A stretch of 64,000 nt of DNA, taken from positions 62,001 through 126,000 of the forward strand of contig JASANH010001412.1 of assembly GCA_030248295.1 (NCBI GenBank), given 5' to 3'. A program made the translations under genes and the position numbers. The notes under the pieces were generated by a model, which was not told the origin of the DNA, did not search any database, and was given only the letters and a program-made list of their open reading frames with translations. Every line of letters begins with the position of its first letter. Positions within the stretch are counted from its first letter, which is position 1. The DNA comes from Mesodorylaimus sp. YZB2_4 (taxonomy: Eukaryota > Nematoda > Enoplea > Dorylaimida > Dorylaimidae). Below are positions 1 to 64,000 of this stretch, piece after piece.

Positions 1-3000
1 TCTTGCGTGTCCACACCAAATTTCATTGATTTTGGCTGCGTGATTCGCGATTTATAGCAAAAAAAGTAAGCGTAGGATTTTCGCCCGCCCCTAGTGCGAG
101 TGGAGCACGGCGGAAAAAGAATTCGTAAAATCCTCTAGTGTAACTTAATCTGGTGTAAAGCGAAATTTGATTGCTCTACGACATCAGGCTGTTGGGATAT
201 CATTGTTGGTGGAACGTACCACGTGAGGGACGCTACAGCGCCCCATCGATAAACGGTAGAAGTGCATCATATTCTTTGATTTTTGTCATTTTTGTAAAGA
301 ACTTGGCAGATTTCACAAAAAACCAAATTTTTAGCAATAATAAAGGAAATGATTAAAAGTTTTACATTTAGTAAATAGTTAGGGACAATGCTGACGAAGC
401 ATTGAACATAGAGAACATTATTTAGGACTAAGTTTATTTGTTCATCCGATGGGGATGTGTGGGGCGCCGTAGCGGACTGGTCAATATTTGTTGTATCCCT
501 CGTCGAGCTTGGCACGTTTTGTTGTGAGTGGTCGAAACGTGGATTGAGCGGGGCCCTGGCCAGCGTTGCCTGCTTCTGAGGTCCATGTACACTGAATCGT
601 GCCACCCCGTCCCTTACCCTTACACCTGTTGATTAAACTTACTGCGTCAGGGAGGTGCCACCGATGATGACTGGTGTTCGTCATTTCCGCGTTCCTCTCC
701 AGCCAAGCTGCTGTCTGTACACGTTGGTCTGTGCTCCTTCGACACTGTTTTCGAGTGGCTTGGTGGGCTATATTTGGAGTCGCATTCTACCCTACCGGGA
801 ATAGTTACCATTTACGCGGATTAGGTGTTGCAGGCGCGATTAGATCAGATGGCTCGAAGGTGAGAAGGAAAATGCTTATGTACGATTGGCGCAGTTGGTG
901 TTCTTCTCGTCCACATGATCAATTAATGCTGATAAAGGACAAACGCGTCAGGTTCTGCTCATGCGACAGTCACGATCCCGAGGTTACGCAATGTGCCCAG
1001 TAGAAAATACCAGGTACGACACTCTGTCAAGAAAATTCAGCCAATAAAATGAGTGTCCTCGGGATAGCGTCTGACTATTCATTCGCCAGAAAATGTCCTA
1101 TGCTTTAACATGGGGGCGTCACGAGCGCCACCTATCGGAGGTCTTGTATGGCTATCTAACACATCGACATTGGCTAGAAAGCAATTGTTATTCCAAAACC
1201 GATTTCCAGATCTTGGTTTCCTTGAGTTGATTGTTCCCAGTGCTGCTCTTGCGTCTGCTTGGTTCCTCTTCATGGCCTTTTCCCATGCCTAAAAAGTTGT
1301 GGTGTTGAAGACGTTATTGGAGACTTCGCGAATAATCTACACTTTTTCCGCCGTCACTATTTTCATCAAATTGTGTTTTGCTGTACTGTATTTGTCCTTA
1401 GACACTAATTTGCTATTTTTAATTTGAAGTCGAGTCGCCTACTGTCCACTTACGACCACAATGTTTTTAAATCTTCTAGCGATTGTGTCGCCCACCTACT
1501 TTTGCCTGCACCGATTGCCTTTATTTGTGTCGCCTTTTCGCCCATGCAAATATTTTTGCTTTTAAGAAATCCTAATGTTTTGAAGAGAAATAAGCCAACT
1601 GCTGCAATTTCTCAATTCCACTTAATCGTCTCTGGAATGCAGCACATATTATTTACGGAGAAAATAGGACGTAGTTTGAATATTTGCTGGCCCGGGGGGG
1701 GGGGGGGGTAAACGGTTTAATAAATTGGAGCCATAATTATGTGTTAATATCAGTGATAGAAGGTCACAGACCAAATTCAAGGATTAGGTGCTTGACAGAA
1801 ACTGTAAGCAGGACCCGTTTGAGATGTTTCACTTAGTCAATTTATGCACTTACTGGCCTCTGATTTACGTTCTGATCAGTAGATAAGGTCGAATCGAAAT
1901 TCCCCACAGTACTACGAATGACATGTCTTCAAAAATCAACTAAATTGGCGAGCTCTGAAAAAATGAGTCTCTGAGAATGTCTACACCTCCATTGTATTAA
2001 AGTTGGATAATGTAGATTATTTTTACCAGAAGGACCTGAATTCGCTGACTCTGGCTTCCAAATTGGCCCGAATGTTAGCCTGGTCCATTTGAAATCAGAT
2101 AAGGCCAGGACCTACAGCACAGCGCATAAAATGGTACACACAGGTCGGAGCTCTGTATCCTAAGTATATCCTCGGCCATCAACTGAGCGCATATGTATTT
2201 TAAACAAACGAAAAAAGCTGACCTTTACAAAAATTATTGTAACAGCTAGAGGGGGAACATGAACTTTAAGCAGCGCCATAAGTCGAGCGCTATTTATTTT
2301 ATTCCCTTCATTTTCACAAATACTTTTAATTGGACCAATAATTAATGAGCGGACCGACGTAATTGCCTTTTGTAAGCTCCGCCCACAAAACTTGACAGAA
2401 ACATTTCGAATGCTTGTGTATGTCGCAAACTGCAGTAGAAGTTTTGCTCGCGTGATCAAAATAATTTCGAAATTAGAGGTCTAACCAGACTGCCTTTTTT
2501 CAGTCCCTAAACACTATACGTAATAAATGTGACGATATACAAAACTTTTGTTTCATTTCTCTATTTTCTGTCTCCCTGTTTTCAAGGTCAGTGATCATGG
2601 AATCTTTTGCCACCGAGAAATTCTTTCGTCAGCCATATTCACTCAGCTTTCCTGAGAGATAGTGTAGCAGCCCTCGACACACATTACCTGACTATTCACA
2701 TGCTTTTTAGGAAATTTTTTCGTCGGAGGTAGTTTTTTAGGAATTTTCAAAATCTTATTTATATTCTTGAGAACTGATATATCGAAGTGTTTTAAGTGAG
2801 GGCTTATAATCTTAAGAATCTGCCTCAAAAATGAGGCTTTACATTATCGTGGGTGACGATAGTCCGGCTCTGCGCGTTTCTGACGGAAAGTACTCGGCCT
2901 TGTTTTTTGGTGCAGTTTTATGTAAGGTGCTTTGTTTGCTTTCCCCTTTGTTCTCTGACACTTTGGAGTTTTTGAGTGCAGCATATGATCATGGCTTTTA

Positions 3001-4714
3001 TTCAATTATTTCACTGTGACTTGCATTTGTGCCCGCGCCCACGATCTCATTAGATCCTTATTAGCTGGACACTGGAGCATCCCGACTCCCTGCCACATCT
3101 CCTGTCGGGCAGCCCTCGATGTTCTCCTCGGATAGGGTTTCAATTATTCTTTACACGAAGACTGCTAACTGCTCCTGCCCACACACCTATCCTCTCGTCG
3201 AGTCGCTCAGTCGTTGTCTTATCACTGTCCGCATAACGGTGCGATACGAGACCGGATTTGCGTGCTCTCGTGCTCATGAAAGGTCTCGTTGACGCTGGGG
3301 GGGGGGGCATAATATCGTGTCCGTTATGTAGCCTGTCACATCCACTCAGTCCCAACTCGGGTGGTCGGTTGTGCGTGACGAATTGTTGGAAGGCTCACCT
3401 CGCCTGGCTACCAACTAATCGGTAAGCCCTCGTTTCGTATGCGTCTTGAGCGGCATATGTCAAAGGAGATCGATCCAATTAGGAGTGCAACACAGATGCG
3501 CGCATGCGACAACTTACTGCTAGGCTGTCATTGGATCCTAGCTGCGACTCGAAATGCCATGCTCGCCCTACTCATCAAGTAAGCGGGTCATAGCCTTAGC
3601 GAGGAGCAGTCTCTCCTGTCATCCTCAGCCAACTAGTGCGTCCGCCACGAGATTGAATAATGTCATAAAAGAGACTCTGACGGGTCAGGCCAAGGCGGTC
3701 AGGCTAATTTCACCCGCGAGCCTTTGGTTCAGTGCAGAGTTGGCGAGGAGGAAGAAAAAAAACCGTTCTTTTAAGTAGCCTTGGAAAAAAATGTGCGAAC
3801 CTTTTCCTAGCTGCTTGCCATTTTATCAATAATCTCATTCAAAATTGCAGATGGTGAGATTTTATTCTGGGAGTCGTGGGGTTTTTCTTTTTGATGGATT
3901 TTGTCAGTGGTGAGGAATAGCATTGTAAGCATTTGATTTTGAGACAGTTTATGCAAATTCGCGGGAAATTTAAAATTTTGTTACCTATTATACGACGCGT
4001 AGGAACTTTTTTTTGAAAAAAAGACGAGCTCGCCTTCCTTCTTCCGTTTGTTATTTTCTACGGCTCGAAGTTCTACGAATGCGGATGCGAACAGGTGCGC
4101 CATACTGTCGAAAATGGGTTATGCAGAAACACTTCCCTTTCTTGTCTTTTTTATTTATCTAACCTACTTTTCATCGCGCGCCACTAAACAGAAAAAGAAA
4201 TGGAATGGAAAAAGTATCCGTGGCTTGGGCAAGCGGGGTGACAAGAGCCGATTTCAAAACCGATTTATCAACTGCCGTGTTTTGCTGGTTCGCACCAAAC
4301 GGGTTGATTTGGGCATTTTGGCTGCAGTTGCGCGGCACATTACTCGTTCTTCTGCATTCCAACCCATCACGACGACCCGTTCTCGACAACTTTTTCTAAA
4401 TTAACGTTATATATGCCATGCCAGTCAGCCCTGAATGCGTATAGGTTCGTCTTTGTCAGTCATCTCAGGCTCGTTTTTAATTATTCTCGCTCAGGTCGCA
4501 ATCTGACGATACATTTGTTGGGATTCTGTTTTATGCCACAGCAGTTTGGACAGAAAATTCCACATTTTCAAACTGATCATCATAGTCCACTTTGCGAGTG
4601 CGAGTCTGCGTGACTTGTGAACATTTTTTCGCATCGTGTCCGCAAATCAGCCGAAGTCGAAGCCATTCGAGTCTTTCAACCATTAGTTTGACAGTAGAAC
4701 AGGCGTGTCCAGAA
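1..4714. other. Intergenic sequence without a supported gene
   Basis: No reading frame here shows a recognisable domain, and the open frames present (about 60 to 120 codons) look like chance openings in both strands. The stretch contains a G15 run at 1694-1708 and a G11 run at 3297-3307. A distal promoter or 5' untranslated exon of the ETS gene that starts near 5.8 kb could lie here, but nothing visible fixes one. Confidence 0.5.
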
Positions 4715-4867
4715 TGGAAGCTGGGCACGTGCGCGAGAGTAGAAGCGAACTGGACCGATTGAGAATTACGTATGCGCAAGAACGAATCAACCGAGAGAGA
4801 GTTGAAGGGTGCTTGGAGGCGTGCAAGACCCGACTGATGGCAGCAAGCGCGCTACGTATTTTGGCAT
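4715..4867 (+). other. Possible orphan coiled-coil exon
   Basis: An open stretch of about 50 codons starting at an ATG at 4715 encodes a highly charged, helix-prone peptide with leucines and basic and acidic residues in a coiled-coil-like pattern (for example RSELDRLRITYAQERINRE), ending at a TAG at 4865-4867. A possible acceptor (GTTTGACAG) lies just upstream, near 4692. It resembles in general style the N-terminal coiled coil of cytoskeletal regulators, but no family can be named. It could equally be a chance open frame. No neighbouring exon was found to join it to. Confidence 0.2.
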
Positions 4868-5810
4868 AGTTACTTCTAGTCCACTGCGTTGTCGGTGCTG
4901 GCGAGCTGGAACTGCCACCCGAGTTTACAGCAGGTAGCGCTAAACTGCAAGGCTTTTTCTTCCTATCATTACCGAGAAGCTTTCGGTGCAATTTATTTAT
5001 TTTTCTTCGGGAAACTTTAGAATATTGCGAGAATGATTGCCTGTAATTTTCAAACGTTCTGTCGAGAATAATAAGAGTGGAATAGTGAATGGATTTTTAA
5101 AAGGCTTTGATAAAGTACTGGACAAATAGCTGGCATTCGATTACAGTGTGGTAAATTTTTTGAGAAGAGAAACCAACAAGGTTTTTGTTACTAAAAGTCA
5201 GAATATTTGGAGTTGCAGATTGTAGAATTTATTCGTCGCACTCATTCTTTTTCTTCCGACTGCTTGTTGCGGTGCTTGAGATAAAGAAACTATGAGTATG
5301 AATTGCCCTTAGCTCTTGCTCGATTCGAGTATCAGCTTTGGGATTTTATCTTTCGGGCATTAATCTCATGCATTTGTGGGATCACTATGGTTTAAACATT
5401 ATGCTCCACCATTCGTTTTGACTTTAAACCGATTGTTGGCGCAAATTTTCCTTGTTGTTCAAATTCAAACTTGTCATGTAAATTATTTTATTGCAGTTTT
5501 TATGAAGTGCATGTTGTACGGGTTGCTAGGATTGGTGTCGAGAGTTGGAGGGATCGAAAGCGCGAGGTGTCTGGTCTGTGGGTGTGTCCGGTTGTTGATT
5601 AGCTAGAACATACTCGTCTCGTCTGTACTCGTACAGCTCTGATGGGTACCTCGTGAACTTTTTACGAGCATGATTCCGTTCTGTAAAGTCAGTTAAATCC
5701 GTTTTAAGCCAGTATAATGAGTATTGAAGCTTAAAAAATTAAAAATTGATTAGAAATATTGAATATCAAAAGACTTTTAATTCTAGGTGAACGCTGATGA
5801 TGACTCTTAC

Positions 5811-8800
5811 ATGGATCCGCGGGTTTGCCTGAGCCCGAACGTGCCAGTAACGAGTGAAGAGAGTGCGGCTTCAATGACACCAGCCACTGTGTCCTTGAAT
5901 CCTGCATTGTCGCAAGCGCCTTTGGTCAACGTGTGTGGTATTGGTGGTGTGGCGAGCAGCACTGGTCTTGTCCACAGCCATTTCAGTGTTAGCAGTGGCA
6001 ACGGCGGAAACGGGAGCGGAAGCGGGACGAGCAACATGGGCTCCGCTGGCGGCTATATGGATCTCAGTCCGGTCATATTGGACCGTCTAGGGCCGAGGAT
6101 CTTACGCGCTCATCCCTCAACGGCTCAACATAAACAAATACCACACAGTAAGTGCAGCAATTCTGGTGTACTAGCACTGGCTAACCAATTTTGACCCCCG
6201 CCGGTGAAAGTTGAGGACCCTATGCTGCAGTTAAAGGTGTTTTTTATCGGTATCTCCCGATCCAATCAAAGTTTCACGAAATCCCGTCGTGGTTCCCGCC
6301 ATTTCCCGCCTGCTGGGGTCAAAAATCATCAAAATCCGTCAAATGGTGCTCAATTGGCGCCAAAAAACCCTCCCTGAAGTATATAGACTTTGCTTGAAAC
6401 GTTAGTAGGTACCGTATTTTTGGAGGGCAGGGATCTTCGAGCACAGCCATCGTACAGTTGCTGCTTGATGTCACTAACAGGGTGATCAGCGAGGGTACAA
6501 AAAACCATTGACACAGAATCCTGCTTTTTTTGAACGTATTGATAAGGATCGGTCAGATACCCACTGATTTTTGCGCAGCGCTGCTTGGACGCATCAAGCA
6601 TGAAGAGCCTATATTGGTGCAAAATAATTGATCAGATGCTTTTATGTTGCTGAAAATCCAATCGCTCACTTTTTGCTGAACTTAAAAAGATACTGTACTT
6701 ATCTTTTTCTAAAATGCAATAATGCTGTCTGGTTCGCTAGAACTTTTCGCTGATTAAAAGTCGGATAATGCCGACTTCATTTGCCAAAAGATACATATTT
6801 TAGAGATTTATAATTTTAAATGAAATGTGTTGTAGACGATCGAATCGATATTGAAGCATTTCGATTAAAAGATCCGCAAGAATGGAATATGGACGATGTA
6901 ATCGGATGGATGATATCGGTAGCAAAGAAATACCAAATTCCGGTGGAGGAAATGAATATGCATCGTTTTGCCAATTGTACGGGCACATTTTTGACTTTAA
7001 TGAATCAACAAAATTTCCTTGACCGCGATCACACGTACGGTTATTTATTGCATGCTGAATTCCGCAAGTTGGTTGGAGGTAAGTTGCTGGTCCGAAAAGT
7101 ACGTACTGCCTGTGCTGTCGGATACGAAAGCTCAGCTGGGTTACTTAATTGAAGAAAAGTCTGGAGCAGCAGCTATAAAATTATACTCATTAATAATGCA
7201 GGACGCAGGGAACTATTCAGCGCCTGAGGTTTGTTAGATTCATTTGAATCTGCAACAAAAAATTTTTTCGCTTGTCCTGAGCGAAGCCTCGCAGGAGGTC
7301 CACACAAGGAGGCGCCAGTGTGGGCAGGCAGGTCCCTCTGAACTAAAAGCCAAACCACGTGCAGGGTCTTGCAGTGCGTACGTAAGACGAGCGCCCCCGC
7401 GGAGTATCTTGACAAAGGATACATGGTGGGGCAATGGGGTTCACTTGTTCGGCACCCCATGATATCTAAATCGTGGGTGCACCTTAACCATGCATCACCA
7501 CTCCCCTCGGCGGGCACTAACGAACCATCGTCCGTGCATATTCAATTTGTTTCCAGTCCTAGGATTCGAAATAATAATTGACCCCTATATTACTGGGTAC
7601 ATATTTGAAGAAAATATGCAATATGGCTTTGTGGGATGCACGGTACCTAAAAGAGGAGTGAACCGGATTCAAGAAGCCATTATTGCTTCACCAGAAATCT
7701 ATGAAAACAAACGTGATTTCTCTTATGTATAAATTAGAAGATGTCAAGACCAGGTCCATGCTTTGAGCAAACTTACGATAAGTAGGGCGTGGTGTCAATC
7801 AGTGCTGGTGATGGTGAGCATCCTTTGTAGGAAATTTGTAGCTGCTAGAAAGCGGGTGATTTTCTGCTGAAAATATAGATTGCAAAGTTCAAACGAATAT
7901 ACACACTCAGTTTTGTCAAACAGAAAAACCATTTCGTATATTCTTATAAATCGTTTCAGATGAATCAAATTTCTTGGATGAATGGATGCGAGCGTATCGC
8001 GAAGATGCGATGAACGCGACGATCTTGAATACGGCCGCTGCCTCATTACCATCCACTTCGCGTATGGCGATGTCGAATGCGATAAGTTCTCACTCGGCGG
8101 CCGCATCTCTTCTTTTACCTTCCGTCGCTTCTACCTCATCGCCTTTTTTGACCGCTGGCGTGGTTAATGCTCGAATCGCCGCCGCAGCAGCAGCAGCGGC
8201 AGCGGCGGCTGCTGCTGCCCAAGCTGCTGTTGCTTCGTCGGCTGGAGCGCAGTACGACCAGCAGCCATCAACGTCGAGACGTCACGATTGCGCCCCGTCC
8301 ACATCCGCCTCCACGGATTTGTGCCGCAGTGGAGACAGTTCACAATTGAGACGTGAATCCGTGATCAAATCGACGGGTATGTCAGTGCAAAGTGTTGGGA
8401 TCATCAGTGCAGTCGTTGGGCACCCTATCAAGTCCAGATATGTTGCTCTAGATTTCTAGCTTGGCGCATTATGGCAATCTGGGGGAAGGGAGATACGCTC
8501 TCGCAAAAACGCCTAAGCTGTCCCAGACTTCTACCCCTCAACGGAGTGAGCAAAATAAGCGAATTTTGTGCGAGGTTTCAAGCACCTGCAAGGTTTCTTC
8601 TTGCTTGAAAGATGCGTAAGAAACTTGCGACAGCCCGGCGAGATTGTGCAACTTCTAAGCCTCCTAGATCTGACAATTGAAATGCCTCGGTGTACTAAAA
8701 ATATAGTCTTAGCAGTCGCATCGATTTCGACTGATTTACATATTGTTTACAGCACACCATTTTTTAGGTTTATCGCCATTGCCTCGTCCGGGCGCCAATT

Positions 8801-11800
8801 CGCTCGCGTTCGGCGCTTCTGCTGCTGTTGCTCAGGCTACGACGTCCGGGATGGCCAGGACCATAAAAGATATGAAGAGGGAACTGCTAGGTGGAATCGG
8901 AGAAGGACCGTCCTATAGGACAGATGGTAAGTATGTCTGGGTTTACTGCTCGTTTGGGATCACAATCAGGATGCTCTCCAGATTTGTGATTACAACCTTC
9001 TGCCAGTGAGCTTTGGCGAGTGGGACAAAATGATCTACACTCTCCACTGGCTGAGAGACGTCAACCCCTCGGGTTGATGTTTCAGCCAGAGGTATAGTCG
9101 TCGTAATTCAATTATTCTGGCTTCAGTCGGAGTTTTTGTCCTGCCGACTTCGGTCAGCCACATTCTCTCCTACGCCTGCCTGGCTTGGTTGCAGTGACCT
9201 TGCAATTTCGGACCATGACTGACAATGAGCTTGATTTCTCGCACCAGATGCCTCTATAAATTCTGGATCCAACGTTTCAAGTCTGGCTTGGAAACCTCCA
9301 AATTTCTTCTGATATGCCGAGCCAACAGTTCTTTACTTTGACATAATCAGACCTCCGTTCCCGCTGTCAACCAAGCTATGTTGGTGTGGCCAGATGTGTT
9401 ATGCATTGCTTACTACCACTCACCAGTCAGAATGAGAGTGATCCTGAACGAGCACAGGCAGCGTTGGGCATGATCCTGGTTTGCATCGTAATGCGCATGA
9501 GCCGCAGACTGCATTTGTGCAGATGATGTCTCAAAGAACGAGGCTGGGTATCCCCTGTGTTTTGAGTCTTATCTTTGTCAGTCAAGGAATGCCATAAATC
9601 CTCGCTCGTTATTTCGGAGATGTAGGATTTCAAAACGGACCCACCTCTGGGATATAAGTGAAGGGGATACCAGAAGTACCCATTAGTAGCCCTACACGCC
9701 AGTAGGTAGGCCCTAATTAGGGGTACTTTTGTTAACGATGACCATGAAAATAATTAAAGCAGGCGAAATAAAGAGAAACAGAGTGGGTGCACAAAACTGA
9801 TATATTTTGTATTGGGGGGGGGGGGGGGGGGGCTTAGGTATTCATGCATCACGTCAAGTTTTTACCCCCACGAATATAAGCGAGAAGGGATGTAGGATTG
9901 TAATTCCTCGTCTCCCTTTTAGGTAGCGAATTCTCCACGGGCTCAGTGAAGACATTGCCAGGCAAGATTATGAAGAAACCGAAGATTACAGACGCGTCGG
10001 GAAATGTACTGACGGCTAACGGCAAACCTAGGAAACGTTCTCAGCGTAAGTGCAACGAAATTTGTGCCCAATTATTTGAAATGATGATTTTCGATTTTAG
10101 ACACAAAAGGGAATAAACTGTGGGAATTTATACGGGACGCTTTACGAGATTCTTCTACGTGTCCGACTGTTGTCAGGTATGCTAGCAAGGCTCCTTTTGA
10201 TTTTTGTTGGGCTGGTGGCGTTGGAAAATACACCGCGGTTCCCCCCCCCCCCCCCCCCGGGCATCGACTTAGTGGAGAAACGACCAAGGGAACGTCTCAC
10301 ACTCAGATTGAGTGTAGGCTGAAACAAGTAATCGGTTAATCGATAGTCGCGTAATAATCGATGATCCCATTATCGATCCTCTTACCATTTCTGGGTGCAA
10401 AAATAGAGAAACTACGCCTTGGCACAAAAACTTTAGGAACTTAAAAAATTGTTTGTAGAATGTCGAGACCTCGTTCAGGAGCTCTATGATCTGTTTGACC
10501 TTTTGAGGTTCCTTTCGTATGAAATATTGGAAAAAGAAAATGCAGGATAAAATTCTTGGTCATATTTTCTTGCAAAAGTTCTGGCTTGGCATGCATCTTA
10601 CAATACATACGGATATGTTTTCTATCCCCGATATGTGTAGCACGTAATACGTAAAGAATAGATTCAGGGTTGTAACAGGAGTGGGTTTGTATTGCTGGAG
10701 GGAGTGACCACCGCGCCCAAACCAAAGGCAGCCTTCTGACCCGTGACCTGCTTCGTGGCTGAAACATCACCCAGACGGGTGGTGCAGAGAATTGATTACC
10801 AGACGATCCTCTACAGTATAGCGTGGGTGGTAAGGCACGTACTGTGTTTATAGCCATCATGGACACTCTGAAGCCATCCCCAGATAGTGGCCTCTCAGTT
10901 TGTGTCACTTGCAAGCCGCAACTTAAGTCATTTCTGTGCTGTCACTTTTCGAGCCCTAAATAGCGAAATAGATGTGTCTGTAACTTGAATGGGTTGGCGA
11001 AGTTGACTTTCAGCTCATAGCAGCGTCAATTCACGTGGTTCTGCTTCGTTTCAGGTGGGAAGACGAGCACGAAGGCGTATTTCGTATAGTCGAATCAGAA
11101 AAACTGGCTCGGTTGTGGGGTGAGAAAAAGAATAATCAAAAAATGACGTACGAGAAGCTGAGTCGTGCCATGAGGTGAGGTCGTGCACTGTTTTAATCAT
11201 TGTCATTTCGGCTCTTTTTCTTGTGCAGAGTGCGGCTAGCGGGGTGCACAACATTATCAACAGGCGGGTGCAGAGCACAAATAATAGATTTGAGGTCAAT
11301 AAAGGGCTGCAATTGCTATGGCAGGAATTACTTACGTCAATAGACGCATGGGTGGTGGGACAGGGATGAGGTAATGAAAGCACGCTTCTTTCCAGGACAT
11401 ACTATGAAAAGCAAATTCTCGTACCCGTACCCAAAACGGGTTTGTATCCTAAAAAGCTAGTCTACAAATTTGGTCCAAATGCGAACGGGTGGCAAAGAGG
11501 CGCGGCGCCAGTAAAACAGTGCTCGACATTAGTGGGAGTGGGAGGAGGTGCCTCGACGTCAGCATTCGTGTCGAGTGGCGTTGGTGCCGGTGCAAGAGTA
11601 AAAAAATGCACGCCTCACCATCTCTCTTCATCTTCTACTTCTTCAATAACAACCAACCAAATGGCAGCTTCTACTCCCTCTTCTCATCACTCCACACCAT
11701 TCGGCTCGCCTTCGCACCGCTATCCTCCCCCGTCGGGTTTGTCGGGCTTGGGCGTTCGAAAAAGGGACACTGACGATGGCTCGAGCGCACGACTGACGAG

Positions 11801-11975
11801 CAGGGACGGTAGCAGGGCTGCTGTGACTGTCTTGGAGAATATCAAACTGGAGGTCAATGACGACGAGGAATTGGAGGAGATCGATCGAGGCGGTGGACTG
11901 GTCATGGCTGAATCGGACGATGAAGAAGGCATGGACGAAATCGAACCTGGCATGAGCGACGATGATCAGGAATGA
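5811..11975 (+). CDS. ESE-type ETS transcription factor, PNT plus ETS domains (isoform a)
   Basis: Eight exons join with consistent phases: 5787-6147 (ATG at 5811), 6836-7078, 7960-8376, 8768-8926, 9923-10045, 10101-10176, 11055-11174 and 11396-11975, giving about 684 residues. Residues ~113-194 form a Pointed (SAM_PNT) domain (core [14 protein letters not shown]). A run of 14 alanines sits near residue 270. The ETS winged helix spans ~430-522: [11 protein letters not shown], then the recognition helix [11 protein letters not shown] with its two DNA-contacting arginines, then [12 protein letters not shown]. The last motif and the PNT-to-ETS order resemble vertebrate ELF3, ELF5 and EHF, so it should bind GGAA sites in the nucleus. 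The tail after the ETS domain is long and acidic ([16 protein letters not shown]). The acceptor TTCTAG ends 24 bases before the ATG, so a 5' untranslated exon or a spliced leader may join there. The exact start is the least certain part. Confidence 0.88.
9057..9190. repeat. Related interspersed repeat in ETS gene intron
   Basis: It carries GTCAACCCCTCGGGTTGATG and then TGCCGACTTCGGTCAGCC, ending CGCCTGCCTGGCTTGG. The order is the reverse complement of the modules at 29340-29710. A shorter piece (GTCCCGCTGACTTCGGTCGC) also appears near 19947. Confidence 0.5.
9814..9832. repeat. G19 homopolymer tract
   Basis: Nineteen consecutive G in an intron of the ETS gene. It is the longest of seven G or C runs of at least 11 in the window; the others are at 1694, 3297, 10243, 23297, 29732 and 50301. 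Confidence 0.95.
10241..10258. repeat. C18 homopolymer tract
   Basis: Eighteen consecutive C within the intron between the two exons that encode the start and middle of the ETS domain, about 65 bases after the donor at 10177. A run this close to a donor could affect splicing or be prone to length change. Confidence 0.95.
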
Positions 11976-12652
11976 TGGGTGGATGGTGCGCGACTCAGTT
12001 CATTACTAACAGTATTTCACTTTCTAAATGGCGGGAAATTTAAATGTATTCAAAATCAAAACTTCAGCAGCTGTCTTCTTTGCTACTTATAACCATCTAG
12101 TATGCCTGCTGTGGCCATTCTTCTTTCCGAATTCTTGGACGAGCTCTGACTGGTATGTTTCTTTTCTTTGCCATGTTTGGGTTATTATTAACAAACACGC
12201 CCATCTAATATATTTTTTCGTGGTTGAAAGTGATCAAGGCTATAAAAAGGGAGCACTTTTAGAGGGATTACCTCCGCTTCCTTTCTTCTGTTTTTTCAAT
12301 AATCCTCTTGAAATCTTTGCTAAAACACGAATCCTGGTGTCTTTTAGGCCGATCAATGTGAATGAGGGTTTTCCCCCCAATTATCTCATGCCGTTTGAAC
12401 CCGAAGTACTGTTTCTCATGATCAGCTTACGATTAGTGCGCTGTATAAATTTTTATAATAGCAAGACAGACGAGCTTTCGTTTGTTCCTCAACGTGGCGG
12501 AGTCGTGACCTGTCTCGACAGTTAGACCATGAGATGAATGCTTAAACTAAAATTATGAATCGACGCGACTTTGATTAGGCTTCTAATTTTTTTTGTGGAG
12601 ACTCGCTCATTTTGACAAAACAATTGCATAAAACAGCATGGTGTCCTTTCAG

Positions 12653-12983
12653 ATACTACTACAACACAAAAATCCTTCTGCCAGTCAGTGGTCGTCGTTT
12701 GGTTTACAAATTTGGTCCCAATGCGGTCAATTGGAGATTCTCCTCCTCCACGGTCCCCGACACCAAATCTGCAAGACCTCGTAGTGCTGACCCATCACCA
12801 TCAGCCTCCTTAGTGGCAGAAGATACTGATTTTGGTGAAGTACGCGATGGGTCATCAAGTGCTGTGCAAATGGTGGTAGAAGAGAGGGGGGATTTGTTAA
12901 CATCCACTGCCACCTCCACTGTGGGCCATGGTGGGCAGAGTGGGTTTGGTCATGAAGAAACGTATGAGGAGTTCAACGAATGA
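12653..12983 (+). CDS. Alternative last exon of the ETS gene (isoform b)
   Basis: After the acceptor CCTTTCAG, this exon continues from the exon ending at 11174 in the same phase as the 11396 exon. It encodes a second version of the end of the ETS domain: YYYNTKILLPVSGRRLVYKF followed by GPNAVNW. The resulting protein is about 601 residues with a different, shorter Ser/Thr-rich and acidic tail. Its loop length matches vertebrate ESE proteins better than isoform a, which has a few extra residues (KTGLYPKK). An AATAAA signal lies at 13176-13181. The two exons cannot both be used in one message because the first ends in a stop codon. The splice pattern is inferred from sequence and no transcript was seen. 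Confidence 0.82.
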
Positions 12984-14816
12984 ATGGCCAGCCGGCTGGG
13001 CGTAAGGAGATGATGCTGCAATGACAAACCATTGATGATAGTGCTCACAATCAGTTTGACAAATTTGCATAACGTGCGTGTTCTGAGCATGGTAAGCATG
13101 CATTGCTGGTGATAATCTGATTGCCTCGTTGATCACACGATGATAAGGGAATGCACTTTTTTCTTTGCACTCACCAATAAATGAATCTTGTAAATAAGGA
13201 GCATTGTGACTGTAGTGCTGCTCCCTCAGTTTTATGTATACTGTTAGTAATGGTTACTTTTAAGCAAGGTATACAGTAGATATCATATTCCTAGGGCACC
13301 AGGGTATTTCTGTTTTATTTTTAACCCTGTATTTATGGCGAGTATATGGCGTAAAAGCACCCACCTGTGCGCGTGTGTGTAATGTATAGACTTTTTGTGA
13401 CTATGTCAGGAATTTATTTGAGCGGTTGTTCATAACTTATACGAGTATTTGTTACGTGCTTCTGTTCTACTGTTGGATTGATCTTCAACGAAAGGTCATA
13501 TACAGTGTATTGTACTTACTATCGCTTATTATGCACTCGCACGTAACAGAAACAAGGCACACACTCACCAAGAGAAATGCTGACAGGCCCTTCCTCCCAA
13601 TTGGTTTGATCATTTGTTCTGGCCTATGAGTCTTTTACACCGTTCGTTGTACTTTGACCCGAGTGATATTGCACGTTGTTGTTGACGTCGTCCCTTGATA
13701 ACTGGTAGCCGGACTGGTAACCGGCCTCGGCTTATCGAATCCAGGTGCACTACACACACACACTGTGTACAAGGCACTACACACTGTATAATGCCCTACT
13801 CCTATGAGTGTCTAGTTGCTTCCAGGGATCATACTGAATGTATTTCATGACAGAGGGCCCAAGTACATTCACCAGGCACAGGTGTTATCATGGCACAAGG
13901 TAAGCATAATCTTGAACCACGCTGCTGGACAATACATCCGGTATGTCAGGAGTCGGGACCGTCATTTTGAGGCGCTCGAATTGAAGGCTTTCTGAATTCT
14001 GAGTTCTGATTACCCCTTTTATGCAGCGTGCGAATGCCTGCCTGTTCGAGAGATGTGCCGTAATTTTATATTCGCACTGCAAATATATGTGGAACAGGTA
14101 CCTGGATTTTTGCGGATCTGGGATAATAAACGGTCGACATTGACTACAGATAAGACAAAATGGTTTTTGACTCTCAAATATGAATGGTCCATAAGCCAGG
14201 CTTCACACATGCAGCCAGCCTCGGCTAAACTGAACCAGGACCAGCCCGCGTGCCTTCTATTATTTAACACTGACTGACAGCAAAAAAGAAACAGGAAAGT
14301 TATTATTAAAGTACATAGCTTCTGGCGAAAAGACATTCATAAACTAGTAATTATCGTCTTCACTGCAGTCGAAGCTGTCAGATTTCTACAACTTGTCTGG
14401 TCTATCCTGACAACGGCAAGAAACCTGTGGTTTATTTTGATCCTGGTCCAGTAAAAATAGCCACTTGGTCCAGTTCGGCCGAACCTGGACAGAGTATAGC
14501 ATCACGCACTACACACCAGATGTGACAGAGGGGTCACAGGCATGACGTGTGCAATTAAGAAATTTGAATTTTTGGTTTGGCGGGAAACACGAACTGGAAT
14601 CTTAATTTAATAGGCAGCTTATATCGAGGTGTCTTCTCAGATTTAAGAGTAGCACCGGTGCCTGTACGGAAGTATCGAATTTCTCACACATATTTCAATG
14701 TTATAGAAGGTTCGGAAAATATTTATGCAAATCATCAAAATCAGGCCATATAAAATCCCGGGCCATAATCCATAAAAAAGCCTTGTGTAATAAATTTCCA
14801 ACACCCTTATCACCTT
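12984..14816. other. Intergenic region between ETS and carnosine methyltransferase genes
   Basis: This holds the 3' end of the ETS transcript and then the 3' flank of the convergent methyltransferase gene. Short CA/GT-rich patches occur near 13750-13790. The open frames on both strands carry no recognisable motif. I see no other gene here. Confidence 0.5.
13176..13181 (+). terminator. Poly(A) signal of the ETS gene
   Basis: A canonical AATAAA lies about 195 bases after the stop codon of the distal alternative last exon. No AATAAA was noticed between the proximal last exon (stop at 11975) and the distal one, so isoform a may use a variant signal. Confidence 0.55.
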
Positions 14817-16385
14817 CTAAGGCACCTTTTTTCTAAACACGCTATAAGCACAATTATATTGATACTGAAGCATACTCGATGCATTTTGTGTATACGCAAT
14901 ATTCATGTGCTTTTCATCGATCAATATATCGAAACCTAGTTTTTTGGCTAACTCCAAAATTTCTTCGTATGGTAATTCTAAAGAAATCTCATTCTCTATA
15001 TCGCAGAAATGATAAAGTAATGGGCCAAAATTAATCCAATATCCACCAGGTTTCAATATACCGTAGATCACTTGCAAATAATCGATAACATTATGAGCAG
15101 TATCGATGAAGAACACGGTGCACACACAATCCCAGGTTTCCTTGTTGCTAACTTTTGAAGGGTGATGTTGATTTGGGTGATCAGAACGCTTCGAATCTTG
15201 GTCAACTGTATCGTGATTACTACGATCACAAGGATCTTGACACTTCACGTTTCGATCAATACCGCAATATCTCTTCGATCGATCAGCTTGATCATCATTA
15301 TCCAATCGATCAAACGATCCGTAAACATCCAAGAAATCGCCGGCAGTCATCGAAAAATTAGCGCCTTGTGGCATATCGGATGGATTAACATCAGGGAATT
15401 GAATCGATCGAATTTGATCATCGTAAGTCCAATTATTGGTCCATTGATGAACGTACGGAAAAATAGTCCATTCGTTTTCGTATTTACATCGATTCAGAAT
15501 GAAATTTGATACGAACAACATAAATAGGCTGAATTCGTTGCCTTGGCATTCGAATCCGTGACGTGCTACATCGAAGGCTAATCGACCGAGGCCAGCGCCA
15601 GGGATGAGGACTCTTATTTTCGATCGTTCTACCACGTTTGGATATAATTCTAATAGCTGGTCTAAAATCGGTTTATATGATTGATCGCGTTCCGCTGCGC
15701 CATCTCTCGACCAGTCGCGAACAATTTGACGAAGCGTGCTATGTAACTTATCCATATTAAAATCGGTAGCTACGGGTTGATGCATCGATGAGTCATCATT
15801 CGTATCAGCCGTGTTTTGTTGACGATTTTCAAATATCTGACCAGTGGCCGTGACTACGGAGCGTATGAATGCGTAATTGGCGATAACGCATCGATGAGCG
15901 TGGCGAATGTGATCACGCAGACGAGGAACCATGGCCAAATGGGACGATGGAATAGCACGGATCGATTTGACTTTGGATGCTAATCTCAGCTCGGCGTGGC
16001 GACGATAATAAAGAAAGGCATCAACGATTTTATTGAAATGGATTGTTTCTTCATCCGATTCCATTGGTTCGTCGTCGTAATTTGACTGATCGTGGTGAAT
16101 GTGATGATTGTTCAAATTATGATGATCATGCCGATGACCGTAATCAGACTTGCCATGGTTACAAGCCGATCGATGAATTGGATAGGAACCATGGTCAGCG
16201 TGATCCGAGAAACGCTGGCGATCTTCATTGTGATCGTGAGACGATGCCGAACCGAATTTTGGTTTCGTTGAATTCCCCTTCGAGTAGTGACTCTGATCGT
16301 GAGAATTTCTGGACGCACCTTCTTCGGAATTAGCCGAAGAGTTCGCGTGGTTTCCAGAATTCACTCCCTCGTTACTAAGTGACAT
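14817..16385 (-). CDS. Carnosine N-methyltransferase-like protein (N2227 family)
   Basis: A single uninterrupted frame of 522 codons starts at the ATG at 16385-16383. The C-terminal ~400 residues match the CARNMT1/N2227 family: the S-adenosylmethionine loop VLIPGAGLGRLAFDVA near residues 258-273, NEFSLFMLFVSNFILN soon after, WDCVCTVFFIDTAHNVIDYL near 420-438, and ILKPGGYWINFGPLLYHF near 442-460. Known members transfer a methyl group from S-adenosylmethionine to the histidine ring of carnosine to make anserine. The first ~110 residues are a low-complexity His/Asn/Asp/Ser-rich leader. About 50 more polar residues are inserted before the WDCVC motif, making the protein longer than the ~400 residues of the human enzyme. 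It has no introns although every neighbour does, so a retrocopy origin is possible, yet the frame is intact. The coding sequence is dense in GATC. Confidence 0.9.
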   Translation of the reverse strand: MSLSNEGVNSGNHANSSANSEEGASRNSHDQSHYSKGNSTKPKFGSASSHDHNEDRQRFSDHADHGSYPIHRSACNHGKSDYGHRHDHHNLNNHHIHHDQSNYDDEPMESDEETIHFNKIVDAFLYYRRHAELRLASKVKSIRAIPSSHLAMVPRLRDHIRHAHRCVIANYAFIRSVVTATGQIFENRQQNTADTNDDSSMHQPVATDFNMDKLHSTLRQIVRDWSRDGAAERDQSYKPILDQLLELYPNVVERSKIRVLIPGAGLGRLAFDVARHGFECQGNEFSLFMLFVSNFILNRCKYENEWTIFPYVHQWTNNWTYDDQIRSIQFPDVNPSDMPQGANFSMTAGDFLDVYGSFDRLDNDDQADRSKRYCGIDRNVKCQDPCDRSNHDTVDQDSKRSDHPNQHHPSKVSNKETWDCVCTVFFIDTAHNVIDYLQVIYGILKPGGYWINFGPLLYHFCDIENEISLELPYEEILELAKKLGFDILIDEKHMNIAYTQNASSMLQYQYNCAYSVFRKKVP

Positions 16386-17912
16386 TTCCTGCCAGATTAG
16401 AACCTTCGCAGAGGGAATTTCTCAGCTCTCATTTGTGCACTCCTCTCATTAAGGACCCTAATATGGCGCCACTAGCAGACTTTAAAAAAGCACCGGTAGG
16501 TATGGCGGGAAGCTTGAATTTGTAAAAATGTTGGCGTGGAAATTACTAGCTGTAATTTTAAGTAACAATACTGATTTTTGTCAGTGATTATGCTAAGGTT
16601 AGTTCGAACCATAGGTCATGAGAATATGAAGTTGTGATTTTTGTCATTCACAGGGCTCGTAATCTGGTGAACATTAGTTGTGCCAATGCTTTTTCATCTG
16701 CCTCCTCAGACACACCATCATTGCAATTTTTGTGCCTGCTTCCGTCCATATGGTACCATCTGTCTGAAGTGGCTCTACTCATTACAACGCCCTCGCTCCA
16801 ACTGTCAACTGTTTGTTCGTCTGTTTACCCGAACCATCATTCTTGCATGGAGTGCCTGCCTATAAAGGCCCATGCCCATGAGCTAGTAGTTTTCAAAAGC
16901 GTTTTCAAAAACCTGTCCCAAAGCAAACAAAGAAAGAAATAGATCAAGGACAAAATGCATTTTGGATGAGTCGACATCATTTGCGCAGGCTGCGCACGGG
17001 TTCCTTCCTCCTTGCTCGCTGGGCCTACCAGAGTCAAGTCCCGGGAGGCAGGTACGTGAATGAGTTGCGCTGATAACCTAGCCTTTGAAAGCTTATTGAT
17101 TCAGAGGTAGGAGAGGAAAGCTATAGCTATGACTGGAGGCCATATTTGCCTGATATTATCACTTTATTTCCTTTGTGCACTGGCCATATGCCGCTGGCAA
17201 ACTAATTTTAGCGTCGAATATAAATTAGCCTCCTCACTCCATCCCTTACGTACATGGCAACAGATTTTCAAAAATCGTTTTGCAACTGATTAATGGGCCA
17301 AATTAAGTTTATATTTTCTAGATGGAAGTTGGGGATTAATTCCGTCACTTGAGCCGATCAGGGGCCACTTGATCAAATATCTTAGCTAGGAAATCTATGC
17401 AGACTCGCAGAACCATCTTCCCAATAAATAATGAGGGGAAACAGGTCAGATACTAACGTACGTAGCTATTCAGAATGCAGGTGGAGTGAGTGAGAAAAAC
17501 ATAGTACTGTGGCTGGTTAAGGGGTCGTGGCCTAGCGGGTTAAAGCATCTGCCTGTCACGCTGGGTGCGCACCTAGAGAGGAGGGTTCGACTCCCGCCTC
17601 GGTACAAAATGATTGTCAAATATGTGTTCCTTCGCCCTCGAGTGCGTCTTATGGTGCTTGGCTATGGATAAAGTATGACATGACCTGCTGGTGAAAAGCT
17701 AATCACTGGGAATTGGATGGTAATAAGCTTGGAGAAATTAGAAGAACGAGGATTGTCGCCAAAAGGCAGAGTTTACAGTAAATTATTCAGGCGCCGAATT
17801 TTATGATTTTACGCGCCTGGAATCGCAATTTTACAAATTTCAAGCCAATTTTAATATGTATTGTAGTTTTGTATTTCAGGCCGTCTGCCAGTTATCCAAC
17901 TCACGACCAACA
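16386..17912. other. Intergenic region upstream of two divergent genes
   Basis: It contains the 5' flanks of the methyltransferase gene (leftward) and the Rab gene (rightward), and a tRNA-derived repeat at 17515-17684. The acceptor TATTTCAG ending at 17879 lies 33 bases before the Rab ATG and could mark a 5' untranslated exon or a spliced-leader site. No further gene was recognised. Confidence 0.5.
17515..17684 (+). repeat. tRNA-headed SINE, copy 1
   Basis: The head carries both internal RNA polymerase III promoter boxes: A box TGGCCTAGCGG at 17528-17538 and B box GGTTCGACTCC at 17584-17594. An anticodon-arm-like stretch (CTGCCTGTCACGC), reminiscent of tRNA-Asp, lies between them. Stem pairing is imperfect, so it is not a good functional tRNA. 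A non-tRNA body follows (CCCTCGAGTGCG, then TGGTGCTTGGCTATGGA, then TATGACATGAC). Head and body recur in the opposite orientation at 20240-20405, which makes this a short interspersed element rather than a lone tRNA gene. Confidence 0.75.
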
Positions 17913-20900
17913 ATGAATCGAAAATCAATCAAGCTTTTGCTTATTGGCGATTCAGGAGTCGGCAAGACGGCAATTTTATATCGCTTTGTCGATGATGTTT
18001 TTAATCCAACTTTTATCACAACTATTGGTAACACTGTAGTTCCGTTTAGTCGATCTGGGCAAACTGGGTATATTTTCGCAAATTTTTCAGGGATCGATTT
18101 TAAAGTTAGGACAGTGACAGTGAATGGAAAGGATGTGAAATTGCAGATCTGGTAAGTGGATTTGCAATATAGGCACAGTGGAGGGTGGCAAGTACTGCAG
18201 TAGAATGGAGTGGGAACAGTGATAGGAAAGGTAATAAAATGATCTCTATCTTAGTAACATCAAATGCTACTGTACGATGCCCGTGCTAGAAGATATCGGA
18301 TGATTGCAAGAAAACTTGATGATTTTGAAATCAAATATTTCGATAACTACTGGACAAAACATTTGATTGCAAAATCAAGTTTTTTATAATTACCCGATAG
18401 CGCTCGCTGTTCACCACACCTACAGTACTTTATGTCCCAAATGAGGCCTACGCACTGTACTTCCGGCAGGGTGTTTTGGGTGCATTGGGCACCGTTTGAT
18501 GGAATTCGATGGTTTTTGACCATAGTATGAGAGCCCTACATTGGGATTTCGCGAAATTTTAATCGGTTCGGGGGATATGGATAAAAAACACCTTGCGAAG
18601 CGTGGACCCAGTACTGTTGAATATGGGCCCACAACTTTTAGTTATCAACGAGCGCTGGTAAAAGTTGTGGACTCATATGCAAATGTAATAAGTGGAAATG
18701 CAATAACTTGTTCAGCAAAGTTTATTCGGGTGGTTGGAGACTGCAGTATCAGATTGCCAAATTTAAAAAAAACTGGCGTATAGAGTACAAGGATTTTCAA
18801 TGACCAATGGATTGCGACTGAGCAAGTGGTTATTGTGGACAGGGAAGTGTGGAAAGAGAGCATAGCATTTGCCAACTATGGTCACACGATAAATGGTCAG
18901 GCTCGCCGCCATTGAATTAGGCATTGCTGACGGAAATGTATATTAAAGTTTTCATGCATAATGATGTACACTAGGCTTCAGCTGTACTTTGATGCAGCAT
19001 AAAGTTCTTTGAGCTTCATGAAGCTGCATCACAGGTGAAGTGGTTTTCTCTTATTATTCATCATAATTTTCACTTTTCTCCCAGTGTGTGCACGAATATG
19101 ATTGGGTAGGAGAAAGGCAAGGTATGGTGCAGTATTGTAATCAAAAATTGAGAGTCAAATAGAGTCACCAATGTTTAAATTATTCATAACATGTTGCATC
19201 TTTGAAGAATTCGCGTACTGTAGATGCGTTTTACAGTAGTGCAGACGTGCCACGCGAATACAGGGAGATCTCCGGCTGTGGCTCCATAACAACCTGTATC
19301 TTTCTGTTTACTACCAGCAATGACGATCAAACGCAATAATTTTCATAATCTGTTTTTCTTATGCTCACCGACACAAAGTCGATCAAACGCAAGAATTTTT
19401 ACAATCTGCCTACATCACAAAGTTTTTAGTTAAATTTTTTGAATTTTCATTACAAACTTGAATACTGCTTACTTCTTTCGCAATATGAAACGTTCTGTAA
19501 CAACGACGGCAGAAAATTATACCCTTTTGCAAACGATTGCAAGGAGGACAGCTATAGAGAAACCTATTTCAGGGACACGGCAGGGCAAGAACGGTTCAAG
19601 CAGACATTGATGCCAGCTTATTATCGCAATGCTGACGGCGTACTGCTCGTCTACGACGTGACCAATGCCGAGTCACTGAAAAACATTTCAACCTGGATGA
19701 GATGCATCCAAGAGGTATCAGCCACCTAACATTGTGCACTGCACCTGTGAGCCGCGTGGTACCAGTGCACAACCTACATAATATGATCTGGGCCACGTCA
19801 CGAGGCAACTAGTACAGCGATGCTGTAATTCAATGCAACCCACTGAGATGGTGGGGGATGGTCTTACCTAGCAGGAAAACATCAACCCTTTTCAGCCACA
19901 ATTAGTATAGCTACAAAACTTGCCTTGTTGCAGTTAGTGTTTTTGTCCCGCTGACTTCGGTCGCATTCTGCCCTACAGTATTCTGTCCGGCCAACGGGTG
20001 CAGCAACAAATCAAGATTGAACTTGGTGATACGGGGAAGGGATTTGGTGATTGGTGATCCCAATTCCTCAAGCTTGCGGCCAAATACCATGAATCTACAC
20101 TTGAATCTTGGACCCCTTTGAAATCTCGCAGGCCAATCATTAAGCCCCTGGGGGTAAAACTGTCATCTGACATATGGGTACCTAAGCCATAAAATCCATT
20201 TTTAGCCCACTGATTTTCTATCCATAAATTGTACCTTTGTCATGTCATACGTTGTCCATAGCCAAGCACCATGCAGCGCACTCGAGGGCTCGAGCACATA
20301 TTAGACACTTTTTTTTCTACCCAGGCGGGGGGTCGAACCCTCCCTTGTAAGTAAGCGCGTACCCAGCGTGAGAGGCAAATGCCTTGACCGCTAGTGTAAC
20401 ATGTGCCTGGAGCCGGCAGTGTGCCCATCGATTGGCACAAGTGGAACGTAGTCAACCTCTCGGGTTGATGTTTCACCAGTCTTAGACTACTAGAGGTCGG
20501 AGATTATTGCCCTGAGTTTTATGCGGAGTGCGTTAGCTCCCCGCGGCACCATCTACGCACCCCAAGGAACGCCGACGGGAGTCAGGCGTCTAGACTCAGG
20601 AGGCGACACCAGGCAGGACGTAGGTGCTGGGCGCGTGTTACATTTGGCCGCGTCCCTAGGTATCATTCATCCCCAGTTTTCATATCGTTCTATTATCACA
20701 CCGAAATGCCTATTATCAGGACCTAATACAACCACGGCTACATTTACACTAGATGGGTTTATTTGTGCTGGAACATACACGCCGTACCTGTCCGGCCCTT
20801 CTAATCTCCAGGTCGGACCCCTTTGGAATCTTATAGCACTGGGGCAACAAGTCATATTCTGTATAGTATCAGCCATGATATAACCGTTTTTTTCCAGAAC

Positions 20901-21104
20901 GCAGCCCTGGATATAGAGAAAATTCTTGTTGCTAATAAGTGCGATCTGCACAACCAACGAGTAATCACAGCAGATCAAGCCAAGCAATACGCCCTCGATC
21001 ACGATATCGAATTCTTGGAAACGAGTGCCAAAACGGGAGAAAATGTAGAAGCCTTGTTCGAGAAAATGGCAGAGAGGATATTGGCCAAAGTGAGCGAAGG
21101 ATAA
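17913..21104 (+). CDS. Rab8-like small GTPase
   Basis: Four exons (17913-18027, 18091-18151, 19573-19714, 20898-21104) join in phase to 174 residues. All five nucleotide-binding motifs are present: GDSGVGKT, the switch I threonine in [22 protein letters not shown] and ETSAK. The closest resemblance is to Rab8/Rab10/Rab13, with Rab35 as an alternative. Such proteins cycle between GDP and GTP and direct vesicle delivery to the plasma membrane or cilium. The switch II region ([13 protein letters not shown]) differs from the usual RTITTAYYRGA. The model stops at AKVSEG without the ~30-residue tail and C-terminal cysteines that anchor Rabs in membranes. A possible donor (GTGAGC) lies inside the last codons near 21089, so an unseen last exon may supply them. 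AATAAA follows at 21569-21574. Confidence 0.87.
20240..20405 (-). repeat. tRNA-headed SINE, copy 2
   Basis: Lies antisense in the third intron of the Rab-like gene. Read on the minus strand it shows the A-box region, CTCACGCTGGGTACGCGC, a B-box-like GGTTCGACCCC, and then the same body as copy 1 ending TGGCTATGGACAACGTATG. The spacer between head and body differs from copy 1 by an A-rich insertion. Confidence 0.72.
20449..20660. repeat. Interspersed repeat with a CATCAACC palindrome
   Basis: It begins with the short palindrome GTCAACCTCTCGGGTTGAT and runs into GC-rich sequence related to blocks at 9057-9190 and 29340-29710. It touches SINE copy 2 and may be part of the same composite element. 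Confidence 0.5.
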
Positions 21105-21762
21105 AATTGGGGTATTTTCGCAGCCATAATGCACGGCTGTAAGACTGTGTTATGCGGCGAGGAACAATCAGAGGCCATACCACAGAAAGGGCGTAGGGAA
21201 GGAGCCAAAAGGGTTAGGCCCCGCAATCACGACAGGACGTGGGCATGCTATCTTTGGGTGGGTGGGTGTCTTTACCATCAGGTACCTTTACCCGCTTTCT
21301 GTGGTCAATTTCAGGCGCAGATATGCGACAAGGACCATCTTGTCTCAGTTGCCCAGCAGTTTGAGAGAACTGTACTTGTAATGCTGACCATAACCACACT
21401 ACGCGCGGGTTTTATTTTTTTGTAGGCTTGGTATTGATCTCTGTAAATCGCATTTTTTGCAGTGCAGAAATTTTTTTTCAGCTGCCGGTCATCACAGTTT
21501 GCGTAGAAGAAATCAAAACTAATACCACGATAAAACTCACGGTCAGAAGACAACGCTCATCATCACGCAATAAATTAAAAGACTTGCGGAAAAGATGTTT
21601 TAGATAGAATATATAGTGTTCGATGTTGCTGACTATTGAGTAATCAAAAACTTCCACATTTCCACATTCTTCTCTTCCACATTTTCACGTAAGTCAACTC
21701 GAGCCAGTTTAGGCGGTCAGATAAAACCTCGCACTTTTAGGGAGGCACTGCCATGCCACCAC

Positions 21763-21890
21763 TGATGCTAAATTTTTATGCTACAGTATGCTTTAAGTGT
21801 ATTTCAACCTCGGATAATTGCAACCACTGATGCTAAATTTTTATGATACAGTATGCTTTAAGTGTATTTCAACTTCGAATAATTGCAAAT
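21763..21890. repeat. Two-copy direct tandem repeat (~64 bp)
   Basis: The unit begins CCACTGATGCTAAATTTTTA and includes ACAGTATGCTTTAAGTGTAT, followed by TCGGATAATTGCA. The two copies differ at a few positions. The end of the unit (CTCGGATAATTGCAAC) reappears inverted near 21983-22002, suggesting that the block is one end of an inverted-repeat element. Confidence 0.7.
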
Positions 21891-22489
21891 TGGTCTACTT
21901 GCAATTCATTTAGGCGTCCAGGTCGACGCCTCAATGCGCCTCATTTAGGCGGCGGCGCGGTGAGCCTCATTTAGGCGGAGGCGTTGCAATTATCCGAGGT
22001 CAACTGTATCAATATGTCAAGCAGATCCCCCCGTCAGGAGCGCACCGCCATACTTTCAGAACGGGGTCAGTCAGGTCAAATAAGTGCTGTCAAGAGCGCA
22101 CTGATTGTAAGCATGTCCTACCTACCCTTTTCGATAAATCAGTCAGTTATGTTTTCTATAAGAAGGCAACGCTATCTTTTTCTTCATTATTTTAAAACGT
22201 CGGAAAAGTTCAAAATTCAAAAATTTAAAATTCACGAATTTCATAGACACACAAAACCCCCTACGTTTGTCCGCAACAAATAATTATTACATAGGCATTA
22301 TGAACAGCAATTTTGTCACCACTTCTATGACTCTGTCTCCAGACGCTGGAAGTGGCTCTAGACGCTAATATCGAATCGCTTTCCATTGATTCAAGTTTGC
22401 TGAAATTAATTGGCGAAATTCCGTAGCGTCATAGGCGTCATGTCATCTGGAGCCAGTAAAGTTGGTGGCAGAGTGTGTTCCAACTCCGA

Positions 22490-22830
22490 TTGCAGATCTT
22501 ACCATGCTAAAGGTACCAGCGGAACGGGCAGTAAAGCCATAGCTTTCACTTTCCCGAGCCAGGCTTTAACTGGATGATCCGGCACACGACGTCCTTGAAG
22601 ATCGACTTCTCTTTTCAAGTATTTCTCTCGCAGACCCTCCGAGTGCATATTTCGAATAAGCGTTTGTCTAAAATGAAAGTTACAACCACTGATTGTGACC
22701 TGAGGGAAGATGGCTCTGATGGCATTGTGGGCAGCGATCTCGTAATTAACGAGAATGCGCTACAACGCTCCATTATTCCAAAGCAGACGGAATATGGGAA
22801 TCCCTCACTTGGCGAAATAATGTATTGAAG
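22490..22830 (-). pseudogene. MULE-type transposase remnant
   Basis: The minus-strand frame reads NYEIAAHNAIRAIFPQVTIS followed by GCNFHFRQTLIRNMHSEGLR, and then LLPVPLVPLAW. That is the heart of the MULE/Mutator transposase domain: an acidic residue before AAHNAI, the GC.FHF motif, and a trailing AW. Such enzymes cut and paste DNA transposons. A stop codon interrupts the frame just upstream (near 22775) and no full-length frame exists, so this is a decayed copy. Confidence 0.65.
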
Positions 22831-23088
22831 CCACCGTGTTAAAGACTTTTCCAGAAATTCGCTCAAAATCTTTTCAGGAGCACCAAAATTGGCCATGGTA
22901 AACTTTTTACGTTGCGCGCTATGCACGTTTGAGCGAGAAGAGAACGAAAAAACGCGCTCAGTTCGCTCTTGACAGCGAATATTTGTCGCTGACCAAGGTC
23001 TGAAAACAACATCGGTGCGCTCTTGGCACAGAACCGTCACGCAAATGACTCCAGTAGCGATCATCCTAACACTCACGTCATCCTTAAA

Positions 23089-23395
23089 GACGAAATACAA
23101 TATAGAATCGATGTCAGAATATTGAAATAAAGAGTGTGATTTTCAGATTCAGCACTCGCGTTTTATATGGGTTACCTAAAATTCTGGACCTCCAGCCCCT
23201 TAAAAAGTCGAAATTCTTGATTGCAAAGGGTGGGCCATTGGAGAATGAAAATTTCGACTTCTTAAATAATGAAACAGCGATCCAAAGTTTTGTCGGCCCC
23301 CCCCCCCCCCCACTAAACCGCCACTAAAAGCTGAATCTGAATATCATTTTCTTTTTCAATATTCCGACATCAGCTCTACAGTGCGCTTTGTCTCA
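23089..23395. mobile_element. Inverted-repeat MITE, copy 1
   Basis: It begins near GACGAAATACAATATAGAAT and ends with the inverted form (ATTCCGACATCAGCTCTACA, then GTGCGCTTTGTC). Between the ends it has ATTCAGCACTCGCGTTTTA and a core with AAATTCTGGACC. The same ends and core recur at 40991-41270 and 51500-51800. There is no coding capacity, as expected for a non-autonomous DNA transposon. Confidence 0.72.
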
Positions 23396-23923
23396 AGCGA
23401 ATACAGTCGGTCACCATAAACTTATACTGGAGGTGTAAAATGGACATACTATACAGTACTGTATACCGCCTCAAGCGCAGCCAAATGATCCTAAATTAAC
23501 TACCCTTTACATATGATCTGTGAGTTCTTCGGACACTTGCTGTCGGTTGCCACAAACAACAAACGACCATCAACTTTCCACACATCTGCGCCTTTTTTTG
23601 TTCCATATTTCTCTCCCTTTTTGGCATCTGCCGTTTCGCAGTTTGAGGATGTGTCCCCTGGTGCATGCTTTATGCGCATATGCCAGTGAAGGGAGTTTTC
23701 AATTGCGTTAAAGCGCATCGCGACTGGTTTTGTGCTGGCTTTAGATGCTGTCAGTTGGACTGGAGTAGCGATCTCCATTGTACACTCTATGTGTGCGTTG
23801 GCAGAAGCACTATTCAGCCTTCGTCGGATACTTGAGATTGCACTGTGATTCCACAAAGTTAAGAGACGTCGGCTTCTACTGCTGTCCACCATTAGTCGCT
23901 GCAACCAAATTTAAATTTCTGAT

Positions 23924-26826
23924 ATGTTCAAGTCAAAAGTGGTTATCATTACCGGTAAGGCAAGGTCTTTATGAAGAACTCATTGTCAGGATCTTTTCCT
24001 ACCGAAGTGATATACGCTCAGCAGCCCTGGGCCGCCACAGATCCTTGACCTGGGGCTACAACATGACAACAAACCTGCACATGCGCCAACGTACAGTACA
24101 TACACAGTAAAATGACCCGGTGCGTGCCAAAGATTTTCCCTAGACCGCAGACTTTAAAGAATTGTTCAGTGCACGTGACCGTAAGTGAAGCTGTCCCGTC
24201 GTGCTTTGCACTTCCTTGGATTTTCCATTCATTTGATGAGCTGCAGGAGAAAATCGCCTGTGGCGCATGGTTTATGCTCGTTTTGAGAAATGATTTTATC
24301 TATCGACTAATTTAGTCCTGTCGACTTACAGTTCCAGTTTACATGGTTGTGACCAGCATTCCAGGGGTCTCCCCCCTTCGCTGGTAGGGAGGCACCAAAC
24401 CTTGTACATGTACAGCGGTGTTTGTTCAACCTTATACAGTCACGCGAACTTCATCTTTCAGTACTTTTCCTGTTTTGCTTTCCACGGCTGACAGTGAGCG
24501 CACACATAGCGTTCTCAAATTCAAGCTTGTGCTGTAGATATTTCAGTAGTTTGCATTATTTCTAGGATCAAGTACTGGTATCGGCGCAGCTGCAGCTGTT
24601 CGGTTCGCTAGTGAAGAAGCCGCAGGCATTGTCATTCATGGGCGCCAAGAAGAAGCATTGAAAAATGTGAAAGCCGAATGTGAGAGAGCTGGCCGAGGAA
24701 AAGTAATGGCAAGGCTGTTTGTTACGGTTTGCAGCGCAGGTGAACACACGATCGCTCGTGATTTGAGGGGACAGCTAGACATACACATTGTATTCTTTCT
24801 AATCATATATGTACATAGTTAGTACCAACACTCATTTCACGTAAGCTACACTCTTTCGAGTTCCCTCGAATAATTTCTCTTCAATGTACAATAGTACCTG
24901 CTCGAGTGAGCTGCTTCGTAAATAACCAGTTCCAAGCAAGTATTACATGGAGTGGAGTGGGGCATCTCTACGTTCAGCAGCGACAGTGTCTTTGGAGATG
25001 ATCGATCCCATGAGAACATTGACATCATGTTTCAGATGGAGGAGACTGAAAGGAACAGGGGAATGATCGATCCCATGAGCACATTGACATCATGTTTCAG
25101 ATGGAGGAGACTGAAAGGAACAGGGGAATGATCGATCCCATGAGCACATTGACATCATGTTTCAGATGGAGGAGACTGAAAGGAACAGGGGAATGATCGA
25201 TCCCATGAGCACATTGACATCATGTTTCAGATGGAGGAGACTGAAAGGAACAGGGGAATGATCGATCCCATGAGCACATTGACATCATGTTTCAGATGGA
25301 GGAGACTGAAGGGAACAGGGGAAACTATGTTACCGAGTGAATTCCCACTGCAATGGTATCCGCGTTGACCTCAAGTTCTGAAACAGTAGGTTTCTAGCAG
25401 AATGCGGAAAATGTGTCCCCTCAGAGACTCTTATGAATTTGAGTATTCGTGTCATTCATATTAGCGCAGACACGTTCCGCAGTTCGATGAGCTGGTCAGT
25501 GCACAGGTAGCCATGCAAACTGTCAAGTAATCTATCTAATCCAGTTGCATACAGTAACATACAGTAACAAGAAATATGCGCGGTCATAAAAACCTTCTGA
25601 TCCGAATGCTATAATGACCTGCATGCAGGTACATATTTGCATCGGCGATATTACGGACGAGGCAGTGCGAAAGCACATGATCGACAGCACCATCGAACAG
25701 TTCGGGAAGCTGGATATTTTGGTGAGAAGTCTGGTTTTTGCAAGGTCTTTAGGGTAATAGTGAAGTGGGCTTTGTATGACGTGTTGCGTTACTAAGAAAC
25801 CATAAGTGCTCCAAAATACCTGCTTAGCCACGATATACTGCAATGCGACTTGAGGCAGTGACCGAGCCTTTATAACTGGCTTGTCAAGATACTTATAACA
25901 GTAAAGACGCAGCAGCAGGAACGGCAAAATAGTGCTCAGTTTCTAAGGATTTCTGACATCCATTAACTCTTCGAGATTTAGATTGAAGCTGGGTAATTTT
26001 AAATCCGAGTTTTCCACATGAATGCACACTATAGTGTGCGCATACATTTGCTATTAGATGCACTTCCTTCTGGGTTTCGACCCTTGCCTCAGTCTTGCAA
26101 CAGATGATGGAACACACACTTTCGCTGGTCTTTCTAATATCTGCTGATGCACAGGTGAACAACGCAGGTATTGGGCTGACGGGTTTATTTTCAACTGCAT
26201 CAATGGACGACTTTGACAAAGTATTTGATGTCAATGTGCGCTCGGTGCTGTCGCTGACTCAGTTGGCTATACCGCATTTGATCAAAACTCAAGGCAACAT
26301 AGTCAATATTTCTTCATCGTTGGGCATCAAAGCTAATACCTTTGCGCCTATCTATTCGAGCTCCAAGGCGGCACTTGATCACTTTGCGAAATGTTTATCT
26401 TTGGAATTGGGTCCTCTAGGTGTTCGAGTGAATTCTGTCAGGTGATATAGCATACATTTGTTCATATACGCTATTGATGATAGTTTGGAACTTATTTCAG
26501 CCCCGGGTTTGTAGCTGGAACGGAAATCGTGAGTCGGCAGGGTCCCATGGCCGATGAGGCACTGAAAGTGAGTGTGTGAATAAGATCGAGCAGTACGGGG
26601 GCCTGGGGGCTGGGAGTAGGTCTCATGCATTCAACCACTTGTGACTCATATCTTCCAGGTGGTCCCCTTTTAGAAACACATGGACACAATAGCGAATATA
26701 TACCCGCTACGCCGAGCTGGTACAGTGGAGGAAATAGCTGATGCTATCGCTTTCGTAGCTTCCGAAAGTGCTAAATTCGTAACTGGTATTATTCTGCCTG
26801 TTGACGGCGGCTTCACAAAGACTTGA
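23924..26826 (+). CDS. Short-chain dehydrogenase/reductase (SDR)
   Basis: Six exons (23924-23954, 24566-24702, 25629-25721, 26155-26441, 26501-26567, 26674-26826) join in phase to 255 residues, the usual length for a classical SDR. The Rossmann glycine motif TGSSTGIG spans residues 10-17, split by the first intron. The structural motif NNAG opens exon 4. The catalytic Ser lies in NIVNISSS and the Tyr/Lys pair in IYSSSKAALDHF. PGFVAGT follows, and the protein ends ILPVDGGFTKT. It should use NAD(H) or NADP(H) to interconvert an alcohol and a ketone or reduce a 3-oxoacyl substrate, but the substrate cannot be read from sequence. No signal or membrane segment is seen, so it is probably cytosolic. 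For exon 2 I chose the donor at 24703 because only it keeps the frame into GDITDEAV; a competing donor at 24740 breaks the frame. Confidence 0.9.
25000..25324 (+). repeat. Minisatellite, five copies of a 65-bp unit
   Basis: Five near-perfect direct copies start at 25000, 25065, 25130, 25195 and 25260 inside the second intron of the SDR gene. Each begins GATCGATCCCATGAGCACAT. Only single-base differences separate the copies (AGAACATT in the first, GAAGGGAAC in the last). The unit is not a multiple of three and is not coding. Confidence 0.95.
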
Positions 26827-27369
26827 CGGCAAAAGGAGCTACTTGGAACTATGGAAATGCATTCGCGATTAATAGGAGGAACAAACTTGATGGTTCACTT
26901 TTCTCATGTCGTTTTTTATCCTCTCTCTGTTGTTCCTCAGTCGTATCGTAACATGCTTGAAACATCAAAGCTGCAGTATCAAATCGTAAGACGAGAGCTT
27001 TTAGCGTAGCCGATAAATGCTGTGATAGATATTCTGAAGATTTGGTTGGGGTCAGGTCTCCAAACACAGCTAGTTGGAAATATCAGTACGGCATTGTGGG
27101 ATGAAAAAAAAGCAGCGCGTAAATACAGTGCAAACAGTACATACAGTCTTTGTATAGCTGGCCTGTGATTCTTTTATATCCATTGGATTAAGTTACAATT
27201 AAAATGAAGAAAACTATAAGGCGCTGTTTGTGTGAATGAGTAGATGCAGTACATGGTGTCAGTAGATGCATTTCACTGATTTGGTACCAATGCACTACAG
27301 TATGTGCCACTTTTATTGTTCCCCAATTTTTGACATCCTGTGCCCCTTTCAAAATATCTGCCACCGACC

Positions 27370-28450
27370 TACGAGGGGAGTTCAAAAAGTTCGTAGCCTG
27401 ACCACATGTTAATTGAAGCTGTACAAGGTAATGCTTATTCATTATCGACATAACATCCCCTGAGACCAATGCGCTTGTTTAAACTTTGGTCCACCGCGTG
27501 CATACCCGTAAAAAAAATATTACTCACACCTCTCAAAAAACGCTTCAGTCGCTGGTTTCACTTCCTCATCACTCGAAAATCTCTTGCCACGTAAACTTTT
27601 TTTGAGTTTTCCGAATAGGTAGTAATCGCTGGGAGCCAGGTCTGGACTTTATGGTGGATGAGCGATTTGTTCGAATCCGCATTAATCGATGGCAGCCTGA
27701 GCAACACGCGCTTTGTGGACGGGCGCATCGTCAATCAGGAGCAGCACCTTCTCTTTCATCATCCCACGCCGTTTTGATTTGATCGCTTTTAGCAATCGGC
27801 GGATAACATCAGCAAAATATTGCCCAGTGATTGTGGTCTTGCCTGGCATATAATCAATCACTAACATTCCACTGCAATCCCAAAAAGTTGTTGCCATGAC
27901 CTCGCTCAAGGGCTGCTGAACGCGAAAATTTTTTGCGGATGTGCACCCTTTAGCAGCCGCTGTATCGATTCGTGTTTTGATTCAGATCGAAGTGGTGAAT
28001 CCAGGCTTCATCATCCATAACCGTTCTTTCATAAAAAGCATCTGGATCAGCCGCGATCCGCCAGAAGCTCCTTTGACGTTTGAACTCTTCTCACGTTTGC
28101 CAGGTCTTTTGGCACACATCGCGCAGACCTTGGATAAATTCAATTTCTCTGTGAAATTGTTTCAACGCTACCCACTGAAATGCCCATTTCCTCCCTATCT
28201 AGACAACGTCTGTTCGAAGGTCTTCTTTCCCAATCTTTGCCTCAACATCGCATTTGTTGGCCGATGTCGCCTCGGTTGGTCGTCCAGATCTTGGGTCATC
28301 TTCAATCGATTCCCCCATGTTTGAGCAAATGAACTCTCTCCGTAGTGTTTATCGAAACCAATGTCATGGCCACCCGGGAAGATCCTGTTCCCTATAAGGG
28401 AACTTTGGACTAAAGCATCAAATAAAGTCGCGCCACCCGGGAGAAAACTT
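27370..28450 (-). pseudogene. Degenerate mariner-type transposase
   Basis: Minus-strand pieces in order match a Tc1/mariner transposase: VMDDEAWIHHFDLNQNT (first catalytic aspartate region, about 28022-27972), VMATTFWDCSGMLVIDYM with LLLIDDAPVHKARVA (second aspartate, 27909-27682), and PDLAPSDYYLFGKLKKSL (third aspartate, about 27643-27590). Frameshifts and stops separate them, so no active enzyme is made. The left end, AGGGGAGTTCAAAAAGTTCG near 27374, looks like a mariner terminal repeat; a matching right end was not found. Confidence 0.85.
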
Positions 28451-29339
28451 TTTGACATTTTGATTTTGATTGAGATTTTTCGAGAAAATTCATGAAAGCC
28501 GGATTGTACGAAGTAATGAGCAAAATATGCGAACTTTAGCGTTTTAAACATAGTGGAGAAAATTCACCTACTTGAGGGAAAAAATTAATCTGTGTCATTA
28601 TTCACCTACTGTACTTGTTTTCTCCCTAATGATAGACCCCGGATCGGGTCTGGTCGGGTCAGCTAAATTTCGGGTCATGTCGGGTCTTGTTCTTTTCTTG
28701 AAAGATCGGGTCAAACGGGCCGAAAATACTGCAATTTTGCAAGTTACTACCATTAGCAGCTACAGAAACCTTTTCATATCTGTTCGACTCCAGGATTTGC
28801 AGGATATGCTTCATGCATGCATGCATGAAGTCTTTCGCTCCGCGTTTTTATTCAACGTGACTCCCAAGAATTTCAGATAAATTGTAAGGTGTGAGAATGA
28901 CCAATTTTTCTGAGTAATTCCTGAATAAGGAAGGGTCCATATGTGAGAGTTCTCATTAACATTCTAGTCTAGTCGTGAGTGTGTGGGATTAGCCAAACTC
29001 TAAGAAGGAATTGATAATTTTTAGCAGGTCGTAGGGGTATCTACAATCACACTTGTTACTAAACATGACGAATAACTTCCTGGGTATACTTGGCTGGAAG
29101 AGCAATATAGCCTGTACCCCAACACCAAATCTGCGCCAATAATAGCCTCCTTGACCACCATCCATGTTACCATTGCAAAACAGGTTACTGCGTTCACACA
29201 CAAGTCACAATTACCTTCACACTCCTCATCAGTAGTGGAGATTCTGAGAGGAGCTAGTGTCCAGCACAATATGCCTTTAGAAGCAATATCTTTTGTGAAG
29301 ACTAGATGCAAGTCTAACGTGGGGTTAATGTATATGTAA

Positions 29340-29750
29340 CCAAGCCTGGAGGCGAGGAGGGAGCGCCGACCGAGCGCGGAAAAAACTCCGCTGGAGCAGA
29401 AGCGCGAATACCACGGCAAACATCAACCCGAGGGGTTGACGTTTCCCAGCCAGGGGAGAGTATCGATTACTCTCTCCCACTCGCCGGTACCCGCTCCTCG
29501 GTGGCTAACCGAGGCCTAGGTGTCGGTACTAGACGCCCTAGACCATGACGAACATGGGCGCACCCAGCGGTTCGACGGGGACTTACATCACAATGGATGG
29601 CCCCAAGGTCTAAATTAACCAAGCCGGCAGGCGTAGGAGGGAGGCGGCCGACCGAAGTCGGCGGGACACAAACCCAAAAATATATATTAACCGAAACATC
29701 AACCGGGACTCCCACCCAGGAGAGACCACCACCCCCCCCCCCCCCACCCA
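29340..29750. repeat. Two adjacent copies of a GC-rich repeat module
   Basis: A block beginning CCAAGCCTGGAGGCGAGGAG near 29340 and another beginning CCAAGCCGGCAGGCGTAGGA near 29620 share order and wording. Each is followed by a CATCAACC motif; the first reads CATCAACCCGAGGGGTTGAC. An inverted relative lies at 9057-9190 (TCAACCCCTCGGGTTGA, then GCCGACTTCGGTC). The sequence GCGGTTCGACGGGG near 29565 resembles a decayed B box, so a tRNA-derived origin is possible. Confidence 0.55.
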
Positions 29751-30371
29751 CCGGGTTACATATATTTAGGTATTTCTTTGTTTAACCAGTAGCCTGTCTC
29801 TGACTCCAAAAGTTATGACAGATTTGTCTCTATTATTCACGCCTATTATTCGGACTGGTTGAATCTTGCAAGGCTAGTGTACAAACCCTAGTCGCTTTTA
29901 GATCTACTAAAGTTTTTGAAAAAATATTTGACCACTATTGTGGGGAATAGGAATGAATGACATTGTATTTACTAAGTATAACTAGAGGATAACAAAAGAT
30001 GAAAATTCGCGTGCGTGAGATCATATTTTTTCACAGTCACCTTTAAAGCAACGCCACCACGTTATGAAAAATTTGTGAATGGTTTTGTATCGCGAGGAAC
30101 TTCAGCTGCTTATAACGAGTTCAGGGTCAATCGTCGGGTTAAACCCGACCTGATCCGGTGTCTACTGATGGACACACAGAGGTGAGTTAAATTTCAGACC
30201 TAGTTACTCAATACACGCTGACCTATATACTTATCCTACAGCACTCCTATCTCCCACGCGATATTGTGTTGTAGAATCATCGGTCAATACGTCCAATACC
30301 TTGGTAAAAGAATTAACGAAGTCTAACTGAAGTCGCGCACCATTTGAACTTTGCCTGAGACATAAAGCTGG

Positions 30372-30498
30372 ATGTATAGTTCGATGCGATGCGTCAAATA
30401 AGCTTGCGATGCGACGCTTTAGGCATCATTTTACATTGTCAGGTCACCCCAAAATGCCGCATCGCATGCTTATTTGACGCATCGCGTCGAACTATACA
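30372..30498. repeat. Long palindrome (~125 bp) with ~40-bp arms
   Basis: The left arm, TGTATAGTTCGATGCGATGC followed by GTCAAATAAGCTTGCGATGCG, pairs with the right arm CGCATCGCATGCTTATTTGA followed by CGCATCGCGTCGAACTATACA, around a ~40-base centre. A few mismatches exist. It is probably a palindromic MITE; no coding content. Confidence 0.85.
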
Positions 30499-31483
30499 GT
30501 ACTTCGGGCTTAAGAGTGTAAAGTTTCGACCCGCGAAGTATCAGTTCAGTCCAATGTACACCAAACAAATGTGTTTCTGCAAAGCTTATGGACTAGCTGT
30601 GAGACCAACTGCTTTTGGAAAACTCAAACTGTCTCACAATGTCACAAACAGAGTGATCAAGAAAGGTCACGCAGGATAGAAAATAAATATCCGACATTAC
30701 AGTTAATGCCATTATGGGACCTTCCGTTGCGGAATAGAATACTCAGGAGCTCCGTCGTCAACGGCCCACTGCTCCAGTTCATCCGCTTGCAATCATTTTT
30801 TCACATGTACTGACCTTAAGTGATCGCCTAATCACCTGCCCTGGCGTCAATTTCTCTTCCTAAGTTATATCCCTTCCTGAAGTCGACACTTCGAATCCTT
30901 CTCCACCATTCGGCTATTAGCAGGAAAATGTAATGCTTTTTCTTATCAGCTTTCATTTCTGATTTTCCCCACGTGGTCACCTTTTGAAAGCTTGGTAAGG
31001 CACCAGAGCTACGCTCGCTCCGCTGGCTGGGGGTTGGTATTGCAGTATTTCCAAGGTCGGCCCATTTTTGTGGGGGAAGCTACAGTGGATAGCAACTGCA
31101 TCAGCTAGATCCCTAGGCTTACAGCATCTGATCTAGATCAACCCAAGTCTCACACTCTTCTCCGCCCATCTTCTAAACTAAATGCATAACATCTGCCAAT
31201 ATTATCTTTAGTATACTGACCTCGTCATCAAAACATGTTTTTCAAAACTCCTTACATTCTAAAATTTCAAAAAGTGCACCGCTTTGAGTACAAACTCCAA
31301 GACCACAATGTAATTTGCAATGCAATTTGCTCCACATTAGGCTTTACTTTCCCAACAATGTGATACCACGGTCACGCATTCACTCCCTCGCCATAGCTTT
31401 GGACAGTTGCAATTTTGTATTCCGCTCATTGCGCACCTGTCTCAACGAGAAAAACGAATTACTAATGGCTACTTTTGCAGGCT

Positions 31484-31490
31484 CTATATA
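31484..31490 (+). promoter_or_regulatory. Possible TATA box of the chitinase gene
   Basis: The word CTATATAATG lies about 150 bases before the start codon of the chitinase gene. Position and sequence fit a core promoter, but a TTTTGCAG acceptor-like site directly upstream (ending near 31480) offers an alternative reading as an exon start. Confidence 0.25.
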
Positions 31491-31637
31491 ATGCCAGTGC
31501 CGTGGCGACGAATAGTATGTTCAAACTGAACACTCGAATCGTCTTGGCGATCCAAAGCGAAGTTCAGGGATCAGCAAACTCAGGGACGAAATTGATCGAT
31601 CGATAATCAGTGATCGAGAGTGGTGTAATTTTCGAAG

Positions 31638-33994
31638 ATGACCAAATACTTGATGTTCGAGTGTTTGACAATTTTTGTGCTTCTGTTCATAGTTTCGGGT
31701 AAGTGACAAATCGATAACTTATCGATTGATTTCGAAAGCAGTAGACGGTTTTTACCGATTTCGTGTGTCATGTCAATTTTTGACAGCCGTTCTCAAATGA
31801 CGCCTGAAGGCATCATTGCCAAAAATTTGTCACGGCTTGCCACATGCGTTTAGGGCCGCCGCAGTATAGCCACCATGCACAGATCAAAAGGTTTAAAAAA
31901 TCCAACAGCTACATTTAAAAATACGGGTAATTAATTTTCAGTGCAATCCCTGAACTGTCCAGCTGGTCGATGTCCAGTAGGTTTAAAATGCTTACTCGGC
32001 CGTTGCGTAGTGGACAGTGCTCGGTGTCCACCATGGCGTCGTTTCGGGCCAGGGCCACCCAGCGAAAAGAATTGCACCCGTCCGACCGACCCAAACCGTC
32101 GCCCAGCCACAGAATTGGAGAAATGGTTCACGAAAGAAATGTTCTTGGACCTATTTCCCAAGGCCAATTTGGGATGGGGCCCGAATGCGTGCTGGCCGTA
32201 CAGTTATGAATCGTTCGTGATAGCTGCACGTTATTTCCCCAAATTTGGTACCGAAGCACCAGAATCGGATGAAGGAAGCAAGAAATTCACAGTCGATGAT
32301 CACCGTCGACGTGATTTGGCTGCCTTTTTCTCGCATTCTATCCAAGAAACAGGAGAAAATGATGCCAGCATCTACTCGGCGATGTCACACGACCGAGAAC
32401 TGGCCGATGCTTGCTTCTATCGCGGTGGTTTCTTTAATTGGTTTGAAGGCGGTCCAGTGTCTGCTTTCCTACCCAAACAAACGCCCGGCTACGATCCTAA
32501 GGACGGCGATAAGTGTAATGCGGCTGGCCGATATTGCGTCGCTGGTAGCATCTGGAAATGTAGCCAGGAGAAAGCGGGCGAAAAGATGTTCAAGGGCTGC
32601 TATTTCGGTCGTGGCTCAATCCAGTTGTCCTACAATTTCAACTATGGTCAATTCCAAGATTGGCTGCTGACCCAAAATATCAAAGTGGATTTGTTGAAGG
32701 AACCCAACCTGTTGATGACCAAAATGGATCCGCCATTGGCTGTTCTGGCTTCGCTCTGGTTCTACATGACGCCACAGCCACCGAAACCGGCCATGCATGA
32801 TATCGTTCTGGGTAAGTGTTACACGAAGGAGCTATGCATAGTGAAAGCGGATGTGACAGTTGGGGCGGTGGGCACATCACAAATACCCATGAGTCGCAAA
32901 TCAATGACATTAGATCCAAGTCCCAAGTATCCATTATCCATTAGCATAGGACTGGCGTTAATGATCCATAGATTTCTCCAGGCGGCTTTGAGGCTGTTAG
33001 GGAGTGGACTGTTGATTTATTGTGCGACAAAGTGTTTTCATGTTGCATCTTGGTCCAGTATAATTGAACTCATCCTTTGGTCTCCCAAACAATTGTATGA
33101 CTGACTTTAAGCAGAAATTGACGTTGAAAATCTCAGGGCTTTTTACTTTTGGTTGGATACCGTTCTGACAGTCAACTTTCTTTCGTCTCTTCATATAATG
33201 CTTCTGATCAGAAACACATCCAATCCATGAAGTTTCTTTTAGCCTTTAATGCTTTTATAATTTGATCTGCAGCACTATTGATGCGTCGATCACATGTGTG
33301 TGAGTCCGCATTTTTGTGCTGCCTTTACAAGCCTTTATAAGTTGATATATAGTACGTATAGCGGTACCACAATTTGGGTGACGACGGACCTTTTTCTAGC
33401 TTATTCGCTTATCCTTTTTAGTCAATCATTAACTTCTTGATTACTTGACTTCATTAATTCTTGAGTTACCAACCCAAGAAAATTCCCCCTCATTCCTTTA
33501 TCACTATAGGTAAATGGAAAGCATCCCCGGAAGACGTGGAACAAGGTTACGAAGGACCCGCCTTTGGTCCTACCAGTCTCGTGATCAACAACGAATGCGG
33601 GGGCGAGGATCCAGAACTGGTAGGTGGACCAGGCGAAAGTCGTCGTATCAAAGCGTTCAAGTGGTTCAGTAAATATTTTGGTTTTAAACTTGAAGACGAA
33701 GCTTTGCTCTCATGCAAAAACATGAAAGTACACTTTGGCGATATGAGCCAACCCATCAGCTATCAACCCGATTGGTCGAGCACTTGGAAGACTGAGCCGT
33801 GCGATTGCGCTCCGGCCACTTACGGCGGCTCGATTCCATACTTTGCACCAGGCTATTACGATCAATCGTTCGTTGATTTGAATGAGCAAAATCGTAAGCG
33901 ATGCATAAAGAGCATTTACGAAAACCCTGCTTTATACATGATGAACGATAAGACCAGTTTGTGCTTGACTGTGCCACCACCTGACGATCTGTGA
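31638..33994 (+). CDS. Secreted chitinase-like protein, glycoside hydrolase family 19
   Basis: Three exons (31638-31698, 31942-32811, 33510-33994) join in phase to 471 residues. Exon 1 encodes a signal peptide (YLMFECLTIFVLLFIVS). A short cysteine-rich segment follows (CPAGRCPVGLKC and nearby). Residues ~70 onward match GH19: AAFFSHSIQETGEND holds the glutamate expected to be the catalytic acid, then CYFGRGSIQLSYNFNYG, DPPLAVLASLWFYMT, and after the second intron GPTSLVINNECGGED. GH19 enzymes hydrolyse beta-1,4 N-acetylglucosamine chains, and nematodes are among the animals that carry them. Possible roles are remodelling of eggshell or cuticle chitin, or attack on fungi. The C-terminal ~100 residues (CDCAPATYGGSIPYFAPGY) are an extension I do not recognise. 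AATAAA lies at 34117-34122. Confidence 0.9.
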
Positions 33995-36938
33995 GTGCAG
34001 CCGTTTCAGTGTGTCAAGGTGCCACGTGTGGCTTTGAAAATGAGCGCTTTTCGATGAAGTCGCTGCTGAGGTTGGGTAGGACTGGATTCATAGAAAATGG
34101 AAGCGGTAGGCTTTGGAATAAAGGTTATGTCAGTTGGCGAAAGTGTCATGTGGCTGCGGCAAGTATACTGCACACAGTACAGCAGATACACAAGCTTTAT
34201 CAGTAATGCCATCGAAACAACCACTCCGGGCCCTCGTTAATACTGCTAGCGTAGGCCTGCATTTATAGACAGCAATAAGTCCATCTTGAAGGTGACCACT
34301 TTCGAGAGCATGCGAAGATCAGATATGCGCGCACCATGAGGGTAGAAAAGCCTAATATGTAACACCAAATATAAAGGCTTGCGACATTAGTGCGAAACAT
34401 GCACGACACTCGCACTAAAAGAAAATCGAGTTTACTCTCAATGGAAACTTGAATCCTCGCCTTAGCCCGTTTGATCAGTCCGGCTATCGAGATTTGACAA
34501 ATTTCGAAGCCATTCATGCCATGCGAAAGGGACTATTTCGGGTGGGTCACTAAGCCACGAGCGGACGTCCCTGACGTTGTTCCTTGACAGTTTTCAATCC
34601 ATGATTCTGAAATTATAGTGGAGGAATTGCTATAAGACCACCTTTCAGCAACCTTTTTGCCTATTAGCCAAATAACGTTATGCCTATTATGCCAAATAAT
34701 TAGCCATAACGCCAAAACAGTTTATGCGGAGCACGGTCGGAAAAATTGGGTTTTTAATCCTTGGACATGAACGGAGCACTAAAGGCAATCAGCACTGGTT
34801 TTCCCATTTGCATGAAGGGCCCGCCAACAGCAACATGTGAAATCAATTTGCTTGCTCATGAAAGTTCAGGCTACTGGAAAGTCTATTTTAAGACAATCTA
34901 TAAAAATCTCCGACATCCCCGAGCTTGTTCCTAAGCAGTCTTTAAATTTAAGATTGTTACATGTCGATTTGCTTGCGTGTACAAAAAATATTGGTCAATG
35001 AGTTTGGGCATTTTTGCCAAATCGTGAATAGGTCCAGTGGATATGGGATAAACCATGCACCCATGCAGGACCCAGCTCGAACATGCAGGCCCAGCTTTAC
35101 TCGATATGAATGAACCGAAGCGCAGACGTCGACTATCCTACCTTCTATGTATATTCTATAAGCAGGTGTTTTTTAAGCTGAGTCAACAACTCCAGTCTGT
35201 CTCACAGAAAGTCAACACGAGCATATCAAACGGCATGGGCTACGTTAGTCTCTCTTGTGGCGAGCAAAGGGGGGCTGGTCTGGCAGGTCTACCTCACCTT
35301 CAGTTACCCAGTTTTTGTGGTATGGTCCACCAAAGAAGTTCCACTCATAAGCCATCGGTGGACATGTTTGTCGAGATGCCTCAATAGTACTTCGCTGATA
35401 CCTTAATACCTTGATGATTTTCGCCTTTCCATTGCTCCTGGCCTTCAACTAATGGCTGGCTTGCCGTTTCGCCGTCACCGTTGGCCTGGTCGATATGTTC
35501 AACATTGTGCTCATGTGGTAAGTCATGCAGAATAACGACTCAGAAACTGTATCTGTAGAGGTTGCCTCTCCAGGATCCTGCGAGGAGAGCGTCCATATTG
35601 GTGAGCTCACGAATCCACCAATCAGACTTAAGGCGCCGTACCCGATTTGGCACATTTGCCATTGACATTGACATGCGAGACGGGTCCTGGCAGTCCCTCG
35701 GGCCATTCGATGTTATCAGGAGTAGCGTATATAGCGTTAACGATAGCGATATTTGTCCTTGAAAACGATATGATATCGTTAATTACACCATTAGTTCTTA
35801 GCTCCAAATTTTTTAATTTCGCGCGCTTTAACGCACGGTATTGAGCACGGTCACGGGATATCACTGCAGGTAAATGAAGCGCTGCATCAGTCTCCTAGAG
35901 CCCACACATTTTTTCCGGACCTAAATGCTGTACTGGACGCGGCGGAGAGCGCACCTGCACTACTGGAGTATGTAGAATGTCAACAATGTTCTTTAAGATG
36001 GTGAAAAAGATTGTAGAATAAGCAAGCAGAAAGTTAAAAAACTGACGTATTGGGCATGTTGACAGTTTCTTGCTGAGACTTGCGTTTGGACGGCAGAAGT
36101 CCGATTTTGCACTTGCATAGTGAAATTAACAAACCCATCCGATAAACAGCAGGTACAGATCTCATCCTCAATCGAATGATACCCCCAAAAAGTTGAAGGA
36201 AGCTCGAGAGCGGCCATGAATCTTGTAGTCCCTCTCCTTGGTGTGGGTGTTGCTGGCGCAATGGTGGACAATGATGGGCAAGGTGATTGGCCATTTGGGC
36301 AAATTAGCCAGCGAGCTAGATTCCATGGACATAAGTGGGGATTCTGGCCGCAATTCGGTCAAGGAAGCAAACCTGAGTTTCTGCGGCCACAATCTGAACG
36401 TGGGAGCAGAGCAGAGGTGGTTCCTCGGAAACAGTCGATGTGTCGGACCTCCTTGGAGGCGGTCTGTCCACTGTTTCTCTGCTACCTCTCCATTGTTTCT
36501 CTCCAGTGCTCGGGAGTCCACTGGAGGGCGGCCACCGGCGGCGCTCCAGCTGGAGCTCAACGGAACTCCTGAGCTTACGGAACAGCAATATTGCGATTTT
36601 TCTGCAAAAAAATACCGATATTTAAAGCGTTAACCATATATTTTGAGAGCTCGTTAACGATTAACGATAATGACATTTTTTGGGATATCGTTAACGAACG
36701 ATAACGATAGCGATGTCGTTTTCCTGTAACGATACATACTGTACATTAATCAGGAGCCGTTGGATTTGTGTTTATTTCTGAACTGCTCGACCAAAATGAG
36801 CAACAGATCAAAAACCAACCAAACGCCCACTAAATGTTTCTAAGCTTGAAGTTTTTAAAAAATTAAAACTTTTAAGAGCGAGCAATTTGAATGGAAAATG
36901 CGTTTGTGAAGTTATGCAGGCCAGTTTCTCTTTTTCAG
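33995..36938. other. Intergenic region with an inverted-repeat element
   Basis: No confident gene. Between about 35735 and 36735 lies a block flanked by words rich in AACGAT/ATCGTT in opposite orientation (see the separate repeat entry). Open frames on both strands inside it (up to 131 codons at 36238-36633) lack known motifs. Confidence 0.45.
35735..36735. mobile_element. Inverted-repeat element with AACGAT-rich ends
   Basis: The left end has GCGTTAACGATAGCGATA and GATATGATATCGTTAATT. The right end has GATATCGTTAACGAACGATA, ACGATAGCGATGTCGTTTTC and GTAACGATAC. The ends are inverted relative to each other but degenerate, and exact borders and target duplication were not resolved. A non-autonomous DNA transposon is the simplest reading. 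Confidence 0.4.
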
Positions 36939-37063
36939 CCTAGTCGTAGTCTGGACGTCGAAAGTGAACATCTCGGTCAAGCCTACGATCACTATTTTGA
37001 TTTTGTCACAGTGAATAACGATATCGATGACACTATCAGACAATTGGGATTGATCGTGGAAAA
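36939..37063 (+). other. Orphan guanylate-kinase-like (MAGUK) exon
   Basis: After the acceptor TTTTTCAG the frame reads SLDVESEHLGQAYDHYFDF and then VTVNNDIDDTIRQLGLIVEK. The pattern Y.HYFD..IVN.D.D.TI..L is the C-terminal end of the guanylate kinase-like domain of membrane-associated scaffold proteins (p55/MPP or CASK type) and, less closely, of guanylate kinase itself. No matching SH3 or N-terminal kinase exon was recognised around it, and a convincing donor is not obvious. It may belong to a gene with far-apart exons or be a fragment left by rearrangement. A repeat begins almost directly after it. Confidence 0.45.
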
Positions 37064-37065
37064 GC

Positions 37066-38050
37066 TTTTTTTATTTTTGTGGGCCGAACTCCGTTTTGCC
37101 TACATCCGGCCATGTATAGCCGGCCAGCAGTCAAACCTTCTTAGCAGGGCTGTGCGGGGACCAGCACACAGCAGCCATGTCTCCACTGGAGCACCCATCA
37201 GCGTTGCCAGATGCAGCTAGAATCCGCTAGATCTGGCGGATTTTTTGTCCGGCAGCGGGAAAAACAGCGGATTGAGTGTTGTAGCGGAATTTGCAGCTAA
37301 ATTTGGGGTTTTCAGCGAATTCTAGCGGATTTGTGGCAATCTACAGTATGTTCGAGTAGCCTGTAGGGAAGGTTTTTTAAACAGCTCGCCCATTTTTCTG
37401 CGACTTTTGAGACAGTTTTGTCCGTGCGTTGAGGTCTGAAGGGTCAGTGACAAGGGCAACACAGTAATTTCGACTATGGGTCTACGATTTTGAATAAAAG
37501 ACCGTATTTGACAACAAATTCATAGTTGAGTGCTCAGTCGGTACTACAGCAGGCCTGACCACAGTCCAGCCTTTGGCACGAGTGTGGGTCTCAAAGGCGG
37601 TTCTGCTTTCTTCTGTCCCCCTTGTTTGGTATAAATAGGAATTTTTCCCCTCTCCCCTGACCTTGGCCCCAAGCCTGGTATAAAATCCTTGAAATATGTG
37701 GTAGATGGTACAGCATTTGAGCATGTGTGAGTAATCCCTACCTCATTCGCCGTTATCGACTGTATTTCATGCTTTATTTGCTGAAATAGCTCAGTTTTGC
37801 GATAAACTTTTGGCGAATTTTTTTACCGGATTTTTTAACATATACAGCGGATTCTCAGGGGATTTTCAGGTCCCTGGCAGCGAGTTTTCAATTTTGCATC
37901 TGGCAACGCTGGCACCCATACGAGGGCGCCTTGGACAAGACACTGGCTTCCGCAGACGATGGCCGGTGAGGTTCGAATCCTGTCGGTGTTCGACAGTCGT
38001 GACTTCCGTAGCAGCGGGCAATTGTTGAATTGCGCCCACACTGACCGCTA
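37066..38050. repeat. Interspersed repeat family B, copy 1 (split by an insertion)
   Basis: The left part (37066-37198, including GCCGGCCAGCAGTCAAACCT and CCAGCACACAGCAGCCATGT) and the right part (from 37912, including GGACAAGACACTGGCTTCCG and a perfect B box GGTTCGAATCC at about 37973) match in order the uninterrupted copy at 40015-40440. The two parts are separated by a 713-bp element. The B box hints at a tRNA-derived portion. Confidence 0.65.
37199..37911. mobile_element. Non-autonomous hAT-type transposon (713 bp)
   Basis: The element begins CAGCGTTGCCAGATGCA and ends with its exact inverse TGCATCTGGCAACGCTG, a 17-bp terminal inverted repeat. It is flanked by the 8-bp direct repeat GCACCCAT at 37191-37198 and 37912-37919. 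Eight-base target duplications are the hallmark of the hAT superfamily. No transposase is encoded. Internally it contains repeated GCGGATT words near both ends. It interrupts repeat family B, so it inserted later than that repeat. Confidence 0.9.
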
Positions 38051-38515
38051 AATTCATCTTGTCCGGGCGTAAGCTGATAAATTCTTGCTTGGTTACTTTC
38101 TTGACATTCTCTGATTCTGTCTCTCGAAATCTCTAGCGATCTAGGATGTCTGGTTGATGTGGCTGAATGTGAATTCATTTCACGCATCAGATATGTCGAC
38201 AGGCTTATGCTTTTAACATGCGAGTCGTAAAATTGCAAGTACTTCCATCAACTAACCTGTGATAAAATGCCTTTATTCACCTACTACAGTATGCCACACG
38301 AACACTTGAAAATATATCTCGACACGAGGTGAAAAAACACTTATACTGTAGTAACCGGTTGATGCTGTGAATACAGGAGATCGCCGAATAGCAAATACCT
38401 AGCAGCGTTAAAGATACGGTACAGCTTTGTTGCACTAATGGCTATAAATCCGCCAAAAACTCTAATACTATCGGGTACATATGACCTGTCGATTGGTCAA
38501 AAAACCAGGTGTATT

Positions 38516-41500
38516 TCAAGCAGTGGAATCATTGTGGCCGCGCACATCGACAAATATGCGCGAGTCCCAATAGGGCACGTACTCGCCCCTCTCACGTCTA
38601 GTGTCCTCGTCCATTCGGTCGTGTCGTCGAGCCGAAGCCTCAATTCGAGAATTCCATCGATTTTCGGCTTCCTCATTGATCACGATAGAATTTGGGGTTT
38701 CCGATTTTGTATCGAGCTGTCCCCTATGGCCGACTGGTGTCGCCACATCGTAGTGATCATCAGAATAGGCGTCTGCTTCGAGTTCCCGTTGACGCCTGTT
38801 TCGTTGACGTCGCCAAATTAACAAAGCTATAAGTATGATTGCTGTCAAGCCGATCAGACCCAAGGCGATGGCGATCCACAAAGTCGCATCAGAGCTATCT
38901 CGGTGCTCGTCCGGATATGTCCTGATGTCGGCCGTGTCTGCGTCATCCGACTGAACGCCAGGCAATCGAAGGTCGCCATCAACAACAGATGCCGATCCGT
39001 TGTTCATGTGCTTGTGCAGTCCAGGACCAGCGATACCAGTAAACGGATGAGAGCCCTTCATGGTACCTAGTCGAGAAAATTCAGGTTCCATTTTGCCCGT
39101 ATTGGACAGACCGTCATAGAGGAGACCTCGAAGGACGTCAGGTGGCAGTTGGGTGAGGTTGAGGTTGCGTAATTCTTGGATTGCGCCATCCAATAGCTTG
39201 CGATCGATCGCGATCATTTGCGAAATGTTCGCGTAAAAATTGCCGATCATTGGTGATCCCGCACCGAGCGATTGCAATCGATTGTTGATTAGTCGATCGA
39301 TCTCGTCTAAACTCATATTCGTCTGCTGGAATGCAGTTTTGTTGAGTTGTTGAATCAGGTTTCGCAATTCATCGCTGGATATCTGTCCCTGTTTTGTCGC
39401 GTGGTCGATAAATGGAGGTGATAAACTGGAAGACTTGGCCGGGTTGTTTGCTGATTTTAGTCCAATCACACCTGCAGCATTAGCCCCATGCAAACCGGCC
39501 GCGGCGAGTGTCAAAGCCACGTCGGGTAATGCCTTGAGCAACTGATTGATATCCTCGACTGACGGGTTGCCTTTGGAGACAATGAGATGGGCGATAGGTC
39601 CGCTGAGTCTGGACAACGTAGGGAGGAGTCGACCGAGGGGACCCAGTATATTCAAGTCGGCCATTGCGTTCGTGCCTGCGCCAGCTACTGCATTTTGAGG
39701 GGCAGCGTCAGGAATCAAAGCGGAAATGACTTTGTCGACGAGAACCCTGCCCAAATCAGGATCGATTGTGGGCACAGGTGCACTCGAATCTACAGTTAGC
39801 GATGCACGGGCCGATGGATCTGCAAGTACAGACAAGAGTCAGTCACAGCCTGATTGTATTGAATTCTAAAAAACCCATATTATTAGGTCTTCATGTATGT
39901 CGGACCTAAGGCGCTATTGTTGGTGATAACAATAGAAATTATGAGGGGAGAAGAAAACGGGATACAAGAAATATGCAGTCGGCTAAGTGCGAGGCTTCAT
40001 GACATCAAAAAACTCCTTTTTCTAATTTTGTGCGGACTCCAGTGACGTGATCGGAACAGAGCCAGTTTCTCCCTCGAGCTGGCCAGCAGTCAAACCTTAC
40101 AAGTAATGCTGTGCTGGGGGGGCAGCACATAGCACACACAGCAGTGTCCCTCTGTGAGTATCATCCACTAGGAGCACCTTCGCGCTATGGCCTCCTGGAC
40201 CAGACACCGACTTCATCGCACGATGGCGGGGTCGGCTAGGAACCCTGCCGGCGTTGGACAGTCGAGACCGTCTCCTCGTTTGGCTTCCGTCTCTCCACTT
40301 AGAGCACCTCGACGGTACCGGATGAGTCACGTACGGCCTGGCTGGTCCTGCATAGCTTTACCTATAAGGCTTGACTGCTGGCCGGCTAGAGGCAAAAACA
40401 AGCTTCGGCCCACAAACGATTTTTCAAAAATCCATGGTCTTCCGTGCAAGGTCAGCGAGGGTTTATAACTCGCAAGCCAAGCTCTTTCCCTTGGGATGGA
40501 ACCTGGGACGCGCCCAGCTTTTTGCTACCTTGCAATACGGGTAGCGGTTCAGCGTTCGTTTTTTGGCAAGAATCTTCACCACAGCAGCCAAAAAACATGC
40601 AGTCAGCCGAACTTGCACTTATTCGCATTTTGGTAGCAATTTCTGAAAAGATTGTGTTTTTCTGGACTTACGTGTTCGACTTGTGTACGATTAAAGCTAA
40701 AACAAGCAAGAAAATAACCCGAATCATAGAAAAAGTTTAGCATTTTGAGTGTTTTTTGAAACATAATGCATAGAATATTCTGATTCGAGCAGCAGTCAGA
40801 GGCTGTATTCATAACACTCGCTGTAATGACGGTTAGGTAATTACGGGCTCAGGTGTCACACAATAAATATTTTGCGGCACTGTGAAGAAGCTCCTCTTGT
40901 ATTTAGCCGAACTGCGGGTGAATGCAAAATGGACATGGTCAAGAAATCGGGGAATGAGGATTCCTTGAACTTATTCAGATTACACTTAAAGACAAAACGC
41001 GCCCTAGAATCGATGCCAGAAAATTTAAAAAGTAGGTTTTTCAGATTCAGCAACAGCGTTTTACAGAGGGCTGCCAAAATTTTGGACCCTGATCGAAATT
41101 TTCATTTCCCAAGGGTCCCCCTTTGCGATCAAAAATTTCGACTTTTTTTACATGGATCCTGGAGGTTTAGAAGTTTGGCTACCCCTGTATCTAAAACGCG
41201 GGTGCTGAATCTGAATATCATACTCTTTTTTCAATATTCCGACATCGATTCTAGAGTGCACTTCGTCTGTAAGAGGAGTCGACCTGTGATCTGTAACTCA
41301 GATATAGGCGCCGCTGGAAATACAATCTGTTGTTTGTTACTGGTAGAGCGCCCTTTCCAAAGTCACTCCATTCGCTGTGTTGCTATTGAAAAGCTTACTC
41401 TTTGGATCCACTTTGAGATCAACTTTGTCGAGAATTTTGGCGTTGAATCCTGGCGGTTCGCGGGCTAAAACAATAATAAAACATGCCAATAACCACAAAA

Positions 41501-42271
41501 AATATTGGGTGCGGTTGGTCATAAACATATAACAGTGCCACAGTCTGACACCTTTGCAGAGTTAACTTTTACCTGAGCATTCTGTCCGTTTAGTCAAAGC
41601 AACTGCCACTGATCACGCTGAATCACGAAATCGGTCATGACAATGCGATCTGATCGAGTCAGACAAAATTATTATTTTTGTTTCACAAAAAAATGCCAAA
41701 AACTTTCGTTCGCCAAGCAATCTACCGAATACATTCTTCTGTCCAGCCAGTCAGATTTTAGCAGTGGCATCATGAATCAATGATAGAAAATCAAACCCGA
41801 ACGAATTCTTTGATCCGCGATTACACAAGATCAATCATAAGGATTCAACATTCTTATTATACCTCGTATGCGTTAGATTATTGAACGAATCGATAAATGT
41901 ATGTGATCGATAGATCGCCACCTAACCTTAGTTTCACATACTCCACTGTGCAATTTTTGATCAGTCGCACTCATCTCTTGTTTCACCTGGCAGGCGGGTA
42001 CTCCCTAACTACATAACTGCCCATTTTTCTTGCTCAGCCCAATTTCGAAAATGAAAAACCTACCAGACGCTCTGGTATCACTTGGCACAGACGTTCCATA
42101 ATCGGCAGTTGATCGTGCGGGCGGTAAGGTCGGAATGGTAGGGGCATCGGTGATGATCGAAGTTGGACTGATGCCAGGTGAGTCCACTGATAAATCGGCC
42201 TTGACTGAATCGATCGATTGCAAAATGATCAGAAAAATGATGATTAGGATGAAAAATACGTTCGAATACAT
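38516..42271 (-). CDS. Type I single-pass membrane protein, unknown function
   Basis: Two exons join in phase to 503 residues: 42271-42064 and 39819-38516 on the minus strand, with the donor GGTAGGT at 42063 and the acceptor TTGCAG ending at 39820. Exon 1 gives a signal peptide (MYSNVFFILIIIFLIILQSI) and a Ser/Thr/Pro-rich stretch. The extracellular part continues with leucine-rich helical segments and Asn-linked glycosylation-type sites (NKTAF, NMSL, NLTQ). One membrane segment, LWIAIALGLIGLTAIILIAL, lies near residue 375-397, followed by basic residues (WRRQRNRRQRE) and a ~110-residue charged cytoplasmic tail. I recognise no known domain. The 2.2-kb intron contains two repeats. A TTTATT (minus-strand AATAAA) lies at 38272-38277. 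Confidence 0.8.
40015..40440. repeat. Interspersed repeat family B, copy 2
   Basis: Uninterrupted copy inside the intron of the type I membrane protein gene. The left end (CTGGCCAGCAGTCAAACC) and right end (GGCTTGACTGCTGGCCGGC, then TTCGGCCCACAAAC) are inverted repeats of each other. The middle carries CCTGGACCAGACACCGACTT and a run of seven G. Confidence 0.65.
40991..41270. mobile_element. Inverted-repeat MITE, copy 2
   Basis: Starts with a diverged GAATCGATGCCAGAAAAT and ends CAATATTCCGACATCGATTC followed by TAGAGTGCACTTCGTC. Inside are ATTCAGCAACAGCGTTTTA, AAATTTTGGACC and GTGCTGAATCTGAATATCAT, as in copies 1 and 3. Lies in the intron of the type I membrane protein gene. Confidence 0.75.
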
Positions 42272-45200
42272 TTTCGAAAATTGCAAAATGGGCAAGCAGA
42301 CGTTGATGCGCCTCCTGATAAAGAGCTACGATGGTCAAGTGAACGATAGTCGATCTACACGTGGATGGCATAGGCGGCTAAAAACGAAACCAGTTTTGAC
42401 ATTAGCATCTGCAGAAGAATGAATGAATATTCGTGAAGAGATGGCCTCGATCGGCCGCCCACAGTCGCCTTGCACGTGCAGACATGTTCTCATTGGCAGA
42501 ATTGATTTATTTCGTTATCACCTTCCCTTGTTCACACACAGTACCACATCAGCAAACCCAGGACGCGTGCTCAAGGGGAATATTCTGCCAGAAATGTTTT
42601 CGGCTATCAGTAACTTTGTGACCTTGGCTGGGCAGGTCAGGACGGACATGGTGACCGAAATTAATAAACCTGTAGTTGTCGCTGCATTATCACTATAATC
42701 ATTGCTCCATCGTTCTCAACTTGCAGGAACCACACTAGTTTTGATTTCCAAAAAGCTACTGCGAGGCATGTAATGGCTGGTTCTTCTGAGAGGAAATGCT
42801 TAGGCCTGTGAGGCACAGAGCCCCAGTGCCACCCATGACTGGTCGTGAGCAAGGCTATTGATACAGATCAGATCCGGGCTCTTTGTTTTGTGGCATTCAC
42901 AATTTAAACACAATGGTGTGCTCGACTGTCGCCTGATTTTGCTGCTTTCAATAGATTAACTGAAGTTAGAATACAAAACCTCCAAGTGCTTTATTTCGTC
43001 TGAAGTTGTTTAGAGTGAGAAAAATCCCTGGAATGTATCAGATAGGTATTGCTAAATCTGGTTCAGCATTTTGATGCCGTAGTCCCAGGTACGGCAATAG
43101 GTTCACAGTTAGACCCACACCCAACCAAAAAATTTTGAAGTCGAAGCCAACCAAATACCGATTTTTGAAAAGCCAAACCCAACCCATTCCCTATCGCACC
43201 CAACCCAAACCCAACCTGTAAAAACCCATATTTTTTGAAAACATTTACTGAAACCTAAGATAACCACTTTCGTTCAAAGAAGTATATTATCAATATGACG
43301 CACATTTTTGTGAAAATGCTATCATTCTTTACTGTGGTCTAAGGGAAAGCAATCTTGGAATGGTGGAATTACTCGAAAGTCTCCTCTGGGAGAGAAGTTG
43401 TTAGAATAGCGGAATAGTCTCCCCTGGCCTCCCCAGGGAGCACATTTTGACAGCGCACATAATTCTGAAAACTTACCTTACGATGAGCACATTTTTTAGC
43501 AATTGATTGAGTCCTACGGCCTACCCCACTCGCATCTTTATCTACCTTCAAAAAGATCTCCAGGGGTACCAGAAGCAACTTATCTAGCAGGTGATTGAAA
43601 CTGGCATGAGCTAATCTGACTGCACCTGCAAATTCAGTTTTTGGACTCCTAAAAAAAACAACCGAAGACGTGAGAAGTGTCCTCCTCATATCTCAACGAT
43701 CATTCCATTTTCGAGCTGCAAGTTTCAAATAACATGACCCCAGCTGAGGGACCATTTTCACCAAGGCACTTCAATCTTACAAAGCCTTGTTTCTCGAACA
43801 AGGAGATGCTGGTCTCCCGTCCTCGAATTTATTCGCCAGTAGAGCCGCAGTGGCTCACGTAGTTCAGGCATGTACGCAGTATTTCGGGGTCCTAGGGGGC
43901 AACATAAATTTGCATAAATATGCAATAATTTAGAGCTCTAGGATGAGCTCCAATCGCCCGAGTGGGGTGGGGGTGGGGGCGGGGGCTCCCCGCTGGAGGC
44001 AAAATTTTTGCAAAATTGGCCTCTCGCAGACATAATTTGCCACTAGTCTATGAATAAATTTACAGGAAATACCTGTTTCTAGGCAAGAAATCACTCTCTA
44101 AACTCAGCCAAAAACTCATGCCCACACCCTGCGAAAAACCAAGAGGTTTCTGGCCGACCATGCTTTCAAACTTTCAAAATTAGGACCTGACTGACCTGAT
44201 CTCTGACTGAGAATCGACAAGAGATCAGGCCAATATCATCTGCTGACTATTTCTCAGTTCCGTCACAGTCAGACTGCCGTGTCGAATTAGACTAGCCGGG
44301 GGCACGGGGCACGTTTTTGAAGCACCTGTCTGGATCTGTTTGGATCTTGTGATTCGAAACCAACGAACTTCATACCGCAGTGGCTTGAAAACGCTGTGCC
44401 GAGCAACCACGTGCTCATCCTGACGAATAAGGCAGACCCCAAGAGGAAAAGTGGTTTTTTGGGTTGGGTTCAAAAAAAGGTCAACCTCCACAATCCAAAA
44501 CCACCCTGTCTAAAACCCCAACCCAACCCAGCCCAACTAAAAAACCCAGAAAAAGGGTTATGGGACCCAATGTCGGACCTGGCTATAGTCAAACAAAAGC
44601 CTAAACAAGAGACCTACTGGCACTTGAAGCGCGTGTATTGATTTTACTGGTTGAATTGAATTGTCGACTGACGGTTCTAAAATGTCAAAAACTTTTTGGA
44701 AAGCCTCAGTTCTTTGGTCGATTCAAAAATCTGACTCGCTTATATTCTGTAATGGCAATGTCCACCGTTAGGAACCGAGGCACGTAACTTTACGAACCAT
44801 GGAATTCAGCGTGTTTGAAGTTACAAGTGCTACTTTTCAGTGCAGCTAGAACAGGATTTTTCAGTACAGCTTCGCCCTATTATGTGACACCCCCAAACAC
44901 GCAATCCCCCTTTACAGTTTCCAGAAGACACAACGCAAATATGCTGGCCCTTTGGATCAATGTGTTAAAAATACTTAGCACAACGCAAATTCAATTAAAG
45001 AAGTAACTTAATACAGTGTGTCGATGGATCAGGTGTGCACGAATTGACTGCACTTATCTCCTATCGTGATGGTGATTTTAATATATTTTATTTCGTGCTT
45101 ATTGACTTTGGATAACATTGCTCGGACTGCCATTGCCAGCACAAAATAAACATTCAAAATCGATAACCTTCCCTGGGATATTTCTGCCAAGATAAGTCTC

Positions 45201-45341
45201 CTCTAGTGTGCAGGTGGTCTTTGTAAGGTTGCTGTATCAATTTTTTATACCTTTCCCAGAAAGAAGTAGTGCCTTCCCCAAAGGCCAAAGCTAGCAGACA
45301 GCAAAGTGATTATAATTTTGCATTTCGAAGTAAGCCTAAAA
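42272..45341. other. Intergenic region upstream of the receptor gene
   Basis: No confident gene. Two patches of CCCAACC/GGGTTGG words occur at 43100-43220 and 44455-44550. One candidate minus-strand exon at 43477-43648 is listed separately. Confidence 0.45.
43477..43648 (-). other. Candidate exon, unknown product
   Basis: A 57-codon open stretch lies between a strong acceptor (GTTTTTTTTAG) and a strong donor (AAGGTAAGT) on the minus strand. It encodes an amphipathic, basic peptide (for example AHASFNHLLDKLLLVPLEIF, then KVDKDASGVGRRTQSIAKK). I cannot assign a family, and no adjoining exon was recognised, so it may be part of a decayed gene or a transposon. Confidence 0.25.
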
Positions 45342-48300
45342 ATGCAGGGAAGGCTGATTCTGTTCGCCGCTATAATATATGGCTATAATGGTCATATCAG
45401 TCCTGTTAATGAATCATTACTGAACGCTTCCACGAACGGCAACGTCAACAGATCTGACTTCGAGTTGCCTGTATATGGTGGCCTCGTGGGTAAGACTTTT
45501 TGGGTCAGCAAACGTGGATTGTGTCTACAGTATATGGGGACATGGTTAGGGGCACAGTAAGACAAGATTTTTGGAAAGTTCACATGCTTATACAACATCA
45601 TAGGGGAACATCAACTTCACTGTCTTTATAACCCTACGGAAAAAAGGCTCATATACGTTCCATGTGCCTAAAAATACTTGTTTTTAAAAGCTAGCTAAAA
45701 ATATTCATAAACCGGTATATGCGTGCGCTGAGTGATAACTAACATAGACATAGAGGCTTACCTCGCGCATACATGCTCAGCACATATCGGTATATATACA
45801 TAAACATATATATATAGGGATATATATGCATATATATATAGCAAAATAAATATACATATACATATTTAAATGTATATATACCTGTTTTCACTCATATATA
45901 CCAGCTATAAACAACGAATTCTTGTTTGTTGGTGTAACGCTGTAACTGTATTACAGTAAATATCCATATATGCGGTGTAGTTCTATAATATAATATACCC
46001 ATTTCAGTATTATTCAAATCTCACTCAGTTTATGTCCAAGGAGCTGGTCTATTAGGACCTGGGATATTGTGGCTAATAATGGTTTCCCAATCCTATTTGT
46101 CCTGTCTATAATAATACTTCGTTGTCAGTCTCACACTCCAAACCAGTATCAATTTATTTCAGTTCAGTCACCGTCGAATGAAAGTAGTAACGATTTGGGA
46201 AGAATGAAAAAGAACAGTACACACCGTGGCATTAATGCGACCGGACTGGTGCTTCGAATCGTCACCATGAAAGTACGCTTCGGTTTCATAGCTTGATAAA
46301 TACATGCTTATGTGCTGGTCGTTTTAGCATGCTGTCTTATTGTACACTTCTTAACTGCATATAGGAGCCACCATTCGTGGAATATTTCAACATAAGCAAC
46401 GGGACATTGGTGACTAGCAACAAGACGGGGCCTGGCGTGGTCATGGAGATTATGAGAGAAATACAGAACAAATTGAAAGCCCAGTAAGCAACGAGCTGGA
46501 GTAGACTGTTAACTAAAACAGTGGCTTATCGTTAGCATTGATTCTGACCTGTTGAAATCGTACGAGTGTAATCAGACATTGTATCTTTCCAATAAGATAT
46601 TTTCGTGCTCAAGCTCGGCTCTGAACATAAGCTGTAGGATTTCTGCGCGATTCAAAATGCGGAGGTGTCTTATTTCAGATTCGAATATCGCGAATCAGAC
46701 GATGGTCAGTGGGGTGAAAAGAATCTAGAGACGGGCGCGTGGTCGGGTATGATTGGCCAATTACACAGAAGGGTATGCTTGGCTTGCTTATGGTTGGTTA
46801 GACTAATAAGACGCAGAACGGCGTAATTGCTCAAAGATAGGCAGGGTGCGTAGTTTGTAAGCAAATGGAGTATGTCATTCTTATCTTTCATAGGGACTAC
46901 ATATGTATCACAGCATAATTACCTTTAAGGTTACCCCCGTGCTACTCTATAATTTTAAAACCAGCCTGTACACAAAGCTCAGGGCACAGAGTTCAGTTTT
47001 AAACGGTTTGGAGATCAGTTCTGGCGCCATTATGGGTGGTGGTGAGGACGGCTGTGGTGGTGGTAATGTCCAGCACGGTGGACGAGTCGACGGCTTGCAG
47101 GGCGGTGTAGTACTTCTGGAGGTCGTCCAGCCGTCCCTTGGACACCTCGTACTTGTGGCGGGTCAGTTTGCGATAGAACGTGTAGGTGAATATGAGGAAG
47201 ATGATGAAGACGGGAATAAGCATGGCGGTCGTCACGTAACTGGCCATCGCGTTGCGAATTATGGCGAATTTGATCCAGAAGACGACGGCGATTTCCAACA
47301 GGAACAGCATGAGCCCGAGCACGGTGCTGAACACCCAGGCCAGTTCGATGTACACTCTCATGCCTGAAATGGGGCGAGGAGTAGGGGAAGCAGAGACACT
47401 GATTGTGAGTCCACTTACGTTCGTGAGGCGAATCATGAGCGGACGTCAACGTGCCACCCTCACCAACCGCCTCCATGTGGGGAAGAATGCAGGTGGACAT
47501 CATCAGGGCCAGCAAGTGCACGCTGACCAGCAGGGTCGTGCATACGCCGAAAACGATCAGTGCACCCGAACCAATGTCCAATGGCGCTCCAGAAGGCGAT
47601 GTCAAATCGAGCTCCACCAGGGCAACCTAAAATCGAAGGTCGGGCATGGACAAGTATATGGCCAGGAAGGGGACGACACGACACACACACGGGTTCGACA
47701 CCACCTGGGAGTAAAAGCTTTTGATTTGCTACATTCCCGACCTCGGACACGAACTTTGGCGAGCGGACATAACGGGGACTCCAATGCCATCGAGGCCATG
47801 TGTTGAGCCTTACCATGGCGAATCCGGCCAATAAAGCTGACGTTCGGCTGGATGCCTTCAATTTGGCTCGACTCAAGTAAAGTTGGCGCAAAGCCACGCT
47901 GCTTAAGGGCGCTTCCATTTCCTTGATATCGATCAATGATCTGATTTATTCACAATTCCATTTCGTTTTATCAATTAGACAAACAAAATTCACTAAAATA
48001 AACTTTGCCCCTTTTTGGCAAGCTAGGCATTACAGTATGTCAAGTTACGCACGTCCGGGGCAGGTACGTGGCTGGCCTGTTTGATATAAGCAGCGGGCAA
48101 ATGCCCAGTAGCGCCGCTTACTATACGTTTCAGTTGCACCAATAGACCTTTTCAGCGTGCGCCAAAAGCTTCTAATTTGAAATTCCCGCTTCGGCTGCTT
48201 ATAACAACAAAACAAGGATCCAGCAGATCTGTGCGCGATCTTATGCAAATTTCGGCTGACAGGAGAAAGCTAAATATTTTTAACAAAAGTTATTGACGAT

Positions 48301-51300
48301 GAAAGCATGAGGAGAAATTGCCTTTACGCCTTTAGAAAATGAATTTTCAAATTCCATTTGCCTTCGATCATCGCAATTGTTTATTTGGATCGATAGAACA
48401 AACAGATCTGCTCACCAAGTGCCGAATTGTCATAAGCAGCCAAGCTACCGTAATCGCGGAAATTCAAATTTTTGCTGTCGCTGAAAAGGTCTATTCCTGA
48501 TTGCGCCGTTTCGAGTTGCGCCAGTCACTAATTGCTCTGTTTTGTCAGGTTGTATTTGTATTGACTCGTATATCAGTACACAGCCTACGGACTCTAGCTT
48601 ATTGTCGCAGGCAAATTAAAAATCAAAGCACTACAGTAGGCAAAAACGTTGGCTTTGAACAAAAAAGATAAATTGATTGGCCAATCGTCCATCATTCATC
48701 CGATCAGCCAATCATTGATCGATTGATTGATTAGCCAAACTGTACGAGTTGCCACGAACAAAGCGCATGGCCGTAATTTTACCAGAATCAAATTAGCGTC
48801 AGCAGCAAACGGTTTTTCCACTTTCATTTTTCGCACTGATCTACTGTGCTTTACAGATCCACTTTATCACTTACTTACTGGACCTTATCATACCAGGGAC
48901 AGGCAGTAGCCTCAGCGAGAAAACTGGACGGCAGAATTCAAGTATTTCAGCCTGAGTCTTTTTCTCATGCCTCGCTAGTAGCATTGGGGTAGCCATGCTG
49001 TGACAGTCCCCAGAGAAGATAGGCGGGCTCGCTTCGTTTCGCTCAGATTCGTGTTCCTTTCCCAACGAAAAACCCCAAAAACGGATTTTCAATGTTGGAT
49101 TGTCCATACTTCTTTCGCCAGCTGACTGGTGCGGAGGATAACAGAGTATTCTAACCGCAAATTCAATAAAACTAATCAAACATAAAACAGAAACGATTTT
49201 TTACTTACAAGGGAGCATTGCCAACTGTTAAATCGAATTTGGCGAAACCAAAAATTGTAATTTGTTCCTGGTGCAAAAGAAAGCTCTCTTTTGATTTGGG
49301 TTCAATTTTTAGTGTTTTAAGGTCGACTTACGATTAACAGTTGGCTATGTTCCCTTGTCAGTTCCTTCGAGCTTCAGGCAACGTGAGCAATATTTTAAAC
49401 ATGACGGTCGAAAAAAACACTGTTTTTGTCGTCGACTGAAAATAACTTTGGCAAAATTTACTGGGTGGCAGGATGGCCTTTTTTGAATGAGAGGACAGAA
49501 AAGTAAAGTAATTTGTTGATTCTTTAATCAATTTCTTCTAATTGAGATAGCAGTTACTGAAAAATTTTGAAAACACAAGAAGTAAAGCTGGCTATTCTCC
49601 ATACCTTTCTGGTCACCTGTGTATAACAAAGTCAGGAGCAACTGTAAGATCCCTGTGCTAGAAGACAGGTTGCCGCTCTCCAATCATACAGTACAACGAA
49701 GGTTCAAACGAAGTCCATATACCTAGATACCCTGCAAGGTTTTTCGGCACCATCTGGAAACCGCGAGATGGATTTCGATGATTTTTCCCCTTTCATGCGA
49801 TACATAGTATCCGAGGAGCCTGCAGTAGGATTTTGCAAAATTTTGATCAGTTCGGGAGATATCGATCAAAATCGCTACCTGGAGTGTGGCCCCTGAAGTG
49901 CAGCATTTGTGTCTGCAAGTTGGCCGGGAAGGTCTGCAGGGCATACTGTATTTCCTCATTATTGGCAGCATATCACTAAAAAGCTTGAAATAAACCTCTG
50001 TAACCTGATATGTGAAATAACGCTGGAATCAACAGTTGGGCGGGCTCGCATCAACTCATCATTTCGAACAAGATCGCGCAGATTTCTTGACTGGGCAAGA
50101 AAAAAATATGTAAAAATACTGATCAGGGTTGTGATGAGGAACTAACGGCTGCATTGTGACCTCCTGCTTGTGCATCACAGAAAAAAAGCTCGCGAGTGCA
50201 TGCAATTCAACTATCTGGAAACCTATTATTCGCGTTTTTGGTATATACGGATTTTAGAAAAATGTGTCACAGCATACAATTGTCACAATCATCAAGGGTA
50301 CCCCCCCCCCCCCCTACCATTACTGACCGCTCATCAGCAGTATTTGTAGGAAGTTGACATGCTGGCCGGAGCAGCCATCCTTCGCTACGATCGTCATCAA
50401 GCTGTCGATCAATCCTATCCATTCTACACATCAGAAACTGGCATGCTAATACGGGCACCTGGACGATTCTTGGAAAATCGATTCCTGATCGTCACTGCAC
50501 CTTTCCAGTGGCAAGTGTGGGTGTTGACTGCGTTCACCATATTCGTCTCTGGCTGTATTATGAAAGCGCTGTGCCGGGCTATGCGAGTGGCCAGAGAAGT
50601 GCAGTACACTTGGTCCGAGTCTGTGTGGATGTTCTTTTCAGTGTTTGTGCAGCAAGGTGAGTGTTCGATCAGTCATACGCGCAGCACACTGACCCCGTTG
50701 GTTGCTAATGACACTACTAATGATCGCTTATGGTGGTGGGCAAATTATGTAGGTCTCTTACTCACGATCAGTATTGCCTCGTATCCCGAATGAGACATGC
50801 TTTATTTAATTTTAGAAACGTCATTTCTTCTGTTTATTTGTCAGGTCTGCCAGTCCAACCGAAATCATGGACATGTCGTACGATGTTGGCCTTTTGGTGG
50901 TTGGCCGCCTTGACCCTAGTGGCAACATTCACTGGCAATATGGTGGCCCTATTCGCTGTGAACAAAGCTGCTTTACCTTTCAATAATCAAGAAGAGCTGT
51001 TGGAACATGTCAAGTACGATGGATACAAAATAGTCACGCCCAATAATACCATGACCAGAATCAAGTTCATACAGGTAAGCAACGTGACAGGCCTACATAT
51101 TGTGGGATATCGTGCGCAGATTCTGTGATAATCCCCTGGGCGCTCGCATGCGTGCACGAATATCGAAAACACAATTTGGTTTTCTATGATACACGTACAC
51201 GATTTTTTGATAGCTGACTAGTATTTACTGGCGCATTCTTGAAAAAATAAGCGGACAGAAAAGTATGCGCAGCGTAAAATACGTTCACGTAATCAAAAAA

Positions 51301-54300
51301 TTTAATTGAAGACGAGTCGACATCAGAAAAGAGCCCACCTTGAAGTGTTTTAGCAACAAACTCGGAAAAACTGAAATAGAGGCCATCATTTTCGAGAGGC
51401 CACAAGAATTAGCCAAGTTTAACAAAGATCGCCTCATTCGACAGAGAATTTCTTCCTTTAAAAAATACGGTCCACTCTAACTTATAACTCCAAGTCCTAG
51501 ACTCACTGTAGAATCGATGACGGAATATTGAAAAGTACGATATTCAGTGGGGGGGAAAGGGGAAGGCCAAAATTTTGGACCGCTATCCCAATTAAGAAGT
51601 CGAAGTTCTCCTTTCCCCAGGGCCCCCTTGGCAAATAGGAAATTTGACTTTTTACCGTTGGTGCTGAAAATCTTGGGGAATTTCGGCTACCCTTACTAAA
51701 ACTGAGTGCTGAGTCGGTATATACTGTACGTAGTGTAGTGTATATTGCATATCACAACCTTTTTCGATATTACGACACCGATTCTAGAGTGCACGTCGTC
51801 TCTAGATTTTTCTGAGAGATACAGTAGATCCAGCGATTTTTTTCTCTGGTGCCTTCAGTCCAACTTATCGCAACAAAATGTGGACTGGGACTTCCTATGG
51901 TCAAGCAATAACTCCATGCCGTAGTGTACTTGTTTGACTAGTTCAACATTTTTGTTATTTTTTTGGAAAAAGTGCAAACTAGATCAGTTTTTAACAGAGT
52001 TTGATTCCTAGATAATTTTATTCATTGAAATAGGTTTTTTGGTAAAGCAGCATGTTTTATACATTTATGGGTGTTTTTCCATATACTGTAGATGTAATAT
52101 GAATGTTTATCACATGACGATGCAGTCGCTTTGGCGGCGCTAAAAATGTTTGAGGTCAAATTTTTCGTCCCTGGGCCATGGTTCTATCGTAGATGTCGTG
52201 TCTTGAACCTAATCGTAAGGTTTTCTTTCTGGCGTTTTTGTAAAACTGTTTCTGTTGTAAAAAACCTATGGAGCATTCACAAGCCTAAACCTGCAAATGT
52301 TTGCCAACTTTCCGCTGTACTGTATGAACCAACGGCAGGGCAATCCCATGTCTCAGTTGCCTGACACAGGACATTTTAGACTTCTCAATTGGCCGTGTTC
52401 CGAGAATTATGGTTCGAAATGAACGCGAGACAAAAATGGATCAATGTGAGTTCGTTGGAGGAAGGTATTATGATGGTTCGCACAAGGCCAAAGTTGGTTC
52501 TTCTGGGACCCATGGAAACGTTGAGCGTATACGCTGCGGCCGATTGCGATGTGGCTACGACAAGCAATGGAATCATTCCGGTCATGTATTCCATTATGCT
52601 GCAGAAAGGATCGCCATATACGCACTACATATCCAATATGTAAGTTAGCGGGTGCACGCTGGCCAATGCGATTCTGCATGTGGGACGTGTAGGATTGGCA
52701 CTATAGATGAGGCACCACAAAGTGCTTCAGAGATCGGGCAGCCTAAAAAAATCAGCTGGGTGATAGTCTTGCAGTAGAATCACGTTTTGTGGCGTTAGAT
52801 CGGAAAGATTACGATTTCAAAGCAATGTTTAAGCAGCAAATCTGTTATCACCGAGGTCACTAATAATACCAATAACCTGCATAAAACTGCCTTATTCGCC
52901 ATAATACGTAAAAAATTGAACACCGTGATTTTATACTTAAAAAAGTAATTACCTATCAGGCAAGCATTAGAAAAGCGATCCGGTTCGAAGGCGAAGCCAA
53001 AGTCAGCCGGCTAAAATAAAAGCTTAGGGATCGTGCATGCGAATAGCTTTTTACTGCAAGAATGCCCGCTCTGTCTGATTTTGCAGGAATAAAAACATGT
53101 GGTTTCTTGCAAAATTAAATTAGATATCAAATTGTGTTGCAAATTGCAATCCTTTTAAAAATTTGGGGTGATTATTTTTTCCGGGACCCGTTCGAAATTG
53201 TGATTTCCCAGTGATATCATTCAAGTGTTTGCAGTGGATGAGGTTTTTCTCAGCCTTTTATGTATGACACATTTGAGAATTGACACGATTTGAATGATTT
53301 TTGACCCCAGCTGTCGCGACTCTCGCGATAATGACCTTTCCTTCTTCTCATCAAATCATCACATCACCTTTCAACACAGTAACCTTTCTCACGGCTCTTC
53401 CTGAAACAATCCAGTTTCCCACATGTACATTCTGGCGCACTCTCTGCTTCTAACCCAAACAGATTTCTTTCCCTATCCACATTCCACTCTTTCAGCTGTT
53501 CGGTGCCTGTTAGCTGTAGGATGATATTTTAGTGTGCAGTAAATGACTGGCGAAGTTCAGCTGTGTTCTCTTCTGTAGGGAAACATCGCTACACCAGCAT
53601 TCTAGTGTAAGTGCCAATGATTGCAAGAAAAGTCAGTCTTCAGTGGCCCGCCTCATGCTCTATGTACTTGTATAGAGGAAGGTACTGTGCGCATGGCCTC
53701 ATCCAGTCCGCCGAGAGGTACAGTGCGACGTACTCTGGTTTCTGTATAGTCCCAGGGCTCGTGAATAGCTGTAGTCGTAGTTCATGATAAGTTGGTGAGG
53801 TCTACAGGCATGCTATCACCAGCTGTAAATACTCCGAGAACTGCTTCCTTGTTTTAAAGAAAGGAGAACCCCTTGTTAGAAATAAAAGACCTGATGAAAC
53901 TACAGTAATTGGCGAAATGTTACATTGATAACTTGTCGGTAACTCAGTCCCGAACGACTCTCATATGACCGCTTCTTTGTTACAGCTCTCGTCAGATGGT
54001 GGAGATGGGGTTGGTTTCGAAATGGATGAAAGATTATCAAATGCAATTCTCATCAGCTCGAGGAAATATGTGCATATTCTCGGAAGGTGTATCAGCTGCT
54101 GGAGAAGCGATCGATATCTGTCGCGCGCAAGGCGCATTTTGGATCTTATTAGCGGGAGTTGTACTCGGATCGAGTGGTATTTTACTCGAGCACGCACTGC
54201 GACTGTTAAAAATGGCATTGAAGGCCCTGGGTTTCAACATTTCGGTTCCTAATCCATCATCGTCTCGATCGACCGCTGTTGATGGAGCGTTCTCGAATTC

Positions 54301-54526
54301 CGAAAATGGCCAGCACCCTGCGCACGTATGGCGTCGCAGTGGTCATTTACAAGGCCATGGGCACGAACCGAGGGCCGAATCCATGCAGTCAGCGTACAGA
54401 ATAATGTCCACGTCGTTCGAGCCTGCACCAATGCCAGACGAATCTGCGAAAGCTTACCAACCGATGGGCACTGGCTATAATAGCAGCTTGAAGTATCGGA
54501 GGAAAATGTCGGATCGTAGGATTTAA
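45342..54526 (+). CDS. Ionotropic glutamate receptor-like ion channel
   Basis: Eight exons join in phase to 602 residues: 45342-45489, 46163-46272, 46365-46483, 46679-46772, 50350-50656, 50845-51074, 52380-52639 and 53986-54526. A signal peptide ([17 protein letters not shown]) is followed by only ~70 residues before the ligand-binding lobe S1, so the usual amino-terminal domain is missing. S1 includes [12 protein letters not shown] and [18 protein letters not shown], with Arg172 at the place of the glutamate-binding arginine, but the canonical PLT before it is AAI. M1 is near 211-231. The pore loop ends QQG at 258-260. M3 (~272-298) reads [13 protein letters not shown] instead of SYTANLAAFL. 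S2 contains [12 protein letters not shown], and M4 is near 472-492. The altered ligand and gate motifs resemble divergent ionotropic receptors (IR/GLR) rather than AMPA or NMDA types, so the ligand is uncertain. AATAAA is at 54807-54812. Confidence 0.88.
46999..47918 (-). CDS. ORAI calcium release-activated calcium channel
   Basis: Three exons on the minus strand (47918-47814, 47626-47419, 47363-46999) join in phase to 225 residues. The family signature is clear: [20 protein letters not shown] continues into [10 protein letters not shown], where Glu40 corresponds to the selectivity-filter glutamate (Glu106 of human ORAI1). [11 protein letters not shown] and [18 protein letters not shown] also match. 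Four membrane helices are visible. The C-terminal helix after the last of them ([16 protein letters not shown]) is the likely STIM contact. ORAI hexamers in the plasma membrane admit calcium when the endoplasmic reticulum store is empty and STIM docks. The N-terminus is short, without a proline-rich leader. The whole gene lies antisense inside the 3.6-kb fourth intron of the receptor gene. Confidence 0.95.
47919..50349. other. Receptor intron sequence upstream of ORAI
   Basis: The ORAI 5' flank contains an acceptor-like TTATTTTAG about 80 bases before its ATG, a candidate spliced-leader or untranslated-exon site. The rest holds GATTGATT-rich words near 48690-48735, the small inverted repeat at 49205-49355 and a C14 run at 50301-50314. 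No further exon of the receptor is needed here, because the frame passes from 46772 directly to 50350. Confidence 0.5.
49205..49355. repeat. Short inverted-repeat element in the receptor intron
   Basis: The arm ACAAGGGAGCATTGCCAACT plus GTTAA near 49208 pairs with TTAACAGTTGGCTATGTTCC plus CTTGT near 49335. The arms are ~25 bases with one or two mismatches around a ~100-base centre. Probably a small MITE. Confidence 0.7.
51500..51800. mobile_element. Inverted-repeat MITE, copy 3
   Basis: Located in the sixth intron of the receptor gene. It opens GAATCGATGACGGAATATTG and closes TTTCGATATTACGACACCGA then TTCTAGAGTGCACGTCGTC, with the shared core CAAAATTTTGGACC and GAAGTCGAAGTTCTC. Confidence 0.72.
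52640..53985. other. Last intron of the receptor gene
   Basis: A 1.35-kb intron with no recognised exon or repeat of its own. A C/T-rich patch lies at 53330-53480. Confidence 0.5.
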
Positions 54527-55773
54527 GGCACTGGATTATAGGATAAGATAAGATGTGTAAGCGCTCTGTGAAGCGTTTTGAGCTTCACATTTGTTGTGCA
54601 ACAGACTGCGCGTTTGATGGACGTTACGACGAAAAGATATTGACTGTCAGCAAAAAAGGAGAAATACGGGGAGCAAGCTTGTGAGTTATCAGCCGTCTGC
54701 TGGACCACCATGCGGTGTCTGTGGGCGGTCGTCATCTTCGTGGCGTCCCTTTCTTTTATTTATCGCGTCTCATATCCCTAGATCGCATGTACGTGCTAGG
54801 GTATTTAATAAAATAAGAATTTCTGAATGAATCGACTGCCTAAAACCTCTGCGGAGGGATGAAATATAATGGTTCTGAAAATTGATCGCAGTCAGTAGCT
54901 GCAAGAATTAGCTGCGTCAGAAGGATCGGCAGGGCTGTTGGAGAGTGAGTACAGGAAAATTGATCTTTCCCTGACGTGATCTAGCTCACAGCATGATACT
55001 AAGCTCGGCTTGCCCATCAAGCTGTCTGTGTGATTGACGCGATCCAATCCATGTTTTTAGTTGAGATTAGCTGCTTTTTCTTGTTGAAAAAATGCATTCT
55101 GATTTCTTGTCTCAGTCTTGCATAAATTCAGCGCCTTACAGAAATAACCAGCAAGCAATTGGCCCAGCGAACATTTGCTCCAACGAACTGGCACTGCGAC
55201 CAATTGCCCGTGATTCCATGAAGTGTAGGTACTACATAAGAGACGCTACCGCGCCGCCATGAATACATAAGCCGTCGTGGACTGCGTGGGTTCGTTCCTG
55301 CTAACTTTAGCCGTCCTCTGAAGAGATCTACGTAGTTGGTTTTTGCACTGAACTGAACCTTTTCTCAAATCTCACTGAACCCGAACAGAACCGAACTGAA
55401 TTTTCTACGTTTCGCATACCTTACATCCTACATCAAGGTTATCGTCATCTATATTTTCAAAATATTTGTAAGTCAGTCATTTTTAACCACTTTTGGAACT
55501 GAAATTTTAAATATAATGAAGAAAGAACTAGATAATTAAGAAAAAAAGAGAGCAAAATTCATGGCTAAACGAAATCTCAAATAAAATAAACGCACTTTCA
55601 CCAGTAAAACAAGGAAATTTGAAATTCGTCTGTTCATTTCAGTGGTTTGGTCTAAAAACCCGGTTCGGTAAAAATCGGCAGTTCGGGTGCTTCGGGCTTG
55701 GCCAGTTCGGTGATTCGGTCGATGCTGGGATCTGATGATTGAGTCAGGCATACAGCATATTGTAGAGATTTAC
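54527..55773. other. Intergenic region downstream of the receptor gene
   Basis: It holds the receptor 3' untranslated region and poly(A) signal, then short GAACCGAAC/GTTCGG words near 55350-55400 and 55655-55720 in opposite orientations. I looked for the missing C-terminal part of the RhoGAP domain (the usual NLA..FGP motif) on the minus strand and did not see it. Confidence 0.45.
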
Positions 55774-56287
55774 TTGCACCAATGAGTAATGAGATAAGCC
55801 AGCGTATCTCGATGGCGCTTCGTCAAACTGTTGATGAGAATGTGCACCATGGCTTGTGTTTGTTCGTTTTCCATGGTGAAACTGTCCAAGGTCGACGCTG
55901 GCAATAATGGTTCCCTCAAGCCGCGAAGGAAAAATTTCACGCAACATGTAATCACATGGATGTCCTTCTGATGCTAGTTCTTAAAGCGATTGCCTTACAA
56001 TAAGTTATGACTGGCAAAAGCACTATAAACAGACAAATCAATACAGGCGATGTGAGCCCAAGTAGAATTTTTCGCATATGGTTTTTAACTTAGCTACTTA
56101 GCTAGTCGTCATAGTCGATAGAAAGTCTTAACCCAGAGACACGACAGATGCCTTCCGATTGCAGGCGGAGTTCTATTTCTGTTGTGCACTGAGTTATCAA
56201 GCTGGGTACCATGGGTGGCTCTGATGGTAAAAAATGCTCTAACGGTATCGGTGTTCCACATTGAACATTGAGGAAAGCATATAACAG
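55774..56287 (-). pseudogene. RhoGAP exons resembling MgcRacGAP/CYK-4, incomplete
   Basis: Two minus-strand stretches encode consecutive parts of a RhoGAP domain. The first, 56287-56133, reads LEHFLPSEPPMVPSLITQC and then TEIELRLQSEGICRVSG, with the arginine finger in ICRVSG. The second, 55967-55774, reads DIHVITCCVKFFLRGLREPL and then LINSLTKRHRDTLAYLITHW. The order and wording fit MgcRacGAP/CYK-4, which switches off Rho-family GTPases during cytokinesis. About 25 residues between the two parts are missing, the splice phases of the two exons do not match directly, and no FGP-containing third part was seen. It may be a decayed copy, or a gene with one small exon and the ends unseen. Confidence 0.5.
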
Positions 56288-56746
56288 CTAAAATGTAGTT
56301 TGCAGTGTTTGTAGCAGGTGTTACGCATAAAAAGGTGCAAGTGATGCTGTCTTTGGCGCAGAACCCTTTTAGACACATTTTGAAAAGTAAACACTTTTAG
56401 AAAACATGAACCACTTGGCTTACGGTTAGTTCAACTGCGCGCGTTATCTTGTATCTAGGGACTTCTCTTAGCTTTTTTTGTTGCTTCCTTGCGTTGTTGC
56501 TTGACTCCTGCTTTCTTGTTAAAAGTATATCCTATAAATTTATTCTTGAGAAAGTATGCAATGAAAATGCAGATGGAAAAAGCAATCGGCGTTTTTTGGA
56601 TCCTACACAAAGGTACTGTACTTTATGCAGACATGACCAACGTACAGCAGACGTTCACTGTTCGCCACCTGTATTTGGAAACATCACCGGTTACGCAAAA
56701 GCATACGCATTTTGCAGGAGACCGCCACAGTGCACCGCACTCATAC

Positions 56747-57401
56747 CTGCCTCAGGATCCCAGTCTTCCAAGAATATGTCCGCTAAGACAATTACGACGA
56801 CAGTGATGCAGGCAATCACTCCCAGCGCAATGCCATCAGCTGACGGGCTCCTGGAAACATTTGTTGTCACACGTATATCGACAAGGCGTTAACTTTACAA
56901 ATTTTACTTTCTGATGTGCCTTTTGTTTCCAAAAGAGGATAACCTTCACAGTCTACCGCATCTGCATATAAATAATGATGTCAGCGACGCACTTTGAAAG
57001 CAAAGCAAAATTACAACCTTCCTACTGGATAGGTGTGACAGTTACTTTGAGCGAAAGCCAGTTTCCAAACATGCAACGATACTCTCCAATAGGAACATGC
57101 CAGCTAGCTCTGTGATTGTCCCAGCGCTGCGGATAGATTTTGCTGTCCGACAGCGCCAACAAACTGATTCGCTCTCTGTCCTGACCAGTAGCTCCCAGTG
57201 AACAGCTAACAAGAAAGCCAATGCCATCACCACATTTCTCCGTTTTGATTCTTAAGAACCATAACCATGATTTTTAAGTGCAAAAAGGTCAGTCAGCTTA
57301 CCAATAACATTTTCCCATGCTCGAAGTCCACACGAATAGCAAAAGAGGACAAAAAGTCGCGCGATCGTCATGTTGGCCGCAGGCGGCTTTTTCTGCTCCA
57401 T
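56747..57401 (-). CDS. Probable small Ig-like single-pass membrane protein (partial model)
   Basis: Three minus-strand exons are suggested. 57401-57302 gives a signal peptide-like start (MTIARLFVLFCYSCGLRA from an ATG at 57371). About 57246-57026 gives an Ig-fold-like segment: FLVSCSLGATGQDRERISLL, then WHVPIGEYRCMFGNWLSLK and VTVTP, with two cysteines about 47 residues apart. 56850-56747 gives a membrane helix (GIALGVIACITVVVIVLADI) followed by an acidic stretch (FLEDWDPEA). The last two exons join in phase through a good acceptor (TTTCCAG). The first does not join the Ig segment in phase, so a small exon is missing or the start lies elsewhere. The end is also unresolved. Function unknown; a cell-surface recognition role is only a guess from the fold. 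Confidence 0.4.
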
Positions 57402-58019
57402 TCTAACGATAAGAAGTAAGTGAAAAATGGCGATATAAGCTGCTCTTCTGCAGAAAATGCGTAAGTTATAGCAAATCAATATCGATGCTAAGTCTTTGAC
57501 TTACGCGCCGCAGCGTACGATAGCGCTTTGGTTTTTTGAGACCGCTCTTGTGCGTGCTTTCTTTGTGAACAGCTTTTTCACGTAAGCAACAGTGGAATGC
57601 GAATTACCAACACTTTCGGTGTGACAGTCGAGAGCGCCTTACTACAGGAATGACTTATTTTTGTTAGACCTGTAACCTTTGCACAAGAAAGCGCACGATG
57701 GAGAAACATCTGTGATCTGTCCGCCTTTTGCGAATCAGGTTTGTGATTTCTTTCAAATATCCCTGTTTAATCTGCACGCAGAAGTTGTTCAATTTTTAAG
57801 TCTCACAGATCGCGACAGAAAAGAACGAAGAGGAAGACTAGCGATCAGTTAATTGTTGCTTTAGCGGATGGTTTACAAACACATGGTTCACCCACTATAG
57901 GTGCAAGGAGCACGTTTTCATTGGTTGCTGCCTGAGAAATCACAGATTACAGTTTTAAAAGGAAAAACTGCACGTTATAGACTTTCCTGTTCAATAAGTG
58001 GCCTCCAAAACCACGTCGC

Positions 58020-60090
58020 CAAAGCAGAGCTAGAGTTCGATCTTCGCAAAAGCAACATTTTTTGAAGGCGCTATCATGGGATGGGCAAACGAATTTTTCG
58101 ACTTTCATTTTTTATGATGGTGCCATGGTCCCTCAAGTGGAGATGGCCGTCAGCTGAGTGATTTTGTTACGCTTGGGTGATATCGCCCCATCTTCCTTAT
58201 CATAGGCAGCTACATACAGTATGAGGCCAAGAAAAATCAATTTGTTTTAGCGCAACTTCTTCAGGATCGCGACAAAGGTGTGAAACTTCTCACTTTAGCG
58301 ATGGACGAGGGGGGCAGCATTTACCCGCGTTTTTGAAAAACAAGATCACCATTCTCATACAGCATTACGTGCCGGTCCTCAAATACGTCACCGGTCATCA
58401 ATGTTCGATAATTACTGTAATTTACAGCATTCGCATCCAGTATCATCTGATTCTGTCGTTGACACTGTCCACAACTTTTCTTGACCAGTCACTATACTGG
58501 GAGATGCAGGGCGTAGCAGACATCAGTTGCTTGTCGGAAGACTTCGAAAGAGGTTCCTAGCTATGGCTTCTCTACAATCGTAACGCATGGCTATTGCTCT
58601 CCAGACCTCGGTGGGCAGTCCGCTTTGAATGGGTCGGTGATGGGTGGACCGATTGTTCGCATATCCACCAATCCACCCATCATGGATCCGTTCAAGGCGG
58701 ACTGTCCACACAACGTCAGGCCGTGCTGGTGACTGTCAAGTCAGATGTCTTATTCGAGAACGAATTGTTCACTAATCGTCAGACTGGCGACCAGTGTTAG
58801 AATTTTGGACAGACTCCAGCATGCTAGCATGTTATTCGGTACCGAATAGCATGCTGGAGCCGGTCCAAAATTCTAATGCCCATTGCATCGGAGACACCTG
58901 GGACAATATACCCAGTGAAGGATTTTTACAGAACTGTGAAAAGTAAGGTGAAGTGGTTGAAGAGATTTGATAGATTTGTTTCTGTATCAAATTTTTTTTT
59001 TTCGACGAAAGCAGGGGTAAAGTTCAATCTTCGCAAAAGAAACATAAAGACATTTTTTCTAAGGCTCGACAGGAAATGGGCAAACAAATTTTTCGACTTC
59101 CTCTTTTGATGATAGTGCGATGGTACCCCAACTGGAGATGGCTGGAAAAGTATTTAAAAAAATTTTCTCTGCTGTTGTTTTTCAACACATTTCGAATTTG
59201 TCACGCATAGATGATATCTGCCTATCCCCCTTATCAAAGGCAAATACTTGGGAGGCTGGGGAAAATCAATTTGTTTGTCGGCCACCCCTTCAGGATCTCG
59301 ACAAAAGTTGAAACTTCTCACATCAGCGATGGACGAGGTAGCAGCGGGTGCCCGCGTTCTTGAAAACAAGATCATTATTCATGTCCTAGTATCACGCGCC
59401 AGTCCAGAAATGCGTCACAGGTCATCAATTTTTGATAATTACAGTAATTTACAGCATCCGGCATCCTCTGATTCTGTCGATGACACTGTCCACAACTTTT
59501 GTTGATCGGTCACATGTACTTGGAGACGCAAAGCATGAGCAGATATCAGTGGCTGTTCGGAAGACTTTGCGAAAGTTTCCCATCTATGGCTTTCTCTCAA
59601 TCATCTACAGATAGTGATCGTCGTCGACATTGGCGTGTAGTCGATCCAGCATGGCCGAGTAATCCACAGAAGAACGGCACTGTTACCACGTCGCAGGTAA
59701 GTGCCCATTTATTCATGAAATACCCCCTGTTCTAATCTCGCAGGGGACCAGTTCGCATGGTTATTGCTCTCCAGTACTCGGCGGTCAGCGTTATACAGTT
59801 TCGTGATTAGTGGACTCATCACGACCAATCCACTGGTCATGGAATCGTTAAATGCGGACTGCCAAGGCAACGTCCTGCCGTGCTGGTGATGCGAAACGTG
59901 GACCATAAAGTCCCATGTCCTATTCGCGAAAGAAGTGTCCAATAATCGCCAGACGTGCGACAGTGTCAGAGTTTCGGACGGATTCCAGCATTTAATTCGG
60001 TCCGCTGAATGGCCATTGCACAGGAGACACCATTGTGCTGAGACAATACGACCAGTGAAGGGTTTCCATGGAACAGTATATGACAAGGGC
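58020..60090 (+). repeat. Diverged direct duplication, two ~1-kb copies
   Basis: Copy A (58020-58950) and copy B (59010-60090) share a long series of words in the same order: TTCGCAAAAG, AATTTTTCGACTT, CTTCTCAC.T.AGCGATGGACGAG, GATAATTAC.GTAATTTACAG, TGACACTGTCCACAACTTTT, ATGG.TATTGCTCTCCAG, and CCCAGTGAAGG against CCAGTGAAGG. Copy B has ~150 extra bases around 59600-59750. Near the end of each copy a short frame stays open and ends in the same residues before the stop (ADC..NV.PCW), hinting that the block was once coding. Confidence 0.75.
58797..58880. repeat. Near-perfect hairpin palindrome
   Basis: TTAGAATTTTGGAC, CTCCAGCATGCTA and ATTCGGTACCGAAT at the centre pair with TAGCATGCTGGAG and GTCCAAAATTCTAA. 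It lies within copy A of the tandem duplication. The matching place in copy B keeps only a non-palindromic remnant. Confidence 0.85.
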
Positions 60091-60638
60091 TGTGAACATC
60101 CTGCTGTCTGTCTTTCCTTCGCGTTCTAATCATGTCGTATCTAAGAACGTTACAAAGTAAACCCTATTTAGTGCTTTTCATAATCGTTCGTGACCCTGAG
60201 TAATATTGTATGGACTCAATTTTTACAACTTCCTGTTGCAGAGCTGTCATGAGCTCAAATTTGTCTGCTGCCAAGATGGTGTATTTTTTTGGCATTTAAT
60301 TCCAAAGTGTAACATCTACGGGTATTGTAGTGTGAAAATGTTTAGAATGAATTTTATAGTGTTCAACAAGTGTTCTCTGTGCAACAGAGTCACCCACGCG
60401 TTCTCATCGACACGCGCGGCTCAATTCATATTGCCGCTCAAATTTGAATGTTGTCTGTACTTTGCGCTAAAGTGGTTTGGCGCCAAGAAGTAAACCATGG
60501 ATATAGTATGTGTTTAGTATATCCACGAAGTAAAGAGCACCACGGCAACACGATTGTGTTTTGTTTTTGTTCAATCTCCACAACCAAAACTGATTCTGTT
60601 TTGTTAGTTTAGACAGAATAAATTAAAAATTCTCGATA

Positions 60639-63230
<2,592 letters not shown>

Positions 63231-64000
63231 ATAACTCCTCGCACGAGCATAAAAACACACTTCTCTCGCGCACTCCTCTCCCTCCCCCCCCGCCTAGGGC
63301 ACGTCCCCCACTTATTTTTCTTTTATTAACCCCATCAACAAAGCGCAAAAATTATATCTAATTTAAAGATTGTTTTTTTTTAATATCTTTTACCTTTTTC
63401 TTTTTCCCACCTCAGTCCAACATATCTATTTTATTTAATATCACATTAAACACACACTACACCCCTTTTCCCCCTTTTCCCTCCTCCCCATTCTCCCCTC
63501 CCCCCCCCTCCCCTCTCCTCCCCTCTTCCGCCCGCCTCTCCGATAACCTACCTTCCCATATTTCCTCCCTACGTGTAATCCCCACACTGCATATCTATTC
63601 ACCCTTCATCTGGTCTCGAGCGACACTCCCCACTCCCTTCACCATCTCCCGGCACACCTCCACCCCCAGTTCCAGTTCCATACGAACTCATCTCACACCC
63701 CCTCTCCCCTAACCCATTCCATCTCCCCCTCCTCCTCATCAAAGCAATCTAAACTCTTCATCTCTTTTCGACTCATTCTCAAACCTCCAATTCACACAAT
63801 CAAAACAATCTCTCCATATTCTGCCACCAACCCAACTATTACTCTATTTACATTCAACCCAGCAACCCGAAAAACCACATACAACACAAAACAACTAATC
63901 TATCTCTAAATAATATATATCCAATCAATCCCTCTTTCTCCCATTATCTTTTCATATCTTACGACATCCCAACCCCCCGCGCCCCCCACAACACCCCCCC
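63231..64000. other. Strongly G-depleted, C/T/A-rich terminal stretch
   Basis: From about 63300 to the end, G becomes very rare while C is abundant, in runs such as CTCCCCTCCCCCCCCTCCCC. Before 63200 composition is ordinary. No frame or repeat family was recognised. It is either contig-end sequence of poor quality or an extreme strand-skewed tract. Confidence 0.6.

Follow-up and report, generated by a model that had tools for sequence, protein, structure and literature searches.

ETS transcription factors share a GGA core, and how related members of the family find different targets is an old question. Members of the ESE class (ELF3, EHF and ELF5) combine a Pointed domain with a C-terminal ETS domain, and in human EHF the latter is coded by exons 8 and 9 of 9, according to the available part of PMC3501485. 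The human EHF and ELF5 variants described in the accessible portions of two reports (PMC3501485, PMC4704400) differ in first exons, in a 23-amino-acid exon or in the Pointed domain, the ETS domain being retained; one doubtful ELF5 transcript listed there would be without it. Potentially productive ETV4 variants keep the ETS domain as well, in the portion of PMC10066307 at hand. An alternative C-terminal end is found in another ETS gene product, ERG8, which has 70 unique residues (PMC4162137, partial text). Outside the family, exons 18 and 18b of FOXP1 are two alternative exons inside the forkhead DNA-binding domain, with a reported change in DNA preference (PMC11701043, available sections). 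In Drosophila fruitless, a choice in 3' splicing joins one N-terminal part to different C-terminal zinc fingers (PMC7027472, available sections), and the C-terminal variants of Drosophila lola, as presented in titles and mentions, are grouped with it as a like system.

Here we describe a predicted gene that has the same combination of Pointed domain and C-terminal ETS domain as the ESE class and that offers two alternative last exons for the end of its ETS domain. It lies on the + strand of the window, the whole 64,000-nucleotide stretch of DNA that was analysed (C263:62001-126000). The genome that contains it comprises 1067 contigs (145.1 Mb). This is a nematode genome: 133 places in it match the N-terminal family of cuticle collagens, which marks nematodes, and contig C73 carries a COX1 copy whose frame stays open with TGA read as Trp and AGR as Ser in the code chosen. 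A paralogue on contig C78 (C78:297303-299843, E2 to stop) guided the placement of exons E2–E8 of the ETS gene, which have GT-AG borders and phases as in that paralogue; E1 was not located within the window. The features are as follows.

5787..6147, + strand: exon E2, N-terminal region; the C78 exon is similar (30% identity, E 3e-9) and agrees in border and phase.
6836..7078, + strand: exon E3, Pointed (SAM_PNT) domain; PF02198 match at C263:68856-69071 (window 6856-7071) with 32.5 bits against a cut-off of 24; 75% amino-acid identity to C78 over 60 codons.
7960..8376, + strand: exon E4, an Ala/Ser linker of low complexity; its phase and GT-AG borders match those in C78, with similarity to C78 in the first 16 residues only (E 0.007).
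8768..8926, + strand: exon E5, linker; placed by position, GT-AG borders and phase only, no sequence similarity to the C78 gene being found.
9923..10045, + strand: exon E6, basic segment GKPRKRSQ directly before the ETS domain, which may resemble an AT-hook; kept in the C78 paralogue.
10101..10176, + strand: exon E7, start of the ETS domain; placed by sequence similarity and comparison with C78.
11055..11174, + strand: exon E8, middle of the ETS domain up to the recognition helix, and positions 1 and 2 of the Arg-394 codon; Pfam Ets match at C263:73053-73178, donor GAG/GTGAGG.
11396..11975, + strand: proximal terminal exon P, 193 residues from the shared arginine; ETS end with Thr-395, a beta3-beta4 loop five residues longer, an acidic tail and a stop.
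12653..12983, + strand: distal terminal exon D, 110 residues from the shared arginine; ETS end with YYY, a short loop, a shorter tail and a stop.
13176..13181, + strand: AATAAA, a candidate poly(A) signal that may serve D alone or the P and D messages alike; the motif next recurs at 14125.

In agreement with the first-pass annotation, the predicted gene is of ESE type, a class assignment that rests on best solved-structure matches rather than on a tree: EHF, ELF3 and ELF5 are the top three among solved ETS structures for both predicted isoforms, and a Pointed domain, a feature not exclusive to ESE, stands upstream of the ETS domain as in that class.

E8 ends at 11174 (ATG AG/gtgagg) inside the recognition helix, within the codon of the second invariant arginine. 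P begins at 11396 after ctttccag (AG/G ACA TAC TAT) and stops at 11973-11975; 677 bp beyond that stop, D begins at 12653 after cctttcag (AG/A TAC TAC TAC) and stops at 12981-12983. The split Arg-394 codon is rebuilt as AGG with P or AGA with D and the frame is kept in both joins, each of which gives a single open frame from E2 to stop; SRAMR is present in the helix, and both invariant arginines are complete with either exon. P and D are neighbouring homologous exons with a common entry phase, AG/N. That two last exons are in phase with the exon ending at 11174 and re-encode the ETS end had been proposed before, and the positions were as claimed, with frames open to stop; the presence in one gene of two predicted in-phase terminal exons for the end of the ETS domain is confirmed, and the term mutually exclusive holds automatically for two terminal exons. 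We consider it likely that the last exon of an ESE-class ETS gene was duplicated in tandem long ago and that E8 is joined in the pre-mRNA to either P or D, yielding two proteins that would have the Pointed domain and the ETS front in common and would differ in the helix end, beta3, wing loop, beta4 and C-terminal tail.

D is probably a real exon because of its frame, codon usage, ETS residues and the AATAAA behind it. By codon usage the true frame is the best of six in both tails (0.276 in P, with -0.014 for the runner-up; 0.155 in D, with -0.051 for the runner-up), while every frame of the P-D spacer scores below zero. A 165-residue open frame in that spacer (12028-12525) was considered as a gene and set aside as chance, given a negative codon score and no Pfam match. 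Among the 99 AGs in 11175-13000, the acceptors of P and D rank 4th and 1st when 8 upstream positions are scored, 3rd and 2nd with 12 positions, and 1st and 12th with 20, the scoring being trained on 15 acceptors and the rank varying with the number of positions. Open length is weak as evidence, since 67 of the 3676 AGs in the window are followed by at least 109 open codons in phase and 8 of 3676 by at least 192. With queries starting in E8, the Pfam Ets score (PF00178, cut-off 26.9) is 75.0 bits with P and 87.5 with D, and the greater closeness of D to vertebrate ESE proteins, suggested earlier, is upheld by the match to EHF (118.2 bits for the D isoform, 103.7 for the P isoform).

The opposite account, in which only P is used and D is a relic within the 3' untranslated region of P or in silent downstream DNA, is unlikely in our judgement. 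It would agree with a C78 paralogue that has P alone, with a P-D interval that has no canonical poly(A) signal and with the lack of a second D copy showing constraint (none was found in the genome by a search that scored best candidates only). Relics of this sort do exist in this genome: at the contig C373 ETS locus an extra rear half, the only one among 14 expanded ETS loci in a profile scan, is a decayed duplicate of the last exon (L063 3626-3793). Yet that copy also displays the decay expected of a relic, with Pro for the second helix arginine, a likeness that does not extend past beta4 and, on visual inspection, no AG where the acceptor should be, whereas D has frame and stop intact, a codon bias and an acceptor core that ranks first of 99 at 8 positions. 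D moreover fits the ETS consensus better than P, although synonymous sites between the two are near saturation; scoring above P with Pfam, EHF and ELF3 and keeping residues lost in P, it is unlike a dead copy of that age. Across the genome, none of 27 front-rear pairs had a second intact rear half within 6 kb at the threshold of the genome Ets search. This search gave 70 places, with 29 front halves (2 unpaired) and 32 rear halves (5 unpaired); 3 whole-domain places and 6 other partial places in neither class, the window's E8 included, were left out of the pair count. P and D are themselves absent from that search, and the pair control covers only genes split at the other intron position.

Nor does D appear to belong to a different transcript unit. 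Nematodes trans-splice, so D could in principle be reached by trans-splicing, or be the remnant of a second tandem ESE gene, without being joined to E8; we regard this as very improbable. The phase of D fits E8 exactly, and neither of two scans found a further copy of the ETS segment between E8 and 18000. In the six-frame regular-expression scan, P and D were the only two places in the whole window for the segment after the helix, and the profile scan of 4001-18000 returned, at E < 0.5, P, D and, in E8, the beginning of the helix, with a profile built from 16 seeds of which P and D were two; no third copy of the exon was thus present in the window by the first method or in 4001-18000 by the second.

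Splicing of E8 to P or D leaves room for two arrangements of the 3' ends. The stretch from P to D (11976-12653) contains neither AATAAA nor ATTAAA, and both messages may therefore end at a common site and be distinguished by their acceptor alone. In such a competition between acceptors, the P message would carry D untranslated and end after 13176, where AATAAA follows D; the interval itself offers only weaker variants, among them TATAAA (12241 and 12444) and AATATA (12207). We hold this arrangement to be possible, at somewhat less than even chances. The C78 gene is equally without AATAAA or ATTAAA within about 1.15 kb of the stop of its only last exon, and with a single-ended gene in the same situation the missing signal after P says little. 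A shared 3' end would lead to the same protein outcome; it competes with the two-protein account on regulation only, and both can be true together.

The history of the two exons was approached through the C78 gene, which has the series E2-E8 and one P-type end only. Phases match in every exon, and sequence similarity extends to six of the seven exons E2-E8 (E4 over 16 residues only) and to P. A profile scan of the C78 locus (10 kb) recovered the P-type end and, in E8 of that gene, the beginning of the helix; a search of the locus for a hidden D, with hits admitted up to E 100, retrieved P itself, and every further hit had E 0.17 or worse. No conserved intron blocks between the paralogues were detected by blastn at E 1e-3, which returned five pieces, all over exons. 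The P core is 89% identical to its C78 counterpart in amino acids over 36 codons, with pN 0.080 and pS 0.87: changes fall at 20.2 of 23.3 synonymous sites and at 6.8 of 84.7 nonsynonymous ones (Fisher p 4e-13, rounded counts). The shared ETS part behaves similarly (pN 0.061, pS 0.85), and the P tails beyond the ETS core are poorly kept (32% amino-acid identity over 130 aligned codons). By these substitution patterns P is under strong purifying selection and has been kept for long.

D and P are 55% identical in amino acids over 29 codons (pS 0.73-0.84, pN 0.37; p 0.008 and 0.0005), a comparison in which the five-codon gap was placed by hand and both branches are mixed. Their likeness is low as a database-style match: the P query finds D with 50% identity at E 0.013, and the D query finds P with 53% at E 0.026. 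Because both share PV and FGPNA, which are absent from EHF, ELF3 and ELF5 in alignments, P and D are most likely copies of each other. P is far closer to the P of C78 than to D, so the exon duplication was most likely earlier than the gene duplication and C78 lost D; the greater age of the exon duplication is probable on this comparison, and we infer the order exon duplication, gene duplication, loss of D from C78. D keeps Tyr-395 and the GRR before LVYKF, which P has lost, and P keeps a GW that D has lost, a pattern that fits two selected lines losing different old residues; alternatively, D may have changed fast after the gene duplication. Beyond this genome, a query with the D isoform in viral contigs gave 2 pattern matches, none confirmed, and the P exon in prokaryote genomes gave 38, none confirmed, as expected for an animal gene.

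To compare the two protein ends, residues were numbered as in ETV1; as far as position 405 this requires no gaps, in keeping with the EHF/ELF3 alignments. Counted from the shared arginine, P reads T395, Y396, Y397, E398 and K399, has P404 and continues with PKTGLYPKK before LVYKF; D reads Y395, Y396, Y397, N398 and T399, has P404 and continues with SGRR before LVYKF. P and D therefore contrast at base-reading position 395, at position 399 and in wing length, the P loop being five residues longer. Thr replaces Tyr-395 both in P and in the C78 paralogue, where D has Tyr, and Tyr-396 and Tyr-397 are kept by P and D alike. Some ETS factors differ at the Tyr-395 position. The longer loop and acidic tail that the first-pass annotation attributed to P were found as described, with five extra residues and with 22 D/E against 4 K/R in the last 60 residues; the corresponding counts are 13 and 2 in the tail of D, and 25 acidic and 1 basic in that of the C78 protein.

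In ETV1, as reported in the available part of PMC4447949, Tyr-395 makes contact with the GGA adenine and with downstream bases; mutants at Tyr-396, Tyr-397 or Lys-404 lose binding by more than 1000-fold or to below detection, the Lys-404 mutant showing no binding, and Y395F keeps its Kd. Position 404 is Pro in both P and D, Lys in ETV1 and Arg in EHF and ELF3, so neither exon encodes a standard ESE surface. Given the ETV1 Lys-404 mutant without binding, Pro-404 means that either form may bind weakly, and the unchanged Kd of Y395F indicates that loss of Tyr-395 need not lower affinity. The D form would present a near-canonical ESE surface. The P form, without Tyr-395 and with the usual wing replaced by a longer loop that includes lysine, would be expected to have another affinity or flanking preference, and its acidic tail could change its action on transcription; by this reasoning the residue differences between P and D may alter DNA specificity, with D as a functional end in its own right. 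The two proteins may also differ in their partners, as the first-pass annotation suggested. A broader reading makes terminal exon choice a switch between two ETS surfaces, one canonical and one long-winged without Tyr-395, with a later gene duplicate fixed for the second form, so that a splice isoform would have become a gene of its own; we see this as evenly poised. The helix end and wing, present in two natural versions behind identical upstream sequence, form together with a one-version paralogue a matched set for the effects of Tyr-395, wing loop and tail on affinity and flanking preference. The gene is also a clear example on which to ask if gene duplication takes over an earlier role of alternative splicing.

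The rarity that had been suggested for a last-exon choice inside an ETS domain is compatible with the open-licence literature searched, in which no case of alternative exons rebuilding an ETS domain was found; the whole word ETS is absent from the main text, as available, of a survey of human tandem exon substitutions (PMC9741552). Unlike the EHF and ELF5 variants in the accessible portions of those reports, this gene, known from DNA, would have the ETS domain itself rewritten and a C-terminal tail added. ERG8 is without a DNA-binding domain and inhibits ERG3 (PMC4162137, partial text), whereas here both ends would rebuild the domain. For FOXP1, the available sections present an exchange shown by RNA and binding arrays, after which the frame continues; the exons here are terminal ETS exons predicted from DNA. 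In fruitless and lola, as far as the material at hand describes them, whole zinc-finger modules are swapped, whereas in the present gene the division falls within a single domain, inside the recognition helix. The accessible descriptions of FOXP1 and fruitless thus already provide examples of alternative exons in DNA-binding domains, and what would be new here is an ETS domain rebuilt.

The space between P and D, the two alternative terminal exons that complete the ETS domain of the window gene, holds a 165-residue open frame, which had no match in Pfam and a negative codon score. Three further frames were detected in the window.

Open frames between and beyond the terminal exons (window coordinates)
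12028-12525, + strand: 165-residue open frame in the P-D spacer
14817-16421, - strand: carnosine N-methyltransferase-like frame (PF07942, 342 bits)
31935-33104, + strand: GH19 chitinase-like frame (80.4 bits)
47030-47626, - strand: Orai-like frame (59.6 bits)

The carnosine N-methyltransferase-like frame faces the ETS gene, its end lying ~1.6 kb downstream of the AATAAA that follows D.

In the ESE paralogue on contig C78, which carries a single P-type end, the six introns between exons E2 and E8 each span 54-61 bp, and the intron before P (361 bp) may contain regulatory sequence or a lost element. About 21 kb separates this paralogue from a Pointed-bearing ETS1-like gene on the same contig (C78:297303-321069).

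Intron before P in the C78 gene
L033 (the paralogue's locus) 3921-4281: 361 bp

COX1-like sequence occurs at 15 places in the genome (G000). One full-length copy, on contig C73 (C73:251445-254668), is open with the invertebrate mitochondrial code and may therefore be a nuclear insertion of recent origin, or else mitochondrial DNA included in the contig.

A profile search revealed that the ETS family is greatly expanded in this genome, with 70 ETS places, among which 27 loci pair a front half (profile ~1-50) with a rear half (~49-81) on the same strand within 6 kb.

Example loci of the ETS expansion
L051-L064: 14 fetched loci
C78:320772-321069: ETS locus near a Pointed domain match

The C78:320.8 kb locus, one of the 27, has a strong Pointed domain match close by (82.4 bits), and its gene looks ETS1/pointed-like; 14 other fetched ETS loci are similar to it. 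L059 (contig C795) and L060 (C565), in opposite orientation, share 98.2% identity across 7.6 kb; this near-identity points to a putative recent duplicate or uncollapsed haplotype, so that one locus may be counted twice among the 27. On contig C373, a decayed copy of a terminal ETS exon (L063 3626-3793) is flanked by intact front and rear halves. The published count for C. elegans is ten ets genes (PMC2940738).
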